From Psychroflexus curvus (GTDB lineage Bacteria; Bacteroidota; Bacteroidia; Flavobacteriales; Flavobacteriaceae), in NCBI RefSeq assembly GCF_020164585.1, contig NZ_JAIQZF010000004.1:1-64000 (forward strand): 64,000 nucleotides of DNA, in the 5' to 3' direction. Below are positions 1 to 64,000 of this stretch, one piece after another. Numbering within the stretch: the stretch's first letter is position 1; each line of letters opens with the position of its first letter. The notes beneath the pieces were generated by a model. That model saw nothing but the letters and a program-made list of their open reading frames with translations, made no database searches and had not been told where the DNA came from. The position numbers were made by a program, and so were the translations under genes.

Positions 1-11
1 TCTTCATCGTT
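1..11 (-). rRNA. Probable 5-prime edge of a 16S rRNA gene (rest lies left of the window)
   Basis: Read on the minus strand, the window ends in AACGATGAAGA. The 16S rRNA of Bacteroidota begins with GAAGAGTTTGATC shortly after an A-rich start, so these last bases match the first few bases of 16S. Eleven bases alone prove nothing. The call rests on the leader and tandem promoters found just upstream (to the right). The exact mature 5-prime end is not known. Confidence 0.55.
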
Positions 12-280
12 AAATCTTATATATCTTAACGTCTAAATGAATTCGACTCTTACATCTTATTCTCAGGAATTAACTCTAATCTGTTACAATTAGTCTAATC
101 TTTTAATGTTTCTAATTCTATAAGTAAATCTCTTACTTATAATTGTCAATTCAATATGTCAATGAACTTTTTCTCTTATGTCAACCCGAAGTCAACACCT
201 CCCACTCAAGGGATGAAGAGAAATTCTTGTCGTTTAAAATCTAACCAAAGATACTTAAACCCGTACGCCTAGTTCTCTAA
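12..280 (-). other. rRNA operon leader (transcribed spacer upstream of 16S)
   Basis: This AT-rich stretch has no credible reading frame. On the minus strand it contains AAAGTTCATTGACATATTG (about 152-170), a sequence type I associate with leaders and spacers of Bacteroidota rRNA operons. It lies between two minus-strand promoters and the apparent 16S edge, so it would be transcribed as the pre-16S leader and removed by processing. That role is inferred from position and similarity to remembered leader sequences. Confidence 0.55.
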
Positions 281-287
281 GCGGATG

Positions 288-317
288 CAAAACTAACACT
301 TATTTTTGATTCAACAA
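288..317 (-). promoter_or_regulatory. Proximal rRNA promoter P2
   Basis: The minus strand carries TAGTTTTG (288-295), an exact match to the Bacteroidota minus-7 consensus TAnnTTTG. A TTG (315-317) lies 19 bases upstream, the expected minus-33 spacing. An A/T-rich tract follows upstream, as in strong rRNA promoters. Confidence 0.7.
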
Positions 318-481
318 GTGATAATTTTGAAAAAAATAAAACTTTTTTAAGAACGAAAACTAACTTTTTTTTTGAGAGCGCAAACCTACAACTTAATTCC
401 TCATCTCACAAGTAAAAATGACTTAACGTTACCCCTACTTTATCCTTGCGTTATCTTCTCAGTACCTCAATTAGCGGGGTG

Positions 482-514
482 CAAAACTACAACTCTTTCC
501 CTCTTCAATCCAAA
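482..514 (-). promoter_or_regulatory. Distal rRNA promoter P1
   Basis: The minus strand carries TAGTTTTG (482-489) with TTTG (511-514) 21 bases upstream, matching TTTG-N19-21-TAnnTTTG. The flanks of P1 and P2 are alike (GCGGGGTGCAAAACTA and GCGGATGCAAAACTA on the plus strand, then an A/T tract). They look like a duplicated promoter 194 bp apart. The short reading frame at 372-593 is the promoter read as codons. Confidence 0.7.
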
Positions 515-669
515 TTTTTTAAGAGGTTTTTTGAAAAAAATTAAATCCGAAACCATAACTTTCGCTCTATCTTTAAGTTATATATTTATTTGAAGCTTGT
601 TCATGTGAAAAATTGATTAAAAAATACGTGTACTTGATATTTTAGACATTTATTGCATAAACTTGTACT

Positions 670-1017
670 ATGAAATGGGATTTACTACTAATGTCAATAA
701 TGTATGTCTTCGCAGGAACCATGCATTTCGTAAAACCAAAAGCTTACGTAAAAATCATTCCTAAATTTTTACCAAAACGCAGAACTCTAAATTTAGTAGC
801 TGGTGCTTTTGAAATACTGCTTGGTCTTGGCTTGCTTTTTCAAGACACGAGATCTTACGCTGCCATCCTAATCATATCGATGTTGACAGTGTTCTTCCTC
901 ATTCACTTCAATATGTTACGCGGAGAAAAATTTTCACTTGGCATACCAATTTGGGTATTGCTTTTGAGGATTCCACTACAGTTTGTTTTAATTTGGTGGG
1001 CATACTTATATATATAG
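670..1017 (+). CDS. DoxX-like small integral membrane protein
   Basis: This 115-residue protein is almost entirely hydrophobic, with four likely membrane spans at about residues 5-21, 40-57, 63-83 and 92-115, joined by short basic loops (VKPKAYVKIIPKFLPKRR). The span layout and the start FAGTMHFVKPKAY resemble DoxX/DoxX-like membrane proteins, a broad family without one fixed biochemical role. The ATG at 670 is followed at once by a charged-hydrophobic start, and the stop is three bases before the next gene, so the two probably form an operon. Function is unknown, and the family call is moderately sure. Confidence 0.7.
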   Translation: MKWDLLLMSIMYVFAGTMHFVKPKAYVKIIPKFLPKRRTLNLVAGAFEILLGLGLLFQDTRSYAAILIISMLTVFFLIHFNMLRGEKFSLGIPIWVLLLRIPLQFVLIWWAYLYI

Positions 1018-1020
1018 ACT

Positions 1021-1299
1021 ATGGAAAAAGAATTTACTGAAAGAGAATTAGACCGAATTATAGAGATGGCCTGGGAGGACAGGACTCCTTTTGAAGCAAT
1101 TGAATTTCAGTTCGGCGTCACAGAAAGCGAGGTGATCAAAATAATGCAAAAGGAAATGAAAGCCTCAAGCTTCAGGATGTGGCGTAAACGCGTTCAAGGG
1201 AGAGCGACAAAACATAAAAAGCTGAGTAAAAACTCAATGAAGAAATTCAAATCTTCTAGACAGAAGCAAATTACACAGAATAAGATTTCTAAGCGTTAA
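1021..1299 (+). CDS. DUF2805 / TIGR03643 family protein
   Basis: This 92-residue protein has an acidic N-terminal half with the family signature (ERELDRIIEMAWEDRTPFEAI, then GVTESEVIKIMQKEMKASSFRMWRKRV), followed by a very basic tail rich in Lys, Arg and Ser. The segment around residues 8-55 reads like a helix-turn-helix-type fold. The family is conserved in marine bacteria and Bacteroidota and has no proven function. A nucleic-acid role is a guess from the basic tail. It follows the DoxX-like gene with a three-base gap. Its stop overlaps the end of the convergent nuclease gene by four bases. Confidence 0.85.
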   Translation: MEKEFTERELDRIIEMAWEDRTPFEAIEFQFGVTESEVIKIMQKEMKASSFRMWRKRVQGRATKHKKLSKNSMKKFKSSRQKQITQNKISKR

Positions 1300-2066
1300 G
1301 CATAGATATCATTTAGAATTACTGCTAATCTTATTCCTGCTTTTTTCATTTGCAATTCCACAACATTAAACCATTCGTACATATATCTGTAACTCAAATT
1401 TTCACCAGCTTCTGCAGATGTATATACTTTGCGAGTTAATTCACGATTCTGCTCCACCCAATCCAAAAGAGTTCCTGATTCAATAGCTTTTACTTTGGTT
1501 TTACTAAGCTCTGGGGAATTTTGATATAGCTCTGTATAACTCATATTATAACTTTCAATCATTTTGGTATCCCAGACGCTGTGCAAGTTAGTGGGCTGAT
1601 AGAACCACTTCACTTTAAAATCATTGGCGCCTTTATCTTCTTTGAGACCAAAGTGCAGGGGCTGGTGCATATCTCCAACTAAATGGATTAACATTCTTAA
1701 ATAAAACTGCTCTTGTTCTTTATCAAGTTGACCCGATTTCAATTTAGAAATGCATTCTTCAATTCCATAGACGATATCACCTTCGGGATTCTTTTCTGCT
1801 TCCTTATAAGTCTGGTCAAAAGGAATGTTGGCATAATGCCATGGCTTATATTGATCGTAAGCGCTATCACTTTTGATTTCATCAGCATAAGTAGAAGCAT
1901 CTGCAAGAGATTGACCGTTTAGAATTCTATCTATTTTTTTACTTACTTTTGATTTTAAATAACTTTCTGCGGTCTCTCCTACTACGCGATGACCGTTTTG
2001 TCCCCAATCCTCTTCAGAGGCAAATAAAGTTTGAGATAGAATTAAAAAAACTAAGAGATATTTCAT
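1296..2066 (-). CDS. S1/P1-type nuclease, secreted
   Basis: A zinc-dependent phospholipase-C/P1-nuclease fold enzyme that would cleave single-stranded nucleic acid or nucleotides outside the cytoplasm. From the ATG at 2066 the protein has 256 residues and begins with a signal peptide (about residues 1-17) followed by WGQNGHRVVG. In this family the first mature Trp and the His of GHR bind zinc. Further ligand motifs are LIHLVGDMHQPLHFG, KGANDFKV and NLHSVWDTKMIE. The longer frame starting at 2138 would put 24 odd residues before the signal peptide and would encode the hairpin region, so it is rejected. A minus-7 box at 2206-2213 predicts a leader of about 130 bases. The gene is convergent with the DUF2805 gene. 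Confidence 0.9.
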   Translation of the reverse strand: MKYLLVFLILSQTLFASEEDWGQNGHRVVGETAESYLKSKVSKKIDRILNGQSLADASTYADEIKSDSAYDQYKPWHYANIPFDQTYKEAEKNPEGDIVYGIEECISKLKSGQLDKEQEQFYLRMLIHLVGDMHQPLHFGLKEDKGANDFKVKWFYQPTNLHSVWDTKMIESYNMSYTELYQNSPELSKTKVKAIESGTLLDWVEQNRELTRKVYTSAEAGENLSYRYMYEWFNVVELQMKKAGIRLAVILNDIYA

Positions 2067-2104
2067 GTGCATTTTTTTTGTTTTTGATGACCACAACGGC
2101 CTTA

Positions 2105-2176
2105 ATGACTCGGTCGGGCATGTGTATGCCTTAGTCATAAAACTAATCTTTTCACAAGGTATTGAAGGATTAGTTT
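2105..2176 (-). promoter_or_regulatory. Two stem-loops in the nuclease 5-prime leader
   Basis: Plus-strand coordinates: ATGACT (2105-2110) and GGCAT (2117-2121) pair with ATGCC (2126-2130) and AGTCAT (2133-2138) to give one interrupted hairpin. AAACTAATC (2140-2148) pairs perfectly with GATTAGTTT (2168-2176) to give a second. Both lie between the predicted promoter and the ATG of the nuclease gene. Confidence 0.55.
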
Positions 2177-2205
2177 AATCATGCCGGCTACATATTTATT
2201 TTTTT

Positions 2206-2213
2206 CAAATATA
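2206..2213 (-). promoter_or_regulatory. Minus-7 box for the S1/P1 nuclease gene
   Basis: The minus strand reads TATATTTG, an exact TAnnTTTG match. No clear TTG was found at minus 33. The predicted transcript start is near 2199. Confidence 0.5.
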
Positions 2214-2348
2214 AATGGAATTGTTTTAAGTGAACATTATGCTTTCAGTTTTTTCTAAAAAAAACATCCACATTAATTTGCCTAAAAGTTATATACTTAC
2301 AATCTAAACGCTTTAATTTGGGCAGTAATAAAATCAACAGAAAGGAAA

Positions 2349-3152
2349 ATGAAAAAGCTTATTTGTAGTGACATCGACGGAACCCTCCTAAATGCTGAGA
2401 GAGACCTTTCATCTAAAACCATCTCTGTAATTGATAAATTGAAGAACAAAGTACCTGTTGTTCTTATTTCTGCAAGAATGCCTTCAGCAATGAGACATTT
2501 ACAAAAGCAGCTTGGTATCCAAAACCAGCCGTTTGTCGCGTATAACGGGGGGCTGATTTCTGTTAACAATGTTACCAAACAAAGCACGACCATTTCTTTT
2601 GAACTTGTAAAAAAGATCGTGAAATCTAATACTCATGATTTGCATTTAAGTCTGTATCATAATGATGATTGGTTTGCTCCACAGCTAGACCAATGGACAA
2701 AACGAGAAATCAATAATACTAAGGTTAATCCAACTATCAAATCGAATGAAGACGTTTTGAAATTATGGGAACGGAACAATAACGGGGCTCATAAAATTAT
2801 GTGTATGGGGGATGCTAAATTGGTGAGTGAATTTTACGATGAGTTAGCTAAAAAATTAACTGAGGATCTCCACCTGTACAGGTCTAAAGACACTTATATT
2901 GAAATTGCTCCTAAACAGATTTCTAAAAAGTCTGCTATCGAGTTTTTGATTGCTTCTGAGTTTGGTCTACACCTGTCTGATGTGCTAAGTTTTGGTGATA
3001 ATTATAACGATATAGAAATGCTACAAGCTTCTGGACACGGCGTAGCTGTTGGAAATGCGAAAAACGAAGTGAAACTGGCAGCTGATGAAATTATAGGGAA
3101 TGCTAAGGAGGATGGTGTTGCTGAATTTTTACTGGCCTATTTTAAAATGTGA
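2349..3152 (+). CDS. Cof-type HAD-IIB phosphatase
   Basis: A 267-residue cytoplasmic hydrolase of the haloacid dehalogenase superfamily, subclass IIB (Cof/YbiV-like), which typically dephosphorylates sugar phosphates, FMN or similar small substrates. Motif I is SDIDGTLL, with the nucleophile Asp8 and acid/base Asp10. Motif II is the Ser of LISARMPSA, followed by the C2 cap domain. The motif III Lys is in QISKKSAIEFL, and motif IV is SFGDNYNDIEML near residues 215-226 (Mg2+ binding). The length is normal. The substrate cannot be told from sequence. The next gene starts about 50 bases downstream on the same strand. Confidence 0.9.
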   Translation: MKKLICSDIDGTLLNAERDLSSKTISVIDKLKNKVPVVLISARMPSAMRHLQKQLGIQNQPFVAYNGGLISVNNVTKQSTTISFELVKKIVKSNTHDLHLSLYHNDDWFAPQLDQWTKREINNTKVNPTIKSNEDVLKLWERNNNGAHKIMCMGDAKLVSEFYDELAKKLTEDLHLYRSKDTYIEIAPKQISKKSAIEFLIASEFGLHLSDVLSFGDNYNDIEMLQASGHGVAVGNAKNEVKLAADEIIGNAKEDGVAEFLLAYFKM

Positions 3153-3204
3153 TAGAGTCTTATAATTGCTAATAATTTTTACTTTTACGCTCCAAGTTTT
3201 TAAA

Positions 3205-4470
3205 ATGAACCCAACTCCGCTATTTACAAACGATGCTGTTGTCTTAGGTATTTTAATGCTATCCATTGGACTGATTTTTTATACCTCGGGCATAAAAAGT
3301 GGTTTTTGGAATAAGTTTTACAAAATAGTTCCTGCTCTTTTAATGTGCTATCTAGTACCTGCTATATTTAATTCTCTAAATATCATAAGTGACTCAACAT
3401 CCAATCTATATTTTGTGGCAAGTCGTTATTTCTTGCCAGCATCGTTGGTTTTAATGACCTTAAGCATAGATTTAAAAGCTATCAAAAATCTTGGTTTCAA
3501 AGCTTTGATTATGTTTCTCACCGGTACGTTTGGTATAGTTATAGGCGGACCACTAGCCATTATCATCATCTCTACTTTCTCTCCCGAAACCGTTGGTGGC
3601 GCTGGTCCCGATGCTGTGTGGAGAGGCTTGTCCACAATTGCAGGAAGCTGGATTGGTGGTGGAGCAAACCAAGCTGCAATGCTAGAGATTTTTAAATACA
3701 ATCCTGAGAAATACGGTGGGATGGTTTTGGTAGATATAGTGGTTGCTAATCTATGGCTGGCTATTATTTTACTTGGCATTGGAAGGTCTGATAAGATTGA
3801 TAAATGGCTAAAGGCTGATACCTCAGCCATAGAAGAATTGAAAGAGAAAGTGTCGACTTATACCAAAAGTGTTTCTCGAACACCAGAGCTTAAAGACTAT
3901 ATGATTATGCTTGGTCTAGCCTTTGTGACAGTCGGCTTTTCTCACTGGGCTTCAGAGTATATCTCTGGATTTCTCCTGGCTAATTTTGAAGTGTTTAGAG
4001 ATAAGACTTCTGCTTTGGCTTCGTTCTCCTCAACTTTTTTCTGGATGATTACCATCGCAACTTTTTTTGGAGTTGCCTTGTCTTTCACTAAGGCTAAATC
4101 CTATGAAGGTACAGGAGCCAGTAAGATTGGCAGTATTTTTATCTACTTTCTAGTAGCTACTATTGGAATGAAAATGGATCTTGCTGCTGTATTTGAAAAT
4201 CCTGGATTGATACTTATTGGATTGATTTGGATGAGTATCCATGCCGGTTTGCTTATCTTAGTAGCCAAACTTATAAAGGCTCCCTATTTTTTCTTAGCAG
4301 TAGGAAGCCAGGCCAATGTGGGCGGAGCTGCCTCTGCACCAGTTGTAGCTTCTGCATTTCACCCTTCATTAACCAGCGTTGGAGTATTACTTGCGGTTTT
4401 TGGATACGTAGTTGGGACGTATGCCGCATTAGGTTGCACAATATTAATGGAAATCTCATCAAACTTATAA
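3205..4470 (+). CDS. DUF819 family membrane protein
   Basis: A polytopic inner-membrane protein of about 421 residues with ten or so hydrophobic spans. It matches the DUF819 (YjcL-like) family in its glycine-rich segments: GTFGIVIGGPLAI, TIAGSWIGGGANQAAML and GSQANVGGAASAPVVA. The two glycine-rich re-entrant-looking motifs in opposite halves suggest an inverted-repeat transporter fold, but no substrate is established. The ATG at 3205 (MNPTPLF) is preferred over a TTG at 3166 that only adds a stray hydrophobic stretch. The gene sits between the HAD phosphatase and a lipoprotein gene that begins 10 bases after its stop, probably in one operon. Confidence 0.85.
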   Translation: MNPTPLFTNDAVVLGILMLSIGLIFYTSGIKSGFWNKFYKIVPALLMCYLVPAIFNSLNIISDSTSNLYFVASRYFLPASLVLMTLSIDLKAIKNLGFKALIMFLTGTFGIVIGGPLAIIIISTFSPETVGGAGPDAVWRGLSTIAGSWIGGGANQAAMLEIFKYNPEKYGGMVLVDIVVANLWLAIILLGIGRSDKIDKWLKADTSAIEELKEKVSTYTKSVSRTPELKDYMIMLGLAFVTVGFSHWASEYISGFLLANFEVFRDKTSALASFSSTFFWMITIATFFGVALSFTKAKSYEGTGASKIGSIFIYFLVATIGMKMDLAAVFENPGLILIGLIWMSIHAGLLILVAKLIKAPYFFLAVGSQANVGGAASAPVVASAFHPSLTSVGVLLAVFGYVVGTYAALGCTILMEISSNL

Positions 4471-4480
4471 AAAACATCAC

Positions 4481-5236
4481 ATGAAACATTTTTTATCTCT
4501 TGTCCTTATAGCAATCATTTTAACTTCATGCCAAAATAAAAATGATAACTTATTTATCACTGGAGACATAGACGGTCTCAAGAAAGGAACTCTTTATCTT
4601 CAAAAAATAGGGGATTCCAGTTTGGTTACGGTAGATTCAATTCAAATTTCTGGTTCTTCTGAATTTGTATTCAACACCTATATAGAAGAGCCACAAATCA
4701 TGTTCATCGAACTAGAGCGTTACAACGGAGAGGATTACGCAGAACTAATCAGGTTTTTTGCTGAACCAGGAGAACTAGCACTAACAACTTCTTTGAAGAA
4801 TTACGGGATGGATCTGGAAATCGTTTCTGATTTTGAAAACCAAAAGAAACTTGAGGAATACAACGAAGTAGTGAAACGTTTTAATGATCAACGATTAGGT
4901 CTAGTTGAGGCTAATTTTAAAGCCAGTAAAGCTCAGAATGAACTAAAATTAGACAGTTTAAATAAAAGATTTAATTCTATTTTAAAAAGAAAATATCTCT
5001 ACACAGTGAATTTCGCCTTAAATAATAAAAATTTAGAAGTATCTCCTTATGTGATCCTTTCTGAAGCTTTTGATGCTAAGATTAAGTATTTGGACACAAT
5101 CTATAACGCCTTAGACAGGCCTATTCAGAAATCTTTATATGGAAAGCAGCTCAAGGAGTTAATTGAGGATAGGAAGAGAAATGATGAAGAAACTGTAAAA
5201 ACTGAAGTTATTGATAAGGTTTCAAAAGAACAATAA
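4481..5236 (+). CDS. DUF4369 domain lipoprotein
   Basis: A 251-residue protein with a lipoprotein signal peptide (lipobox LTSC, Cys17). Residues about 25-120 (FITGDIDGLKKGTLYLQKIGD ... SGSSEFVFNTYIEEPQIMFIEL) match the DUF4369 beta-sandwich, often found at the N terminus of Bacteroidota thioredoxin-like lipoproteins. Here no thioredoxin domain or CxxC motif follows; the rest is charged and helical. It may be an outer-membrane-anchored binding or redox-accessory protein, but its role is unknown. It is probably co-transcribed with the DUF819 gene. The end of the gene forms half of a strong inverted repeat. Confidence 0.8.
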   Translation: MKHFLSLVLIAIILTSCQNKNDNLFITGDIDGLKKGTLYLQKIGDSSLVTVDSIQISGSSEFVFNTYIEEPQIMFIELERYNGEDYAELIRFFAEPGELALTTSLKNYGMDLEIVSDFENQKKLEEYNEVVKRFNDQRLGLVEANFKASKAQNELKLDSLNKRFNSILKRKYLYTVNFALNNKNLEVSPYVILSEAFDAKIKYLDTIYNALDRPIQKSLYGKQLKELIEDRKRNDEETVKTEVIDKVSKEQ

Positions 5237-5250
5237 TCAATAACTTCAGT
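5201..5250. terminator. 15-bp inverted repeat across the stop codon
   Basis: ACTGAAGTTATTGAT (5201-5215) and ATCAATAACTTCAGT (5236-5250) are perfect reverse complements around a 21-base loop. The left arm is coding and the loop carries the end of the lipoprotein gene up to its TAA. The hairpin lies between convergent genes and could stop transcription from both sides, although no long T tract follows on the plus strand. Confidence 0.55.
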
Positions 5251-5264
5251 ATTGAAGAGTCAAA

Positions 5265-5531
5265 TTAAAGCTTGTTGAGTCTTTCCACAAACTCATCTGC
5301 TTTTTTACTTATAGATTCTTTCACAGATTTTAAGTGCTTGGCTCTGTCTTCCGCATCGCTTTTGTTGATTTGCTCAATTTGCTTATCAAATTCAGCTATA
5401 ATATCATCCACAAGCTCTTCCGTCTTATTTTTTATATCTTCTGAATTTGCTTCTTGATTGATTAATGCACCGTCAATGATTTCACCAAAGCGGTTGTTTA
5501 GTTCTTTTTTTAATTGCTTTTTACTTGCCAT
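5265..5531 (-). CDS. Small charged helical protein, function unknown
   Basis: From the ATG at 5531 (MASKKQLKKEL) the product has 88 residues, very rich in Lys, Glu, Asp and Ile, with no Cys or membrane span. It looks like a continuous alpha-helix or coiled-coil protein (NKTEELVDDIIAEFDKQIEQI; SVKESISKKADEFVERL). The longer frame starting at 5555 adds eight hydrophobic residues from the AT-rich intergenic region and is less likely. It lies at the 3-prime end of the idi-queD-bcp-manA run with a 40-base gap. I recognise no named family. Confidence 0.6.
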   Translation of the reverse strand: MASKKQLKKELNNRFGEIIDGALINQEANSEDIKNKTEELVDDIIAEFDKQIEQINKSDAEDRAKHLKSVKESISKKADEFVERLNKL

Positions 5532-5574
5532 TTTATAAAAAATTATTTTTGGCAAAAGTAAACTAATTTTGAAA

Positions 5575-6543
5575 CTAAATACTGATTTCTAAAAGTTTGG
5601 TGCCTTTTGATTCTAATCTGATGAAATCAAGGCAAGCTGGAATAAGTAAAGTCTCTTTAGAAGAAATAGTATAGTTAAGCTTTTCATGAACTATAAAAGC
5701 ATCCTCATGACCAACATTCATAAGTATAGTGAAGGAATCTAGATTTGAATAATTCAAATCCAGTCCCCCTTTTACTTTCAAATAATTAGTGATAAAATAA
5801 GGTGTACTTGCTAATGAAACTTTAGAATTTAGTTTTGGATGATATTGAATTTTGTAATCGTTATGACTATCAAAATTAATAGCATCTAAAGCAAGATCTG
5901 TATGAAGCTGCCTGGGGTTCCCCTCTTTATCTGTTCTATTCCAATCGAAAAGACGGTAAGTTATATCCGAGGTTTGTTGAATTTCCGCCAAAGTAATACC
6001 TGCACCTATAGCATGTACTAATCCAGGTTTTATAAAAAAGGCATCACCTTCCTTCACCTTAACAGTGTTTAATGCAGCCTCTAAGTCTCCTTTTTTTAAT
6101 AATTCCTGATACCTCTCAACAGTTATGGATTCATTAAAATCAATAATTAATCTAGAATCCTCCTCTGCCTCAAGGATGTACCACATTTCCGTCTTACCAA
6201 AACTGTTATGACGTTTTTTTGCCAGGCGATCGTCTGGATGAAGCTGAACAGAAAGATTTTCTTTAGCCTCAATAAGTTTAATTAAAACTGGGAATTCATA
6301 ATTAAATCGTTCAAAAACTGATTTCCCAACTAACTTATCTTCGAATTCTTCAAGTATGTCCTGGAGGCTTTTGCCTCTAAGGCTACCATTTTTAATAACA
6401 GAAACTTCATTTTTAATACCACTGATTTCCCAGCTTTCTCCTATTTTTTTATCGTGAATCTTTTCTTCGGTTTTGAAATATAACTTATTCCCTCCCCAAA
6501 TTTTTTCTTTCAAAATTGAGTTAAACTTAAGTGGATACAACAT
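5575..6543 (-). CDS. manA: Class I mannose-6-phosphate isomerase
   Basis: Interconverts mannose 6-phosphate and fructose 6-phosphate, feeding GDP-mannose for surface polysaccharides or taking mannose into glycolysis. The protein has 322 residues, the length of the short Bacillus-type enzymes. Visible metal-site motifs are LIEAKENLSVQLHPDD (Gln and His ligands), FGKTEMWYIL (Glu ligand) and FFIKPGLVHAIGAG (His ligand), with the cupin fold through the C terminus. The ATG at 6543 overlaps the upstream stop as TGATG, so it is translationally coupled to bcp. A TTG one codon earlier is less likely. Confidence 0.92.
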   Translation of the reverse strand: MLYPLKFNSILKEKIWGGNKLYFKTEEKIHDKKIGESWEISGIKNEVSVIKNGSLRGKSLQDILEEFEDKLVGKSVFERFNYEFPVLIKLIEAKENLSVQLHPDDRLAKKRHNSFGKTEMWYILEAEEDSRLIIDFNESITVERYQELLKKGDLEAALNTVKVKEGDAFFIKPGLVHAIGAGITLAEIQQTSDITYRLFDWNRTDKEGNPRQLHTDLALDAINFDSHNDYKIQYHPKLNSKVSLASTPYFITNYLKVKGGLDLNYSNLDSFTILMNVGHEDAFIVHEKLNYTISSKETLLIPACLDFIRLESKGTKLLEISI

Positions 6544-6998
6544 CAATCCAATTTCTTAATGGCGTTAAGTGCTTTTTTCATGTGCTTGGAAGCGTCAAGA
6601 CTATTAAATTTGAAAATCACCTGACCTTCAGCATCAATAACAAAAGTTTCCCTCCCAGGCACCAGTCCTAAAAGGCTTTTTTTAATTCCAAATTTTTTTC
6701 TAGCTCGGCCATTAGGATCGGAAAGTAAAATAAAGGGGAGTTTATATTTTTTAGCAAATTTAGCATGTGACTTTTCTGAATCATTGCTGATTCCAATCAC
6801 CTCTGCACCAGCTTCTTTAAAGTCTTCATAACTATCTCTAAAACTACAGGCTTCTTTGGTACAACCAGGTGTAAAGTCTTTTGGGTAGAAATAAATAACT
6901 GCTGGTTTTTTACCTACAATACTTTCTGAATTAAAACTATTACCCTCTTGATCTTTTAGCTCAAACTGTGGTACTTTTTCTCCTTTTTCTATTGACAT
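6543..6998 (-). CDS. bcp: Thiol peroxidase, Bcp/PrxQ type
   Basis: A 151-residue atypical two-cysteine peroxiredoxin that reduces H2O2 and organic hydroperoxides with electrons from thioredoxin. The active site is FTPGCTKEACSF, with peroxidatic Cys46 and resolving Cys51 five residues later, the PrxQ/Bcp spacing. Pro and Thr of the catalytic PxxxT/SxxC motif are present. A conserved Arg follows in SLLGLVPGRETFVID. It is cytoplasmic, without a signal peptide. It starts one base after the queD stop and ends overlapping manA. Confidence 0.93.
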   Translation of the reverse strand: MSIEKGEKVPQFELKDQEGNSFNSESIVGKKPAVIYFYPKDFTPGCTKEACSFRDSYEDFKEAGAEVIGISNDSEKSHAKFAKKYKLPFILLSDPNGRARKKFGIKKSLLGLVPGRETFVIDAEGQVIFKFNSLDASKHMKKALNAIKKLD

Positions 6999-6999
6999 T

Positions 7000-7410
7000 T
7001 TAATTTCCTTTATAGGTTACGAAATTTCGAGGAGTTTCATAAAGCGTGATTTCTAGCTCATGACCCTTTTTTAGTTTAGGCTTTAATTTATTCCAAATTA
7101 CAACAGAAATATTTTCTGCTGTGGGGTTTAGGTTTTCAAACTCGGGAACCTCTTCATTAAGGTTTTTATGATCAAAAGCGTCTTCGACTTCAGATTTGAT
7201 AAAATCTTTTAAGACTTTCACATCCATGACATAGCCTGTTTCAGGATCAATTTCGCCGGTTACAGAGGCGATGAGTTCGTAATTATGACCATGGTAGTGA
7301 GGATTATTGCACTTCCCGAAAATTTGTTCATTTTTTTCAAAACTCCAGTCTTTTCTATATAATCTGTGCGCGGCATTAAAATGAGCTTTGCGGTGTACAG
7401 TAACTTTCAT
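7000..7410 (-). CDS. queD: 6-carboxytetrahydropterin synthase family protein
   Basis: Converts 7,8-dihydroneopterin triphosphate to 6-carboxytetrahydropterin, the second step of queuosine/7-deazaguanine synthesis; relatives are 6-pyruvoyl-tetrahydropterin synthases. The 136-residue protein has the zinc ligands His15 (NAAHRL) and His40/His42 (NPHYHGHNYEL), the catalytic Cys34 in FGKCNN, and a late acidic residue in ITLYETPRNFVTY that would anchor the pterin. The N-terminal VHRKAHFNAAHRL is typical. It sits four bases after idi and one before bcp. Other queuosine genes are not in view, so a different pterin product remains possible. Confidence 0.88.
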   Translation of the reverse strand: MKVTVHRKAHFNAAHRLYRKDWSFEKNEQIFGKCNNPHYHGHNYELIASVTGEIDPETGYVMDVKVLKDFIKSEVEDAFDHKNLNEEVPEFENLNPTAENISVVIWNKLKPKLKKGHELEITLYETPRNFVTYKGN

Positions 7411-7414
7411 AAGC

Positions 7415-7951
7415 TTAGGTTGAGGATTTTATCATTTCACTTTTATGTTTTTCAAAAATAATTTTGAACCACTCTGTATAATCCTTTGGATTTTTTTTAA
7501 TATCAACTTCAATATCTTCAAGCTTCATCCATTTCCAAGCATGAACTTCTTCTGGATTAGGCTTAGGCTCTTCATTGAATTCACCAACTAGGATATAATC
7601 ATATTCATGCTCAGTAAGACCATTTTCAAACGGAGCTTTGTAGATAAAAGAAATGGTTTCCTGAAGCTCTGTGCTAAAACCCATTTCTTCCTGAAGACGT
7701 CTTTTGCCCGCTTCAATATTAGATTCTCCAAGTTTTTGATGACTACAGCAGGTGTTGGTCCAAAGACCTGGCGTGTGATACTTTGTCAGTGCGCGTTGCT
7801 GCAACATTAATTCGTTGTCTGAATTATAAATAAAAACTGAAAAAGCCCGGTGAAGCTTAGCTTTTTCATGAGCTTCTATTTTTTCCATGGTTCCTTGTGG
7901 ATTATCGTTTTCATCCACAAGAATTACATAATTGGTAGTGCTTTCTATCAT
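7415..7951 (-). CDS. idi: Isopentenyl-diphosphate delta-isomerase, type 1
   Basis: Interconverts isopentenyl and dimethylallyl diphosphate for isoprenoid, quinone and carotenoid synthesis. From the ATG at 7951 (MIESTTNYVIL) the protein has 178 residues and the Nudix-like fold. The active-site segment is GLWTNTCCSHQKLGES, with the second Cys of CCSH aligning with the catalytic Cys and His as a metal ligand. It continues with the Nudix-like RRLQEEMGF and the catalytic-Glu region LTEHEYDYILVG. The longer frame starting at 8008 would lie upstream of the predicted promoter and is rejected. It heads the idi-queD-bcp-manA operon. Confidence 0.92.
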   Translation of the reverse strand: MIESTTNYVILVDENDNPQGTMEKIEAHEKAKLHRAFSVFIYNSDNELMLQQRALTKYHTPGLWTNTCCSHQKLGESNIEAGKRRLQEEMGFSTELQETISFIYKAPFENGLTEHEYDYILVGEFNEEPKPNPEEVHAWKWMKLEDIEVDIKKNPKDYTEWFKIIFEKHKSEMIKSST

Positions 7952-7956
7952 AGTTT

Positions 7957-7964
7957 CAAAAGTA
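7957..7964 (-). promoter_or_regulatory. Minus-7 box of the idi operon (probably leaderless)
   Basis: The minus strand reads TACTTTTG, an exact TAnnTTTG match, ending five bases before the idi ATG. Transcription would start at or within a base or two of the A of the ATG. A TTTG lies 22 bases upstream. Confidence 0.65.
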
Positions 7965-8290
7965 CAAAATAACTTGCATAAGACTACAAATAAGGAAAGC
8001 ACCTTCAATGAAAAGATGTTATTTATGAATTATTTAGTAATTGACTTAAAAAAATCAATCAAATACATATCTAGAAAACTTACAGCCTATGCGCGTCCCT
8101 CAGACGTTGTTTCTTGAGCAATTTCACACTCAATTTTTTTATATCCTTTTTGAAATTGATAAATAAAAAAGTATTTAAAATCAGATTTTAGAACATGGCA
8201 TAACATTATAAGATTGCACTTCCAAATTTGACTAAAGCTTCGCTATCATGAGCATAGAGTTCTTAGACTGAAGATGATGAATCTTAAAAT
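7965..8290. other. Intergenic region, nothing further recognised
   Basis: About 325 bases of AT-rich sequence lie between the idi promoter and the stop of the OmpA-family gene. There is no credible frame, tRNA or strong hairpin. It presumably contains the end of the type IX operon transcript. Confidence 0.5.
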
Positions 8291-10279
8291 TTAATCTTCT
8301 TTAGTATTATTTTCGTTTAAAATAATAAATTCGGATCTTCTATTTTGGTCATGCTCTTCTTGTGTACAAACGGATTCATTCGAACAACTATTGACCGGTT
8401 GAGTTTCTCCGTAACCCTTTGCAATAATTCTGCTGCTCTCTAAACCGGCTTTGCTAACTATATAATCCCTGGTAGCTTTTGCGCGTTTTTCTGATAACGC
8501 TTTATTGTACGCATCATCTCCCCTACTATCTGTATGTGACCGTATTTCTATTCGCAATTCGGGGTAGGATTTCATCACAGCAATAATTTTCTGTAATTCC
8601 ACTTCAGCATCCGGACGAATCTGAAAAGCATCGAAATCGAAGTAAATTGGATCTAATTGAAGTAATTCGCTAAGATCATCCCCATTATCAACTTCGGTTA
8701 CACCGAGCTCATTTCCACCCTGCACGTTGAAATTTAAAGAATTCTCAGTATCAAAATCGGTGTTTGTTTTGACGAATTCTTCTTCAGTTATAAAATTATC
8801 TTTAGAAACCCTTACAACATACTTAGTACCACATTCGATTTCAAATTGATATAATCCTTCTGAGCTAGTTACTGTGGATTGCAACAAATTCAAATCCTCA
8901 TCATATAACTCTACTTTAGCACCTTTGAGAGCCTCGTCTGTACTAAAGTTATAGATTTTACCATTTATGGATTGAAAACATGCTGTCATCAATTCTTGAA
9001 GTTGTCTAAATGAATAAATATCATCACTTGTATCTGCTTCTCCTCTATTGGAAGCGAAAAATCCCTTTTTAATTTTAGAGTCAATAATAAAACTAAAATC
9101 ATCTTTATTGCTGTTAATCGGTTTTCCAACATTAAATACTTCTCCTAGTTCTCCATTCTCTTTTATAGCAGCAACAAAAACATCCAGACCTCCCAGACCT
9201 AAATGACCATCGGATGAGAAATAAAGCATGTTATCTTCACTCACAAAGGCAAAACTTTCTCGCCCTTCAGTATTAATTGCGTCTCCAAGATTTTCGGGCT
9301 CGCTATAAGTATTGTCATCTATAATGTCGACTTTATAAAGGTCGGATCTGCCTCTTGTGCCTTCCATATCTGAAGAAAAATAAAGGGTTTTTTCGTCACT
9401 GCTCAAGGCTGGATGAGCTATAGAAAAATTATCACTATTGAACGGTAGTTCCTGTGGCTTTGACCAGCTATTATCTTCACCTAATTCAGATTTGAATAAT
9501 TTCAAATAACTTACACCATCATCTCCGCGTTTAAGTTGATTATCTACCAGATTATTTCTTGTAAAATATACAGTTTTCCCATCACGCGTGAATACGGGTG
9601 ATGACTCATGAAATCTAGAGTTTAATTCATCTAAAAAATTGATTGGCTGAGATGTGACTTCCAAAGAGTCTGAAAGTTCTACGCTATATAGGTTAAGGTA
9701 AGGTTGGTTGCTCCATTCATCAATTCTTCTCATTAAAGAGAACTTAGGCTTATTGGAAGCATATACTAATTTGTCCTTATAGAAGGAAGGAGAAAACTCA
9801 GAGTACTCAGAATTTATAGGAGTCTCACTAAGGGTGAATCTATCTGACTGCATGTCTATAATTTCCAAATAGTCACGTTCGTTTTTAAGTCTAGAGACCC
9901 TGCTATCATTTTTATTTAAGGCATTAAATTTTAACATGATTAAATCCGCCTCATCATATTGCTTAACGCTTTTTAAAGACTGAGCATATTTGAATAAATA
10001 CTCCTTCGGAAGGTTGGGGTTTAACTCATATAATTTTGCGTACCAATTCAGAGCATTCTCCAAATCATTATTGAAGTAATAAGAGTCTCCAAGTTTTTTA
10101 AATAGATTTTCAGATTTATACCCGGTTTTAGCAACTTCAAGATAAATTTTTTGAGCATCTATAAAGGCAAAACCTTCAAACATCTTATCGGCTTCTTTCA
10201 ATTTCTCCTCCTGTGCATTTCCCAAACAGGAAAACAGTATGGCCAATACATAAAAGATATGATTTAAATTCAATTTCAT
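8291..10279 (-). CDS. PorE-like OmpA-family protein (TPR, PD40, regulatory domain, OmpA)
   Basis: A 662-residue envelope protein. From the ATG at 10279 it has a signal peptide (MKLNLNHIFYVLAILFSCLGNA), TPR-like repeats (about 25-140), then WD40/PD40-type beta-propeller blades (for example SPVFTRDGKTVYFTR, HPALSSDEKTLYFSSD, ENMLYFSSDGHLG). A carboxypeptidase-regulatory-like domain follows (GKIYNFSTDEALKGAKVELYD). The C-terminal OmpA domain (IYFDFDAFQIRPDAEVEL, RSHTDSRGDDAYN, LSEKRAKATRDYI, GYGETQP) would bind peptidoglycan. This architecture matches PorE of the type IX secretion system. The long frame to 10474 lies inside the upstream gene and is spurious. It starts one base after the PorP/SprF stop, so it is the last gene of the operon. 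Confidence 0.88.
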   Translation of the reverse strand: MKLNLNHIFYVLAILFSCLGNAQEEKLKEADKMFEGFAFIDAQKIYLEVAKTGYKSENLFKKLGDSYYFNNDLENALNWYAKLYELNPNLPKEYLFKYAQSLKSVKQYDEADLIMLKFNALNKNDSRVSRLKNERDYLEIIDMQSDRFTLSETPINSEYSEFSPSFYKDKLVYASNKPKFSLMRRIDEWSNQPYLNLYSVELSDSLEVTSQPINFLDELNSRFHESSPVFTRDGKTVYFTRNNLVDNQLKRGDDGVSYLKLFKSELGEDNSWSKPQELPFNSDNFSIAHPALSSDEKTLYFSSDMEGTRGRSDLYKVDIIDDNTYSEPENLGDAINTEGRESFAFVSEDNMLYFSSDGHLGLGGLDVFVAAIKENGELGEVFNVGKPINSNKDDFSFIIDSKIKKGFFASNRGEADTSDDIYSFRQLQELMTACFQSINGKIYNFSTDEALKGAKVELYDEDLNLLQSTVTSSEGLYQFEIECGTKYVVRVSKDNFITEEEFVKTNTDFDTENSLNFNVQGGNELGVTEVDNGDDLSELLQLDPIYFDFDAFQIRPDAEVELQKIIAVMKSYPELRIEIRSHTDSRGDDAYNKALSEKRAKATRDYIVSKAGLESSRIIAKGYGETQPVNSCSNESVCTQEEHDQNRRSEFIILNENNTKED

Positions 10280-10280
10280 T

Positions 10281-11213
10281 TTAGAAAAATCTTGGTGAAT
10301 ACATTTTTTTATACTTCTTGAATAATTCAAATCTTGCAAAAAACTCCAGGGAACCATCATTATAATTTGACAATTTTGACGTGTCTCTATCGTAAGCAAT
10401 ACCAAGCAATATGGCATCACTAGCTTGAAATGCAAATAAGGCAGAGAATGCTGAGTTAATTCTGTAGGCAGCACCTACTGTAAATTTGCCGTTGATTAAA
10501 AAATTTGACGATACCTCAGCTAATACTGGAGCTCCACTTACATGTCTCAGTAAAATGGATGGCTTAAATTTTAAAGTAGGATTAATGTCATAAACATAGC
10601 CAGCAGTCAGGTAATAATGCAAGCGGTCTCTAACTTGGGCATCTGCAACAGAATTTTCTGAAAATCGATCTGTTCGTAATAAAGCCGGTACGCTAAGTCC
10701 AACATAGTATTGATCATTATACCATAATGCGCCCAGTCCCAATTGGGGAGAAATTTTATCCTCGAAATTGTTAAACTCAGGATCGTTAGGATCGAAAATA
10801 CTCAATTCATTAAAGTTAACACTTAGCATGTTTATTCCTGCATTGAGCCCAAAAGATAGTTTTGTATTTTCAGGAAATTCAATAGCATAACTGTAAACAG
10901 CATTGAAATCTGTTTCCTGAGTAACCCCAATTCTGTCATTAACTAGGTTAAAGCCCAAACCCATTTTTCCGTCTTTAATCGGGGAATGGGCAGAGAAAGT
11001 CTGTGAACTTGGAGCACCATCAAATCCTAGCCACTGAGATCTGTGAAGTACGGCAGCACTTAATACATCTCGAGATCCAGCATAAGCAGGATTTATAGCC
11101 ATTGTATTATACATGTACTGAGTGAAATTAGGATCCTGCTGAGCAACTGCCTGGTTGCTAAATAGGAGTGAGAAAAACAACAAACTTATATGTACAATTC
11201 GGTATTTAGTCAT
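10281..11213 (-). CDS. PorP/SprF family type IX secretion membrane protein
   Basis: An outer-membrane beta-barrel of 310 residues with a signal peptide (about residues 1-24, ending NQAVA). It has the family opening QQDPNFTQYMYNTMAINPAYAGSRD and the recurring LHRSQWLGFDGAPSSQT. PorP/SprF proteins work with the type IX secretion system and in particular hold cargo that has a type B C-terminal domain, the kind carried by the neighbouring adhesin-like gene. An ATG at 11213 (MTKYRIV) fits the signal peptide better than the frame start at 11228, which overlaps the previous gene. It sits between cargo and PorE-like genes. Confidence 0.9.
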   Translation of the reverse strand: MTKYRIVHISLLFFSLLFSNQAVAQQDPNFTQYMYNTMAINPAYAGSRDVLSAAVLHRSQWLGFDGAPSSQTFSAHSPIKDGKMGLGFNLVNDRIGVTQETDFNAVYSYAIEFPENTKLSFGLNAGINMLSVNFNELSIFDPNDPEFNNFEDKISPQLGLGALWYNDQYYVGLSVPALLRTDRFSENSVADAQVRDRLHYYLTAGYVYDINPTLKFKPSILLRHVSGAPVLAEVSSNFLINGKFTVGAAYRINSAFSALFAFQASDAILLGIAYDRDTSKLSNYNDGSLEFFARFELFKKYKKMYSPRFF

Positions 11214-11224
11214 AAGATTGAGTA

Positions 11225-14200
11225 TCAATTTAAATGTATATATCCTGTTCTTCTCATCGGTTTACCGTTTCTATTGACATAATTCAAAATATAGAAATAA
11301 GTGCCTGGTGGTAAACGTTTGTCTTTTTGCATATTGACATTACCAGCACTATAACCTGCAAATTTGACATTTGTATTATCATAATTTGTAACGTCATATA
11401 CTTTAGCTCCCTGTCGATTGAAAATCTGAACAGAATTCTCAGGATAATTTTCTATACCCTCGATTCTAAAAAATTTATTATTCGAAATACTTCCTTCTGT
11501 GGCAATAGCATTAAATGTTTTGATGGTTTCGATATAAAATCCGTCATTATCAGATCTGATGGTTTCCCCAGCTACTACCAAAGTTGTTGTTGGATTTGTA
11601 CCTTCGGTCTGAATAACATTTGTAGGAAAATCAATGTCGTTTTGATCGATTTCTGATATGATTTCACCAGCTAAAACCTCAAAAGACCAGTCTCCATCTG
11701 AATTGGTTTCCGTCTCAAATTCAGCACCCGTTGCATCAGTAATAAAAATTCTGACATTTGAAATTCCGTCTTCGTCAGCATCTTGTGTTCCATTAGTGTT
11801 TTCATCATAATAAAGCCTTCCTAATACTGTTCCACGGGTTTCTAAAAAGAAAAAGCCATCAGGAACTTCAGCAACATTCGCATTTGATCCAACAAATGTT
11901 GTCGTCGGGTTAGTTCCTTGAGTCTGGTCTGCTCCTATAGGGAAATTGGGACCGTTAACATCTATAGTAGATGTCGTGTTTCCAATAGAAACAACCATGG
12001 ACCACTCGCCTTCAGAATTTGTAGTTACTGAACTTATGCTACCATCAGATTCTTCAATTTGAATTTCATTGCTAGCAATACCCAATTCATTATTATCTTG
12101 AATTCCGTTGTTATTCTCATCATCATAGAGAATACCACTAAGCAATCCTGTTTGGTTGGTTGTATAAAAACCATCAGCTTCTTCTTCGATTACACCTCCC
12201 GCATTTACCCGACTAGACGTTGGGTTTGTGCCTTGCGTCTGAGTAGCTCCTTGAGGAAATGCTGCATCTGTTAAATCAATAGTTGATGTAACTGAACCTG
12301 CAGCTACCTGAGCAGTCCAGTCTCCATTGACATCTGTGATTAAGTTTTGGCTTATTCCGGCTTCGTCCATGACCTGAACCAAAACATCTGGCATATCTGG
12401 CTCATCTGCATCCTGAATGCCATTTGAATTATTATCGAAATACAGATGTCCTGATAAGGTTCCTTCATTAGAGGAATCTTGTTCAAAAAATCCATCATTA
12501 TCTGATACTACTTCAGCATCTGCAGGCACAAAAGTAGTTGTTGGATCTGTTCCTTCTGTTTGAATTACTCCTTCAGGGAAATCAGGATCGGTTTGAAGAA
12601 TATCCGATATTGTATTTCCAGCGGGTACTACGATGGACCAATTCCCATTAGCATCTGAAGACAAAATAGTTTTACCACCAAATGTATCTGTAATCTCGAT
12701 ATCAATATTTGGTAAATCAGGTTCCCCAGAATCCTGATCGCCGTTACCGTTTACATCCATATATAAGTGACCGGATAAGGTTCCTTCTATTTGAGGATCG
12801 TTTTCAAAAAAACCATCGTTATCTGATGATATATCATCATCTGAAACTACTAATGTTTCTGTAGGATCGGTACCTTCAGTTTGAACTACATTTTGAGGAA
12901 AGTCGGGGTCTTGCTGATCTATGTTGGAAATTGTATTTCCAGCTGGGACTTCAATATTCCAATCCCCGTTAACATCAGTAACTAAAATAGTAGTATTTCC
13001 TAAAACATCTATGATTTCAATATCTATATCTGGCATATCCTCCTCATCAGCATCCTGAGTGCCGTTACCATTGGCATCATAATATAAATGCCCCCTTAAA
13101 ATTCCTAAACCGATGTACCCATCAGATTCAGTATAAGATTGTCCATTTATCACATCAGTAGTTGTCGGGTTTGTGCCTTCTGTTTGTAAAATCCTTTCAG
13201 GGAATTCAGGATCCGTTTCAACAATTTGACTCACTGTAGAACCTTCAGGGACTCTTGTACTCCAAATTCCACTTCCATCTGTAGTTAGGGTTATAATATC
13301 TCCCAAAGATGTCGTAATGTCAACTGAAACATTTGAGATACCAGATTCATTAGTATCCTGGTTTCCATTTCCGTTGGCATCATAATATAATACTCCGGAG
13401 AGAATTCCAGATTGGTAAAATCCATCATTTTCTGTGAACGTTATTTGATCTTGAATAACTCTATGAATAGAAGGGTTGCTTCCTTCAGTTTGAAGAGCTT
13501 CAGTAGGGAAATCAGTGTCTGTTTCATCTATATCAACTTCCACAGAACCGATTAAAACATCAGCAAGCCAGTCTCCGTCTGCAGTTGTTGTCACTGTTTG
13601 AGGAGTTCCATACTGGTCGGTAATTATAACATCAACATCGGGCATATCAGCTTCCCCTGCATCCTGAGTTCCATTTCCATTGGTATCAAAATAGAGATGA
13701 CCGATTATCGTTCCTGAAGCTGAAAATCCATCAAACTCCAGGTAGGTTTTTCCAACTATAACCTCTGTTGTTGTTGGATTTGTACCTTCTGTTTGTAAAA
13801 CTGAATCTGGAAAATCAGTGTCGGTTTCGTCGATTGAACTCACTGTTGAACCTTTAGGAACTCGTGTACTCCAACTACCGTTTATATCTGTAGTCAGGCT
13901 TATGGGCTCACCTAAAGAGGTTTCTATTTCTACTGAAACATCTGAAATTCCTAATTCATTAGCATCTTGATCTCCATTTCCATTGGTGTCAAAATATAAT
14001 ATCCCGGAGAGAATTCCAGATTCATAGAATCCATCATTCTCTGTAAAGGTAACTTCACCAAAAATTGGTGTATGTGTTGACGGATTTGTGCCTTCAGTTT
14101 GAAAAGCGCCCGTAGGGAAATCTGCATCGGTTTCGTCTATATCAACCTCAATAGCACTAAATAAAACATCGGCTGTCCAGTCTCCATCTGCATTTGTGGT

Positions 14201-16582
14201 TACTGTTTTAGTATTTCCATACTGATCTGTAATGAAAATATCAACATCTGGCATATTAGTCTCCCCATTATCCTGAACGCCATTGCCATTGGTATCGAAG
14301 TACAAATGACCTGTCAAAACGCCTGTGCTGAAAAATCCATCAAACTCTTCATAGGTTTGCCCATTTATGACTTCTGTTGTTGTTGGATTTGAACCTTCCG
14401 TTTGCGAAACTCCCTCTGGAAACTCAGGATCCTCTTCAACAATAAGACTTTCTGTATCACCTTCGGGAACTCTTGCATTCCAGGCTCCATTCTCATCTGT
14501 AATTACATCTATGACATTACCCAATGATGTTGTAATTTCAACTGAAACATCTGAGATACCAGATTCACCTGTATCCTGAGTTCCATTTCCATTGTTATCA
14601 AAATATAAAATTCCAGAAAGTATACCAGATTTATAAAACCCATCATTTTCTGTAAACGTAGATTGAGCTTGCATAACGGTATGAGTGGATGGGTTGGCTC
14701 CTTCAGTTTGCAAAGCACCTGTCGGGAAATCCGCATCGGTTTCGTCTATATTAACCTCAGCAGAACCTATCAAAACATCGGCTGTCCAGTCTCCCTCTGC
14801 ATTTGTCACAACTACTGTTTGAGGACTCCCATACTGGTTTGTGATTCTCACATTTACATCCGGCATATCAGCCTCACCAGCATCCTGGACACCATTGCCA
14901 TTGGTGTCGAAGTACAAATGACCAGTTAAAATCCCTGAAGCGAAGAATCCATCAAACTCTTCATAAGTTTGTCCATTCACAACTTCAGTAGTTGTTGGGT
15001 TTTCTCCGTCAGTCTGTGAAACTCCATTTGGAAATTCAGGATCATCTTCATCAATAAAACTTATTGTAGTACCTTCAGGAACTCGTGTACTCCAAGATCC
15101 ATTCACATTTGTGACTACTTCAATGTTATTACCCTGTGAAGTTGTAATGTTAACTGAAACATCTGAGATGCCAGATTCACCAGCATCTTTGTTTCCATTG
15201 GCATTACTATCAAAATACAAGATTCCAGAGAGAGTTCCTGATTTAAAGAATCCATCATTCTCGGTAAAAATAGCTTGGCCCTGAAGAGTTGTATGGGAGG
15301 ATGGGTTATCGCCTTCGGTTTGAAAGGCACCTGTAGGAAAGTCTGCATCTGTTTTGTCTATATTAATCACAACAGCCCCTAATAAAACATTGGCTGTCCA
15401 GTTTCCCTCTGCATTTGTTACTACTGTTTGGGTATTTCCATACTGATCTGTGATAGAAATATCAACATCTGGCATATCAGCTTCTCCAGCATTCTGAGTA
15501 GCATCACCATTGGTATCGAAGTACAAATGACCAGTTAAAATACCTGATCCGAAGAATCCATCAGTCTCCTCATAGGTTTGTGCATTTAGGACTTGAGTTG
15601 TTGTTGGATTTGTGCCCTCCGTTTGGGTTGCGCCATTAGGAAATTGCGGGACAGTTTCATCAATAGAACTTACAGTTGATCCCTTAGGTACTCTTGTGCC
15701 CCAAAATCCGTCAACATCTGTAGTTAGAGTAATATTATCACCTAATGATGTTTGAATTACAACAGGAATATCAGGTAAACCAGGTTCATTAGCATCTTGA
15801 TTTCCGTTTTCGTTAGCATCGAAATAGAGAGTTCCCCTAAGGATTCCAGATTCGAAAAAACCATCATTTTCAGTAAATGTAGTTTGACCCTGAGGAATGT
15901 TGTGTGTAGATGGATTGATCCCTTCTGTTTGAAGCGCACCTGTTGGGAAATCAACATCCGTTTCATCTATGTTAACTTCTATATTTCCAAAAAGAACAGT
16001 TGCCAGCCAAACTCCATCAGCATCTGTAGTTACTGGTTGAGTATTTCCATATTGATCTGTAATAAAAACATCAACATTTGGCATATTTGGTTCTCCTGCA
16101 TCCTGAGTTTCGTTTCCATTGACATCAAAATACAAGTGACCTGTAGCATCTCCCTGAAATGTATAACCCTTGGTTTGTGCTTGAACTGTAGTGTTTGCTA
16201 TAGCCTGGACAGTGTTAGGGTCTGAACCTTCAGTTAATACAGCTCCAGGAGGCAAACTTGAACTGTCCATTATAATCGATTTAGTACCTTCTTCAACCGC
16301 TAAAGACCAAATTCCATCAGCATTTGTTAATACAGACACACCCTGTCCATCAGAATTAATAATAATAACCCGAACGCCCCCTAATCCTGGCTCTCCAGCA
16401 TCCTGTGTACCATTACCATTAAAATCTGCGTAGATAAAACCTTCTATGACGCCAGAAGCTTTTAACTTTTGCATAAGATCTGCAAAGGGATTTGTAAATT
16501 TGGTCTCTTCTTGAGCATTAACCCAGAAGCTTTGAAAAAAAATTAAAAATAAGAATATAAAAGAAGAAGTAGTTATTCTCAT
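11225..16582 (-). CDS. Giant surface protein with 16 SdrD-B-like repeats and a type IX C-terminal domain
   Basis: A 1785-residue secreted protein. After a signal peptide (MRITTSSFIFLFLIFFQSFWVNA) come 16 repeats of about 100 residues. Each starts G-x-LYFD-x-N-x-NG-x-QD-x-x-E, the SdrD-B signature, whose Asp/Asn/Glu residues would bind calcium, and each ends in TEGxNPTT and a DGFF-like segment. Repeats 2-12 alternate between an A form (GHLYFD ... MPDVD ... ITDQYGN) and a B form (GILYFD ... GISDVSV ... TTSLG). The last 100 residues (NNKFFRIEGIENYPENSVQI ... NRQGAKVYDV ... PGTYFYILNY) match the gliding-motility-associated type B sorting domain, though the usual NGDGxND start is degenerate. It is probably an extended stalk or adhesin. 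The ATG at 16582 is chosen for the signal peptide. Confidence 0.88.
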   Translation of the reverse strand: MRITTSSFIFLFLIFFQSFWVNAQEETKFTNPFADLMQKLKASGVIEGFIYADFNGNGTQDAGEPGLGGVRVIIINSDGQGVSVLTNADGIWSLAVEEGTKSIIMDSSSLPPGAVLTEGSDPNTVQAIANTTVQAQTKGYTFQGDATGHLYFDVNGNETQDAGEPNMPNVDVFITDQYGNTQPVTTDADGVWLATVLFGNIEVNIDETDVDFPTGALQTEGINPSTHNIPQGQTTFTENDGFFESGILRGTLYFDANENGNQDANEPGLPDIPVVIQTSLGDNITLTTDVDGFWGTRVPKGSTVSSIDETVPQFPNGATQTEGTNPTTTQVLNAQTYEETDGFFGSGILTGHLYFDTNGDATQNAGEADMPDVDISITDQYGNTQTVVTNAEGNWTANVLLGAVVINIDKTDADFPTGAFQTEGDNPSSHTTLQGQAIFTENDGFFKSGTLSGILYFDSNANGNKDAGESGISDVSVNITTSQGNNIEVVTNVNGSWSTRVPEGTTISFIDEDDPEFPNGVSQTDGENPTTTEVVNGQTYEEFDGFFASGILTGHLYFDTNGNGVQDAGEADMPDVNVRITNQYGSPQTVVVTNAEGDWTADVLIGSAEVNIDETDADFPTGALQTEGANPSTHTVMQAQSTFTENDGFYKSGILSGILYFDNNGNGTQDTGESGISDVSVEITTSLGNVIDVITDENGAWNARVPEGDTESLIVEEDPEFPEGVSQTEGSNPTTTEVINGQTYEEFDGFFSTGVLTGHLYFDTNGNGVQDNGETNMPDVDIFITDQYGNTKTVTTNADGDWTADVLFSAIEVDIDETDADFPTGAFQTEGTNPSTHTPIFGEVTFTENDGFYESGILSGILYFDTNGNGDQDANELGISDVSVEIETSLGEPISLTTDINGSWSTRVPKGSTVSSIDETDTDFPDSVLQTEGTNPTTTEVIVGKTYLEFDGFSASGTIIGHLYFDTNGNGTQDAGEADMPDVDVIITDQYGTPQTVTTTADGDWLADVLIGSVEVDIDETDTDFPTEALQTEGSNPSIHRVIQDQITFTENDGFYQSGILSGVLYYDANGNGNQDTNESGISNVSVDITTSLGDIITLTTDGSGIWSTRVPEGSTVSQIVETDPEFPERILQTEGTNPTTTDVINGQSYTESDGYIGLGILRGHLYYDANGNGTQDADEEDMPDIDIEIIDVLGNTTILVTDVNGDWNIEVPAGNTISNIDQQDPDFPQNVVQTEGTDPTETLVVSDDDISSDNDGFFENDPQIEGTLSGHLYMDVNGNGDQDSGEPDLPNIDIEITDTFGGKTILSSDANGNWSIVVPAGNTISDILQTDPDFPEGVIQTEGTDPTTTFVPADAEVVSDNDGFFEQDSSNEGTLSGHLYFDNNSNGIQDADEPDMPDVLVQVMDEAGISQNLITDVNGDWTAQVAAGSVTSTIDLTDAAFPQGATQTQGTNPTSSRVNAGGVIEEEADGFYTTNQTGLLSGILYDDENNNGIQDNNELGIASNEIQIEESDGSISSVTTNSEGEWSMVVSIGNTTSTIDVNGPNFPIGADQTQGTNPTTTFVGSNANVAEVPDGFFFLETRGTVLGRLYYDENTNGTQDADEDGISNVRIFITDATGAEFETETNSDGDWSFEVLAGEIISEIDQNDIDFPTNVIQTEGTNPTTTLVVAGETIRSDNDGFYIETIKTFNAIATEGSISNNKFFRIEGIENYPENSVQIFNRQGAKVYDVTNYDNTNVKFAGYSAGNVNMQKDKRLPPGTYFYILNYVNRNGKPMRRTGYIHLN

Positions 16583-16600
16583 GTTTGTAGATTGTTTAAT

Positions 16601-16608
16601 CAAATGTA
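16601..16608 (-). promoter_or_regulatory. Minus-7 box for the type IX locus
   Basis: The minus strand reads TACATTTG (TAnnTTTG). It lies 18 bases before the ATG of the giant repeat protein and would drive the three-gene unit. No TTG is evident at minus 33. Confidence 0.5.
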
Positions 16609-16685
16609 TCAAATATTTTAACTTTTATGATTTTTCGTTAACTTTTTTTTAAAAAAAAATATAATCAACAAAAAAGCTCTAATAA

Positions 16686-16715
16686 TTGATTTCAGTCTAT
16701 AAAAAATTAAATTTG
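16686..16715 (+). promoter_or_regulatory. Promoter of prfC (leaderless)
   Basis: TTG (16686-16688), a 19-base spacer, and TAAATTTG (16708-16715) form a full match to the Bacteroidota housekeeping consensus. Only four bases separate the box from the ATG at 16720, so the mRNA probably starts at the start codon. Confidence 0.75.
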
Positions 16716-16719
16716 CCAC

Positions 16720-18306
16720 ATGAAAATAAATAAGGAAATCAATCGCCGTAGAACCTTCGGTATTGTGTCTCACCCTGATGCCGGGAAAACCACACTGACT
16801 GAAAAATTACTTTTGTTTGGAGGTGCTATTCAAGAGGCTGGCGCAGTAAAAAATAATAAAATAAAGAAAACAGCTACCAGTGACTTTATGGAAATAGAGC
16901 GCCAGAGAGGAATTTCGGTAGCGACTTCCGTTTTAGGATTTGAGTATAAAAATATAAAAATCAATATTTTAGACACGCCAGGTCACAAGGATTTTGCTGA
17001 AGATACTTTTAGAACCTTAACCGCCGTGGACAGTGTCATTGTTGTCATTGACGTCGCGAAAGGGGTGGAGGAGCAAACGGAGAAACTGGTAAAGGTCTGC
17101 CGAATGCGAAACATCCCTATCATCGTTTTCATCAATAAAATGGACAGAGAAGGTAAAGATGCCTTCGAACTTTTGGATGAAATCGAACAAAAGCTTGGAC
17201 TTCACGTCACTCCTTTGAGTTTTCCTATCGGTATGGGTTATGATTTTAAGGGAATCTACAACATCTGGGAGAAAAACGTCAATCTCTTCACCGGTGATCC
17301 CAAAAAAGACATTGAAGAAACAGTTCAGGTCAGCGATTTATCCACAGATGAAATCGACCAGCTTATAGGAACTGATTCAGCAGATACCCTGAGAGAAGAA
17401 CTAGAACTTGCACAGGGCGTATATCCTGAATTTAATATAGATCAATACAAAAAGGGAGAATTACAACCTGTCTTTTTTGGCTCAGCACTTAACAATTTTG
17501 GCGTGCGTGAACTCCTGGATTGCTTTATTGAAATTGCTCCGCCACCCCGACCAAAGCAAAGTGACACCAGAGAAATAAGACCCGAGGAAGATAAGTTTAC
17601 CGGTTTTGTGTTTAAGATTCATGCCAATATGGATCCTCGCCACAGAGACAGACTTGCTTTTGTGAAAGTAGTTTCAGGAAAATTTGAAAGAAACAAGCCT
17701 TACCTTCACGTCAGAAGCAATAAAAATTTAAAATTTTCCAGTCCCAATGCTTTTTTTGCCGAACGCAAGGAAGTTGTCGATGAGATGTTCCCAGGAGATA
17801 TTGTCGGCTTACACGATACAGGGACTTTCAAAATTGGTGACACCCTCACCGAAGGCGAAATTCTTCAGTATAAAGGTATCCCTAATTTTTCACCAGAGCA
17901 TTTTAGGTACATCAACAATGCTGACCCGATGAAGTCCAAACAACTCAACAAAGGCATTGAACAGTTGATGGACGAAGGTGTGGCGCAGTTGTTCACCCTG
18001 GAACTGAATAACAGAAAAATTATAGGAACTGTCGGGGCTTTACAGTACGAAGTCATTCAATACAGACTGGAACACGAATACGGTGCCAAATGTTCTTACG
18101 AAAACATAAACGTTCATAAGGCTTGCTGGGTAGAACCCAAAGATCCTAAAAGTGAAGAGTTCAAAGAATTCAAACGTGTAAAATCGAAATTTTTGGCTCA
18201 TGACAAGTCAGACCAACTCGTATTCCTGGCCGACTCCGAATTCTCATTGCAAATGACACAGCAGAAGTATCCTAACATTACATTTCATTTCACCTCTGAG
18301 TTCTAA
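16720..18306 (+). CDS. prfC: Peptide chain release factor 3
   Basis: A translational GTPase that removes RF1/RF2 from the ribosome after peptide release. The 528-residue protein has G1 SHPDAGKTTLTEKL, the switch I/G2 region QRGISVATSV, G3 DTPGHKDFAEDT, G4 FINKMDREG and a G5-type SFPIGMG. Domain II (FTGFVFKIHANMDPRHRDR) and the RF3 C-terminal domain follow (GALQYEVIQYRLEHEYG). The full length agrees with the family (about 525-530). It is monocistronic and divergent from the giant surface protein. Confidence 0.96.
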   Translation: MKINKEINRRRTFGIVSHPDAGKTTLTEKLLLFGGAIQEAGAVKNNKIKKTATSDFMEIERQRGISVATSVLGFEYKNIKINILDTPGHKDFAEDTFRTLTAVDSVIVVIDVAKGVEEQTEKLVKVCRMRNIPIIVFINKMDREGKDAFELLDEIEQKLGLHVTPLSFPIGMGYDFKGIYNIWEKNVNLFTGDPKKDIEETVQVSDLSTDEIDQLIGTDSADTLREELELAQGVYPEFNIDQYKKGELQPVFFGSALNNFGVRELLDCFIEIAPPPRPKQSDTREIRPEEDKFTGFVFKIHANMDPRHRDRLAFVKVVSGKFERNKPYLHVRSNKNLKFSSPNAFFAERKEVVDEMFPGDIVGLHDTGTFKIGDTLTEGEILQYKGIPNFSPEHFRYINNADPMKSKQLNKGIEQLMDEGVAQLFTLELNNRKIIGTVGALQYEVIQYRLEHEYGAKCSYENINVHKACWVEPKDPKSEEFKEFKRVKSKFLAHDKSDQLVFLADSEFSLQMTQQKYPNITFHFTSEF

Positions 18307-18344
18307 TGTTTTTTGAGCCGGGAACCTGCTTTCCGCCATAAGTT

Positions 18345-18431
18345 AGCCCCGAAGGGGCGACATACCCCGACATCAGGCGTAAGCCTGTTGAGACAGGCGC
18401 AAGCCTGCTCAGCCCCGAAGGGGCGACATAC
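18345..18431. repeat. Left flank of the 66-bp palindromic repeat array
   Basis: The hairpin GCCCC-GAA-GGGGC occurs at 18346-18358 and again at 18412-18424, exactly 66 bp apart, each followed by GACATACC. Between them lie CATCAGGC-GTAA-GCCTG and CAGGC-GCAA-GCCTG hairpins. The same 66-bp unit recurs to the right of the transposase gene. The array abuts the transposase stop codon. Confidence 0.8.
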
Positions 18432-18884
18432 CTAATCCCACACATAACGTTCATCATAATCTACATTATATTTATGAAGAAAGGCTCTATATTCACTCTT
18501 GAAGGTTTTCATTTTGTGATGCTGTTTTTGGTTAGCTATATAATTAATCACAATACCCACTTGCGAAGGGTTTACTGAAAAAGCACCATATCCATCTTGC
18601 CAATAAAATTGTGAATACCGCTTACCCTTCGTTTTGATCCATTTTGAGGAATTAGATTTAAGCTTATTTAAAAGGGTCATAAGTAGAACCTTTTGAGAGA
18701 GTTTACAAAGAATGTGAACATGATTGGTGTACCCACCTATTTTAATAGGATAACACTCTAACTGATTACAAACACCTCCAAGATAAGCGAATAGTTCTTC
18801 TTGGATTTCCTCGTCAATAAGGTGTTTCCTATATTTAGTGCTGAATACAATGTGGATATAATTTTTAACAAGCGATTGTCCCAT
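18432..18884 (-). CDS. Y1 tyrosine transposase (IS200/IS605 or REP-associated type)
   Basis: A 150-residue HUH endonuclease of the TnpA/RAYT superfamily, which nicks single-stranded DNA at hairpins. Visible are the N-terminal YIHIVFSTKYRKHLI, the metal-binding HUH motif His55-Val-His57 in GGYTNHVHILCKL, the helix with catalytic Tyr115 (VGIVINYIANQKQHH), and the FYWQDGYGAFSV segment typical of Bacteroidota members. It appears intact. Palindromic 66-bp units lie on both sides, and no TnpB partner is present. This layout favours a REP-associated (domesticated) transposase, but a simple IS200-like element next to repeats is also possible. Confidence 0.85.
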   Translation of the reverse strand: MGQSLVKNYIHIVFSTKYRKHLIDEEIQEELFAYLGGVCNQLECYPIKIGGYTNHVHILCKLSQKVLLMTLLNKLKSNSSKWIKTKGKRYSQFYWQDGYGAFSVNPSQVGIVINYIANQKQHHKMKTFKSEYRAFLHKYNVDYDERYVWD

Positions 18885-19084
18885 AATCTAATTTTAGAAA
18901 ATTACAACCTAATTGAAACGTATTCAAAAGCTTGTTTAGTACATTAAATGGGACAAAACTTACTGAATCAGAAAGGTATATCGCCCTTTCAGGGCTTTAT
19001 AGTTACAGCTTATTATTCTGATGCGCTTTGCGCATCATTAACACATATCGCCCCGTTGGGGCTAATAGCTTAAGGCTTCAAGAT
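18885..19084. repeat. Diverged hairpins between transposase and right array
   Basis: After about 95 bases of plain AT-rich sequence, three separate hairpins occur: GCCCT-TTC-AGGGC (18983-18995), GATGCGC-TTT-GCGCATC (19020-19036) and GCCCC-GTT-GGGGC (19050-19062). They are similar in size to the array hairpins but differ in sequence and spacing. The first 95 bases hold no recognised promoter. Confidence 0.65.
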
Positions 19085-19414
19085 AGCTCCGAAGGGGCGA
19101 CATATCTCAACATCAGGCGCTAGCCTGATGGAACAGGCGCAAACCTGCTCAGCCCTGAAGAGGCGACATACCTCAACATCAGGCGCTAGCCTGATGGAAC
19201 AAGCACAAACCTGCTCAGCCCTGAAGGGGCGACATATCTTAACATCAGGCGTTAGCCTGATGGAACAGGCACAAACCTGCTCAGCCCCGAAGGGGCGACA
19301 TATCTTAACATCAGGCGCTAGCCTGATGGAACAGGCACAAACCTGCTCAGCCCCGAAGGGGCGACATATCTTAACATCAGGCGCTAGCCTGATGGAACAG
19401 GCGCTAGCCTGATG
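19085..19414. repeat. Five tandem 66-bp palindromic units
   Basis: Units begin at 19085, 19151, 19217, 19283 and 19349. Each contains GCCCC-GAA-GGGGC (with small changes), CATCAGGC-GCTA-GCCTGATG (8-bp stem) and CAGG-CACAAA-CCTG (weaker stem). Units differ by a few substitutions only. The last one ends with a second copy of the GCGCTAGCCTGATG motif. Because 66 is a multiple of three, the array is open in one frame and yields a 22-residue peptide repeat, which is not a gene. Confidence 0.9.
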
Positions 19415-19430
19415 AAGTAAGATCTTAGAA

Positions 19431-20411
19431 TTACTCTATATACCCCTTCTCCCGCATCCAGTCATCATTAAACATCTTACCAACATAACGACTTCCGTGA
19501 TCGTGAAACAGAACAACCACCACATCGTCTTTCTTGAAATGTTTTTTCAGCTGCAAAAGTCCTTTCACTGCAGCTCCGGCAGAATTTCCCAGAAACATAC
19601 CTTCTTCTTTCGCTAGCCGCTGTGTATACACCGCAGCGTCTTTATCGGTAACTTTAGTAAAGCCATCGATGCCGTCAAACCTGACGTTTAAAGGCAAAAT
19701 ATCTTCTCCAATGCCTTCGGTGACATAAGAATAAATCTCATTTTCATCAAAAATTCCCGTTTCATGGTATTTTTTGAATACGGAACCGTATGTATCGATA
19801 CCCCAGACTTTAATATCTGGATTTTTCATTTTCAGATAACTGCTCACGCCAGAAATAGTTCCGCCAGTTCCAACACCTACCACAAAGTGCGTGATTTTTC
19901 CGTCGGTTTGTTCCCATATTTCAGGACCCGTGGTTTTGAAATGTGCCTTACAATTGGATGGATTATCGTATTGGTTGACGTACCAGGAGTTTGGCGTTTC
20001 CTTAGCCAATCTGGCAGAGGTTGAATAATAAGACCGTGGATCATCTGGAGCGACATCTGTAGGGCAGACGTGAACATCACAGCCCACAGCTCTCAAAATA
20101 TCCATTTTTTCCTTGCTTTGCTTGTCACTCAGGACGCAAACCACTTTATAGCCTTTAACGATGGCTACCAAAGCCAGTCCCATTCCTGTATTTCCGGAAG
20201 TTCCTTCTATAATGGTCCCTCCAGGCTTCAAAGCACCACATGCCTCAGCATCCTCTATCATCTGCAAAGCCATCCTGTCTTTTACAGAGTTCCCTGGATT
20301 GAAGGTCTCATACTTGGCCAAAACCAAAGCATCGATGTCTTCAACTATTTTGTTCATTTTCACCATTGGTGTGTTACCAATAGTTCCAAGGATATTTTCA
20401 GCGTAATCCAT
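19431..20411 (-). CDS. PLP-dependent cystathionine beta-synthase / cysteine synthase family enzyme
   Basis: A 326-residue fold-type II PLP enzyme that would join serine (or O-acetylserine) with homocysteine or sulfide. PLP Lys44 lies in FNPGNSVKDRM, the substrate loop is GTSGNTGMGL (71-80), and the phosphate-binding loop is VGVGTGGTISG. The wording is closer to cystathionine beta-synthase (ALKPGGTIIE, PNSWYVNQYDNPSN, YVTEGIGEDILP) than to CysK, but the C-terminal CBS regulatory domain is absent. The link to the SAM-cycle gene metK nearby is suggestive only. A minus-7 box at 20430-20437 precedes the ATG. It is monocistronic. Confidence 0.85.
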   Translation of the reverse strand: MDYAENILGTIGNTPMVKMNKIVEDIDALVLAKYETFNPGNSVKDRMALQMIEDAEACGALKPGGTIIEGTSGNTGMGLALVAIVKGYKVVCVLSDKQSKEKMDILRAVGCDVHVCPTDVAPDDPRSYYSTSARLAKETPNSWYVNQYDNPSNCKAHFKTTGPEIWEQTDGKITHFVVGVGTGGTISGVSSYLKMKNPDIKVWGIDTYGSVFKKYHETGIFDENEIYSYVTEGIGEDILPLNVRFDGIDGFTKVTDKDAAVYTQRLAKEEGMFLGNSAGAAVKGLLQLKKHFKKDDVVVVLFHDHGSRYVGKMFNDDWMREKGYIE

Positions 20412-20429
20412 AGTTTTAATTTAGAGGTG

Positions 20430-20437
20430 CAAATATA
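20430..20437 (-). promoter_or_regulatory. Minus-7 box for the CBS/cysteine synthase gene
   Basis: The minus strand reads TATATTTG (TAnnTTTG), 18 bases upstream of the ATG. A TTTG lies 13 bases further up, closer than the usual 19-21. Confidence 0.5.
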
Positions 20438-20492
20438 AAAAAGTAAAAGTCAAATACCGAGTTATTAGCTTTAGACTAATTCCAATTATATT

Positions 20493-21728
20493 TTAGTCAA
20501 ATTTCATGGCTTTCACCGGTGAAATCTTAGTAATGATAACAGAGGGGATCAAAAGCATCAACACACATAACAATAAGGTTCCAATATTAATCACTAAAAT
20601 ATAATCCCAATTCAAATAAATAGGTGCCTGTGAAACATAGTAGGTTTCAGGATTCAGCGGAATCACTTTTAAATATTTTTGAATGAGTAATAAGGAGAGA
20701 CCGATGAGATTCCCCCAAAACAAGCCTTTGAAAATCAAAAACCCGGCGTTGTAGAGAAAGATTTTACGAATTGACCAGTCGGAAGAGCCAAGAGCTTTTA
20801 AAATACCTATCATTTGCGTACGCTCCAAAATCAAAACGAGCAAAGCTGTCACCATATTGATACCTGCGACCAAAATCATAATGCCGATAATGAGAATAAT
20901 ATTAAAATCAAACATTTTCAACCATTCAAAAATGGAGGGATAGAGTTCGATGATGGTGCTCGCATTGAGAAATGAATCGACTTCCTGATAAACTTTATAA
21001 CCCACTTCCTGTAATTCTGAAAAGTCCTCAACAAACAATTCAAACTGACCGATTTGATGATCTTCCCAGTTGTTTAATCGTTGGATTTGTTTTAAATCAG
21101 TGATGATGTATGTTTCATCAAATTCCTGAAAACTAGAATCGAATATTCCTGAAATCGTTAGCCCAACTGAACGTGGCAAACGATCCTGATCTTCTCTTAA
21201 AAAATAAACAATCAATTTATCACCCACATCAAAACCCAGCCGACTGGCATGGTAATTTGAAATCAAAACCTCTCTGCTTATCTTTTCGTCGAAAACCGGG
21301 AGTTTCCCTCTGACTAAATACTCATCTAGATACTTCCAGCGGTAGTTTTCTCCTACTCCTTTCACGACAACGCCTTCAAAATCGGTTTCGGTTCTGATGA
21401 TGCCGTATTTGGTCGCTACCTTTTGAATGTGCTCAATTTCGGGAACTGCCTCAAATTCTGGATAAAAATCCTGCCGGGTAGAGATCGGGTTTTGAGTGAT
21501 ATTCGACTGATTGTTGGAAAAATTGTTGATGACCATATGGCCGTTGAAGGCAGCAATCTTTTCTCTAATCTTATTTTGAAGTCCAAACCCCGTGCTAATC
21601 GCCACAAACATCATGATAATCCCAATGGCTATCGCAGAAATAGCAATTTTAATTATCGGAGCCGATATGTTACTTTTATGATCGGTTTTAGTAACTAGCC
21701 GTTTGGAAATAAAATATTCAAAATTCAA
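20493..21728 (-). CDS. FtsX/LolCE-type ABC transporter permease
   Basis: A 411-residue inner-membrane permease of the MacB/LolC/FtsX family. It has a first span at about residues 22-50 (APIIKIAISAIAIGIIMMFVA), a large periplasmic domain (50-270), then three spans in the C-terminal FtsX domain (FNIILIIGIMILVAGINMVTALLVLI; FLIFKGLFWGNLIGLSLLLI; YILVINIGTLLLCVLMLLI). Relatives move lipoproteins from the inner membrane (LolCE) or transmit force. No ATPase gene is adjacent. The start is a TTG (MNFEYFISKR). There is a stop codon three codons upstream and no ATG, and family members begin with MNFEYFIAKR. Only eight bases separate it from the divergent DUF1343 start. Confidence 0.85.
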   Translation of the reverse strand: MNFEYFISKRLVTKTDHKSNISAPIIKIAISAIAIGIIMMFVAISTGFGLQNKIREKIAAFNGHMVINNFSNNQSNITQNPISTRQDFYPEFEAVPEIEHIQKVATKYGIIRTETDFEGVVVKGVGENYRWKYLDEYLVRGKLPVFDEKISREVLISNYHASRLGFDVGDKLIVYFLREDQDRLPRSVGLTISGIFDSSFQEFDETYIITDLKQIQRLNNWEDHQIGQFELFVEDFSELQEVGYKVYQEVDSFLNASTIIELYPSIFEWLKMFDFNIILIIGIMILVAGINMVTALLVLILERTQMIGILKALGSSDWSIRKIFLYNAGFLIFKGLFWGNLIGLSLLLIQKYLKVIPLNPETYYVSQAPIYLNWDYILVINIGTLLLCVLMLLIPSVIITKISPVKAMKFD

Positions 21729-21736
21729 GTTGACCT

Positions 21737-22945
21737 ATGGTTTTAAAGAGATTCAAAAATACAGTTTATTTTATTCTTTTAGCATGTATTTCGTGTACAG
21801 CGCAAGAACCACAAACTAAAAATTTTAGTAACCTTGGAGTCGCCGCCAATCAAACTCAAGCCTATCTTGATTTACTTCAAAATAAAAAGGTGGGTGTGGT
21901 TGGCAATCAGACCTCTGTGATATTTACTTCTGAATCTGATTACGTTCACCTGGTCGATTCACTTTTGAATCGACATATCAACATCACAAAAGTCTTTGCA
22001 CCAGAACATGGTTTTCGAGGCACTGCCGATGCCGGCGAACTCATCAAAGATGGCATAGATTCCAAAACCGGCATTCCTGTCATTTCACTGTACGGAAGTC
22101 AGAAGAAACCAGACCCTGAACATCTGAAAGACATCGATATCATGGTCTTCGACATTCAGGATGTGGGGGCACGCTTTTACACCTACATTTCCACACTGCA
22201 CTACATCATGGAAGCCTGTGCCGAGCAGGATATTCCACTGCTTATTTTGGATCGTCCAAATCCTAACGGACATTATATAGACGGGCCGGTTTTGGAAGAT
22301 GAATTTAAAAGTTTTGTAGGCATGCACCCTGTCCCGGTGGTGCATGGACTCAGCATTGCTGAATATGCTCAGATGATCAATGGAGAACACTGGCTCAAAA
22401 ACGGCATTTCCTGTGAATTGAAAATTGTAGACATGGAAGCTTATTCACCATCGATGGCCTATGATTTACCCATCAAACCTTCACCAAATCTACCCAATGC
22501 CAAATCCATCAACCTGTATCCGAGCTTATGCTTTTTTGAAGGGACCAATGTGAATGCCGGTCGGGGAACGTCGATGCAGTTTCAAATCTTTGGCTCTCCA
22601 TTCCTGGATCCTTTAGTCTTTGATTTTGAATACACGCCACGATCAATGGACGGCGCCAAATACCCTAAACATGAAAATAAGCTATGTTTTGGCAGAAGTC
22701 TTCAAAATCACAGCGATCTCGATTATTTAAATTTGGAATGGCTGCTTCAGGCGTATCATCACACCCAGGACCAGGCCTCATTTTTCAACGATTTTTTCAA
22801 TAAACTGGCAGGAAATTCAAGCCTGCAGGAACAAATTCAGCAGGGAAAAACAGCACGGGAAATAAGAGCGGACTGGCAAACTGACCTGGATACCTACAAA
22901 GCCAAAATACAGCCATATTTGATGTATAAGAGAAGCCTCCCCTAG
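21737..22945 (+). CDS. DUF1343 / NamZ-type exo-N-acetylmuramidase lipoprotein
   Basis: A 402-residue protein of the DUF1343 family. One member, NamZ, has been shown to release terminal MurNAc from peptidoglycan fragments. The signal peptide has lipobox LLAC (Cys17). The family motifs GVVGNQTSV, FAPEHGFRGTADAGE, VFDIQDVGARFYTYI, LDRPNPNGHYIDGPV and FFEGTNVNAGRGT are all present. The last residues (KRSLP) and the TAG stop are written by an intergenic repeat (AGCCTCCCCTAG), so the natural C terminus may have been altered. It is divergent from the FtsX-type permease. The murQ gene 15 kb away would act further down the same MurNAc path. Confidence 0.87.
   Translation: MVLKRFKNTVYFILLACISCTAQEPQTKNFSNLGVAANQTQAYLDLLQNKKVGVVGNQTSVIFTSESDYVHLVDSLLNRHINITKVFAPEHGFRGTADAGELIKDGIDSKTGIPVISLYGSQKKPDPEHLKDIDIMVFDIQDVGARFYTYISTLHYIMEACAEQDIPLLILDRPNPNGHYIDGPVLEDEFKSFVGMHPVPVVHGLSIAEYAQMINGEHWLKNGISCELKIVDMEAYSPSMAYDLPIKPSPNLPNAKSINLYPSLCFFEGTNVNAGRGTSMQFQIFGSPFLDPLVFDFEYTPRSMDGAKYPKHENKLCFGRSLQNHSDLDYLNLEWLLQAYHHTQDQASFFNDFFNKLAGNSSLQEQIQQGKTAREIRADWQTDLDTYKAKIQPYLMYKRSLP
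21744..21751 (-). promoter_or_regulatory. Minus-7 box for the FtsX-type permease, inside the DUF1343 gene
   Basis: The minus strand reads TATTTTTG (TAnnTTTG), placing the transcript start near 21737 and giving a leader under 10 bases. The promoter overlaps the first codons of the opposite gene. Confidence 0.5.
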
Positions 22946-22946
22946 C

Positions 22947-22963
22947 CCCCTCCCAAGGAGGGG
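22947..22963 (+). terminator. GC-rich hairpin right after the DUF1343 stop
   Basis: CCCCTCC-CAA-GGAGGGG forms a 7-bp all-G/C-rich stem beginning one base past the stop. It is part of a repeat type common between Bacteroidota genes (CCTCCCCTAGCCCC ... GGAGGGG). There is no T tract. Confidence 0.5.
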
Positions 22964-22965
22964 AA

Positions 22966-23150
22966 TTGACTCACTAGTCTCTTTTTAAAATGTGATATTA
23001 AAACCTACTCCCAAACTCACAAACTCAACAACTCACTGACTCACTGACTCATAAACTCACAAAATTCTTGTCACCACAAAGACACAGAGAGCACAGAGAA
23101 AAATTAACCTCCTACTCCCTAACTCAGTGACTCAAAAACTCACTGACTAC
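22966..23150. repeat. ACTCACTG-type short tandem and dispersed repeat segment
   Basis: Many near-copies of ACTCACTG, ACTCACAA and GACTCA occur in a row (23010-23055 and 23115-23148). They are interrupted by CACCACAAAGACACAGAGAGC (about 23074), another phrase recurrent between Bacteroidota genes. No gene or promoter is seen. Confidence 0.6.
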
Positions 23151-23573
23151 CTACTCTAAAGCCTCCCCATTCAGCTCCACCTGGTACTGAATATCCACGG
23201 TCTGGTCCAGCATTTTGGAAACCGAACAGTACTTCTCAAAAGACAACTGAGCGGCACGCTTGGCTTTATTGGCGGGAATATCGCCTTTGAGCTTCACCAG
23301 TAGTTTAATGGTATGAAAAATTTTAGGATCGGTGTCCTTTCGGAAACCTTCCACCTCCACGTTCAAATCCTCGATCTCCAGGTTTTGTTTTTTTAGAATA
23401 TGAACAATATCGATGCTGCTGCAGCCAGCCGTTCCCATCAATATCAATTCCATGGGGCTTGGCGCCTGTGGATTGGGAGCTGAGGAATTGTAAAGTTCAA
23501 TCTTGTGACCTAAGCTGTTTTCAGCTTCAAAATGCACGTCGCTATTGGTTTTTTTATGTAAACTGATTTTCAT
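23151..23573 (-). CDS. OsmC family protein
   Basis: A 140-residue OsmC/Ohr-superfamily protein, a small dimeric cytoplasmic enzyme that reduces organic hydroperoxides through two cysteines. Cys51 lies in GTAGCSSIDIVHIL, and the second Cys is in FEKYCSVSKMLDQT near residue 115. This is the YhfA-like subgroup (SPMELILMGTAGC), whose substrate is less clear than that of Ohr. The length is normal. It stands alone, between the short-repeat segment and the metK leader on the other strand. Confidence 0.88.
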   Translation of the reverse strand: MKISLHKKTNSDVHFEAENSLGHKIELYNSSAPNPQAPSPMELILMGTAGCSSIDIVHILKKQNLEIEDLNVEVEGFRKDTDPKIFHTIKLLVKLKGDIPANKAKRAAQLSFEKYCSVSKMLDQTVDIQYQVELNGEALE

Positions 23574-23661
23574 GATACTCTATTTTTCTACAAAAAAAAG
23601 CAATCTAAATCATAACTCTGCTAAAAATAACTTAATACAATTTAGAATGACTCAAATTTAT

Positions 23662-23669
23662 TATGTTTG
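23662..23669 (+). promoter_or_regulatory. Minus-7 box of metK
   Basis: TATGTTTG matches TAnnTTTG. The predicted start is near 23673-23676, exactly where the riboswitch begins, which supports both calls. Confidence 0.65.
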
Positions 23670-23673
23670 CATC

Positions 23674-23724
23674 GAGGAAAGATTTGACTGATTGCAACCT
23701 CTTTTTAAAATGCTAAAGCAGTAC
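23674..23724 (+). promoter_or_regulatory. SAM-II riboswitch upstream of metK
   Basis: GAGG (23674-23677) and CCTC (23698-23701) form stem P1 around a loop that reads GATTTGACTGATTGCAA. This closely follows the SAM-II consensus GATTTAACCGTATTGCAA. After P1 comes TTTTTAAAATGCTAAAGCAG, matching the consensus TAAATG ... GCTAAA. ACTG in the loop (23687-23690) pairs with CAGT (23719-23722), giving the H-type pseudoknot. The consensus uses a different pair of sequences here, so this looks like covariation. It would bind S-adenosylmethionine, the product of the downstream MetK, and repress it. A T6 tract follows directly (23725-23730). Confidence 0.82.
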
Positions 23725-23785
23725 TTTTTTGAAGACCGTAGTCCAAATTTCCTTTCCTCCAGACTATAACTTTAAATCTTAATTT

Positions 23786-25036
23786 ATGTCATATTTATTT
23801 ACTTCGGAAAGTGTGTCTGAGGGACATCCGGATAAAATCGCCGATCAGATCAGTGATGCCTTACTCGATTCGTTTTTAGCTTTTGATGAAACCTCAAAAG
23901 TAGCTTGTGAAACTTTGGTCACTACGGGTCAGGTGGTTTTGGCAGGTGAAGTGAGAAGCAACACCTACCTGGACGTTCAGCAAATTGCAAGAGATGTCAT
24001 CAATGATATTGGCTATACCAAAGGCGCCTATCAGTTTTCCGGAGATTCCTGCGGGGTGATTTCTTTAATTCATGAGCAGTCCCAGGACATTTACCAGGGG
24101 GTTGATAAAGAATCTAAAGAAAGCCAGGGCGCCGGTGACCAGGGGATGATGTTTGGTTATGCCACTAACGAGACTGAAAACTACATGCCTTTAGCACTCG
24201 ACATTTCTCATAAACTATTGATTGAGCTGGCAAAACTTCGTCGAGAAAACGATGACATCACCTACTTAAGACCAGATGCCAAGGCGCAGGTGACTATAGA
24301 ATATTCCGATGATAATGTGCCGCAGCGTATCGATACCATCGTAGTTTCCACACAGCATGATGAATTTGATGAAGATGACGCCATGCTCAAGAAAATTGCC
24401 GATAACATCAAATCCATCCTGATTCCAAGAGTCAAAGCTTTGTTTGATGAAGACACCCAGGCTTTATTTGATGAGGATATCACCTACCACATCAATCCCA
24501 CTGGGAAATTTGTGATTGGCGGACCCCACGGCGATGCAGGTCTTACAGGCAGAAAAATCATCGTGGACACCTACGGTGGAAAAGGCGCCCACGGTGGTGG
24601 TGCGTTTTCCGGGAAAGATCCCAGCAAAGTGGACAGGTCTGCGGCTTATGCGGCCAGACACGTTGCCAAAAACATGGTAGCTGCCGGTATTGCCGACGAA
24701 GTTTTAGTCCAGGTATCTTATGCCATCGGCGTAAGTGAACCCACCTCTATTTTGGTGAACACAACCAACAAACACATCGACCTCAGCGATGGTGAAATCG
24801 CCAAGAAAATCAGACAGATTTTTGATATGCGCCCGGGAATGATCGAGGAACGCCTCAAGTTACGCAACCCTATCTATCGTGAAACAGCGGCCTATGGTCA
24901 CATGGGGAAAGAACCACGCACCGAAATTAAGATTTTCCGTTCCAATTATTCCGGTGAAGTCCACCGTGAAGTCGAATTGTTCACCTGGGAAAAACTGGAT
25001 TACGTCGATAAACTGAAACAGGCTTTCGATTTATAA
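23786..25036 (+). CDS. metK: S-adenosylmethionine synthetase
   Basis: Makes S-adenosylmethionine from methionine and ATP. The 416-residue protein opens with [20 protein letters not shown] (ATP site). It has [15 protein letters not shown] (methionine/active-site loop), [20 protein letters not shown] and [20 protein letters not shown] (phosphate-binding P-loop-like motif), all intact. It is slightly longer than the about 385-residue E. coli enzyme, with an acidic insertion around residues 190-225 ([24 protein letters not shown]). The gene stands alone behind a SAM-II riboswitch. A strong hairpin lies about 90 bases past its stop. Confidence 0.97.
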
Positions 25037-25127
25037 ATCTTTTTTTCTGAATTTGTTTTGAGTTGGCTTAAATCCATGACGAGACTCAGCTTAAAAGCTT
25101 AAGTTGATTTCAGCTTAGCGTCCAGGC

Positions 25128-25164
25128 TTGTAAACTTGTCCCAAAAGACGGGACAAGTTTACAA
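25128..25164. repeat. Perfect 15-bp hairpin downstream of metK
   Basis: TTGTAAACTTGTCCC (25128-25142) and GGGACAAGTTTACAA (25150-25164) pair around the seven-base loop AAAAGAC. There is no T tract after it. It may help end metK transcription, or it may be the first member of the palindromic block that follows. Confidence 0.7.
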
Positions 25165-25230
25165 AGCTCAGCACGTGTTACTGTGATGTCCGTTTTAGGA
25201 TGGTGACTAATTTTAGACGCATCGCTTTTA

Positions 25231-26056
25231 AGATGTCAGGGCTAACGCCCCTCTTACACACCTCATCTTCTTTGGCTATGAATATTGCGGGGCGATGCCC
25301 CTTACATATGCCACAACATCTTTGGTTACGAAGATTGCGAGACTTCGCCCCTATCATGTTTACTCGCATACTTCTCTTACGAAGATGTCAGGGCTAACGC
25401 CCCTCTTACACACCTCATCTTCTTTGGCTATGAATATTGCGGGGCGATGCCCCTTAAAAAAAGAGGACAGAGCCCTCGAATCTTCGTAAAACACGTATCT
25501 AATTAATGTACGGAGGGGCAGAGCCCTGGCATCTACATCAGGGAAAAAAATTAAAGAATTAACTTAAACCCAGATTACAACTTATAGATCACCTTTAACA
25601 TCCCGTTGCTAGAGCGAATGTCTCGCTCGCGTGCTAGTTAGGTTTTATTAGGATTTATAGTTCAAACTATCACAAATTATAGATACACAGACTACTATAA
25701 AACTTAGTTTTTAAGATGTCAGGGCTAACGCCCCTTTCATATACCTCATCTTCTTTGGTTACGAAGATTGCGGGGCTAACGCCCCTCCTTAATATACTGT
25801 CTTCTTTGGCTAAGAAGATGACGGGGCTCTACCCCCTTCCGCGTGTTTTTCGTTATAAAGAATATTGGGGCTAAAATTTTTACATGCATTCCCTTAGGAT
25901 ATGAAGACTATTAGGACTACGCCCTTTTAAAAGGGAGCACAGCTCCTAAATCATCACCACACGAACATATACTCATCCGACGGAGGGGGCAGAGCCCTCA
26001 AATCTTCGTAAAACACGCTTCCAACTTATGTGTTGAGGGGCAGAGCCCTGACATCT
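25231..26056. repeat. Palindromic repeat block with inverted ends
   Basis: No gene is seen in about 825 bases. A 74-bp segment (25231-25304) is repeated exactly at 25383-25456. A third, diverged copy begins at 25724. Units carry small hairpins such as GGGC-TAAC-GCCC, GGGGC-GAT-GCCCC and GGGGC-AGA-GCCCT. Copies on the right are reversed: the left edge reads AGATGTCAGGGCTAACGCC and the right edge (26036-26056) is its near complement, AGGGGCAGAGCCCTGACATCT. The middle (about 25560-25720) is plain AT-rich sequence. Short open frames here are repeat artefacts. Confidence 0.85.
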
Positions 26057-26068
26057 GATTTAAAAAAC

Positions 26069-27124
26069 TCAAATCTCACTTTCAGCAAAGTCCAGACTCT
26101 CTATGTGAGTCCTCAGGATTTGGCAAATTTCTTCTGCGCTTTTCTGGTTGGTATCTATCCCTGAACAGGCCACATTATAAGGCTCGTACATCGCTTTTGC
26201 GGTGACATTAAACAACCCAATGGTAGGTGTGGTTGTCGCTGCAGCCAAATGCATGATACCACAATCTCCAGTAATAAATACGGATGTGTGAGAGATAAAT
26301 GAAGCCAATTCTCTTATATTTTTACTGTAAAACGCGGGGATTTTAAAATCTAAGGACGATACATTCTCTACTGGTAATGCTTCAATAATATTATAGTGAG
26401 GATACTCATTTTTTAAAGCTGTATAAAACTGATTCCACCACGCTTTTGAAAAACATTTATGACCTGTAGCAAACGTGTACAAGCAAATTGTGGGTTTTTC
26501 TAAATCAGCATACTCAGCTAATATTTTTTTTCCGTGATTTAATTCTTCAGCTGTCAATTTAATTTCTAAGTCGGGTAAGGGCTTTTCTGTAAGGGATTGC
26601 TTCAGAAAGTAACGCAAACTGTAAATGGGGTATTTAGAAATATGATCTACATTGGCTACATCGAAAAGATTCAACTCCCGTTCATAACCAAAAAATTTAT
26701 AGTTAGCTCTCGCCACCTTAGTCGACAGACGTCCGGAGGAAGAAGAGGCTTCCGCATTGATCACCAAATCATATTTAAGGCGTTTCAACTTAAACCATGA
26801 GATTAGATAACGACCTAATTCTTTGAAATGCTTCTTTGGCAAACTGATGATATGATCTACATACTCATAATTTTTAAAAAGGATTTCACCAAGATTACCT
26901 TTTAGAAATAAATCGATCTTGGCCCCAGGAAACTGCCGGTGTACTTCTTTCACTAAAGGAGAAATAAGCAACTGATTACCAAGCCGATGATTGGGACGAG
27001 TAATCAAAATGCGTTTGATATCCTCTCGATCGGATAGATTAATGCTTTGCTGGTCTAGTAAATTTTTGGTTATAGACTTGGTTGCTTTTTTCCGATAGAC
27101 ATTAATCTTCTTTTTAAAACTCAA
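26069..27124 (-). CDS. Glycosyltransferase family 9 (heptosyltransferase-like)
   Basis: A 351-residue GT-B-fold enzyme of the ADP-heptose:LPS heptosyltransferase family. It has the N-terminal ILITRPNHRLGNQLLISPLV, an acceptor-side basic region, and the C-terminal donor-binding motif TGDCGIMHLAAATTTPTIGLFN, followed by a long tail. It would add a sugar to lipopolysaccharide core or another surface glycan at the inner face of the membrane. The donor is not certain in Bacteroidota. No other LPS gene is adjacent. It is monocistronic, next to the palindromic block. Confidence 0.87.
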   Translation of the reverse strand: MSFKKKINVYRKKATKSITKNLLDQQSINLSDREDIKRILITRPNHRLGNQLLISPLVKEVHRQFPGAKIDLFLKGNLGEILFKNYEYVDHIISLPKKHFKELGRYLISWFKLKRLKYDLVINAEASSSSGRLSTKVARANYKFFGYERELNLFDVANVDHISKYPIYSLRYFLKQSLTEKPLPDLEIKLTAEELNHGKKILAEYADLEKPTICLYTFATGHKCFSKAWWNQFYTALKNEYPHYNIIEALPVENVSSLDFKIPAFYSKNIRELASFISHTSVFITGDCGIMHLAAATTTPTIGLFNVTAKAMYEPYNVACSGIDTNQKSAEEICQILRTHIESLDFAESEI

Positions 27125-27193
27125 AACACATTTAATTTATGATTTTTATAAGGTTTGAAATTAATAAATATTTAAATTTCAGGTCTTGAAATA

Positions 27194-27201
27194 CAAAAGT
27201 A
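27194..27201 (-). promoter_or_regulatory. Minus-7 box for the GT9 gene
   Basis: The minus strand reads TACTTTTG (TAnnTTTG), about 70 bases before the ATG. No minus-33 TTG was found at the usual spacing. Confidence 0.45.
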
Positions 27202-27269
27202 TATTTTAAAAATTTCAAATACTTAGATCTCCGACAGCTGTTAAATAAATTCCTTGCCATTTCATTTTA

Positions 27270-27301
27270 TTTGTCTAAGCCTTATGCATCGCTTAACTTT
27301 A
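27270..27301 (+). promoter_or_regulatory. Promoter of the lipoprotein-kynU-kmo-folD unit
   Basis: TTTG (27270-27273), a 20-base spacer and TAACTTTA (27294-27301) match the consensus except for the last base of the minus-7 box. The start would be near 27307, giving a leader of about 10 bases before the ATG at 27318. Confidence 0.6.
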
Positions 27302-27317
27302 CTCAAAAATAAACACC

Positions 27318-28013
27318 ATGAAACATTTTGCTTTATTATGTGTATCTTTACTCATCCTAGTTGGATGTCAGCAGAAAAAAGAAAAGTCTGAAGACTCTAA
27401 AGCTACGTCAACTTCTGAAGTGACCTCTAAAAAAGACCTGAGTCTTCTCGAAGAAATCGCCTATGCCAATGGTTACGACAACTGGTCTGATGTAGATTCT
27501 ATTTCTTACACCTTTAATGCTCAAAACGGTGAGAATATCTCCAGCCGTTCCTGGACCTGGAAGCCTAAAACAGGGGAGGTAACCATGATGACTCAAGATA
27601 CTACCCTCACTTATAATACATCTGATGTTAATGAGGAAATTGCCTTTGCAGACAGGAGCTTTGTCAATGACAAATACTGGTTGTTATTTCCGTTTCAATT
27701 GGTTTGGGACGATAATTTTGAGCACAAAGTTACAGAACAAGTAAAAGCACCGATTTCTGATGAATTGATGCAGGAAATTGCCGTCATGTATAAAAATAAA
27801 GCGGGTTATACCCCTGGCGACACCTACCATGTTTACGTGGATGACACTAACATGATTCGTGAATGGTCATACACCCCCAGCGGTAGCGATGAACCAAGAC
27901 TGGCGACCACCTGGGAAGATTACGATGACTTTAAAGGCATCAAAATTGCCCGGATGCACGATACCAAAGAAGGCCAGTTTAAAATTTTCTTTACCGATAT
28001 AAGCGTCAACTAA
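27318..28013 (+). CDS. Lipoprotein of unknown function at the head of the kynurenine operon
   Basis: A 231-residue protein with lipobox LVGC (Cys16), then a Ser/Lys/Glu-rich linker, then a beta-rich domain (DSISYTFNAQNGENISSRSW ... KTGEVTM ... DKYWLLFPFQLVW ... EWSYTPSGSDEPRLATTWEDYDDFKGIKI). The pattern resembles Bacteroidota outer-membrane lipoproteins with a LolA/LppX-like half-barrel fold, perhaps DUF6503. I am not certain of the family. Its stop is three bases before kynU, so the two are likely co-transcribed, but nothing shows a metabolic link. Confidence 0.7.
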   Translation: MKHFALLCVSLLILVGCQQKKEKSEDSKATSTSEVTSKKDLSLLEEIAYANGYDNWSDVDSISYTFNAQNGENISSRSWTWKPKTGEVTMMTQDTTLTYNTSDVNEEIAFADRSFVNDKYWLLFPFQLVWDDNFEHKVTEQVKAPISDELMQEIAVMYKNKAGYTPGDTYHVYVDDTNMIREWSYTPSGSDEPRLATTWEDYDDFKGIKIARMHDTKEGQFKIFFTDISVN

Positions 28014-28016
28014 TTT

Positions 28017-29288
28017 ATGAAATACATCAATTCCAGAGCTTTTGCAGAAGAACAGGATCAAAACGATCCTCTAAACCCCTTCAGAAGTCAGTTTCACTTC
28101 CCGGTCAAAGCAGACGGTTCACCTAAAATTTATCTGTGCGGAAATTCACTTGGGCTCCAGCCTAAACAAACGGCTGACTATGTTCAGCAGGAATTAAAGG
28201 ATTGGGCAAATTTTGGAGTTGAAGGCCATACCGATGCCAAAACCCCCTGGCTGACTTCTCACGAAGATTTGGCACAACCCATGGCCAAAATTGTAGGCGC
28301 AAAACCCGAGGAAGTCGTTATTATGAATACCTTGACGGTGAATCTTCACCTTATGATGGTGTCGTTTTACAAACCGACTCAAAAGAAATTCAAAATCCTG
28401 ATTGAAAGCGATGCGTTTCCTTCCGATAAGTATGCGGTGGAATCCCAATTAAAATTCCATAACATTGACCCTAAAGAAGGTTTGATTCTTTGGAAACCCA
28501 GAAAAGGTGAGCACTTATGCCGACACAAAGATTTTGAAAAGCTTCTGGAAACTCACAAAGATGAAATCGCTTTGGTGATGGTAGGAAGCACCAATTATTA
28601 TTCTGGGCAGGCGTTTGACCTGAAACGCATTGTCAAAGCCTGTCAGGACGAAAACATAACAGTTGGTTTCGACTTGGCCCATGGAGCTGGCAACATTCAG
28701 CCCAATTTACACAACATCGGGGCTGACTTCGCCGTGTGGTGCACCTATAAATATTTGAATTCCGGACCAGGCAGCATTGGGGGTTGCTTTGTTCACGAAA
28801 AGCATATCCAAAACCAAAGCATCAACAGGTTTGTAGGCTGGTGGGGACATCATAAAGACTCCCGATTTAATATGAGGGTGGATTTCAACCCTACACCAAC
28901 GGCTGATGGCTGGCAATTGAGCAACCCGCCTATCTTATCTTTGGCAGGAACACGCTCATCTTTAGACCTGTTTGAAAAGGCAGGCTTTGGGAATCTTAGA
29001 GAAAAGTCCATCAAACTAACCGGCTTTCTCGAGTTTCTGATTGATAAACTCGATAATGAAAATATTTCGATTTTAACGCCGCGATCACCTGATCAACGCG
29101 GATGCCAGCTATCTATTCAAATGAAAAATGCCGACCGTTCTCTGTTTGATCAGCTCACAGAAAAAGGCGTGGTTGCTGACTGGCGGGAACCCGATGTGAT
29201 TCGGATTGCTCCTGCCCCTCTCTATAATTCGTTTACGGATGTTTACGAATTTGTACAACTTTTAAAACACTGTCTTCATGACAAATAA
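28017..29288 (+). CDS. kynU: Kynureninase
   Basis: A PLP-dependent enzyme that cleaves 3-hydroxykynurenine (or kynurenine) to 3-hydroxyanthranilate (or anthranilate) and alanine. The 423-residue protein has the N-terminal FHFPVKADGSPKIYLCGNSLG, the aspartate that contacts the pyridine nitrogen in VGFDLAHGAGN, the Schiff-base Lys in WCTYKYLNSGPGSIGG, and the phosphate-site region VGWWGH. The length is that of the family. It overlaps kmo by 11 bases, indicating translational coupling. Together they turn kynurenine into 3-hydroxyanthranilate. Confidence 0.95.
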   Translation: MKYINSRAFAEEQDQNDPLNPFRSQFHFPVKADGSPKIYLCGNSLGLQPKQTADYVQQELKDWANFGVEGHTDAKTPWLTSHEDLAQPMAKIVGAKPEEVVIMNTLTVNLHLMMVSFYKPTQKKFKILIESDAFPSDKYAVESQLKFHNIDPKEGLILWKPRKGEHLCRHKDFEKLLETHKDEIALVMVGSTNYYSGQAFDLKRIVKACQDENITVGFDLAHGAGNIQPNLHNIGADFAVWCTYKYLNSGPGSIGGCFVHEKHIQNQSINRFVGWWGHHKDSRFNMRVDFNPTPTADGWQLSNPPILSLAGTRSSLDLFEKAGFGNLREKSIKLTGFLEFLIDKLDNENISILTPRSPDQRGCQLSIQMKNADRSLFDQLTEKGVVADWREPDVIRIAPAPLYNSFTDVYEFVQLLKHCLHDK

Positions 29289-30702
29289 AGAACATATTCT
29301 CATAATTGGTGCTGGTCTTTGCGGTTCCTTACTTGCCTTACGCATGGCTCAGTTAGGTTATCCTGTTACCTTAACCGAAAAACGAGCAGATTTACGAAAA
29401 GCCAAATTAGCTGCCGGACGTTCCATCAACCTGGCCTTATCCAGTCGCGGACTTAAAGGCTTAAAACTTGTTGGTCTCGAAAAGGAAGTGGAAAGTCTGT
29501 GCATCCCGATGCATGGTCGGATGCTGCACAACCTTCAGGGGGAAACCCAACTTTCAAAATACAGCGGCCGTGAAGGTGAATACATCAATTCTATTTCCAG
29601 AACTGGTCTTAATGCCTTGCTGCTGGATAAGTTGGAAACTTATGCTAACGCAACTTTAAAGTTTGAAGAAATCTGTTGTGACGTCAATCTCAAGCAGGCG
29701 AACGCCAGCTTTAAGTCAGCAGAGACAAACCCGCCTGAATCTGGTAGTCGGGCAGGTTCAGAATATACCTTACAGGCAGATTACATTATCGGCACAGACG
29801 GTGCAGGCTCTATAGTTCGACAACAAATGGAACACGAACGAGGATTTCTATTTAGTCATTCTCAGGAGTTTTTGACCCACGGCTATAAAGAATTGACTTT
29901 TCCAGCTTCCAAAGATGGTGATTATGCCACTGAAAAAGGGGCGCTGCACATTTGGCCAAGAGGAGAAAACATGGTCATTGCGCTTCCTAACCAGGATAAG
30001 AGTTTTACGGTAACTTTATTTTTAGCATATGAAGGCGGAACATATAATTTCAATAATTTGACTACTGAAGAAAAAGTGGTGGAATACTTCAAAGAAATGT
30101 ACCCCGATGCTTATAAACTGATGCCGGATTTGAAAACAGAATTTTTTGAAAATCCTACGGCTCCGCTGGGAACCGTTAGATGTTTTCCATGGACTTACGG
30201 CAAGACCCTGCTGATGGGCGATGCATCTCATGCCATTGTTCCTTTTTACGGACAGGGCATGAATGCTTCCTTTGAAGATGTGGTTGAATTTGATAATATG
30301 TTAGCTGAATCTGATTTCAATCTAGAAGCTGCTTTCAACAACTTCAGCAAACACAGAAAGCCAGATGCGGATGCGATTGCTGATTTAGCTTTGGATAATT
30401 TTCATGAAATGAAATCTCACACGGCCGATGAAGTCTTCCTGGAGAAAAGAAAACTGGAACTGGATTTTGAAAACCAATTTCCAACTGAATATTATTCCAA
30501 ATACGCCTTGGTTACGTTCAGAGAAGACCTTCCCTACTCCAAAGCTATAAGTCAGGGACGTGCTCAGGATCTTGTGATTCAGGAAATGCTGAGAAAAAAT
30601 ATCCTGAAACCTGAGATGAGTCTTAAAGAAAAATTAAATTTGGTGCTTGAAGTTTCCAAAAAAGCAGAACACAACGAATTGATTTTCGATCTTAATTCAT
30701 AA
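29278..30702 (+). CDS. kmo: Kynurenine 3-monooxygenase
   Basis: An FAD-dependent aromatic hydroxylase that converts kynurenine to 3-hydroxykynurenine with NADPH and O2. The 474-residue protein has the Rossmann GAGLCGSLLALRMA, the family segment AAGRSINLALSSRGLKGL, the DG motif YIIGTDGAGSIVRQ and the second FAD motif LMGDASHAIVPFYGQGMNA. The C-terminal helices end in a polar tail rather than the membrane anchor of eukaryotic forms. Residues about 145-162 (FKSAETNPPESGSRAGSEY) look like an extra low-complexity insertion, and at the DNA level they contain a palindromic repeat. FolD follows after three bases. Confidence 0.93.
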   Translation: MTNKEHILIIGAGLCGSLLALRMAQLGYPVTLTEKRADLRKAKLAAGRSINLALSSRGLKGLKLVGLEKEVESLCIPMHGRMLHNLQGETQLSKYSGREGEYINSISRTGLNALLLDKLETYANATLKFEEICCDVNLKQANASFKSAETNPPESGSRAGSEYTLQADYIIGTDGAGSIVRQQMEHERGFLFSHSQEFLTHGYKELTFPASKDGDYATEKGALHIWPRGENMVIALPNQDKSFTVTLFLAYEGGTYNFNNLTTEEKVVEYFKEMYPDAYKLMPDLKTEFFENPTAPLGTVRCFPWTYGKTLLMGDASHAIVPFYGQGMNASFEDVVEFDNMLAESDFNLEAAFNNFSKHRKPDADAIADLALDNFHEMKSHTADEVFLEKRKLELDFENQFPTEYYSKYALVTFREDLPYSKAISQGRAQDLVIQEMLRKNILKPEMSLKEKLNLVLEVSKKAEHNELIFDLNS

Positions 30703-30705
30703 CCC

Positions 30706-31593
30706 ATGAAATTACTAGACGGCAAAGCAGTCTCCCAGGAGATATTAAAAAAAGTAAAAGCAGATATAGACCATTTCATCGACCAAAAGCATTTGGGCTA
30801 TAATTTGTCTCGTCCCAGCATGGCTATTGTTCTGGTAGGTCATAATGCCGCAAGTGAATCCTATGTTCGCGCTAAAACAAAAGCCTGTGAAAAAGCAGAA
30901 ATCAATTATAAAATCATACGGTTTGAGGATTCGATTTCTACATTTGATTTGATTTCAGAAATCAAATTACTGAATAAATCACATTTTGATGGCTTTATAG
31001 TTCAGTTGCCACTCCCAGAACATATTGAGCCAAATTCCATCATTAACGAAATAAGTGCCTACAAGGATATTGATGGATTTCATCCCCTCAATTTTGGAAA
31101 AATGGCATTGGGACAAAAATCGATGCGTCCAGCCACGGCTTATGGAATTTTGAAATTATTACAGCATTATGACATTCCAACCAATAGTCAGCATGTTGTG
31201 GTCATTGGAAGATCCAACATTGTAGGAAAACCCATCTCCATCATGCTTGGCAATGACTTTGAAGTGGGTCGTTCTACAGTAACCTCCTGCGATATTCACA
31301 CCCCAAAAGAATTGCTAAAAGAAGAATCTCAAAAAGCAGATATCGTGATTGTAGCGGTTGGAAAGCCTGGCTTCCTGACTGCAGATATGATCAAAGAAGG
31401 GGCGGTGGTAATTGATGTGGGTATCAATCGTTTAGATTCCGGAAAACTGGTTGGCGATTGTGATTTTGAAGAAGTTTCCAAAAAAGCGGGCTACCTTACT
31501 CCTGTTCCTGGTGGCATTGGCCCCATGACCATTGCAGGTTTAATTCTCAACACTTACGAAGCCTGGAAGATGAAAAATTTGATTGAAGAGTAG
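30706..31593 (+). CDS. folD: Methylenetetrahydrofolate dehydrogenase / cyclohydrolase
   Basis: A bifunctional one-carbon enzyme that oxidises 5,10-methylene-THF to methenyl-THF with NADP and hydrolyses it to 10-formyl-THF. The 295-residue protein has the catalytic Lys in SYVRAKTKACEKAEI, the folate-site VQLPLPEH and DIDGFHPLN, PATAYGILKLL, the nucleotide-binding VVIGRSNIVGKPISIML, and the terminal YLTPVPGGIGPMTIAGL. It is complete. It lies three bases after kmo, so it is probably in the same transcript. The formate released when N-formylkynurenine is hydrolysed could feed the folate pool, but this is only an idea. Confidence 0.96.
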   Translation: MKLLDGKAVSQEILKKVKADIDHFIDQKHLGYNLSRPSMAIVLVGHNAASESYVRAKTKACEKAEINYKIIRFEDSISTFDLISEIKLLNKSHFDGFIVQLPLPEHIEPNSIINEISAYKDIDGFHPLNFGKMALGQKSMRPATAYGILKLLQHYDIPTNSQHVVVIGRSNIVGKPISIMLGNDFEVGRSTVTSCDIHTPKELLKEESQKADIVIVAVGKPGFLTADMIKEGAVVIDVGINRLDSGKLVGDCDFEEVSKKAGYLTPVPGGIGPMTIAGLILNTYEAWKMKNLIEE

Positions 31594-31714
31594 ATTTTAG
31601 ATTGTTAAACTATTAGACATTGGATATTACATGTTGAATACGTAATACTGAAAATCAGCTCATAGTCATTGAAAGTTTAAGACTATCTTAATCTACTAAG
31701 CTCTTTATTTTCAT

Positions 31715-31722
31715 TAGTTTTG
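31715..31722 (+). promoter_or_regulatory. Minus-7 box for the SulP gene
   Basis: TAGTTTTG matches TAnnTTTG, 29 bases before the ATG at 31752. No TTG was seen at minus 33. Confidence 0.5.
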
Positions 31723-31751
31723 CAACTTTTAAAAATTAAAGTTAATATTCT

Positions 31752-33323
31752 ATGAAAGAAAATTTAAATTTCATCAAAAAACATTTTGTAACAGATCTAT
31801 CCTCAGGTCTTGTTGTTTTTTTAATTGCCTTGCCGCTTTGTCTTGGTATTTCTTTAGCTTCTGGAGCTCCACTTTTTTCTGGAATTATAGCTGGTATTGT
31901 TGGTGGTATTGTTGTGGGTATCACAAGTAACTCTAGTATTAATGTAAGTGGTCCTGCCGCAAGTGTTGCTTTGGTCATCTTCACAGCTATTCAAACTTTA
32001 GGTAGTTTTGAAGCCGTTTTAGTTGCTATCATACTTGCAGGTATTATTCAAATTGGTTTAGGATATTTGAAAGCAGGAACGGTAGCTTACTTCTTCCCAA
32101 ATGCGATGATAAAAGGTATTTTAGCTTCCATAGGATTGATCTTAATTCTCAAACAAATTCCTCATGCTTTCGGCGTAGATGAAGTATTTGAAGGTATTGA
32201 TAGTTTTAGAAACAATGATGGTACCAACACCTTTTCTGGATTATTTAATATCGTTGGCCATATCAACTATGGTGCTTTGATAATCACATTAGTTTCACTA
32301 TTTATTATCATAGGCTGGGATAATCCTTTTTTAAAGAAATTTACTTTTTTTAAATTCTTCCCTTCAGCGCTTGCTGCGGTAATTATGAGTATTTTGTTGA
32401 ACGAATATTTTAAAGCTTCAGTTCCAAGTCTAGCATTAAACACCAGTCACTTGGTAAATCTTCCTGTATCAGATTCCATAGGAGAATTTTTTAATTTTTT
32501 CCAATTTCCAGATTTCTCTGTCATTGCAAACATGGAAATGTATACCATTGCTTTGTCCATTGCATTTATTGCAAGTTTAGAATCTTTACTGAGTACAGAG
32601 GCTGGTGACAAATTGGACCCTTATAAAAGACGAACTTCTACCAACAGAGAACTGAAAGCTCAAGGTATAGGTAATATTGTTTCTGGATTGATTGGTGGAT
32701 TACCAGTAACTGCAGTTATTGTAAGAACTTCTGCAAACGTAAATGCTGGGGGTCGAACCAAAACTGCCACTATAACACACGGTGTCATCATGTTTGTTTG
32801 TGTACTTGCCATCCCTTTCATATTGAATTTAATTCCACTCGCAGCTTTATCTGCTGTGCTTTTTGTAGTAGGTTATAAACTGACAAGTCTCAGTATTTAT
32901 AAGGGTGTTTATAAACAAGGTAAAAAACAGTTTTTACCGTTTATCATTACTATACTTGTCGTTATGTTCACTGATCTTATCACTGGAATTATAGTTGGTG
33001 GTTCTGTAGCAGTTTTCTTTATCTTAAGAGACAACTATAAAAACGCATACATTCACGACAAAACTTCAAAAAGCAAGGATAAAAAGGTTTTAAAACTAGC
33101 ACAGGAAACTACCTTTTTGAACAAAGCAGACATCATGTTGTATCTTGACCACGTCCCAGAGAAGAGCCAACTCCTTATCGATGGTAGTGAAGCGAAGTTT
33201 GTTCACCACGATATTTTTGAAATCATTGAAGAATTTAAACAAACCGCTAAATTCAAAAACATTGATCTTGAAATCAAAAATCTAGATAGAAGTTTAACCA
33301 CCAAATTCTGGAAAAAACAATAA
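31752..33323 (+). CDS. SulP family inorganic anion transporter
   Basis: A 523-residue inner-membrane transporter of the SLC26/SulP family (sulfate, bicarbonate or related anions). It has 10-14 hydrophobic segments, starting with LSSGLVVFLIALPLCLGISLASGAP and the family phrase VSGPAASVALVIF. There is a conserved acidic helix (ASLESLLSTEAGDKLDP) and the loop RELKAQGIGNIVSGLIGGLP. After about residue 420 comes a cytoplasmic STAS-like domain (FLNKADIMLYLDHVPEKSQLLIDGSEAKFVHHDIFEIIEEF). Many relatives lie beside carbonic anhydrase and carry bicarbonate, but no such neighbour exists here, so the substrate stays open. A clear terminator follows. Confidence 0.9.
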   Translation: MKENLNFIKKHFVTDLSSGLVVFLIALPLCLGISLASGAPLFSGIIAGIVGGIVVGITSNSSINVSGPAASVALVIFTAIQTLGSFEAVLVAIILAGIIQIGLGYLKAGTVAYFFPNAMIKGILASIGLILILKQIPHAFGVDEVFEGIDSFRNNDGTNTFSGLFNIVGHINYGALIITLVSLFIIIGWDNPFLKKFTFFKFFPSALAAVIMSILLNEYFKASVPSLALNTSHLVNLPVSDSIGEFFNFFQFPDFSVIANMEMYTIALSIAFIASLESLLSTEAGDKLDPYKRRTSTNRELKAQGIGNIVSGLIGGLPVTAVIVRTSANVNAGGRTKTATITHGVIMFVCVLAIPFILNLIPLAALSAVLFVVGYKLTSLSIYKGVYKQGKKQFLPFIITILVVMFTDLITGIIVGGSVAVFFILRDNYKNAYIHDKTSKSKDKKVLKLAQETTFLNKADIMLYLDHVPEKSQLLIDGSEAKFVHHDIFEIIEEFKQTAKFKNIDLEIKNLDRSLTTKFWKKQ

Positions 33324-33375
33324 ACCTAAATTACTGAAGAAATTTCTTCGGTTGTATACTTTATTTTATCATTAA

Positions 33376-33412
33376 ATTGCAATCGTTCTTAAAAGCGGTT
33401 GCAATTTTTTTT
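33376..33412 (+). terminator. Intrinsic terminator of the SulP gene
   Basis: ATTGCAATCG (33376-33385) pairs with CGGTTGCAAT (33396-33405), with one G-T pair, and is followed at once by a run of eight T (33405-33412). A smaller palindrome, ACTGAAGAAATTTCTTCGGT (33333-33352), lies just before it. Confidence 0.85.
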
Positions 33413-33462
33413 GAATTAAATTTAGTTACTTTAATGTCTTAAACGTATAAATAAAAGTAGAG

Positions 33463-34548
33463 ATGACAAAACGAAAACTCAGAATCAACGGCCATTCTCA
33501 CCTTCTACCTTATCCGAAAGAAATTCCTGATTTCATGAGGGAAAAGGAAATTTTCTGGATCGATGAAGATAAAAAATTCATGCTTCAAAAAGGATGGAAG
33601 CGTCCTGTTACCGATTCTAGTTTTTTTCTGAACGAAAAGCTGGAGTGGATGGAGCGTTACAACATCGACCATGCTGTTGTTCTCAACTTGTCTCAGCTTT
33701 ACGGAAACGGACTTCGTGTAGAAGAAATGAAAAAAGCCCTGCGTTTTCAAAATGATTTCAATGCCAAAATTCAACAAAATCACCCCGATAAATTCACCTG
33801 TGGGTTTGTCGTTCATCCCGGTTTTGTGCGAGGTGCCCTCTGGGAAATTGAGCGCTGCGTGGAAGAGCTGGACCTGAAATTGCTTTGCCTGCCAACTCAT
33901 TATATGGATAGCATAGGCACCTGGCGATGTATTTTTGATGAAGAAAATGAACCCATTTTTGAACTGGCGAGCAAGTACAATCTGGCAGTTGAAATTCATC
34001 CCTACGACGGGGAAAAATTCATCAAACTCGAAAACACGTCCTGGCGCTTTCACCTCATCTGGATGCTGGCTCAGTGTGCGGATGCGTATCACTTTTTAAC
34101 CTTAAACGGCTATCCGGACAAGTATCCTAATATGCGGGTATGTTTTGCACACGGAGGACAACTGGCACAGATTAATCTGGGTCGACGAATCCAGGGTTTT
34201 GATGGAAGGCCAGATTTGTTTGAAGGTAAAGTTCACCCCAGAAAATCGGTTGGACATAAAAATATATTCTTTGACACCCTGGTTCACGATACCCGGTCTT
34301 TAAAACTGCTTTTAGAAAACCAAAAAAGCTCTCAGATTCTTGCTGGCCTTGATGATCCCTATCCACTGGGCGAAATGGAAAGCGAGCCGCAATCTTCCTA
34401 TCCTGGTAAAATATTGGATCTGGCTTTAGAGCAAAACGTCATCACCGAAATAGAAAAAGAAGAAATCTGGTCGGATAACGTTCTGCAGTGGCTTTTTGGT
34501 GACGATCAGAAGAAAAAAGAAGAATTAGTCAATAAGATCATCAGTTAA
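33463..34548 (+). CDS. ACMSD-type amidohydrolase (aminocarboxymuconate-semialdehyde decarboxylase)
   Basis: A 361-residue zinc-dependent decarboxylase of the amidohydrolase superfamily. In tryptophan breakdown, ACMSD removes CO2 from 2-amino-3-carboxymuconate 6-semialdehyde, steering it away from NAD synthesis. Visible metal and catalytic motifs are INGHSHLLPYP (His-x-His near the N terminus), LAVEIHPYDG (His), CFAHGGQLAQINLGRR (His, with the Arg used for carboxylate binding) and GLDDPYPLGE (Asp). The presence of kynU and kmo 3-4 kb upstream supports this role, but the 3-hydroxyanthranilate dioxygenase gene is not in this window. The next gene begins on the last base of its stop. Confidence 0.86.
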   Translation: MTKRKLRINGHSHLLPYPKEIPDFMREKEIFWIDEDKKFMLQKGWKRPVTDSSFFLNEKLEWMERYNIDHAVVLNLSQLYGNGLRVEEMKKALRFQNDFNAKIQQNHPDKFTCGFVVHPGFVRGALWEIERCVEELDLKLLCLPTHYMDSIGTWRCIFDEENEPIFELASKYNLAVEIHPYDGEKFIKLENTSWRFHLIWMLAQCADAYHFLTLNGYPDKYPNMRVCFAHGGQLAQINLGRRIQGFDGRPDLFEGKVHPRKSVGHKNIFFDTLVHDTRSLKLLLENQKSSQILAGLDDPYPLGEMESEPQSSYPGKILDLALEQNVITEIEKEEIWSDNVLQWLFGDDQKKKEELVNKIIS

Positions 34549-35189
34549 TGGATTTTATCCCTTCAAAACTTCAAACCTACGTAGAAGCAAATTCAGAAGA
34601 CGAACCCGAATTACTTCAGCAATTGACTAAAGAAACCTGGCAAAAAGTGCTTCAGCCTAGAATGCTCAGCGGACATTATCAAGGAAGGTTACTGAGCTTA
34701 ATCTCAAAATTAGTTCATCCAACATCTGTTTTAGAAATAGGCACTTATACTGGCTACTCGGCTTTAAGTTTAGCTGAAGGCCTTTCAGAGAAAGGAAAAC
34801 TTCACACCATAGACCGCAATGAAGAACTCTATGATTTACAAAGAAAATACTTCGATCTCAGCGGATATGGAGAGCAAATTATCCAATATACGGGAGATGC
34901 AAGACAAATAGTTCCTGAAATCGATGCTGAATTTGATTTGGTTTTTATCGATGCCGACAAATCCTCTTATCCGCTTTATTTTGAACTGATTATCGATAAA
35001 CTGAAACCTGGTGGACTTATTTTATCGGATAACGTGTTATGGAGCGGAAAGGTTATTGAAAAACTTGATCCAAAAGATAAGGACACTAAAGCTTTACTGA
35101 ACTATAATCTGAAACTGAAAGAGGACCCCAGAGTAGAGACTGTCTTATTACCCGTTAGAGACGGATTTACCATCTCCAGAAAACGATAA
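34548..35189 (+). CDS. Class I SAM-dependent O-methyltransferase (COMT-like)
   Basis: A 213-residue methyltransferase of the caffeoyl-CoA/catechol O-methyltransferase family. It has motif I VLEIGTYTGYSALSLAEGL (SAM binding), acidic motif II LHTIDRNEEL, the metal-binding FDLVFIDADKSSYPLYFE, and GGLILSDNVLWSGKV carrying the remaining Asp/Asn metal ligands. The probable substrate is a catechol-like molecule. Its location right after ACMSD (start and stop share one base) points to an aromatic compound, but this is only positional evidence. Confidence 0.9.
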   Translation: MDFIPSKLQTYVEANSEDEPELLQQLTKETWQKVLQPRMLSGHYQGRLLSLISKLVHPTSVLEIGTYTGYSALSLAEGLSEKGKLHTIDRNEELYDLQRKYFDLSGYGEQIIQYTGDARQIVPEIDAEFDLVFIDADKSSYPLYFELIIDKLKPGGLILSDNVLWSGKVIEKLDPKDKDTKALLNYNLKLKEDPRVETVLLPVRDGFTISRKR

Positions 35190-35252
35190 GAATTAGTGAA
35201 ATTTTTGGTTTAATTTAATGGTTTATACAGAACTTATATAGGTCAGGTTAAA

Positions 35253-35260
35253 TATATTTG
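35253..35260 (+). promoter_or_regulatory. Minus-7 box of the TonB-receptor operon
   Basis: TATATTTG matches TAnnTTTG. The start would be near 35264-35268, only about 10 bases before the proposed ATC start at 35275. No minus-33 TTG stands out. Confidence 0.55.
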
Positions 35261-35274
35261 ACCAAAAATAAGCA

Positions 35275-37632
35275 ATCAGACTTCTATCCCATTTTCTATT
35301 TCTTTTTTTGGTTCATCTTGGCTTCGGACAGAGCTTTGAATTAGCAGGAACAGTCACCGGCATTTCCGGCCAACCTATATCTGGAGGAAGTATACTTATT
35401 ATAAAAAAAGACCTGGGAACCGTCACCAATAGGAATGGAAATTACTCTATTCAACTTACAGGAGGCACTTATATAGTGAAGGTTACTTACCTGGGTTACA
35501 AACCTGTTGAAAAGCAGATCAAGCTAAATTCAGACCAAACACTAAACTTCACTATCATACCACAGACGGAAAACCTCGAAGAAGTCATTGTCACCGATAA
35601 TATAGAGGGCATCAACATAAGGGATCCTGAAATGAGTGTTAGTAAACTCGATGCTTCCAGCATAAAAAAAATCCCTGTTATTTTTGGTGAAGTAGACGTG
35701 ATTCGCTCTTTGCTCCAACTTCCTGGAGTTTCCAATGCTGGTGAAGGGGCTTCCGGCTTCAACGTAAGAGGTGGTGCTACAGATCAAAATTTGATATTGA
35801 TCGATGATGCTTTGGTATATAATTCCTCTCACCTCTTCGGATTTTTCTCCATCTTCAACGCAGATGCTGTTGATAATTTAAAACTTTACAAAGGTGGCAT
35901 TCCTGCCAGTTATGGGGGAAGAGTCGCATCGGTTTTGGATATTCAACAAAAAACAGGCAACAGCCAAAAACTTAAAGGCCAAGGAGGCATCGGAGTCATT
36001 TCAAGTAAACTGACTTTGGAAGGCCCCATTCAAAAAAATAAAAGTTCATTTTTTTTAAGTGGCCGTGGGACTTATGCCCATCTTTTTTTAAAATTGACAG
36101 ACAATGCCAATTCCGCGTATTTCTACGATTTGAACACTAAATTGAATTTCAATATCGATGAGCAAAATTCCTTGAATTTTTCTGGCTATTATGGTTTGGA
36201 CTACGTCAATATCAATGATAGTTTCACCAATATTTACGGCAATGCATTTGGTATCTTGAACTGGGAGCACCAATTTAATGAAGATATAAAATCGAGTTTA
36301 AATTTTTCCTACAGCCAATATGACTATGAGCTGGACCTGGCCCTGGTAGGATTCAATTTTCAAAATGACATTTCCAACTTCGATTTAAGTTATCAAATTG
36401 ACCAGGTCATCCATCCGGATTTGAGTCTATCTTATGGACTAAGTACTATTCGATATACTGTTAACCCAGGGATAATTGTACCAACTACTCCAGAATCTCC
36501 TATTAATCCAAGACAACTGAATAATAAATACGCTTTTGATAATGCTGCTTTTGTTTCTGTGAGTCAGTCCTTGAGTGAAAGAATAAACGTCCAGTATGGT
36601 ATGAGAGTCAGTGCTTTTTTGAGAATGCAAGACAAATCTATCGATAGTTATGCGAACGATAATCCGTTGTTATATGATAATATTCGAGATATTTATGTGG
36701 AAGCTGAACCTATTGAAACTATAAGTGGCAATACTTCCAAAGTGAATAAAAGCTATTTCAATTTAGAACCTAGATTAGGCATATCTTATGTTTTGGACGA
36801 TAACACGTCTATAAAAGCAAGTTATAACAGAATGGTGCAAAACCTACATTTGCTATCCAATACTTCATCCCCTACTCCATTTGATGTGTGGACTCCGAGT
36901 GGAACTTACATCAAGCCTCAAAAGTTAGATCAATATGCCTTAGGCTTTTTTAAAGATTTTGAAAACATTCCCTTTACTTTTGAAACCGAAGTCTTCTACA
37001 AGAGCATCAACAACAGAATTGACTATATAGATGGTGCCAATTTGATTGCCAATGATGCTATAGAACGCGTGATCCTAAATGGCGAAAGCAGAGCTTATGG
37101 CCTTGAATTTTACCTTAAGAAAAACACGGGGAAACTCACGGGCTGGCTGTCCTATACCTTATCCAGAAGCGAGCAGCGCACCCCAGGAAGAACCCAGGGT
37201 GAAATTGGTATCAACAACGGAGAATGGTATCTCAACGGTTATGATAAAACGCATGACATCTCTTTGACCAGCAGTTACGAACTCAGTGATAAGTGGGTGT
37301 TGAATAGCAATTTTGTGCTACAAACCGGACGTCCAGTTAATTTTCCTGTGGGTCAGTTTGAATTTCAGGATCTTAATATTCCTGTGTTTGAAGGCAGAAA
37401 CTTAAATCGGTTACCAACTTTTCACAGATTGGATGTATCTGCAACTTACACGCCGGAACAGAAAAACAAAAAGTGGACTTCGTCATGGAATTTTGGAATT
37501 TACAATGTGTATAACCGAAGAAATGCAGCTTCCCTTAACTTTGAGCAAAACACAAGCACAGGTCAAAATGAAGCCGTAAGATTTTCTATTTTTGGAATAG
37601 TACCTTCTGTGAGTTATAGCTTTAAATTTTAA
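35275..37632 (+). CDS. TonB-dependent receptor with carboxypeptidase-like N-terminal domain
   Basis: An outer-membrane receptor of about 785 residues that imports a ligand with energy from TonB. The order is: signal peptide, CarboxypepD-regulatory-like domain (ELAGTVTGISGQPISGGSIL ... TYIVKVTYLGYKPVEKQI), TonB plug (about 115-225, FNVRGGATDQNLILIDDAL), then the beta-barrel ending FSIFGIVPSVSYSFKF. No ATG or GTG precedes the signal peptide in frame; the first TTG is at 35308. Reading back from it gives IRLLSHFLFLFLVHLGFGQ, a perfect signal peptide whose first codon is ATC (35275), with a stop two codons before. The start is therefore an unusual ATC, a mutated ATG, or a sequence error. It is followed without a gap by a DUF4249 gene. 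Confidence 0.85.
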   Translation: MRLLSHFLFLFLVHLGFGQSFELAGTVTGISGQPISGGSILIIKKDLGTVTNRNGNYSIQLTGGTYIVKVTYLGYKPVEKQIKLNSDQTLNFTIIPQTENLEEVIVTDNIEGINIRDPEMSVSKLDASSIKKIPVIFGEVDVIRSLLQLPGVSNAGEGASGFNVRGGATDQNLILIDDALVYNSSHLFGFFSIFNADAVDNLKLYKGGIPASYGGRVASVLDIQQKTGNSQKLKGQGGIGVISSKLTLEGPIQKNKSSFFLSGRGTYAHLFLKLTDNANSAYFYDLNTKLNFNIDEQNSLNFSGYYGLDYVNINDSFTNIYGNAFGILNWEHQFNEDIKSSLNFSYSQYDYELDLALVGFNFQNDISNFDLSYQIDQVIHPDLSLSYGLSTIRYTVNPGIIVPTTPESPINPRQLNNKYAFDNAAFVSVSQSLSERINVQYGMRVSAFLRMQDKSIDSYANDNPLLYDNIRDIYVEAEPIETISGNTSKVNKSYFNLEPRLGISYVLDDNTSIKASYNRMVQNLHLLSNTSSPTPFDVWTPSGTYIKPQKLDQYALGFFKDFENIPFTFETEVFYKSINNRIDYIDGANLIANDAIERVILNGESRAYGLEFYLKKNTGKLTGWLSYTLSRSEQRTPGRTQGEIGINNGEWYLNGYDKTHDISLTSSYELSDKWVLNSNFVLQTGRPVNFPVGQFEFQDLNIPVFEGRNLNRLPTFHRLDVSATYTPEQKNKKWTSSWNFGIYNVYNRRNAASLNFEQNTSTGQNEAVRFSIFGIVPSVSYSFKF

Positions 37633-38445
37633 ATGATGCGAAAACTTTTAATTTTACTGGGATTTGTAAGTCTGTTCATCGCCTGCGAAGACGTTGTTGA
37701 AGTCGACCTGGAAGAAGCACAGCCAAGACTTGTAGTCGATGCTATTTTGCAGTGGGAAAAAGGAACTACTGGTAAAAATCAGACGATAAAGCTTAGTCGT
37801 ACGCGTGGTTTTTTTGAAGAGGAGCCCAGGCCAGTTTCAGGAGCTAGAGTTGTGGTGAGCAGCAATTCAAATGTGGAATTCAATTTTGAGGAAATTTCTC
37901 CAGGTGAATATGTCACTAGTAGTTTCGAACCAGAGCTAAATGAGTTTTATAGCCTAAGGATAGAGCTTAATGGTGACGTCTACAGTGCAGAGGAAACACT
38001 GAAACCTGTAGTTCCCATAGATTTAATAGAACAAATCGATCAGGGTGGATTCTCTGGTGAAGATATCGAACTTAAAGCTTTTTATACAGACCCTGAAGGC
38101 GAAGAAAATTACTATTTATTCAAATTCTTCGCGCCATTTTTAGCGTTTCCAGACTTGTCAGTATTTGATGATGAGTTTAATGATGGCAACCAGATATTTG
38201 GACTATTTTCAGAAGAAGACCTCGAGCCTGGAATGGATGTTAGCATTCAATTGCATGGAATTTCAAAAGAGTATTATAATTTCTTGGAAATATTACTGGC
38301 TCAGGCCGGAAGTGCCGGTGGCCCTTTTGAAACGCAACCGGCCACCGTAAGAGGGAATATTAAAAATGAAAAGGATGCTGACGAATTAATTTTTGGTTAT
38401 TTTGGACTTTCAGAAGTCGATAAAGTTATTTATACAGTTCAGTAA
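37633..38445 (+). CDS. DUF4249 lipoprotein, partner of the TonB receptor
   Basis: A 270-residue lipoprotein with lipobox FIAC (Cys18). The opening CEDVVEVDLEEAQPRLVVDA is the DUF4249 signature, followed by beta-strand-rich sequence. DUF4249 genes in Bacteroidota almost always follow a carboxypeptidase-domain TonB receptor, like SusD follows SusC, and probably sit at the cell surface to help with ligand capture. The start follows the receptor stop directly. The stop overlaps the murQ ATG by one base, so these genes are translationally coupled. Confidence 0.9.
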   Translation: MMRKLLILLGFVSLFIACEDVVEVDLEEAQPRLVVDAILQWEKGTTGKNQTIKLSRTRGFFEEEPRPVSGARVVVSSNSNVEFNFEEISPGEYVTSSFEPELNEFYSLRIELNGDVYSAEETLKPVVPIDLIEQIDQGGFSGEDIELKAFYTDPEGEENYYLFKFFAPFLAFPDLSVFDDEFNDGNQIFGLFSEEDLEPGMDVSIQLHGISKEYYNFLEILLAQAGSAGGPFETQPATVRGNIKNEKDADELIFGYFGLSEVDKVIYTVQ

Positions 38446-39266
38446 TGAGTAAAGAGATTCAAAAAATCACAGAGCAGTCTTCAAAATACAGACATTTAGA
38501 AAAGATGTCAACCCAAGAGCTATTAAAGAATATCAATGCAGAGGATCAGTTAGTTCCGCTAGCCGTTCAGAGGGAAATTCAATCCATAGAAGATGTGGTT
38601 GAAGTGATTGTAAAACAATTTCAGAAGGGAGGAAAATTATTTTACATCGGAGCAGGCACCAGCGGCCGTCTCGGCATACTGGATGCCAGTGAATGCCCTC
38701 CCACTTTTGGAGTTCCTGCGGAATTGGTAAACGGCCTGATAGCCGGCGGTGACAAGGCCATTAGAAAAGCGGTAGAACATGCCGAGGATGACACCAAACA
38801 GGCCTGGCGAGATCTGGAAGCCCATCACATTCAAAAAGAAGATGTCGTGATAGGAATTGCTGCCTCAGGGACTACACCTTATGTAGTTGGCGGACTGGAG
38901 GCTTGCCAGAGTAAAGGAATTATAACAGGATGCATTGTCTGTAACCCTCATTCACCCATCTCCAAAGTTTCAGATTTTCCTGTTGAAGTGATTGTAGGTC
39001 CAGAATTTGTCACGGGAAGTTCAAGAATGAAAGCAGGAACCGCTCAAAAGCTGGTGCTCAACATGATTACAACTTCAGTCATGATAAAATTAGGGCGTGT
39101 AAAAGATAATAAAATGGTAGATATGCAACTGAGCAATGCCAAACTCAAAAAACGTGGTAGACTTTTGATTTCTGAAGCTTTAGGAGTTTCAGAAGAAAAA
39201 GCTGCTGAACTGTTGAAAACTCACGGAAGTGTGAGAAAAGCTATTGAACATGAAACACACCAATAA
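38445..39266 (+). CDS. murQ: N-acetylmuramic acid 6-phosphate etherase
   Basis: Cleaves the lactyl ether of MurNAc 6-phosphate to GlcNAc 6-phosphate and D-lactate during cell-wall recycling or use of environmental MurNAc. The 273-residue SIS-domain protein has the motifs YIGAGTSGRLGILDASECPPTFG (with the catalytic Glu region in GGDKAIRKAVEHAEDD), GIAASGTTPYVVGGLE, FVTGSSRMKAGTAQKLVLNM and a C-terminal helical domain (EALGVSEEKAAELLKTHGSVR). It is slightly shorter than E. coli MurQ (298). It overlaps the next gene by 17 bases. The link to a TonB receptor suggests use of an outside substrate. Confidence 0.94.
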   Translation: MSKEIQKITEQSSKYRHLEKMSTQELLKNINAEDQLVPLAVQREIQSIEDVVEVIVKQFQKGGKLFYIGAGTSGRLGILDASECPPTFGVPAELVNGLIAGGDKAIRKAVEHAEDDTKQAWRDLEAHHIQKEDVVIGIAASGTTPYVVGGLEACQSKGIITGCIVCNPHSPISKVSDFPVEVIVGPEFVTGSSRMKAGTAQKLVLNMITTSVMIKLGRVKDNKMVDMQLSNAKLKKRGRLLISEALGVSEEKAAELLKTHGSVRKAIEHETHQ

Positions 39267-39474
39267 AGAAACCTTAGCCAGAGGTGTGAAATTTCTTGCA
39301 GGCGCTCTACCACTTGCGTTTATAGGTCCTGCTGTGATTTTTAGTGCGTTCAACAATCAAGACAAACCTTTGTATTGGCCGATTTTAATTCTGGGTTTAT
39401 TGGCTTGTGCAGGAGCTATTTTTTTGATGTTTTTAGGTATAAAAACTTTAATGAAAGCCTTGTTTAACGATTGA
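39250..39474 (+). CDS. DUF6095 family small membrane protein
   Basis: A 74-residue protein, from the ATG at 39250 (MKHTNKETLARG), with two membrane spans (FLAGALPLAFIGPAVIFSAF and PILILGLLACAGAIFLMFLGI) and the conserved N-terminal TNKETLARGVKFL. Its start lies inside the murQ 3-prime end. This small family is common in Flavobacteriaceae and has no known function. A TTG two codons earlier is less likely. Confidence 0.85.
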   Translation: MKHTNKETLARGVKFLAGALPLAFIGPAVIFSAFNNQDKPLYWPILILGLLACAGAIFLMFLGIKTLMKALFND

Positions 39475-39519
39475 TTGTAGCTAATCAGTCTATTTTGAAG
39501 ATTGAAAATCAAAGTTTTA

Positions 39520-39662
39520 TTTCACGCAAATCTGCCTGTGTGTAACTTCGGCAAACAGGGTAGGCAAAGAAAAACGCAAAGCCACGCAGATAATTAATAA
39601 TAATCATCACTATATAAATTGCTTCCTTTGCGATAAGCTTAGCGATCTTAGCGTGAAAACGT
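39520..39662. repeat. CGCAAAG-type dispersed intergenic repeat with a nested palindromic insert
   Basis: TTTCACGCAAA ... GAAAAACGCAAAGCCACGCAG and the mirror phrase CTTTGCGATAAGCTTAGCG ... TTAGCGTGAAAAC are parts of a repeat seen between many Bacteroidota genes. Bases 39531-39564 interrupt it with TCTGCCTG ... CAGGGTAGG, flanked by CAAA on both sides (39527-39530 and 39565-39568). No gene is present. Confidence 0.55.
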
Positions 39663-39705
39663 TTGAGACATAATGATACTGAACCGTTACTTTTGGTTTA
39701 ATAAT

Positions 39706-40575
39706 CTACTCCTTAAACGGTTTTTTAAGCTGATTCCAAAAGTCCTGAGGATAGTTTTCATCATTCTCAAACCCAAGCTCAATATCTTTCCCATCTTCAG
39801 GAACATGAGCGGTTCCAAACAGATAATCCCAAAGACTCAGGCTTAAACCAAAATTCATTCCGTAAGGCCGTGCTTCTGGCAAAGCTTTGGAATGGTGCCA
39901 GATGTGCATTTTAGGATTGTTGAATATGTATTTAAAAGGTCCATAATCCCACCCCACATTGGCATGATTGAGGTGCCCTACTAAAACACCAAACATATGA
40001 ACAATAAAAAATTCCTGAATTCCAAAACCTATCATGGCCAAAGGAACGTATTGAATCACTTTATAGACAATAGTCTCCATGAAATGAAATCTGAATTGGG
40101 CTGCAAATCCCATTTCTTTTACGCTATGATGGACTTTATGAAATTTCCACAACCAGGAACGCTTATGTAACTGGATATGCACATTCCATTGTATAAAATC
40201 GGCTACCAAAAACATGATTAAAAACTGAGACCAAACCGGGAAATTCTGGACTTGAAAGGCGACCAGATTTTCTATCCCAAAAAGACCCAAAAAGTCATTA
40301 AATAATTCAACGAATACGTTGGAAATTGCGTTATAACCAATGAGTGAGAAAATAAAAAAGTTGAAAAACACATAAAAAACGTCCAGCCAAAAGCCTTTTC
40401 TGATGATTTTCTGGTCTTTTCGCCAGGGGATGATGATTTCCATAAAAAGCACCAAAAACGAAAGTCCAATCAGCCACCAAAAGTAGTTGGTAAGTGAAGG
40501 ATTTTGAATTTCATTCATTAAGTAGTTGAAATATCCACTGAATGAATTTAAAAAGATGTCAACATATTTTTCCAT
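39706..40575 (-). CDS. Sterol desaturase / fatty acid hydroxylase family protein
   Basis: A 289-residue integral membrane di-iron oxygenase. The histidine clusters are WNVHIQLHKRSWLWKFHKVHHSV, HLNHANVGW and KMHIWHHSKALPEARPYG, set between four or five membrane spans. Relatives hydroxylate or desaturate lipids, sterols or carotenoids. The substrate here is unknown. The ATG at 40575 is preferred over the TTG at 40587, because a minus-7 box (40583-40590) overlaps the latter. It is monocistronic. Confidence 0.9.
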   Translation of the reverse strand: MEKYVDIFLNSFSGYFNYLMNEIQNPSLTNYFWWLIGLSFLVLFMEIIIPWRKDQKIIRKGFWLDVFYVFFNFFIFSLIGYNAISNVFVELFNDFLGLFGIENLVAFQVQNFPVWSQFLIMFLVADFIQWNVHIQLHKRSWLWKFHKVHHSVKEMGFAAQFRFHFMETIVYKVIQYVPLAMIGFGIQEFFIVHMFGVLVGHLNHANVGWDYGPFKYIFNNPKMHIWHHSKALPEARPYGMNFGLSLSLWDYLFGTAHVPEDGKDIELGFENDENYPQDFWNQLKKPFKE

Positions 40576-40582
40576 AACGATT

Positions 40583-40590
40583 TGCAAAAT
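40583..40590 (-). promoter_or_regulatory. Minus-7 box of the sterol desaturase family gene
   Basis: The minus strand reads TAATTTTG (TAnnTTTG), seven bases before the ATG, so the transcript is nearly leaderless. Confidence 0.6.
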
Positions 40591-40749
40591 TAAGACCTCA
40601 GCTTGAGTTATAATGTATCATAAATCACAATAGTCTTTTAAATTTTAAATCGGGAATAATGCTTACATTATTTGTAAAATAAAGCCTGTCGTCCTCTTGA
40701 AAAGCTGTATTTTTATTTCTATCGAGAATGTCGAACCTATACTAAGACT

Positions 40750-41508
40750 ATGGATTTTAAAAATAAAAATGTATTGATTACAGGAGCTTCAAGAGGAATA
40801 GGAAAAGCCACCGCTATCGCTTTTGCCAGCAAAGGAGCTAAAGTTGGTATCAATTTCAGAAGTCGGGTGGATGAAGCTAAAAAAACACTTGCCGAACTTT
40901 CTGGAGAAGGGCATCGTCTTTTCCAGAGGGATATTTCAGAAAAGGAAGAAGCAAAAGCACTCATCGATGATTTTATAAACCAATATGAAAAAATAGATGT
41001 GCTGGTTAATAACGCAGGAATAGCGGTATCACACAACATAGATGAGGCAAGCTTCGACGACTGGACTTCGGCCTGGGAAACAACCTTACAAACCAATCTG
41101 TTTGCAGCAGCTAACTTGTCTTACTTAGCGGCTCAACACATGCTAACATCTGGAGGAGGTCATATCGTCAATGTGTCTTCCAGAGGTGCCTTTCGAGGAG
41201 AACCCGATCAGCCAGCCTATGGAGCCAGTAAAGCTGGTCTAAATGCGTTGAGCCAATCTTTGGCCAAAAAGTTAGCTCCGCATAAGATTTATGTAGGCGT
41301 CGTAGCCCCTGGATTTACAGAAACAGATATGGCAACGGAAACCCTGACTCCAGACAAAAAAGAAAACATGCTCAAAGAAACTCCGTTTCACCGTATGGCC
41401 AAACCCGAAGAAGTCGCCCATGCCATTTTATTTCTGGCATCGGATGAAGCTGCTTACTCTTCTGGGACTATCATAGACGTGAATGGAGCTAGTTATCTGA
41501 GAAGTTAG
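40750..41508 (+). CDS. SDR oxidoreductase (3-ketoacyl-ACP reductase-like)
   Basis: A 252-residue classical short-chain dehydrogenase. It has LITGASRGIGKATAIAF (NADP-binding TGxxxGIG), the DVLVNNAGIAV motif, catalytic Ser in IVNVSSRGAFRG, Tyr/Lys in PAYGASKAGLNAL, and the C-terminal GTIIDVNGASYL. It resembles FabG and related alcohol or ketone reductases. No fatty-acid synthesis gene is adjacent, so the substrate is open. It is convergent with the methyltransferase-like gene after three bases. Confidence 0.9.
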   Translation: MDFKNKNVLITGASRGIGKATAIAFASKGAKVGINFRSRVDEAKKTLAELSGEGHRLFQRDISEKEEAKALIDDFINQYEKIDVLVNNAGIAVSHNIDEASFDDWTSAWETTLQTNLFAAANLSYLAAQHMLTSGGGHIVNVSSRGAFRGEPDQPAYGASKAGLNALSQSLAKKLAPHKIYVGVVAPGFTETDMATETLTPDKKENMLKETPFHRMAKPEEVAHAILFLASDEAAYSSGTIIDVNGASYLRS

Positions 41509-41511
41509 AAC

Positions 41512-41955
41512 TCAAAATTTAGGAAAAAACCGACCGACCTTTGACTTGTATGCCTTGTAATCCTTAAAAGAGTTTTCAAGAAGGGATTCTTCGTAACGCG
41601 TTTTGTAATAAAATAATGCTAAAGTCGACAGACTGACGCAAAGCTTATAACCATCGCCAAGCCAAAACGAAAAGCAAAACATAAAGATCAATATCCCCGT
41701 ATAAATAGGGTGCCGACTCCATTTAAAAACTCCTTTTGTTATCAGCTTGGAATTTGGCTTTGGTGTTGGAAATGGAGACAGTTGAAAATTCAATTGTAAG
41801 AAAGCTATGCCAGAAATAACAACCCCAAAAATACCTGGATATAACCAAATAAAATGTTCTATAAAACTGATCGAAAACCAGTTTACGTTTAAAAAATAAA
41901 CTAGCATCAGGAAAAACTGAATGGCAACTAGAATAACATCTTTGGTTTTGGGCAT
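41512..41955 (-). CDS. Isoprenylcysteine methyltransferase/PEMT-like membrane protein
   Basis: A 147-residue integral membrane protein with about four spans. The C-terminal signature LITKGVFKWSRHPIYTGILIF ... YKTRYEESLLENSFKDYKAYKSKVGRFFP matches the ICMT/phospholipid methyltransferase family (RHPxY motif and EExxL). The bacterial substrates are mostly unknown. It is divergent from hemN, with its own minus-7 box at 41970-41977. Confidence 0.85.
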   Translation of the reverse strand: MPKTKDVILVAIQFFLMLVYFLNVNWFSISFIEHFIWLYPGIFGVVISGIAFLQLNFQLSPFPTPKPNSKLITKGVFKWSRHPIYTGILIFMFCFSFWLGDGYKLCVSLSTLALFYYKTRYEESLLENSFKDYKAYKSKVGRFFPKF

Positions 41956-41969
41956 ATTACCTTTTTATA

Positions 41970-41977
41970 CAAAGATA
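41970..41977 (-). promoter_or_regulatory. Minus-7 box of the ICMT-like gene
   Basis: The minus strand reads TATCTTTG (TAnnTTTG), 14 bases before the ATG. Confidence 0.5.
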
Positions 41978-42048
41978 ACAACTTATACAATGCTGAAATT
42001 TTTCGCAGATTTCTGATTTATATCATTTTAAGAAATGATGTATCGGGC

Positions 42049-42056
42049 TATTTTTG
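42049..42056 (+). promoter_or_regulatory. Minus-7 box of hemN
   Basis: TATTTTTG matches TAnnTTTG, 17 bases before the ATG at 42074. A possible FNR-like site was looked for and none was obvious. Confidence 0.5.
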
Positions 42057-42073
42057 AATAAAATGCAATACAA

Positions 42074-43417
42074 ATGCAAGAGTTAATTCAGAAATACAAT
42101 GTCCCCGGTCCAAGATATACAAGCTATCCAACGGTTCCATTTTGGGATGAATCCACTTACAGTGTATCTTCATGGATAAAAAGTTTACAAAAAGATAATT
42201 CATCAAAGGAGATCAGCGTATACATTCATCTTCCGTTTTGTGAAAGTTTATGCACGTTTTGTGCTTGCAACAAGCGCATTACCAAAAGGCACGAAGTAGA
42301 AATCCCTTACATCGAGGCGCTTTTGAAAGAATGGAACATGTATCTCGAAATTCTTAAAGATAAACCTGTTTTAAAAGAAATACATCTTGGCGGAGGAACA
42401 CCTACTTTTTTTGAACCAAAGCATTTAGAATATCTTCTTAAAACGATAAAAGACTCTTGTGATATTCCTGAAGATGTCAGCTTCAGTTTTGAAGGCCACC
42501 CTAATAACACCACAACAAATCACCTGGAGACCTTGAGACATCTTGGTTTTGATCGAGTGAGTTATGGCATTCAGGACTATAATCCTAAAGTTCAAATCGC
42601 AATACACAGAATACAATCTTTTGAAACGGTAAAAAACATCACAGAGCTTTCCAGAGCATCGGGTTATAAATCCGTAAGTCATGACTTGATTTACGGTTTA
42701 CCAATGCAAACTCTTGAAGATGTCATCTCAACCATTCATAAAACAACAGAGTTGATGCCAGATCGCATTGCCTTTTATAGCTATGCTCATGTGCCCTGGA
42801 CCAAAGGAAATGGCCAACGCGGTTATGATGAAAAGGACCTCCCTTCAGCAGAGTTGAAACGCAAGCAGTATGAAACGGGTAAAAAAATGCTTGAAGAACA
42901 GGGATATATAGAAATTGGTATGGATCACTTTGCCTTACCTGAAGATGAATTGGCAGTAGCTTTTAAAAACAAAACACTTCATAGAAATTTCATGGGTTAT
43001 ACCACGACTAAAACCGATAAAATGATCGGTCTTGGTGTTTCTGCCATAAGCGACAGCTGGTTTGGCTTTTCGCAAAATCACAAAAATCTAAATCACTATT
43101 ACGATAGTTTATCTAAAAATGAATTGCCGGTTTCCAGAGGTCATATTTTAGATGAAACTGATCTTATAATTAGAAGAAAAATATTAGATTTAATGTGTCA
43201 TTTTGAAACTAACCTTGAAGATTTAGATTTAAATATTCAATCAGAAATCAAAAATGATTTAGCAGAGTTTGAAATTGATCGATTGCTAACACTAAAAGGT
43301 GACGTTATTAAAGTGAAATCTAATGGCAAGGCTTTCATAAGAAATATATGCATGGCATTCGATCTTAGATTAAAAGCTAAACAAACAGAATCGCAATTAT
43401 TTTCAATGACTATTTAA
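42074..43417 (+). CDS. hemN: Oxygen-independent coproporphyrinogen III oxidase
   Basis: A radical-SAM enzyme that decarboxylates coproporphyrinogen III to protoporphyrinogen IX without oxygen. The 447-residue protein opens with KYNVPGPRYTSYPTVPFW and has the 4Fe-4S motif HLPFCESLCTFCACNK (Cys-x3-Cys-x2-Cys plus a fourth Cys typical of true HemN). It also has LGGGTPTFF, SFEGHPNNTT and a C-terminal HemN domain (TTKTDKMIGLGVSAISDSWFGF). Both the fourth Cys and the full length favour HemN rather than HemW. It fits with the cbb3 oxidase cluster downstream, which needs haem at low oxygen. A stress-protein gene follows after 11 bases. Confidence 0.94.
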   Translation: MQELIQKYNVPGPRYTSYPTVPFWDESTYSVSSWIKSLQKDNSSKEISVYIHLPFCESLCTFCACNKRITKRHEVEIPYIEALLKEWNMYLEILKDKPVLKEIHLGGGTPTFFEPKHLEYLLKTIKDSCDIPEDVSFSFEGHPNNTTTNHLETLRHLGFDRVSYGIQDYNPKVQIAIHRIQSFETVKNITELSRASGYKSVSHDLIYGLPMQTLEDVISTIHKTTELMPDRIAFYSYAHVPWTKGNGQRGYDEKDLPSAELKRKQYETGKKMLEEQGYIEIGMDHFALPEDELAVAFKNKTLHRNFMGYTTTKTDKMIGLGVSAISDSWFGFSQNHKNLNHYYDSLSKNELPVSRGHILDETDLIIRRKILDLMCHFETNLEDLDLNIQSEIKNDLAEFEIDRLLTLKGDVIKVKSNGKAFIRNICMAFDLRLKAKQTESQLFSMTI

Positions 43418-43428
43418 AACCAAGACTT

Positions 43429-44262
43429 ATGAAAAAGATACTCGTACCAGTTGATTTCTCAACACCGTCAGAAAATGCACTCAAGTTTGCTGCGGAACTC
43501 GCGAAAAAAAACAATTCAGAACTTCATGTTTTACATGTGATTGAATTGGCAGAATCCCTGTTTGGTGCAGAACAATTTAATGTGAATGATCAGCAGATCA
43601 TCTTCTTTATGAAATTAGCTAAAGAGCGTTTTGAAGATTTCTTGAAAAAGGATTATATGAAGGACGTTAATTTTAAAGAACATGTAGAGCCAGGTTCTAC
43701 CTCTTTGGCTATTCGGGAAGTAGTAAGAAAAAACTATATAGACATGATTGTGATGGGTTCAAGCGGCTCATCAGGTATTGAGGAAATTATAATTGGCTCC
43801 AATACAGAAAAGGTGGTCAGATATTCTGAAGTGCCCGTTCTGGTCATTAAAAGTGAAATTAAAAACATAGCTATTAAAACTGTAGTTTTCGCTTCTGATT
43901 TTGAACTAGAAAACCTTGAACCTTATAAAAAAGGAAAAAAGTTTGCTGATACTTTTGGTGCGAAAATGAAAATGCTATATGTCAATTTACCTGGTAATCA
44001 GTTTAACAGTACTTTGGAAATTCAAGAACAAATGCGCGTTTTCTTGAATAAGGTTGAGATGCCACTCAATAAAGAAAATGTCGAAATATTTAATGATTAC
44101 ACAATAGAACAGGGAGTCTTAAATGGGGCAAAATATTTAAAAGCAGACCTTATTATTATGCCTACTCATGGCAGAAAAGGGCTTTCTCATTTCTTTAACG
44201 GAAGCATAGGTGAAGACGTGTTGAATCACGCAGAAATACCTGTATTAACCTTGAAAATTTAA
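43429..44262 (+). CDS. Universal stress protein with two Usp domains
   Basis: A 277-residue cytoplasmic protein made of two tandem UspA domains (about 1-142 and 145-277). Domain 1 starts KKILVPVDFSTPSENALKFA and ends with the ATP-binding VMGSSGSSGIEEIIIGSNTEKVVRYSEVPVLVIK. Domain 2 has IMPTHGRKGLSHFFNGSIGE and EIPVLTLKI. It lies 11 bases after hemN, so both probably respond together to low oxygen or stress. A symmetric hairpin ends the unit. Confidence 0.92.
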   Translation: MKKILVPVDFSTPSENALKFAAELAKKNNSELHVLHVIELAESLFGAEQFNVNDQQIIFFMKLAKERFEDFLKKDYMKDVNFKEHVEPGSTSLAIREVVRKNYIDMIVMGSSGSSGIEEIIIGSNTEKVVRYSEVPVLVIKSEIKNIAIKTVVFASDFELENLEPYKKGKKFADTFGAKMKMLYVNLPGNQFNSTLEIQEQMRVFLNKVEMPLNKENVEIFNDYTIEQGVLNGAKYLKADLIIMPTHGRKGLSHFFNGSIGEDVLNHAEIPVLTLKI

Positions 44263-44283
44263 ATTGATACAAATGACATATAA

Positions 44284-44308
44284 TAAGCACCTTGAAATAA
44301 GGTGCTTA
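44284..44308. terminator. Bidirectional terminator between usp and trx
   Basis: TAAGCACCTT (44284-44293), loop GAAAT, and AAGGTGCTTA (44299-44308) form a perfect 10-bp stem between two convergent genes. A/T-rich sequence follows on both sides. Confidence 0.8.
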
Positions 44309-44333
44309 ATTTAGTTGAATTTAAGCAATGGAG

Positions 44334-44633
44334 TTATGAATTGGATTTTATGACTTGAACGATCTCATCTTTTTGCAAAACTCCACTTTGCTTCCACTTC
44401 TCTTCTCCATTTTTGAAAACAATCATAGTGGGCACTCCTCTAACTTGATATTTCGCGGCTAACTGCTGGTTTTTATCAACATCTATCTTGATGATTTTAA
44501 CCGCGTCTCCAAGCTCTTCTTTTACATCTTTGAGAATTGGAGCAAGCATTTTGCAGGGTCCACACCAATCGGCAAAAAAATCGATTAGCACAGGCGTATC
44601 ACTTTGTATGATTTCACTAAATTTTTGATTCAT
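44334..44633 (-). CDS. trxA: Thioredoxin
   Basis: A 99-residue cytoplasmic thioredoxin that reduces disulfides in proteins such as peroxiredoxins (see bcp). The active site is FFADWCGPCKMLAP (Cys-Gly-Pro-Cys), the cis-Pro is in VRGVPTMIVFKNG, and the rest matches the minimal fold. It is short (typically 105-110) because the N-terminal strand is reduced to MNQKFSEIIQSD. It is monocistronic and convergent with usp. Confidence 0.94.
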   Translation of the reverse strand: MNQKFSEIIQSDTPVLIDFFADWCGPCKMLAPILKDVKEELGDAVKIIKIDVDKNQQLAAKYQVRGVPTMIVFKNGEEKWKQSGVLQKDEIVQVIKSNS

Positions 44634-44676
44634 AATTATATAATTTTGAACATTAGACGTTTGGTAAGTATAATCC

Positions 44677-45960
44677 TTACATAGATTTAAAACGTTCGTA
44701 AGCTGCCTGATTTAAACTCTCTCGGTGGTCTGGATGGGCAATTGAAATCAAGGCCTCAGCTCTTTGCTTTAAGTTTTTACCATAAAGGTTAACAACTCCA
44801 TACTCAGTAACAATATAATGCACATGAGCTCTTGTTGTTGTCACACCTGCACCTTCCTTGAGGAAAGGAGTGATTTTTGAAATCCCTTTATTGGTAATTG
44901 AGGGCATAGCTATAATTGCTTTTCCTCCATCAGATAAGGATGCTCCCCGAATAAAATCCATCTGACCTCCCACTCCAGAAAACTGCATTTTTCCAATAGT
45001 ATCTGCACAAACCTGACCTGTCAGATCAATTTCGATTGCTGAGTTAATAGCTGTTACTCTTGGATTTCGTCTAATAATTGCTGTATCATTTGTGTAGGCA
45101 GCTTCTTTCATATGGACCAAAGGATTATCATCCATAAAGTCATAAAGCTTTTGAGAACCTACAGCAAAACAAGTCACTATTTTTCCTGTTTTGACTTCCT
45201 TCTGACTTCCGTTGATGACCCCACTTTCTACTAGCGGCAGGATTCCATCTGAAAACATCTCCGTATGAATTCCAAGGTTTTTGTGACTTCCTAAATTTTG
45301 AAGCGCCGCGTTTGGAATGCCTCCAATTCCCATTTGTAAAGTCGCACCATCTTCTACAAGACTAGCCACATTAGCTCCAATTTTGCTTTCCAATTCTGAG
45401 ACTGGAGCTTGTTCATGACCAAAAATAGGCTCATTCACTTCAACTGCAAAATCCAACTCACTCATGTGAATTATTCCATCTCCATGAGTTCTAGGGACTT
45501 GAGGATTGATTTGAGCTATAACAAGTTTTGCCGTCTGAATGGCTGGAATTGTAATATCTACTGAGACACCAAGTGAACAGAAACCATGACTATCTGGAGG
45601 TGATACTTGAATAAAAGCAACATCCAAAGGCAAAATAGATCGTCTGAATAACCTGTGGATTTCACTTAAAAAAATAGGGATATAATCTCCATTTCCTTTC
45701 CTTAACGAATTTCTTACATTCCCACCTACAAAGACACTGTTTATCTTGAATGCTTTAGAGTAAGGCTCTTCGGAATAAGCAGCCTGACCTTCAGTATGCA
45801 TATGCATAATTTCAACATTTTCTAAGGACTCATACCTGGAAACTAAAGCATCTATTAATTTTAAAGGTGTCATGGCTGCACCTTGTATAAAAACTCTTTC
45901 TCCTGATTTTACTTTTGAAACAGCTTCTTCAGCAGTTACTTTATTAAGTTGATGAATCAT
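44677..45960 (-). CDS. Acetyl-CoA hydrolase/transferase family protein
   Basis: A 427-residue class I CoA transferase of the acetyl-CoA hydrolase/4-hydroxybutyrate CoA-transferase group. It has the N-terminal NKVTAEEAVSKVKSGERVFIQGAAMTP, the oxyanion and CoA loop LQMGIGGIPNAALQNL, the catalytic Glu region HTEMFSDGILPLV, and the C-terminal TEYGVVNLYGKNLKQRAEALISIAHPDHRE. It would move CoA between acetate and another acyl acid. The acid is not known. It is monocistronic, with a minus-7 box at 45985-45992. Confidence 0.9.
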   Translation of the reverse strand: MIHQLNKVTAEEAVSKVKSGERVFIQGAAMTPLKLIDALVSRYESLENVEIMHMHTEGQAAYSEEPYSKAFKINSVFVGGNVRNSLRKGNGDYIPIFLSEIHRLFRRSILPLDVAFIQVSPPDSHGFCSLGVSVDITIPAIQTAKLVIAQINPQVPRTHGDGIIHMSELDFAVEVNEPIFGHEQAPVSELESKIGANVASLVEDGATLQMGIGGIPNAALQNLGSHKNLGIHTEMFSDGILPLVESGVINGSQKEVKTGKIVTCFAVGSQKLYDFMDDNPLVHMKEAAYTNDTAIIRRNPRVTAINSAIEIDLTGQVCADTIGKMQFSGVGGQMDFIRGASLSDGGKAIIAMPSITNKGISKITPFLKEGAGVTTTRAHVHYIVTEYGVVNLYGKNLKQRAEALISIAHPDHRESLNQAAYERFKSM

Positions 45961-45984
45961 ATCTTTTGATCTTATTTTGAATTA

Positions 45985-45992
45985 CAAAAATA
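45985..45992 (-). promoter_or_regulatory. Minus-7 box of the CoA transferase gene
   Basis: The minus strand reads TATTTTTG (TAnnTTTG), 24 bases before the ATG. Confidence 0.5.
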
Positions 45993-46107
45993 CAGTCTAC
46001 AACTCAAGAAAACTTGGGCTTAAACAAAGATTTATATGATTTCAATCAGTTTTAAGGAAGGTTTCTAAACAGAAATCAAACCTGTGGCAAAATCCGAAGA
46101 AAATAAA

Positions 46108-46506
46108 TCAGTTCTTTTGAATTTGACCCCAAGCCCAGGCTTGAGCCTCCTTGTATGAAGAAAATACTTTATAAGGAACTGGCTGTTTTTGAAGCAGAAA
46201 AATCATCTTCAACACCCATTGTATGGTCTTGTTTGGAATAACGTAAGCTGTTCCTAAGCAAAGCTCCTTCATCAAAGTAGTATTTTCTTTTAACCAGTTG
46301 GCCTGCAATATCTGATGAGATAGTTTTGGCACAACAGCCTTTGAAGCGTCAAAAACGATAGCCAGTTTCTGTTGTGCAAAGTAACAATCGTCAAGTTCTT
46401 TTAAGTGAGCCTTGAAATTAGCATTTGTACTTTTCTCACCAGTAAATGTGACGGTGATGAGAGGAAATGCGGTTTGATTTACTGTGGCGTAAGAAATCGT
46501 TTTCAA
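46108..46506 (-). CDS. STAS/SpoIIAA-like small protein
   Basis: A 132-residue soluble protein. The alternation of strands and helices (FPLITVTFTGEKS ... FKAHLKELDDCYFAQQKLAIVFDASKAVV ... ELCLGTAYVIPNKTIQWVLKMIFLLQKQPVPYKVFSSYKEAQAWAWGQI) resembles the SpoIIAA/STAS-like proteins of Bacteroidota. Such proteins bind lipids or partner proteins, and no enzyme motif is seen. It lies 26 bases after gltD on the same strand, so read-through is likely, but no link to glutamate synthesis is known. Confidence 0.65.
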   Translation of the reverse strand: MKTISYATVNQTAFPLITVTFTGEKSTNANFKAHLKELDDCYFAQQKLAIVFDASKAVVPKLSHQILQANWLKENTTLMKELCLGTAYVIPNKTIQWVLKMIFLLQKQPVPYKVFSSYKEAQAWAWGQIQKN

Positions 46507-46532
46507 ATTTTTTTCTCAAAATTAAAATAATT

Positions 46533-47990
46533 TTATACTTCCAGGCTTAAAAACGAATCGTTTTTGGAAGGAAGTTCTGTACTTCCCATCAAATATTCAT
46601 CTACTTCTCGTGCTGCTTCTCGTCCTTCTGAAATAGCCCAAACTACCAGCGATTGGCCTCTGCGGGCATCACCTGCTGCAAAAATAGACTCAACATTGGT
46701 CTGATAATTACTGGCTTCTATAATTCCAGACTGGGTTTGAGAAACACCCAGATGTTCCAAAAGTGAACTTTCAGGCTGAGTAAAACCGATAGCCAGCAAA
46801 GCAAGTTCGCAGGGAACCAGTCGCTCTGTGCCTTCTATTTCCTTCATCTGTTGTCTTCCACCTTGGCTGACCCATTCTATATCTACAAGTTTGATATGGG
46901 TTAGCTCGCCTTGGTCATTTCCTATAAATTCCTTGGTCAGGATACTCCATCTTCGCTCACCGCCTTCTTCATGGGAAGAAGAGGTTCTCAAAGTCATCGG
47001 CCACATTGGCCAGGGATCGTTCTCTCCTCTTTTGCTTTGAGGTTTTGGCATTAGCTCGAGTTGCAAAACAGAGGCCGCTCCTTGTCTGTGAGAGGTACCT
47101 ATACAGTCTGATCCTGTATCACCGCCACCAATAACCACCACGTTTTTGCCTTCGGCAGTAATTTTGTCGTCAAACTTGATCCCTGCTATTTCCTTGTTCT
47201 GAAGACTAAGGAAATCCATTGCATAATGAATACCTTTCAGCTCTCTACCAGGAATAGGTAAGTTTCGTGGCACTGTAGACCCTGTACAAACCACTATGGA
47301 ATCGAAATCTTCCTTTAGCATATCTGGATTGATGGTCTTACCCACTTCGGCATTGATTTTAAAACGCACACCTTCCTCATCCATAATTTGGGTTCGACGA
47401 TCTACCACCCATTTTTCAAGTTTAAAGTCTGGAATCCCGTACCTCAGCAAGCCTCCTATTCCGGAATCTCTTTCATAAACTGTCACCCAGTGTCCAGCCT
47501 TGTTAAGCTGATCTGCAGCTGCTAATCCTGCGGGACCAGAACCGATTACTGCTACTTTTTTGCCAGTACGTTGTTTGGGTGGATTTGCTTTTATATAACC
47601 AAGTTCGTGAGCTTTTTCAGCTATTGATTTTTCTATATGCTCAATAGCAACCGGTGGCTTATTGATCCCTAAAACACAACTGGCTTCGCATGGCGCTGGA
47701 CAAATTCGTCCTGTGAATTCGGGGAAGTTATTTGTGGAATATAAAATAGAAACCGCATCTTTCCAATTTTCGTCATGAACCGCTTCGTTAAATTCTGGAA
47801 TGATATTGCCCAGTGGACATCCAGAATGACAAAATGGAACTCCGCAATCCATACATCTGGCAGCTTGTGTTTTGGTCTTTTCTTCAGGGAAGGGTTCAAA
47901 GATTTCTTTAAAATCTCCAATTCTATCTTTAGGAGGTCTTGAGTCTGGTAACTCCCTGTCATATTTCAAAAATCCATCATACTGTCCCAT
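46533..47990 (-). CDS. gltD: Glutamate synthase small subunit
   Basis: An NADPH-oxidising flavoprotein that passes electrons to GltB. The 485-residue protein has two N-terminal cysteine clusters ([17 protein letters not shown] and [15 protein letters not shown]), an FAD site [17 protein letters not shown], the NADPH site [19 protein letters not shown], and the terminal FAD contact [24 protein letters not shown]. All parts are intact. Its ATG overlaps the gltB stop by one base. Confidence 0.95.
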
Positions 47991-50900
47991 TATGCTACTA
48001 TTTTTTGTTGTTGATCTTTATCTTCTTTCTCTTCTAAAATACGTTTGTAATCGTGAGGTATAATCTTAACAAACTGAGGCTTCAACTCTTCAAAGTGGTC
48101 TAATACCTGTTTGGCTTTTTTACTTGCAGTTAATTCAAAATGATATTCAATTAAGGTTTTAAGCTCATCAAAATTTTCTTTGGAAGGTGTTTCTAAACCT
48201 ACCATTGCTTTGTTGCAGTTAGCCTCAAACGTGTTTTGCTCATCTAGCACGTAAGCAATACCTCCACTCATACCTGCAGCAAAATTTTTACCGGTTTCTC
48301 CCAAAATTACAACTTTACCTCCAGTCATGTACTCACAGGCATGATCTCCAACTCCTTCTACAACTGCATTCACACCAGAATTTCTCACTGCAAATCGCTC
48401 GCCTGCCATACCGTTGATGTAAGCTGTTCCGGAAGTTGCCCCGTAAAAAGCCACATTTCCTATAATGATATTCTCTTCTGAATTAAATCTAGAGGATTTG
48501 GGTGGATAGATGACTAATTTCCCACCAGACAAGCCTTTACCAAAATAATCGTTGGACTCTCCTTCCACTTCAAAAGTGACACCTTTTGCTAAAAAGGAAC
48601 CGAAACTCTGTCCTGCAGAACCTTTAAATGCATAGTGCAAGGTATCTTCTTTAAATCCCTCGGCTTTGAATTTTTTACTGATTTCATTAGACAAAATAGC
48701 ACCAGTGGCACGATCTACATTTCTGATTGAATATGATTTCTTCACCTGACTTCCGTTTTCAAAAGCGGGTTTCGCATCTTCTAAGAGCTGCCAGTCCAAA
48801 ACCTTATCAATTTCGTGATCCTGGTCTATCTGTTTAAATACACCCACTTGTTCTGCGATATGCTCTTGGTATAAAATTGGACTTAAGTCCAGATCTTTTA
48901 ATTTCCAAAACGGGACATCTTTCCTCACTTTCATCACTTCCGAATGCCCAACCATATCGTTGATCGTTCTAAAACCAAGTTGTGACATAATTTCCCTGAG
49001 GTCTTCTGCCAGGAACCTAAAGTAATTGACCACATGGTCTGGATTCCCCGTAAATAGTTTTCTCAATTCTGGATTTTGTGTCGCCACTCCAACCGGGCAG
49101 GTATTGGTATGACATTTTCTCATCATGATACAACCTTCCACAATCAAGGCTGCAGTGGAAATTCCCCATTCTTCCGCTCCCAGAAGTGTAGCAATGGCAA
49201 TATCCCTTCCCGTTCTCAATTGTCCGTCAGCCTGAACTGTAATTCTACTCCTTAAATTATTTTTTACCAGGGTTTGGTGGGCTTCAGAAAGTCCAAGTTC
49301 CCAGGGTAATCCTGCGTGGCGAATAGAGCTCAAAGGAGAAGCTCCGGTACCTCCATCTGCACCTGATATCAAAACGACATCTGCGTTGGCTTTAGACACT
49401 CCTGCTGCAACAGTTCCTACTCCTGCCTGTGACACTAATTTCACATTGATTCTGGCTTTTCTGTTGGCGTTTTTCAAATCAAAAATAAGTTGGGCCAGAT
49501 CTTCAATGGAATAAATATCGTGGTGTGGTGGTGGTGAAATCAATCCAACCCCTGGAGTAGAGTGTCTTACTCTTCCAATCCACTCATCCACTTTATGGCC
49601 TGGTAACTGACCACCTTCACCAGGTTTGGCTCCCTGAGCCATTTTGATTTGAAGTTCTTCGGCATTGGTGAGGTAATAACTTGTCACCCCAAAACGCCCC
49701 GAAGCAACCTGTTTGATAGCAGAGCGCTCCCAGTCACCATTTGGTTTAACTTCAAATCTAACTTCATCTTCTCCTCCTTCCCCACTGTTACTCTTAGCTC
49801 CAATTCTATTCATTGCAATGGCTAGGGTTGAGTGTGCTTCATGAGAAATCGAACCAAATGACATGGCTCCTGTCGCGAAACGCTTCATGATATCTTCAGC
49901 TGGTTCCACTTCTGAAAGCGAAATTGGCGTTCGTTTTTTAAACTCAAATAGGCCTCTTAAGGTCAGCGAATCCTTCAATTGGTCGTTGACGGTTTTAGCA
50001 AACTTTTTATAAAGCGTAAAGTTATCTGTTTGGGTAGAACGCTGGAGTAAATGTATGGTCTCCGGGTTGAAAAGATGCTTTTCGCCCCTTAACTTCCACT
50101 GATAAACTCCACCTACTTCCAGACTTTTTTTCACCTCATCATTTTTAGGATAAGCCTTGTGATGTCTTACCAGAACTTCCTGAGCAAGTCCATCAAAATC
50201 AATTCCTTCTATTCTTGAAATAGTGCCTTTAAAACATTTTTCAATCACAGTTGTATGCAGGCCTAAAGCTTCAAAAATCTGAGCACCCTGGTAAGATTGA
50301 ACAGTACTGATTCCCATCTTTGAAAGGATTTTCAAAAGCCCATAACCTATGGCCTGTTGGTAGTTGGCTTCGGCTTCTTCTTTATTAATTTCAGCATCTA
50401 ATTTACCATCCGCATGGAGATGCTGAATAGACTGAAGCGCTAAGTAAGGATGGACTGCACTGGCTCCGTAACCAATTAGGGTGGCGTAGTGATGCGTTTC
50501 TCTTACGTCTCCTGCCTGCACAATAATCCCTGCTTTTGTTCTTAAATTCAGTTTCACAAGATGGTGGTGCACTGCTCCAGTAGAAAGTAAAGATGGAATG
50601 GGTGCATGTGTCTTGTTTATATTTTTATCGGAAAGAATGAGAACTTTCTTACCAGATTTCACAGCATCTTCTGCTGCTTTGCAAGCAGCATCAATACCTT
50701 TTTCAAGACTTCCAGGATTTCCATCCGCTTCAAATACACAGTTGATAAAAGCATAATCGAAACCTTTGTCTTTTAAGTTTTTGAATTTTTCAATATCAGA
50801 GTCCAGCAACACGGGTTGTGAGATGTGAATTTGCTTGGTGTGTAATTCAGATTCGTCCAGGATATTTAAACTTTCTCCAACTCTGGTAAATAAAGACATC

Positions 50901-52507
50901 ACCATTCGCTCTCGAATTGGATCGATGGGTGGATTACTGACTTGTGCAAAAAGTTGCTTAAAGTAATTAGCCACATGCTGGCTTTGTTTACTTAGGATTG
51001 CTAGTGGTGTATCTGCTCCCATAGACCCTATTGGCTCGGTTGCTCTCACCGCCATATCGGCCAGAATCACCTTTAATTCTTCGGATGTATAGCCGAAAGC
51101 ATTCTGCCGAAGTAGAAGTTGTTGACTAGTGAGCTGTTCTTTTTGAAATTCAGGTACGGGCTGCAGCCTCAACTTGATGCGCTGATTGACAATCCATTGC
51201 TGATAAGGTTTATCTTTTACAATTTGATTTTTAATCTCATCATCGTAAAGAACTTTATGTTCATTCAAATCTGCCAGAATCATACGGCCTGGCTGTAATC
51301 TCCCTTTTTTTATTATTTCTGAAGATTTAACAGGAAGTGCCCCGGCTTCTGAAGAGATAATGAGACGATTGGTAGAAGTAATACAATATCGTGAAGGTCT
51401 TAATCCATTCCTGTCCAATGTAGCACCTACTCGCTTACCATCAGTAAAAATTAGTGCTGCAGGGCCATCCCAAGGCTCCATTACCGATGCATGATATTTG
51501 TAAAATGCCTTCCGTTCTGGATCAATGGATTTGTTGTCCTGCCATGCTTCTGGCACCAGCATCATCATGACATGCTCTAGTGGACGACCATCCAAAACTA
51601 ACATTTCTACGAGGCTATCTAAGTTAGCAGAATCTGAATGTTCCGGATTGGTAACTGGTAATAAACGCTGAAGGTCTACTTCTGAAAACACTTTAGATTT
51701 AAAATTGGCTTCCTTGGATTTCATCTTGGTCACATTACCACGAATGGTATTGATTTCTCCATTATGAGATATAAAATGGAAAGGCTGAGCCAGTTTCCAA
51801 TTAGGAAAAGTATTGGTAGAAAACCGGGAATGTATGATCGCAAAAACCGACTTTAAATTTGGGTTTCTTAAGTCGTGAAAGTATTCTCTTAATTGGTTGG
51901 TTCTGAGCTGTCCTTTATAAATAATGGTATTTGTGGACATACTACACACATAAAAGGCCTTGTTATTTCCTTTTATGTGTTTTCCAATATGATGAGTCGT
52001 GTAATTTCGTAAAACAAAAAGCTTCCGTTCCAGCTCTTCATTAGACATTTTTTGTTTTGGCTGAAATAAGACTTGCTGAATAGAAGGTTCTACAGGTTTT
52101 GCTCCCATTCCAGGTACTTTGGAGTCCACGGGAACTGAACGGTAACCTAAAATCTGAATTTCTAACTCTTCAGCATGCTTCTCTAAAACATCTTTACATT
52201 GATCTGCAACACTTTGAACTTTTGGAAAAAATAGCATTCCAACACCAATTGGCTTTTCAGAATCAATATCAACTTGAATTTCTTCAGCAATTTCCTTTAT
52301 AAACTCATCATCGATTTGAATTAGAATACCAGCACCGTCTCCAGTTTCAGGATCTGCTCCAGTTCCACCACGATGCTCCATATTTTCAAGCATCGTCAAA
52401 GCATCATCTATAAGCTGATGCTCCTTTTTGCCATCGATATTTATAACGCTTCCTATTCCACAGGCATCGTGTTCGAAGCTACTATCATACATTGAATCTC
52501 TCTTCAT
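47990..52507 (-). CDS. gltB: Glutamate synthase large subunit
   Basis: Makes two glutamates from glutamine and 2-oxoglutarate, the core of ammonium assimilation with glutamine synthetase. The 1505-residue protein has an N-terminal class II amidotransferase domain whose nucleophile is Cys16 after a short propeptide (SSFEHDACGIGSV). It then has a central domain and the FMN domain (GGEDEVRFEVKPNGDWER ... VSGADGGTGASPLSSIRHAGLPWE). The 3Fe-4S cysteines are in CIMMRKCHTNTCPVGVATQ, and the C-terminal GXGXG beta-helix has GLSGGKLVIYPP and GMSGGIAYVLDE. It is the first gene of gltBD. Its upstream 170 bases hold no clear TAnnTTTG box. Confidence 0.96.
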   Translation of the reverse strand: MKRDSMYDSSFEHDACGIGSVINIDGKKEHQLIDDALTMLENMEHRGGTGADPETGDGAGILIQIDDEFIKEIAEEIQVDIDSEKPIGVGMLFFPKVQSVADQCKDVLEKHAEELEIQILGYRSVPVDSKVPGMGAKPVEPSIQQVLFQPKQKMSNEELERKLFVLRNYTTHHIGKHIKGNNKAFYVCSMSTNTIIYKGQLRTNQLREYFHDLRNPNLKSVFAIIHSRFSTNTFPNWKLAQPFHFISHNGEINTIRGNVTKMKSKEANFKSKVFSEVDLQRLLPVTNPEHSDSANLDSLVEMLVLDGRPLEHVMMMLVPEAWQDNKSIDPERKAFYKYHASVMEPWDGPAALIFTDGKRVGATLDRNGLRPSRYCITSTNRLIISSEAGALPVKSSEIIKKGRLQPGRMILADLNEHKVLYDDEIKNQIVKDKPYQQWIVNQRIKLRLQPVPEFQKEQLTSQQLLLRQNAFGYTSEELKVILADMAVRATEPIGSMGADTPLAILSKQSQHVANYFKQLFAQVSNPPIDPIRERMVMSLFTRVGESLNILDESELHTKQIHISQPVLLDSDIEKFKNLKDKGFDYAFINCVFEADGNPGSLEKGIDAACKAAEDAVKSGKKVLILSDKNINKTHAPIPSLLSTGAVHHHLVKLNLRTKAGIIVQAGDVRETHHYATLIGYGASAVHPYLALQSIQHLHADGKLDAEINKEEAEANYQQAIGYGLLKILSKMGISTVQSYQGAQIFEALGLHTTVIEKCFKGTISRIEGIDFDGLAQEVLVRHHKAYPKNDEVKKSLEVGGVYQWKLRGEKHLFNPETIHLLQRSTQTDNFTLYKKFAKTVNDQLKDSLTLRGLFEFKKRTPISLSEVEPAEDIMKRFATGAMSFGSISHEAHSTLAIAMNRIGAKSNSGEGGEDEVRFEVKPNGDWERSAIKQVASGRFGVTSYYLTNAEELQIKMAQGAKPGEGGQLPGHKVDEWIGRVRHSTPGVGLISPPPHHDIYSIEDLAQLIFDLKNANRKARINVKLVSQAGVGTVAAGVSKANADVVLISGADGGTGASPLSSIRHAGLPWELGLSEAHQTLVKNNLRSRITVQADGQLRTGRDIAIATLLGAEEWGISTAALIVEGCIMMRKCHTNTCPVGVATQNPELRKLFTGNPDHVVNYFRFLAEDLREIMSQLGFRTINDMVGHSEVMKVRKDVPFWKLKDLDLSPILYQEHIAEQVGVFKQIDQDHEIDKVLDWQLLEDAKPAFENGSQVKKSYSIRNVDRATGAILSNEISKKFKAEGFKEDTLHYAFKGSAGQSFGSFLAKGVTFEVEGESNDYFGKGLSGGKLVIYPPKSSRFNSEENIIIGNVAFYGATSGTAYINGMAGERFAVRNSGVNAVVEGVGDHACEYMTGGKVVILGETGKNFAAGMSGGIAYVLDEQNTFEANCNKAMVGLETPSKENFDELKTLIEYHFELTASKKAKQVLDHFEELKPQFVKIIPHDYKRILEEKEDKDQQQKIVA

Positions 52508-52679
52508 AACTAACTATTAAACTATTATTCTAAGAATTAACTCCTAAAACTAGTTAATTATATAGAAAGTCATTATCGAATCAAGTATTATTTACTGTTT
52601 TTTATGTTAAAATTGAACTTTAACTGAACTTAATCGTTTTCGAAGTTTTAAAGTGAGTAAAAAAATGACAGATGAAGAG

Positions 52680-53381
52680 TTAATGACACTCCACAGAAGA
52701 AGAAACTTGTGTTTGTGCTGGTTTTGGTGAAACGTAAGGAATTCCTAAACCCATGCCTCTTAGGATAAATAAAATCCCAATAACAGCAATCGCCAAAGGT
52801 ATTAGCCGTTTAGGATTGAATTTCAACACAGAATTAAGCCATTCTTTTGCATAAATAACGACACTCATAAGCGGAATAGTTCCCAGCCCAAAGAAAGCCA
52901 TGTATAAAGAACTTTCCAACAAGCCTGAAATAGCGATAGATCCAAATACTGCCATGTACACAAGTCCGCAAGGCAGTAAACCATTCAGAAAACCTAGATA
53001 GAAGAAGGTGTCGAGCTCTTTCTTTTTCAACGAAGAGCCAAGCTCGGACTTTAGTTTTCCTACCCACTTAAATAGAGGTCTGCTCACATTAAGTTTCCCT
53101 AAAACAGATTCAGAGAAGAGAAGAGAAGAAAGCATAATAACTCCTATGATGATAGAAAGTTGCTGCTGAAATCCAAACAAGGCAAAGCTTTCTCCGATGA
53201 GCCCAAATACGAGACCAATAAGTGCATAAGTGGTAATTCTTCCTAGATGGTACAGGGTGATCTGGAAAGCTTTGCGCCATGGATTATGACGGTCTACAGG
53301 CAACAGGAGAGCAATGGGTCCACACATGCCTACGCAGTGAAAACTACCCAAAAGTCCCAGTATGAAAGCCGTCCACAACAT
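52680..53381 (-). CDS. TauE/SafE family membrane protein of the cbb3 cluster
   Basis: A 233-residue inner-membrane protein with about six spans. The N-terminal FILGLLGSFHCVGMCGPIALLL is the hallmark of the SafE-like proteins encoded at the end of cbb3 oxidase clusters. The pair of Cys-containing motifs (HCVGMCGP and NGLLPCGLVYMAVFGS) and the late His (VECH) could bind metal, so a role in copper or haem delivery to the oxidase is often proposed but not proven. It starts one base after the fixH-like stop and is the last gene of the run. Confidence 0.87.
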   Translation of the reverse strand: MLWTAFILGLLGSFHCVGMCGPIALLLPVDRHNPWRKAFQITLYHLGRITTYALIGLVFGLIGESFALFGFQQQLSIIIGVIMLSSLLFSESVLGKLNVSRPLFKWVGKLKSELGSSLKKKELDTFFYLGFLNGLLPCGLVYMAVFGSIAISGLLESSLYMAFFGLGTIPLMSVVIYAKEWLNSVLKFNPKRLIPLAIAVIGILFILRGMGLGIPYVSPKPAQTQVSSSVECH

Positions 53382-53828
53382 TTAAATTCTTATTTTTTTC
53401 TGGATGAAATAGTCTTCGCCTTTATAACTGAACTTAAGGTTAACTTCCCATAATCCATCTTGCATCAAAGATCTTGGCACTACATACTCACCGGCCTCTA
53501 AATGAAGCTTTAATGTAAAATCCAAAGCTTTATCTGATGGTCTGTACAAGTAAACCTCTCCCTGTATTTGAGAATAATCAAAATCTGAAGGGAATATAAT
53601 TTGAACGCCCTGTGAGGCAACCTCCACATTGACCTGGTTATCTAAATCTTCAGCATTTTGAGCAGAATCCAAATCGTCCTGGAAAGTCAACTCCTTTTGA
53701 TAGTAAGATTCAACCACAAGATCATACTCAAGTTGATCGCTGGACAGCATTTGAACTACCATAACCATGATGAATCCAATGAATACCACAAAGGCAATAA
53801 CGATAGATGTTCCCCAATTTAATTTCAT
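53382..53828 (-). CDS. ccoH: FixH/CcoH family protein
   Basis: A 148-residue protein with one N-terminal membrane anchor (GTSIVIAFVVFIGFIMVMVV) and a periplasmic beta domain (SYYQKELTFQDDLDSAQNA ... VQIIFPSDFDYSQIQGEVYLYRPS). It matches FixH, an assembly factor of cbb3 oxidase. Context between ccoG and the TauE/SafE gene confirms the call. Confidence 0.9.
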   Translation of the reverse strand: MKLNWGTSIVIAFVVFIGFIMVMVVQMLSSDQLEYDLVVESYYQKELTFQDDLDSAQNAEDLDNQVNVEVASQGVQIIFPSDFDYSQIQGEVYLYRPSDKALDFTLKLHLEAGEYVVPRSLMQDGLWEVNLKFSYKGEDYFIQKKIRI

Positions 53829-53836
53829 ACTATTAT

Positions 53837-55252
53837 TTATCTAAATGTTCGTGGTCCCATGAAGTTGGTTGTTGCTCTGTCGATAATTCGACCTTTGCTA
53901 TACACCTCTACTTCAATTTTATTCTTTGAATCATTGAGATGCGAAGGATCGATTTCTATGAAAAAAGTTCCTTTCTGCATCCCTCCTTTCTCGATAGTGA
54001 AATACTCTTTTTTGACCATTTTAATTTCTCCTGGCATAGAAGCTAATTTGAAATGGATGCTATCCATAAGGGTATTGGTTTTATTTAAAAGTTTATAAGT
54101 GAAAACATTGGATATGTTTCCGTTCTCCTTTTGCTCATAAAGTTGTCCTGGTAACCGAAGCACTTTTGCTTCCACATCACTCCTAATCAATAATAAACCA
54201 ACAAGCAGGCCAGTAAGGATGACTAAGACTGCAGTGTAACCTTTAAGTCTTGGTGTAAATTTAAATTTAGATTTCTTTTCTATATTTTCTTCACTGGCAT
54301 AACGAATAAGGCCTTTGGGCAAATCCACACTTTCCATGATGGAATCGCAGGCATCTATACAGGCTGTACAATTCACACATTCCAGCTGAGTACCATTCCT
54401 GATATCTATTCCAGTTGGGCAAACGTGAACGCATTGGGAGCAATCAATACAATCTCCAACACCTTCTGCTGCCCTATCTTGATTTTTTCTGAATCTCTGA
54501 CGTCCCTCTTCGCGTTCTCCGCGCTTATGGTCGTAAGCAACTACTATGGATTTTTTATCTAATAAAGCTCCCTGAAGTCTACCATAAGGACAAGCGATAA
54601 TGCAGACCTGTTCTCTAAACCAGGCAAAAATAAAATAAAAGACTCCTGTGAAAATCAGAAGTGGAATGAAGGTACCCAAATGACTTGAAGGTCCGTTGGT
54701 AATGTATTTAAAAAGTTCATCACTGCTTATAAGGTAAGCAAGAAAGACATTGGCAATTAAAAAAGAAATTATCGCAAAAATTATCCACTTCGTTCCTTTT
54801 TTTAAAATTTTGTCTTTGTTCCATGGCGCTTTATCTAAGCGAATCTGTTTGCCGCGATCCCCTTCAATGGCATACTCGATGCGCCTAAAAACCATTTCCA
54901 TAAATATGGTTTGTGGACAAATCCATCCGCAAAATATCCTGCCAAAAGCAACTGTAAAAAGAGCAATAAACACCACTCCTATGAGCATTGCTATGACAAA
55001 AAGATAAAAATCCTGAGGCCAAAAGGGAAAACCAAAAATGTTGAACTTTCGTTCTAATATATTAAAAAGTAAAAATTGGTTTCCATTAATTTTTATAAAC
55101 GGAGCAGCAAACAAGAAAAGCAGCAAGAAATAGCTGACGTATTTTCTGTATTTGTAGAAAACACCAATAGGTTTTTTGGGGTATACCCAACTTCTTTTGC
55201 CTTCTTCATCTAAGGTACCTATGCTATCTCTAAATTTTTCTTGATTATCCAC
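53837..55252 (-). CDS. ccoG: Cytochrome oxidase accessory protein CcoG (RdxA/FixG)
   Basis: A membrane-bound iron-sulfur protein thought to reduce copper during cbb3 assembly. The 471-residue protein has about five spans. It has the ferredoxin motifs CGWICPQTIFMEMVFRR, CIIACPYGRLQGALLD, CIDCSQCVHVCPTGIDIR and CVNCTACIDACDSIM, and a C-terminal periplasmic Ig-like domain (about 365-471). Size and motif order are as in the family. It follows ccoP after 17 bases. Confidence 0.94.
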   Translation of the reverse strand: MDNQEKFRDSIGTLDEEGKRSWVYPKKPIGVFYKYRKYVSYFLLLFLFAAPFIKINGNQFLLFNILERKFNIFGFPFWPQDFYLFVIAMLIGVVFIALFTVAFGRIFCGWICPQTIFMEMVFRRIEYAIEGDRGKQIRLDKAPWNKDKILKKGTKWIIFAIISFLIANVFLAYLISSDELFKYITNGPSSHLGTFIPLLIFTGVFYFIFAWFREQVCIIACPYGRLQGALLDKKSIVVAYDHKRGEREEGRQRFRKNQDRAAEGVGDCIDCSQCVHVCPTGIDIRNGTQLECVNCTACIDACDSIMESVDLPKGLIRYASEENIEKKSKFKFTPRLKGYTAVLVILTGLLVGLLLIRSDVEAKVLRLPGQLYEQKENGNISNVFTYKLLNKTNTLMDSIHFKLASMPGEIKMVKKEYFTIEKGGMQKGTFFIEIDPSHLNDSKNKIEVEVYSKGRIIDRATTNFMGPRTFR

Positions 55253-55269
55253 TTATTGACCATTATGAA

Positions 55270-56160
55270 TTACTCCTCAGTTTCTTCTATCCAAATTTCG
55301 CCTTCGGGTTCTTTAGGCTCAGCTGGCACAGTGCCTTGCAATGAGAGCACATAACTAGCAACTTGCTGTAATTCTGAAGGCTTGAAATCATTTTTCCAGG
55401 AGACCATTCCTTTTCCAGGTCGACCACCTTCAACCAGAGTTTGATATACGTTTTTGATACCACCACCAAGAATCCAGTGTTCATCTGTAAGGTTAGGGCC
55501 AATTCCTCCTCCTCCATCAACTTTGTGACAAGCCACACAATTGTTGGCGTATATTTGCTTACCAGCCTCCAGGTCCGAAGGATCTGCCATAAGAGTTACT
55601 GTCTCTAAAGTAACCAAATCTTTGGCCGTTTCCTTGTAACGGGCAATATCAATTTCAGCTTGAGCTACTTCGGTCATGTATTCTTCTTCTTGAGTATAAC
55701 CATCAAATACATGAAATCTTGCCATATAAATAACTGCAAATATGATGCTAGCATAAAAGCTGTAAATCCACCATGGCGGCAATTTATTGTCCAGTTCACG
55801 AATGCCGTCATAATTGTGATCTAGTTCAATTTCGCCTTCTTCTTCAACTGGTTTTGACCGCGTTAAAAGTTGAGGAAGGTTTTCATATTTAGCTTTTAGT
55901 TTGTCTAACAATTTGTTTTCTGAAGCCAGGAACTTTTCCTGCTTTTCTTCTGAAAGTGATCTGAACAAAGTAAATCGAAGTGCAGCTACAGAAACCTCTA
56001 TGGCGATAGATACTAAAAATATCATCCCTATAAAAATCAAGGTTTTAGGGTATACCAGAACTGCCAGTTGTCCTGGTTCAGTTTCAAAAAGAAGTTCGAC
56101 TCCTCCCCAGGCTATGGCTGTTAAAACTATTATTCTGAAAATGGATGCAAGATTTCTCAT
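55270..56160 (-). CDS. ccoP: cbb3 oxidase subunit III (CcoP)
   Basis: A membrane-anchored cytochrome c that passes electrons to CcoNO. The 296-residue protein has an extra N-terminal hydrophobic pair (residues about 5-60), the CcoP N-terminal region YDGIRELDNKLPPWWIYSFYASIIFAVIYMA, and one haem c site, NNCVACHKVDGGGGIGPNL, with a distal Met in GKGMVSWKNDF. Only one CxxCH is present, whereas proteobacterial CcoP usually has two. It overlaps ccoQ by four bases. Confidence 0.93.
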   Translation of the reverse strand: MRNLASIFRIIVLTAIAWGGVELLFETEPGQLAVLVYPKTLIFIGMIFLVSIAIEVSVAALRFTLFRSLSEEKQEKFLASENKLLDKLKAKYENLPQLLTRSKPVEEEGEIELDHNYDGIRELDNKLPPWWIYSFYASIIFAVIYMARFHVFDGYTQEEEYMTEVAQAEIDIARYKETAKDLVTLETVTLMADPSDLEAGKQIYANNCVACHKVDGGGGIGPNLTDEHWILGGGIKNVYQTLVEGGRPGKGMVSWKNDFKPSELQQVASYVLSLQGTVPAEPKEPEGEIWIEETEE

Positions 56161-56342
56161 AATTCGTTATCGTTTTTAGAATCTAATGGAATTTGACTCA
56201 CCTCTTCCACATAGTCTTTTTTGGCAGTGAACACCCACCAAAAAAGCACTACAAAAAAGAAGAAAAAAATAAGTAGGGAAATAATAGGATAGATCTCTAT
56301 CCCCTGTATCGTTTCCATATGTCCTTTTATAAATTTCAACAT
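56157..56342 (-). CDS. ccoQ: cbb3 oxidase small subunit CcoQ
   Basis: A 61-residue protein with one membrane span (IYPIISLLIFFFFFVVLFWWVFT) and a polar tail (AKKDYVEEVSQIPLDSK). It matches the CcoQ/FixQ type that stabilises the oxidase. It sits between ccoNO (11 bases) and ccoP (four-base overlap). Confidence 0.88.
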   Translation of the reverse strand: MLKFIKGHMETIQGIEIYPIISLLIFFFFFVVLFWWVFTAKKDYVEEVSQIPLDSKNDNEL

Positions 56343-56353
56343 GACTAAAGAAT

Positions 56354-58549
56354 TTAATTGGAAGAAGTTGCTTCTTCGTTAGACTTTATTTTAATATCTG
56401 TGCCTAGCCTTTGCAGGTAAGCAATAAGAGCTACAATTTCTCTGTTTTTCATCTCTACAAAATCAAGATTATTTTCCTCTGCATAAGCTTTATCTGCTTC
56501 ATAAGCTTTTACAAAATCCGGATCGTTATAAAGATTGTTTTGAACCTCGGTTCCCTGAGCCAGCATAGACGCCTGTGCATTTTCGATTTCTTCATCAGAA
56601 TAAGGAACACCTAAGTCGGCCATGGTTTGCATTTTATCTTCTGTAGAAGATTTATCCAACTCACTTTTAATCAACCACTGGTAGCTTGGCATAATAGAAC
56701 CCGAAGAGGTGCTTTGCGGATCATACATGTGATTAAAATGCCAGTTGTCTGAATATTTTCCACCAACTCTCAGCAAGTCTGGACCAGTACGTTTACTTCC
56801 CCATAAAAAAGGTCTGTCGTAAACAAACTCTCCAGCTTTGGCATATTCTCCGTAGCGTTCTACTTCACTTCTAAAAGGTCTCACCATTTGTGAGTGACAT
56901 CCCACACATCCTTCTCTGATGTAAAGATCTCGACCTTCCAGCTCAAGAGGCGTGTAAGGTTTTACAGTAGAAATAGTTGGAATGTTAGATTTGACTAATA
57001 ATGTTGGTATAATTTGAACGATACCACCAATCAAAATAGCTATCGTCGCGAGTATGGTTAATTGAATAGGCTTTCTTTCTAACCAGGTATGGAACTTCTC
57101 CCCTCTTTTTCTTTTACCTCCCCGACTTAAAGCTGCAGCTTCTGCTAGTTCATCTTCAACTTTAGAACCAGATTTAGCTGTCCTAATGACGTTATAAATC
57201 ATTACAAACGTACCGATTATATAAAGGCTGCCACCAATTGCTCTCATCCAATACATCGGCATAATCTCAGTTACAGTCTCTAAAAAGTTACCATAAACCA
57301 AACTCCCATCCGGATTGAATTGTTTCCACATAGAGGCTTGCAGAAAACCAGCAACATACATGGGTAAAGCATACATGACTATACCTAAGGTCCCAAGCCA
57401 AAAGTGAACGTTAGCCAGACCTACTGAGAATAATCTGGTTTTGAACAGACGTGGAATCAACCAGTAAATCATACCAAAGGTTAGGAATCCATTCCAAGCC
57501 AGGGCTCCAACGTGAACGTGAGCTATGATCCAGTCTGTAAAGTGAGCTATGGCATTTACATTTTTAAGTGAGAGCATTGGCCCTTCAAAAGTAGCCATAC
57601 CATAGCCTGTAATAGCGACAACGAAAAATTTAAGAACAGGATCTGTTCTTACTTTATCCCAGGCCCCACGAAGGGTTAAAAGACCGTTGATCATACCACC
57701 CCAGGATGGCATCAATAACATGATAGAAAAGGTCACCCCAAGGTTTTGAGCCCAGTCCGGGAGTGCTGTATAAAGCAGGTGGTGAGGTCCAGCCCAGATG
57801 TAAATAAAAATCAAAGACCAAAAATGAATGATCGATAATTTGTAGGAATATACAGGTCGGTTTGCCGCTTTAGGAACAAAATAATACATCAGTCCTAAGA
57901 ACGGAGTAGTTAAGAAAAACGCAACAGCATTGTGGCCATACCACCATTGTACCAGAGCATCCTGAACTCCTGCGTAAGCCGAATAACTCTTAAATAAATT
58001 AACCGGTAAGGCTAAACTATTGAAAATATGAAGAACAGCAACAGTGACGAAAGTTGCCAAATAGAACCATATAGCCACGTATAAATGACGCTGACGTCTT
58101 TTCAGAATAGTACCAATAAGGTTCCATCCAAAAACAACCCAAACCACTGCAATCATAATATCGATAGGCCATTCCAATTCAGCATATTCTTTGGAACTCG
58201 TAAAGCCAAGTGGTAATGTGATTGCCGCGGCAACAATAATCAACTGCCATCCCCAAAAGTTGACTTTACTTAAAGCATCGCTAAACATCCTTGCTTTTAG
58301 TAATCTTTGGGTAGAATAATACACCCCTGCAAAAATAGCATTACCAACAAATGCGAAGATTACAGCGTTGGTGTGTAATGGTCTTAACCGACCAAAACTC
58401 AACCAAGAGATACCGTCGGTGACACTTGGAAAAATAAACATAAATGCCAATAAAAGGCCAACAGACATTCCTACAACACCCCAGATGATAGTGGCATAAA
58501 GGAAGTTTTTTACGATTTTATTATCGTAATGAAATTGCTGTAACTCCAT
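56354..58549 (-). CDS. ccoNO: cbb3 oxidase fused subunits I and II (CcoNO)
   Basis: The catalytic core of the high-affinity terminal oxidase. The 731-residue fusion has CcoN in residues about 1-480: twelve or so spans with the haem and copper ligands in RPLHTNAVIFAF, VQWWYGHNAVAFFL, WAGPHHLLYTALP and HFTDWIIAHVHVGALAWNG. After a basic linker (LSRGGKRKRGEKFHTWLERK), a CcoO part follows with one span and haem c site REGCVGCHSQMVRPF. The N-O fusion is usual in Bacteroidota. It starts two bases after ccoS. Confidence 0.96.
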   Translation of the reverse strand: MELQQFHYDNKIVKNFLYATIIWGVVGMSVGLLLAFMFIFPSVTDGISWLSFGRLRPLHTNAVIFAFVGNAIFAGVYYSTQRLLKARMFSDALSKVNFWGWQLIIVAAAITLPLGFTSSKEYAELEWPIDIMIAVVWVVFGWNLIGTILKRRQRHLYVAIWFYLATFVTVAVLHIFNSLALPVNLFKSYSAYAGVQDALVQWWYGHNAVAFFLTTPFLGLMYYFVPKAANRPVYSYKLSIIHFWSLIFIYIWAGPHHLLYTALPDWAQNLGVTFSIMLLMPSWGGMINGLLTLRGAWDKVRTDPVLKFFVVAITGYGMATFEGPMLSLKNVNAIAHFTDWIIAHVHVGALAWNGFLTFGMIYWLIPRLFKTRLFSVGLANVHFWLGTLGIVMYALPMYVAGFLQASMWKQFNPDGSLVYGNFLETVTEIMPMYWMRAIGGSLYIIGTFVMIYNVIRTAKSGSKVEDELAEAAALSRGGKRKRGEKFHTWLERKPIQLTILATIAILIGGIVQIIPTLLVKSNIPTISTVKPYTPLELEGRDLYIREGCVGCHSQMVRPFRSEVERYGEYAKAGEFVYDRPFLWGSKRTGPDLLRVGGKYSDNWHFNHMYDPQSTSSGSIMPSYQWLIKSELDKSSTEDKMQTMADLGVPYSDEEIENAQASMLAQGTEVQNNLYNDPDFVKAYEADKAYAEENNLDFVEMKNREIVALIAYLQRLGTDIKIKSNEEATSSN

Positions 58550-58551
58550 AG

Positions 58552-58752
58552 TTATGATTGTTTTTGTTGATTGTTTGAATTTTCTTTTTTCTTTTCATCT
58601 TTATCTTTTACTAGCTCATCATCAAAAAGCATCCTGACTGATGGGGTATAATCATCATCGAATTGACCCTTTTTAACTGAAAAAATAAAAAGCCCGAAAA
58701 AGATAAGAGCAACAAGGATACTGATGGCGAGAAGTCCGTAAATGACGTTCAT
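58552..58752 (-). CDS. ccoS: cbb3 oxidase assembly protein CcoS
   Basis: A 66-residue protein with one N-terminal span (IYGLLAISILVALIFFGLFIF) and the family segment GQFDDDYTPSVRMLFDDE. CcoS is needed for insertion of haem b and copper into the oxidase. The very charged Lys/Asn/Gln tail is variable. It lies 69 bases after ccoI. Confidence 0.92.
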   Translation of the reverse strand: MNVIYGLLAISILVALIFFGLFIFSVKKGQFDDDYTPSVRMLFDDELVKDKDEKKKENSNNQQKQS

Positions 58753-58821
58753 GAATTAATTTTTGTCAAAACTACATTTGAATATTTTCTAAAAAAATGA
58801 TCTTAATCATGTTTCAAAGAT

Positions 58822-61230
58822 TTACTCATTAAGTATTGGTTTGGAAATGTTTCGGGTAGCTAAAGTGGTGAAAATTACAATAGTTATCGAACTCAAAGGC
58901 ATCAAAATGGCCGCTATGACAGGCTGAAGTTGTCCCGTTAGTGCAAAATATAAGCCTACACTATTGTAAAGAAAAGAGAACAGAAAACTCAGCTTTATGA
59001 TCTTGATTCCTTTTTTGGAAATATCCACATACCTGTCTAGCTTGTGAAATTCTGAGGCATCCATTATAGCATCACAAGCTGGAGAAAACACGTTAACATT
59101 TTCTGAAATGGCAATACCTATATCAGCTTGTTTTAAAGCACCCGCATCATTTAATCCATCACCCACCATGACGACATTTTTATTTTCAGATTGGATTTTC
59201 TCTATCAGACGCATTTTAGAATCTGGTTTCTGGTTGAAAAACATCTGAGTAGTTTTTGGCAACATTTTGGTAAGTACTGGTTTTTCCCCTTCATTATCTC
59301 CAGAAAGAATAATCAATTTATATTGTGAGTCTAAAGACTCAAATAAAGACTCAACACCCTTTCTGTAAATTGTATCAAATTCGAATTTCCCTAAATAGGT
59401 TTCGTCTTTACTGATGTGAACAGCTGTGGATAAACCCGGGTCTTCGACGACATTAGAAACAAATTTAGCCGAACCGAGCTTGTAAGTATGATCGTTATAA
59501 GTGGATATTATTCCTTCGCCAAGGTGTTCCTCAAAAGATTCAGAATCTTGAATATTTTGACTGCTCAAAAATGAATAGAGCTCCCTGCTTAAAGGGTGAT
59601 TGGAATTTCTGAAGGTGTTCTTCAATACCATTTTATCTTCTTCACTCAACGTCAGTCCAGAATAAGAAATATCGCTTTTCTTGTTTGTTGTCAACGTTCC
59701 CGTTTTATCAAAAACAAAGACGTCTAGGTCTGCCATTTGTTCCAGGACGTTTGTGTTTTTGAGGTAAAACCCGTTTTTCCCAAAAATCCTAAGTAAGTTT
59801 CCCATAGCGAATGGAGTCGCTAAAGCAATAGCGCAGGGACAAGCAATAATGAGAACGGCTGTAAAGACATTTAAAGCCAGGCCCGTATCATAAAAAAGCC
59901 AAAATAACAATCCAGAAAAAGCAATTGTAAGGACTGCAATCGTGAATTTTTTACTGATTTTATCTATCAGACTTTGAAATTTAGGATTGTAATCTTTTTG
60001 AAACACATCATTACTCCACAATTGAGTCAAGTAACTTTGTTCCACAGACTTTTCTGCTATAATTTCAATGGCACTACCTCGCTGTTTACCACCAGCGTAA
60101 ACTTTATCTCCAGATACTTTTTTAACGAGCTTGGCCTCACCAGTGACGAAACTATAATCAATTTCTGCAGATGCAGACATTAAAATACCATCAACTGGGA
60201 GTAATTCCTGATTCCTAATCAGGAGTTTATCACCTCTTTCAATTTCATAAACCTGAATGTTTTCTTCTTTTCCTACTGCACCTGAGGTTCCTAGAGGTTC
60301 AGACGGGTTTATTTTCGTTACTGCTATGGGGAAATAGGATTTATAGTCCCTTTCGAAAGACATGGATTTATAGGTCTTTTGCTGAACGATTTTACCTAAC
60401 AGAAGGAAGAATACCAGGCCCGTAAGACTGTCAAAAAAACCAGACCCTAAATTAAAAATAATATCAACAGTACTTCTCACAAATAAGACTGAAATCCCTA
60501 AAGCAATAGGAATATCGATATTCAGAATTTTACTTCTGAGACCCTTGACAGCAGATTTAAAATAATCACGACCAGCATAAAAGACCACCGGCAAGCTAAA
60601 GAAGAACATGAGCCATCTAAAAACAGGCTTGTACTGCTCCAGCCAATATTCTGAAACCTCAAAATATTCAGGAAAACTTAAAAACATCACGTTACCAAAA
60701 GCAAAGCCAGCAACACCAATTTTATAAATCAGACTTCTATCTGTACTTTTTGTTGTCTGATTGTAATTTTCCAGACTTATGTATGGCTCATAACCAATTC
60801 TGGACATTAGCTCTACAAGTGATTTCAGGGAGAACTCTTCTGTCTTATAAGTTATACTGACTTTCTTTTTAGGAAAATCAACCTGTGAGGATACTACGTG
60901 CTGGTTTAATTTATGAAGATTTTCTAATATCCAGATACAAGAACTACAATGAATATGTGGAATATGAAGCGAAACAATTTCAGTGGAATCTTCTTGAAAA
61001 TCTATTAATTTTTCAACGATTTCCGGCTTATCAAGATAATCGTATTTTCCGTCAATGTCAATTGGAGTAGCTCCTGGATTTTGTTCAAAATCATAGTAAC
61101 AGGTCAAATCATTTTCAGAAAAGATTTCAAAAACGGTTTTACAACCATTGCAACAAAACAATTTGTCATCGTGATGAATTTTGGTTCTTGCGCAATCGTC
61201 ACCACAGTGAAAACACTTATCTATCGACAT
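58822..61230 (-). CDS. ccoI: Copper-translocating P-type ATPase CcoI
   Basis: Pumps copper for cbb3 oxidase. The 802-residue P1B-ATPase has an N-terminal cysteine-rich domain (CFHCGDDC ... FCCNGCKTVFEIF, DUF2318-like), then a heavy-metal domain with HIHCSSCIWILENL. Eight spans follow, including the ion-binding IIACPCAIALATPFAMGN. It has the actuator loop FVTGEAKLV, the phosphorylation site FDKTGTLT and the hinge VMVGDGLNDAGALKQADIGIAI. It is the first gene of the cco run, with its own promoter box at 61249-61256. Confidence 0.95.
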   Translation of the reverse strand: MSIDKCFHCGDDCARTKIHHDDKLFCCNGCKTVFEIFSENDLTCYYDFEQNPGATPIDIDGKYDYLDKPEIVEKLIDFQEDSTEIVSLHIPHIHCSSCIWILENLHKLNQHVVSSQVDFPKKKVSITYKTEEFSLKSLVELMSRIGYEPYISLENYNQTTKSTDRSLIYKIGVAGFAFGNVMFLSFPEYFEVSEYWLEQYKPVFRWLMFFFSLPVVFYAGRDYFKSAVKGLRSKILNIDIPIALGISVLFVRSTVDIIFNLGSGFFDSLTGLVFFLLLGKIVQQKTYKSMSFERDYKSYFPIAVTKINPSEPLGTSGAVGKEENIQVYEIERGDKLLIRNQELLPVDGILMSASAEIDYSFVTGEAKLVKKVSGDKVYAGGKQRGSAIEIIAEKSVEQSYLTQLWSNDVFQKDYNPKFQSLIDKISKKFTIAVLTIAFSGLLFWLFYDTGLALNVFTAVLIIACPCAIALATPFAMGNLLRIFGKNGFYLKNTNVLEQMADLDVFVFDKTGTLTTNKKSDISYSGLTLSEEDKMVLKNTFRNSNHPLSRELYSFLSSQNIQDSESFEEHLGEGIISTYNDHTYKLGSAKFVSNVVEDPGLSTAVHISKDETYLGKFEFDTIYRKGVESLFESLDSQYKLIILSGDNEGEKPVLTKMLPKTTQMFFNQKPDSKMRLIEKIQSENKNVVMVGDGLNDAGALKQADIGIAISENVNVFSPACDAIMDASEFHKLDRYVDISKKGIKIIKLSFLFSFLYNSVGLYFALTGQLQPVIAAILMPLSSITIVIFTTLATRNISKPILNE

Positions 61231-61248
61231 GAAATTAAATTAATTAGG

Positions 61249-61256
61249 CAAAAATA
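61249..61256 (-). promoter_or_regulatory. Minus-7 box of the cco cluster
   Basis: The minus strand reads TATTTTTG (TAnnTTTG), 18 bases before the ccoI ATG, with TTTG (274-277 of the same kilobase, 61274-61277) 17 bases upstream. No FNR-type palindrome was evident nearby. Confidence 0.55.
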
Positions 61257-61321
61257 CTCAAACTTGACAGCGACAAAAAATGATAAAACTCAGTTCTAGT
61301 GTTATTGGATAAATAAGTTTA

Positions 61322-61329
61322 TATCTTTG
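61322..61329 (+). promoter_or_regulatory. Minus-7 box of the ExbD-like gene
   Basis: TATCTTTG matches TAnnTTTG. The start near 61336 lies after the GTG at 61333, which favours the ATG at 61351 as the true start. Confidence 0.55.
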
Positions 61330-61350
61330 TAGGTGTATAAAGAAATAACC

Positions 61351-61905
61351 ATGAAGTTTTTTTTAATGCTATTTATGAGTCTGGTATCTGCGGTATCGAG
61401 TTTTAGTCAAACCTGGCTGGATGACTCATGTCCTATTGAAAAAAAGATTTCAAATGAAGAATACACCTCTGCAAATCCAAATAATCTACTCACTCTAATC
61501 ATAGACCAGGAAGGTAAGTTATTGATGAAGGGCAAGAGAAAAGAAGGGATGTCTGAGATACAATTTAAAGAAACTGTTTATGATTTTTTGACAAATCCAT
61601 CTAAGGACAAATCCAAAGCAGATTCACCAAAACAGGCTATTATAGCTTTAGGTTCTTATGGAAAACACGACTCTTATGATCTTATTTTAAAGTATGTAAG
61701 GGAGGTGTATTTATACGCATGGGACACAGCATCACAAGAAAAATATGAAACTATTTATATAAATCTGGATTGTAAAAAGAGAAAAAAAGTAAGAACTAAA
61801 GATTTTCCTTATAATATTTTAGAATTGGATTCTGAGAAAGAAGATAAAAAACCTGGATCTGCTCCGGGGGTTCCACCCTTTTCTGCGGATGTAATTGATA
61901 ATTAA
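61351..61905 (+). CDS. Signal-peptide protein resembling the periplasmic domain of ExbD
   Basis: From the ATG at 61351 the protein has 184 residues and a signal peptide (MKFFLMLFMSLVSAVSSFS). The mature part resembles the region after the membrane span in the long Flavobacteriaceae ExbD proteins: NLLTLIIDQEGKLLMKGKRK, then a helix, then SPKQAIIALGSYGKHDSYDLILKYVREVYLYAW, comparable to the phrases with IVVNKDN-LLVEG and KAIISLKNNRETSYGTYI that I recall from that family. The transmembrane helix with its essential Asp is missing, so it cannot act as a proton channel part. It may regulate or mimic the TonB/ExbD system. No exbB or tonB gene is nearby. The similarity is from memory and needs a profile search. 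Confidence 0.6.
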   Translation: MKFFLMLFMSLVSAVSSFSQTWLDDSCPIEKKISNEEYTSANPNNLLTLIIDQEGKLLMKGKRKEGMSEIQFKETVYDFLTNPSKDKSKADSPKQAIIALGSYGKHDSYDLILKYVREVYLYAWDTASQEKYETIYINLDCKKRKKVRTKDFPYNILELDSEKEDKKPGSAPGVPPFSADVIDN

Positions 61906-62381
61906 ATTTTTAAATCTACACTTTCAAAAACATGACTTCTTTCAGAATGAATTTCCAGATGAAGCGATATGTGATCCTTTAATTTGACAAGTTGTAATTC
62001 ACCATCTTTTACGCGTTCAAAACCGCCCTGATCAAAATCACCTAACTTTCCGAAAATAACTTTTTGATTTTGTAAACTTTGATTTTTGGATTGTATTTCT
62101 TTAAACCTAGATGGAATTTGTAGATAAATCTCCTCTTTGTAATCAATTGATTTTGAATCTTTAAATTGAATAAAAATCACTTGGAAATCAACGTCTTCTT
62201 CAAAAGAAATTTCTGAGATACCCTCAGAATCTTCGCTTATAAATAATTTTGTTTCTTTTAAAACCTGAACTTCACAATCCCCATCATTCGGACAGTCTTG
62301 AAGAAGTGGTAAATCAGTTTGGGTGGTTTTGCAAGCCACAAGCAATAAAAGGAGCACTAGGCTTTGGAATTTCATCATCAT
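61902..62381 (-). CDS. Small lipoprotein of unknown function
   Basis: A 159-residue protein with lipobox LVAC (Cys17) and a short acidic Cys-containing segment (LLQDCPNDGDCEVQVLKET), then a beta-rich domain (LFISEDSEGISEISFEEDVDFQVIFIQFKD ... GKLGDFDQGGFERVKDGELQLVKLKDHISLHLEIHSE). Two extra cysteines (CPNDGDC) could form a disulfide. I recognise no family. It is convergent with the ExbD-like gene, overlapping by four bases. Confidence 0.7.
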   Translation of the reverse strand: MMMKFQSLVLLLLLVACKTTQTDLPLLQDCPNDGDCEVQVLKETKLFISEDSEGISEISFEEDVDFQVIFIQFKDSKSIDYKEEIYLQIPSRFKEIQSKNQSLQNQKVIFGKLGDFDQGGFERVKDGELQLVKLKDHISLHLEIHSERSHVFESVDLKI

Positions 62382-62524
62382 CTACTTCATTTTTTTGCAA
62401 ATTAAAGCATACTAAATACACGGAAATATCATGTAAAGAATTATTTATAACTTTATGGGGATGAATGTCTTCAATAATAACTTTTGTTTAACTTAAAACA
62501 TAATTCATTAAACAATTAAATATC

Positions 62525-62532
62525 TATTTTTG
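62525..62532 (+). promoter_or_regulatory. Minus-7 box of the SRPBCC-SDR unit (leaderless)
   Basis: TATTTTTG matches TAnnTTTG and ends four bases before the ATG at 62537. No minus-33 TTG at standard spacing. Confidence 0.6.
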
Positions 62533-62536
62533 AATT

Positions 62537-63010
62537 ATGATATACGAGATTAATACCCGACAAAAATTACCTATTTCTAAAAGAAAGGCCTGGGATTTTT
62601 TGTCCGACCCAAAAAACCTTCAAGAAATCATGCCTGACGATATGGGTTTCGAAATCCTATCAGGTGCAGACAGAAAAATGTTTACTGGACAATTATTGCA
62701 ATATAATGTCACTCCATTCCCTGGTTTTAATACCAAATGGGTAACAGAGATTACACATGTCGAAGAACCGAATTATTTTGTAGACATTCAACTCTACGGT
62801 CCTTATGCCTTATGGCATCATAAACATTTTATCCACGAAATTAAAGGAGGTGTTGAGGTAGAAGATTTAGTTCATTACAAAATTCCGTTTGGAGGTTTAG
62901 GAAGATTGATGCATCCACTTATAGTCAAACCAAAATTGAATAAAATTTTTAAAGCCAGAGAGGCTAAAATGATCGAAAAATTCGGTCAATTCGAAAATCA
63001 AAATAAATAA
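62537..63010 (+). CDS. SRPBCC family ligand-binding protein
   Basis: A 157-residue cytoplasmic protein of the START/polyketide-cyclase-like (SRPBCC) fold. It has the N-terminal INTRQKLPISKRKAWDFLSDPKNLQEIMPDDMGF, central strands WVTEITHVEEPNYFVDIQLYGPYALWHHKHFIHE, and the long C-terminal helix ending EAKMIEKFGQF. Members near photolyase genes are common, and their ligand is unknown. An SDR gene starts seven bases after the stop. Confidence 0.87.
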   Translation: MIYEINTRQKLPISKRKAWDFLSDPKNLQEIMPDDMGFEILSGADRKMFTGQLLQYNVTPFPGFNTKWVTEITHVEEPNYFVDIQLYGPYALWHHKHFIHEIKGGVEVEDLVHYKIPFGGLGRLMHPLIVKPKLNKIFKAREAKMIEKFGQFENQNK

Positions 63011-63017
63011 TAAAAAT

Positions 63018-63716
63018 ATGAAAAAGAATATTTTACTTATTGGAGGATCCAAAGGCATAGGTTTGGAAATTGTAAAAGAAATGAGTCCAAATCATAATCT
63101 AATTGTAGCATCACGGTCAGATGAGAATCTATCTGAATATGATGTGACGTATCACAAGTTTGATGCACTTACGGATGATATCTCAGAATTGGATTTGCCG
63201 GACACCCTAGACGGGTTGGTATATTGTCCCGGGAGCATCAACTTGAAGCCTTTTAAAATGATGAAACCAAAAGTTTTTGAAGAAGATTTCCAGCTTAATT
63301 TTATGAGTCTGGTAAAAACAACTCATGGTGTCCTTTCAAAACTCAAAAACTCCAAGCAGGCGAGCATAGTCTATTTCAGCACCGTTGCTGTACAAACAGG
63401 TATGCCATTTCATACCAGTGTTGCAGCAGCCAAAGGAGCCATTGAAGGATTTGCAAGATCACTTGCAGCTGAATATGCACCATCCTTTAGAGTAAATGTA
63501 ATTGCACCTTCACTGGTAAATTCTCAGCTTGCCGGTAAACTCTTAGGCAATGATAAGAAAAAAGAAAAAATGGATGAGAGACACCCTCTAAAACGAGTAG
63601 GTGAACCTTCTGATATTGGAAAAATAGCCAGCTTCTTATTATCTGACGATTCTACATGGATAACAGGTCAAGTTCTTGGAGTTGATGGTGGTATGGGAAG
63701 CCTCAATGTAAGTTAG
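63018..63716 (+). CDS. SDR-fold protein lacking the catalytic tyrosine
   Basis: A 232-residue Rossmann protein of the short-chain dehydrogenase family. It has the nucleotide-binding LIGGSKGIGLEIVKEM, YCPGSINLKPFKMM in place of NNAG, Ser in IVYFSTVAVQTGMPF, then HTSVAAAKGAIEGFARSLAAE, where the Tyr of YxxxK is Val while Lys is kept, and the C-terminal ITGQVLGVDGGMGSL. The same wording is remembered from homologues beside photolyase genes, so the loss is likely a family feature rather than a local mutation. It may bind NAD(P) without a classical reaction. Confidence 0.88.
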   Translation: MKKNILLIGGSKGIGLEIVKEMSPNHNLIVASRSDENLSEYDVTYHKFDALTDDISELDLPDTLDGLVYCPGSINLKPFKMMKPKVFEEDFQLNFMSLVKTTHGVLSKLKNSKQASIVYFSTVAVQTGMPFHTSVAAAKGAIEGFARSLAAEYAPSFRVNVIAPSLVNSQLAGKLLGNDKKKEKMDERHPLKRVGEPSDIGKIASFLLSDDSTWITGQVLGVDGGMGSLNVS

Positions 63717-63733
63717 ATTTTACCTGATTTTTT

Positions 63734-63777
63734 TTAAAATCTTCTTGCGAGACACTTATCTTGCAGGAAGATTTTAA
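63734..63777 (+). terminator. Long hairpin between the SDR gene and the photolyase gene
   Basis: TTTAAAATCTTCTTGC (about 63733-63748) pairs with GCAGGAAGATTTTAA (63763-63777) with one G-T pair around a 14-base loop. It could end or attenuate transcription before the photolyase gene. A strong T tract is absent apart from TTTT in the right arm. Confidence 0.6.
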
Positions 63778-63806
63778 GTATTGTAAAGATTAAAAAGTTA
63801 AGCATC

Positions 63807-64000
63807 ATGAGTGATAAAGTGAGAGTATTCTGGTTCAGAAGAGATATGCGTTTCGAAGATAATGTAGGTTTATACCATGCCTTATCCGGAGATTTCCCAG
63901 TTCTTCCTCTTTTTATATTCGATAAACATATTTTGGATGAACTTCCTAAAGATGATGCGCGAGTCACATTCATTCATGATGAATTACAAAAAATGCGGTC
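63807..64000 (+). CDS. Cryptochrome/DNA photolyase family protein (cut by window end)
   Basis: The first 64 codons of a photolyase-superfamily protein. From the ATG at 63807 the reading is SDKVRVFWFRRDMRFEDNVG, followed by LYHALSGDFPVLPLFIFDKHILDEL, the alpha/beta antenna-binding domain with the diagnostic WFRRDLR-like motif. The FAD domain lies beyond the window, so CPD photolyase, DASH and other types cannot be told apart. SRPBCC and SDR genes upstream fit the usual photolyase neighbourhood. Confidence 0.85.
   Translation, partial: MSDKVRVFWFRRDMRFEDNVGLYHALSGDFPVLPLFIFDKHILDELPKDDARVTFIHDELQKMR

Follow-up and report, generated by a model that had tools for sequence, protein, structure and literature searches.

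A REP-like repeat of two hairpins tied to a Y1 transposase across Bacteroidota

A 64,000-nt stretch of Psychroflexus curvus DNA (contig NZ_JAIQZF010000004.1, positions 1 to 64,000; hereafter the window) carries a Y1 transposase gene hemmed in by palindromic repeats. Do these repeats belong to the enzyme, and if so, what kind of system do the two make? The initial annotation had described an intact HUH transposase nested in an array of a 66-bp unit and had likened the pair to a REP/RAYT system. We found a module in which a hairpin with a 5-bp stem and a 3-nt loop (H1) is followed after about 12 nt by a hairpin with a 7-8-bp stem (H2), recurring every 64-73 nt. The locus is laid out as follows, where H3 is a third hairpin, z refers to folding, and R1 is a covariance model made from an alignment of 58 units.

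16720-18306, plus strand: prfC (peptide chain release factor 3), the left neighbor (Pfam RF3_C, 9e-47)
18315-18343, no strand: stub resembling the Rfam Flavo-1 intergenic element, recognized by eye, ending where the module begins
18345-18430, plus strand: gene-downstream module, H1-12 nt-H2-H3-H1 (one full 66-bp unit and a further H1), adjoining the stop codon (R1, 42.4 bits; fold)
18432-18884, minus strand: Y1/HUH transposase, of the TnpAY1 subclass 1.2 type by motif (NHVH, WQ, YIANQKQHH; Pfam PF01797, 3.3e-25)
18974-19065, minus strand: gene-upstream proximal module, H1-12 nt-H2-H1, in the opposite orientation and with a different H2 stem (z -5.2)
19012-19065 and 18963-18998, minus strand: R1 matches of this proximal module (49.2 and 28.2 bits)
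19085-19414, plus strand: distal amplified array of 66-bp units, H1-12 nt-H2-spacer (TRF; R1 matches starting at 19083, 19149, 19215, 19281 and 19347)
19217-19262, minus strand: best match to Rfam RF01687, Acido-Lenti-1 RNA (44.9 bits; gathering score 37)
19283-19328 and 19349-19394: other RF01687 matches (42.3 bits each)
19431-20411, minus strand: cysteine-synthase-type PALP enzyme, the right neighbor (Pfam PALP, 4.5e-73)

The array proved real, with 4.8 copies and 94% matches at 19085-19402 (TRF), and the same unit, 87% identical, makes up the left block (18345-18433), whose end adjoins the TAG of the transposase gene as had been described. The gene itself is an intact ORF of 150 aa, and a genome-wide search for the 66-bp unit, which had been proposed as a check, returned the window locus only, at three places. 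Both of the hairpins singled out at the time are present: one with a GCAA tetraloop in the left unit (CAGGC-GCAA-GCCTG), and one with an 8-bp stem, which is the H2 of the window units. The count of three hairpins per unit holds for the left unit, where H3 is perfect, but in one right unit H3 has 4 bp on the plus strand, or 8 bp including G-T pairs on the minus strand. The idea that the blocks are phase-locked across the gene was rejected because they lie 740 bp apart (11 x 66 + 14), which is not a multiple of 66. H1 and H2 are 12 nt apart in the window units, with a period of 66, and the first two of the five H1 copies in the distal array are imperfect. Folded as single-strand DNA, on both strands, six unit stretches beat 200 of 200 shuffles (z -3.5 to -5.4). 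The minus strand also carries, just upstream of the gene, a module (H1-H2-H1, 18974-19065) that the initial annotation had overlooked and that gave the best R1 score in the window. The P. curvus genome holds ten module copies, nine of them at this locus, and the module is thus hardly dispersed there; degenerate remnants lie at C1:464342-464534, and eight congeneric genomes lack them. The long tandem form that had been emphasized is therefore real as an array, but it is a local amplification; what has been conserved is the module of two hairpins and its period of 64-73 nt.

The association of hairpins with the gene was assessed in relatives, for which we took the best 80 of 89 contig stretches encoding a homologue (49-73% identical); with the window, these make 81 loci. 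Seventy-two of the 80 are labeled as Bacteroidota groups, and the other eight, mostly metagenome bins, as Ignavibacteria, Kapaibacterium (two), Kuenenia, UASB270, Chitinispirillales, Methylococcaceae and Planctomycetaceae. The density of perfect hairpins of the H1 form (5-bp stem, 3-nt loop) was 3.58 per kb up to 400 nt from the gene versus 0.163 per kb at 2-4 kb, with a dinucleotide-shuffle background of 0.116 per kb. When one mismatch was allowed, the density was 4.18 per kb within 600 nt of the gene versus 0.32 per kb far away, and a hairpin lay within 300 nt in 81/81 loci, on both sides in 63. Seven loci had none within that distance upstream and 11 had none downstream; in L084 and L112, two of these 11, hardly any sequence follows the gene. 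A further, relaxed H1 scan also matched coding sequence, and we abandoned it. The nearest upstream hairpin was in '+' orientation in 65/74 loci and the nearest downstream hairpin in '-' orientation in 58/70; hence, the gene has inverted flanks, with the reverse arrangement in some loci (e.g. L096).

The architecture of the module was regular across 109 units. H2 was detected in 92 of them, and its start lay 12 nt past H1 in 48/92 and 9-14 nt past it in 89/92, the 17 units without an H2 being left out of this count. Pairs of the same orientation no more than 120 nt apart were spaced by 64-73 nt in 90/151 cases near the gene versus 1/5 far from it. In relatives, 18 to 43 nt separate H2 from the H1 that follows; the H1 loop was GAA in 82/109 units, and the 3' flank tended to GNNATA over the 109 units. 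The 58 aligned units comprise 55/62 gene-proximal units after removal of near-duplicates and three from the window, with the row from L059 out of register. Paired cells amounted to 92.2%, and 11 of 12 pairs showed changes on both sides; the covariation score was 0.494 versus 0.193 for shuffled alignments and at most 0.122 with slid partners, figures that are inflated because units were chosen partly for having hairpins. Among the nine loci with modules in both orientations, orientation-specific H2 types did not reach significance (0.73 for the same orientation versus 0.57 for opposite ones, p=0.09).

We then characterized the enzyme. Its NCBIfam match is IS200/IS605 (7e-19), and the Y...Q..HH motif occurs in 79/81 loci, the remaining two genes being truncated or frameshifted. 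The AlphaFold model (pLDDT 88.6) has the IS608 and ISDra2 TnpA proteins as its nearest folds; in a structure comparison, IS200/IS605 transposases took ranks 1-29 and the Escherichia coli RAYT rank 30. IS608 and ISDra2, of the IS200/IS605 family, recognize hairpins. In a tree of 49 proteins, in which 23/46 inner branches are open, five RAYTs separated from the 44 others at 100/100, and five IS200 transposases clustered with two others at 99/98. By motif, the protein falls into TnpAY1 subclass 1.2 as tabulated by Quentin 2018 (Table 1, PMC6006769), sharing Y---Q--HH (YIxNQxxHH), WQ, the HuH motif ([DN]H[IV]H), a length of about 150 aa and the occurrence in Bacteroidetes. The HuH motif is NHVH in the window versus DH[IV]H in that table, and both forms occur among relatives. 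For subclass 1.2, an IS200-side group, the same table enters 'no' under REP, unlike what we found, namely a hairpin within 300 nt of the gene in all 81 loci.

Membership of the RAYT family (TnpAREP, class 2) was rejected on three grounds: the tyrosine motif is YIANQKQHH and not Y---NP, the GT[AG]G foot occurs in 0/109 units (within 8 nt in 1/109), and the tree sets the window transposase apart from the five RAYTs. Carriage by a plasmid or a phage was likewise rejected, given a best plasmid match of 54.7% to a Persicobacter replicon and nine phage records all below 31%. Elsewhere in the P. curvus genome there is a RAYT-like gene with a YIHQNP motif (G000:C4:17431-17628, L006), which groups with RAYTs on a long branch. 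The genome also has a second subclass 1.2-type gene, only 38% alike; by eye, this gene (C23:220000) has its own GACCCC-type repeats nearby. A Chryseobacterium paper describes genes termed 'RayT' close to one for a drug pump (PMC11194056).

How, then, does the unit compare with REPtrons, in which a RAYT/TnpAREP gene is accompanied by REP, BIME or REPIN sequences? As in the REPtrons described in PMC2817692, PMC3733652, PMC6006769 and PMC8266576, a Y1 gene has inverted palindromic flanks, the repeats are clustered and, in relatives, dispersed, stems change while pairing is kept, gene copy is low, and the position is stable in some lineages. In contrast to REPtrons, whose class 2 motif is Y---NP, the protein here has Y---Q--HH, the repeat lacks a GT[AG]G foot, and each unit, repeated every 64-73 nt, combines two different hairpins separated by about 12 nt. 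The organization is REPtron-like but is not a RAYT system: of the resemblance first proposed, there is good support across Bacteroidota for a REP-like repeat that goes with a Y1 transposase, and the RAYT identity fell away on motif, foot and tree. The finding is broader than the original claim and differs from it in detail.

We consider it probable that the locus is a REPtron-like unit in which an IS200-side, subclass 1.2 transposase acts on the composite hairpin repeat as single-stranded DNA. The observations behind this reading are the architecture and covariation of the module, its co-occurrence with the gene and position beside it, its dispersal in relatives, the empty sites of congeneric genomes, and the constant neighbor and purifying selection of the gene in Chryseobacterium/Kaistella; binding, cleavage, the choice of strand and the making of the copies by the enzyme are inferred. 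Speaking against it are the genomes that hold the module without a close gene, the scant dispersal in P. curvus itself, the unclean right junction at the window locus and the small number of Rfam matches above the curated cut-off. Hairpin recognition by IS200/IS605 transposases has been described (PMC8266576). The enzyme would bind the composite repeat in single-stranded form, its catalytic tyrosine would cut at the foot of H1, and the strand would then be moved or rejoined. The strand that serves as substrate would be 5'-H2-12 nt-H1-3', with the linker tending to end in TATNNC, as drawn in Rfam for Acido-Lenti-1. Over time, such activity could have produced inverted copies beside the enzyme's own gene, head-to-tail arrays and dispersed copies, and the 66-bp array of the window would be a local expansion of the composite unit.

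An unlikely alternative is a plain IS200-type insertion sequence whose ends are hairpin-rich by chance, the arrays being terminal structures and solo ends. The side of the tree on which the protein falls and the IS608/ISDra2-like fold would suit it, as would the empty sites in congeneric genomes and L042, in which the gene and its left flank look, by eye, to be duplicated in tandem. Among 22 congeneric loci around the cysteine synthase gene, prfC is adjacent in ten, all of which have neither transposase nor module; the stretches examined for the remaining 12 did not show prfC in that position. The left junction of the window insertion adjoins H1 and lies inside an apparent Flavo-1 element, and at the right junction the ancestral intergenic stretch is missing; therefore, either the insertion was not clean or the stretch was lost later. 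Flavo-1 (RF01705) was detected at E<=0.1 in 8/17 congeneric loci near prfC and the cysteine synthase gene (L181, L184, L186-L188, L190, L194 and L195), three above the gathering score, and the stub at 18315-18343 gave no Rfam match when this region was scanned with permissive filters. Flavo-1, too, could be a DNA repeat and not an RNA.

Against a plain insertion sequence, flanking modules are inverted in most loci, whereas IS200/IS605 elements are described as having no terminal inverted repeats (PMC2817692), and the module also has dispersed solo repeats, unlike IS200/IS605. Moreover, the low likeness of the two subclass 1.2-type genes of P. curvus speaks against it, and repeats far exceed gene number in several genomes: in ten genomes chosen among the R1-positive ones, with 150 candidates scored per genome, we counted 109, 56, 37, 25, 18, 17, 15, 12, 12 and 10 copies, the last figure being that of P. 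curvus. Of 20 dispersed places retrieved, those read by eye, up to nine, look intergenic. The gene also appears to be retained in place. In 15/16 Chryseobacterium/Kaistella loci, a set that excludes the Chryseobacterium gleum metagenome bins L041, L042 and L112, the upstream neighbor belongs to the same family (trpF in two checked with Pfam), and the transposase is under purifying selection (dN/dS median 0.072, maximum 0.144, from the 41/120 pairs with dS between 0.05 and 1.5). No tnpB-like neighbor was seen among the seven neighbor clusters of at least three members, judged by eye and with Pfam for some.

Next, we investigated the co-occurrence of repeat and gene across 395 Bacteroidota genomes. 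A close gene was defined as a homologue with at least 49% identity over at least 120 residues (27/395 genomes); this cut was chosen after the lists had been seen, and the next case, G485 at 48%, is also R1-positive. R1 was positive in 27/27 genomes with a close gene versus 58/368 others (Fisher p=2e-20), an association that is partly built in because R1 was trained on the flanks of close homologues. All p values for R1 are descriptive owing to this training and to the non-independence of related genomes. The R1-positive others comprise 32/142 genomes with a distant or fragmentary homologue, the other 110 being negative, and 26/226 with no homologue at E<=1e-6. Wide occurrence of the unit in genomes without the gene had been named at the outset as an argument against the partnership; this holds in part, as the module occurs in the above 58 genomes without a close gene, the search for the exact 66-bp unit having covered the P. 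curvus genome. In a sample of 149 genomes of the family, R1 was found in six, including 3/4 with a close gene (p=1.5e-4); in the R1-negative one, G050, the gene contains stops. Two genomes of this sample without the gene carry 16 and 6 module copies, and nothing significant was found in a search for transposase remnants near modules at the loci examined in gene-less G033 and G116. Inverted module pairs with facing H1s recur among the R1 matches of the 395 genomes.

The persistence of repeats in genomes without a detected gene, together with the start of the window copy inside another repeated intergenic element, would be in keeping with repeats that hitchhike passively, or that the transposase prefers as targets for insertion, and not with repeats that it produces. 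We regard this as quite unlikely, since hairpins flank the gene on both sides in 63/81 loci, mostly inverted, and distant subclass 1.2-type genes have other hairpins nearby. At 17 loci with such distant genes (32-48% identical, all Y...Q..HH; L174 from G393 reaches 49% with another aligner and hence was also counted as a close gene), the density of generic hairpins of at least 6 bp was 3.97 per kb out to 300 nt and zero at 900-1500 nt; 10/17 loci had such hairpins on one or both sides, and 5/17 on both. As a separate observation, 23 of the 26 R1-positive, homologue-free genomes share one genus code (g201), for which gene loss, poor assembly around repeats, or mobilization in trans are possible.

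The preferred reading, a substrate repeat served by its own transposase, bears on an existing Rfam family. In the RF01687 (Acido-Lenti-1) consensus, a hairpin of 8 bp is joined through 12 nt to one of 5 bp whose loop has 3 nt; this is our module as it appears on the opposite strand. The Rfam model is independent of the R1 alignment. With permissive filters, three window units scored above the gathering score and the remaining units more weakly. Acido-Lenti-1 was reported in 2010 from Acidobacteria and Lentisphaerae and rated there as probably an RNA and probably not cis-regulatory (Weinberg 2010, PMC2864571); unlike the module here, it is filed as a noncoding RNA, and the table of that paper makes no link to a transposase. 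Rfam lists it as an sRNA of unknown function. A 2026 paper describes its function as little known and suggests regulation of Tannerella proteases (PMC13298647), and it has been listed among the ncRNAs of Vibrio (PMC10059132).

At E<=0.001, RF01687 was found in 78/395 Bacteroidota genomes, 35 of them above the curated cut-off, and in none of 14 control genomes. Matches occurred in 20/27 genomes with a close gene versus 58/368 others (p=3e-10). In at least eight genomes, a match lay no more than 150 nt from a Y1 gene that the window protein had detected (G446, G413, G448, G421, G485, G307, G330 and G241; the G330 match is just under the curated cut-off, and in G448 the gene is fragmentary). Among the matches listed, those in G421, G485 and G307 are on both sides of the gene. 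Permissive scans matched 8/20 loci at E<=0.01 and 7/13 short loci (from L039-L069) at E<=0.1, and none of 17 congeneric loci without the gene. At the gathering threshold with fast filters, 0/20 loci (L039-L058) matched; therefore, Rfam as used in annotation sees part of the family. In the literature searched, which leaves out most subscription journals, we found neither six hairpin strings of the module nor an earlier report linking module and transposase.

It seems very unlikely that the module truly functions as a noncoding RNA or regulates at the RNA level and is frequent near the transposase only by coincidence: the sRNA class, the 'probably' rating of 2010 (PMC2864571) and the position of hairpins near start and stop codons would suit it, but copies occur on either strand, some scattered and others in tandem or inverted arrays, their density is tied to the transposase gene with an association across 395 genomes, and covariation is equally expected of a DNA repeat. 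The Acido-Lenti-1 repeat is more likely a DNA substrate of the enzyme that has spread around genomes than an RNA. Going further, we lean toward a wider proposal with three parts: that Acido-Lenti-1, instead of being an RNA, is what subclass 1.2 Y1 transposases act on as single-stranded DNA and what they disperse; that a transposase-REP partnership arose a second time, within the IS200 lineage, its two-hairpin repeat being recognized by spacing and not by a GTAG foot; and that every subclass 1.2 paralogue, the second P. curvus one among them, has a hairpin family of its own. The most useful consequence would be that an orphan RNA family gains a likely identity as transposase-linked DNA, so that an Rfam 'RNA' still listed among ncRNAs in genome papers becomes a mobile DNA repeat with a named enzyme. 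It would also be a second, independent case of a REP-transposase partnership, and a comparison of the two could therefore address why hosts keep such enzymes.

Several further features of the neighborhoods were noted. The 15 Chryseobacterium/Kaistella loci with the same upstream family are L089, L091-L093, L095, L099, L102, L103, L105-L108, L110, L114 and L117; three of them have a trpB-like gene downstream, with a possible effect on expression of the trp operon. An hsdS-type gene lies upstream in four loci and an hsdR-type gene downstream in three (Pfam for L043 and L062). The unit stands beside type I restriction hsdS and/or hsdR in L043, L046, L062, L068 and L072, and by eye in L052, L070 and L075. 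Within the hsdR-type ORF at L043:4731-7286, an H2-like palindrome is repeated in tandem and in frame and is translated as a peptide repeat. Lastly, a 51-bp tandem repeat of 2.3 copies with GGGGCTAACGCCCC hairpins occupies window positions 25713-25828 and is unlike the H1-H2 module.
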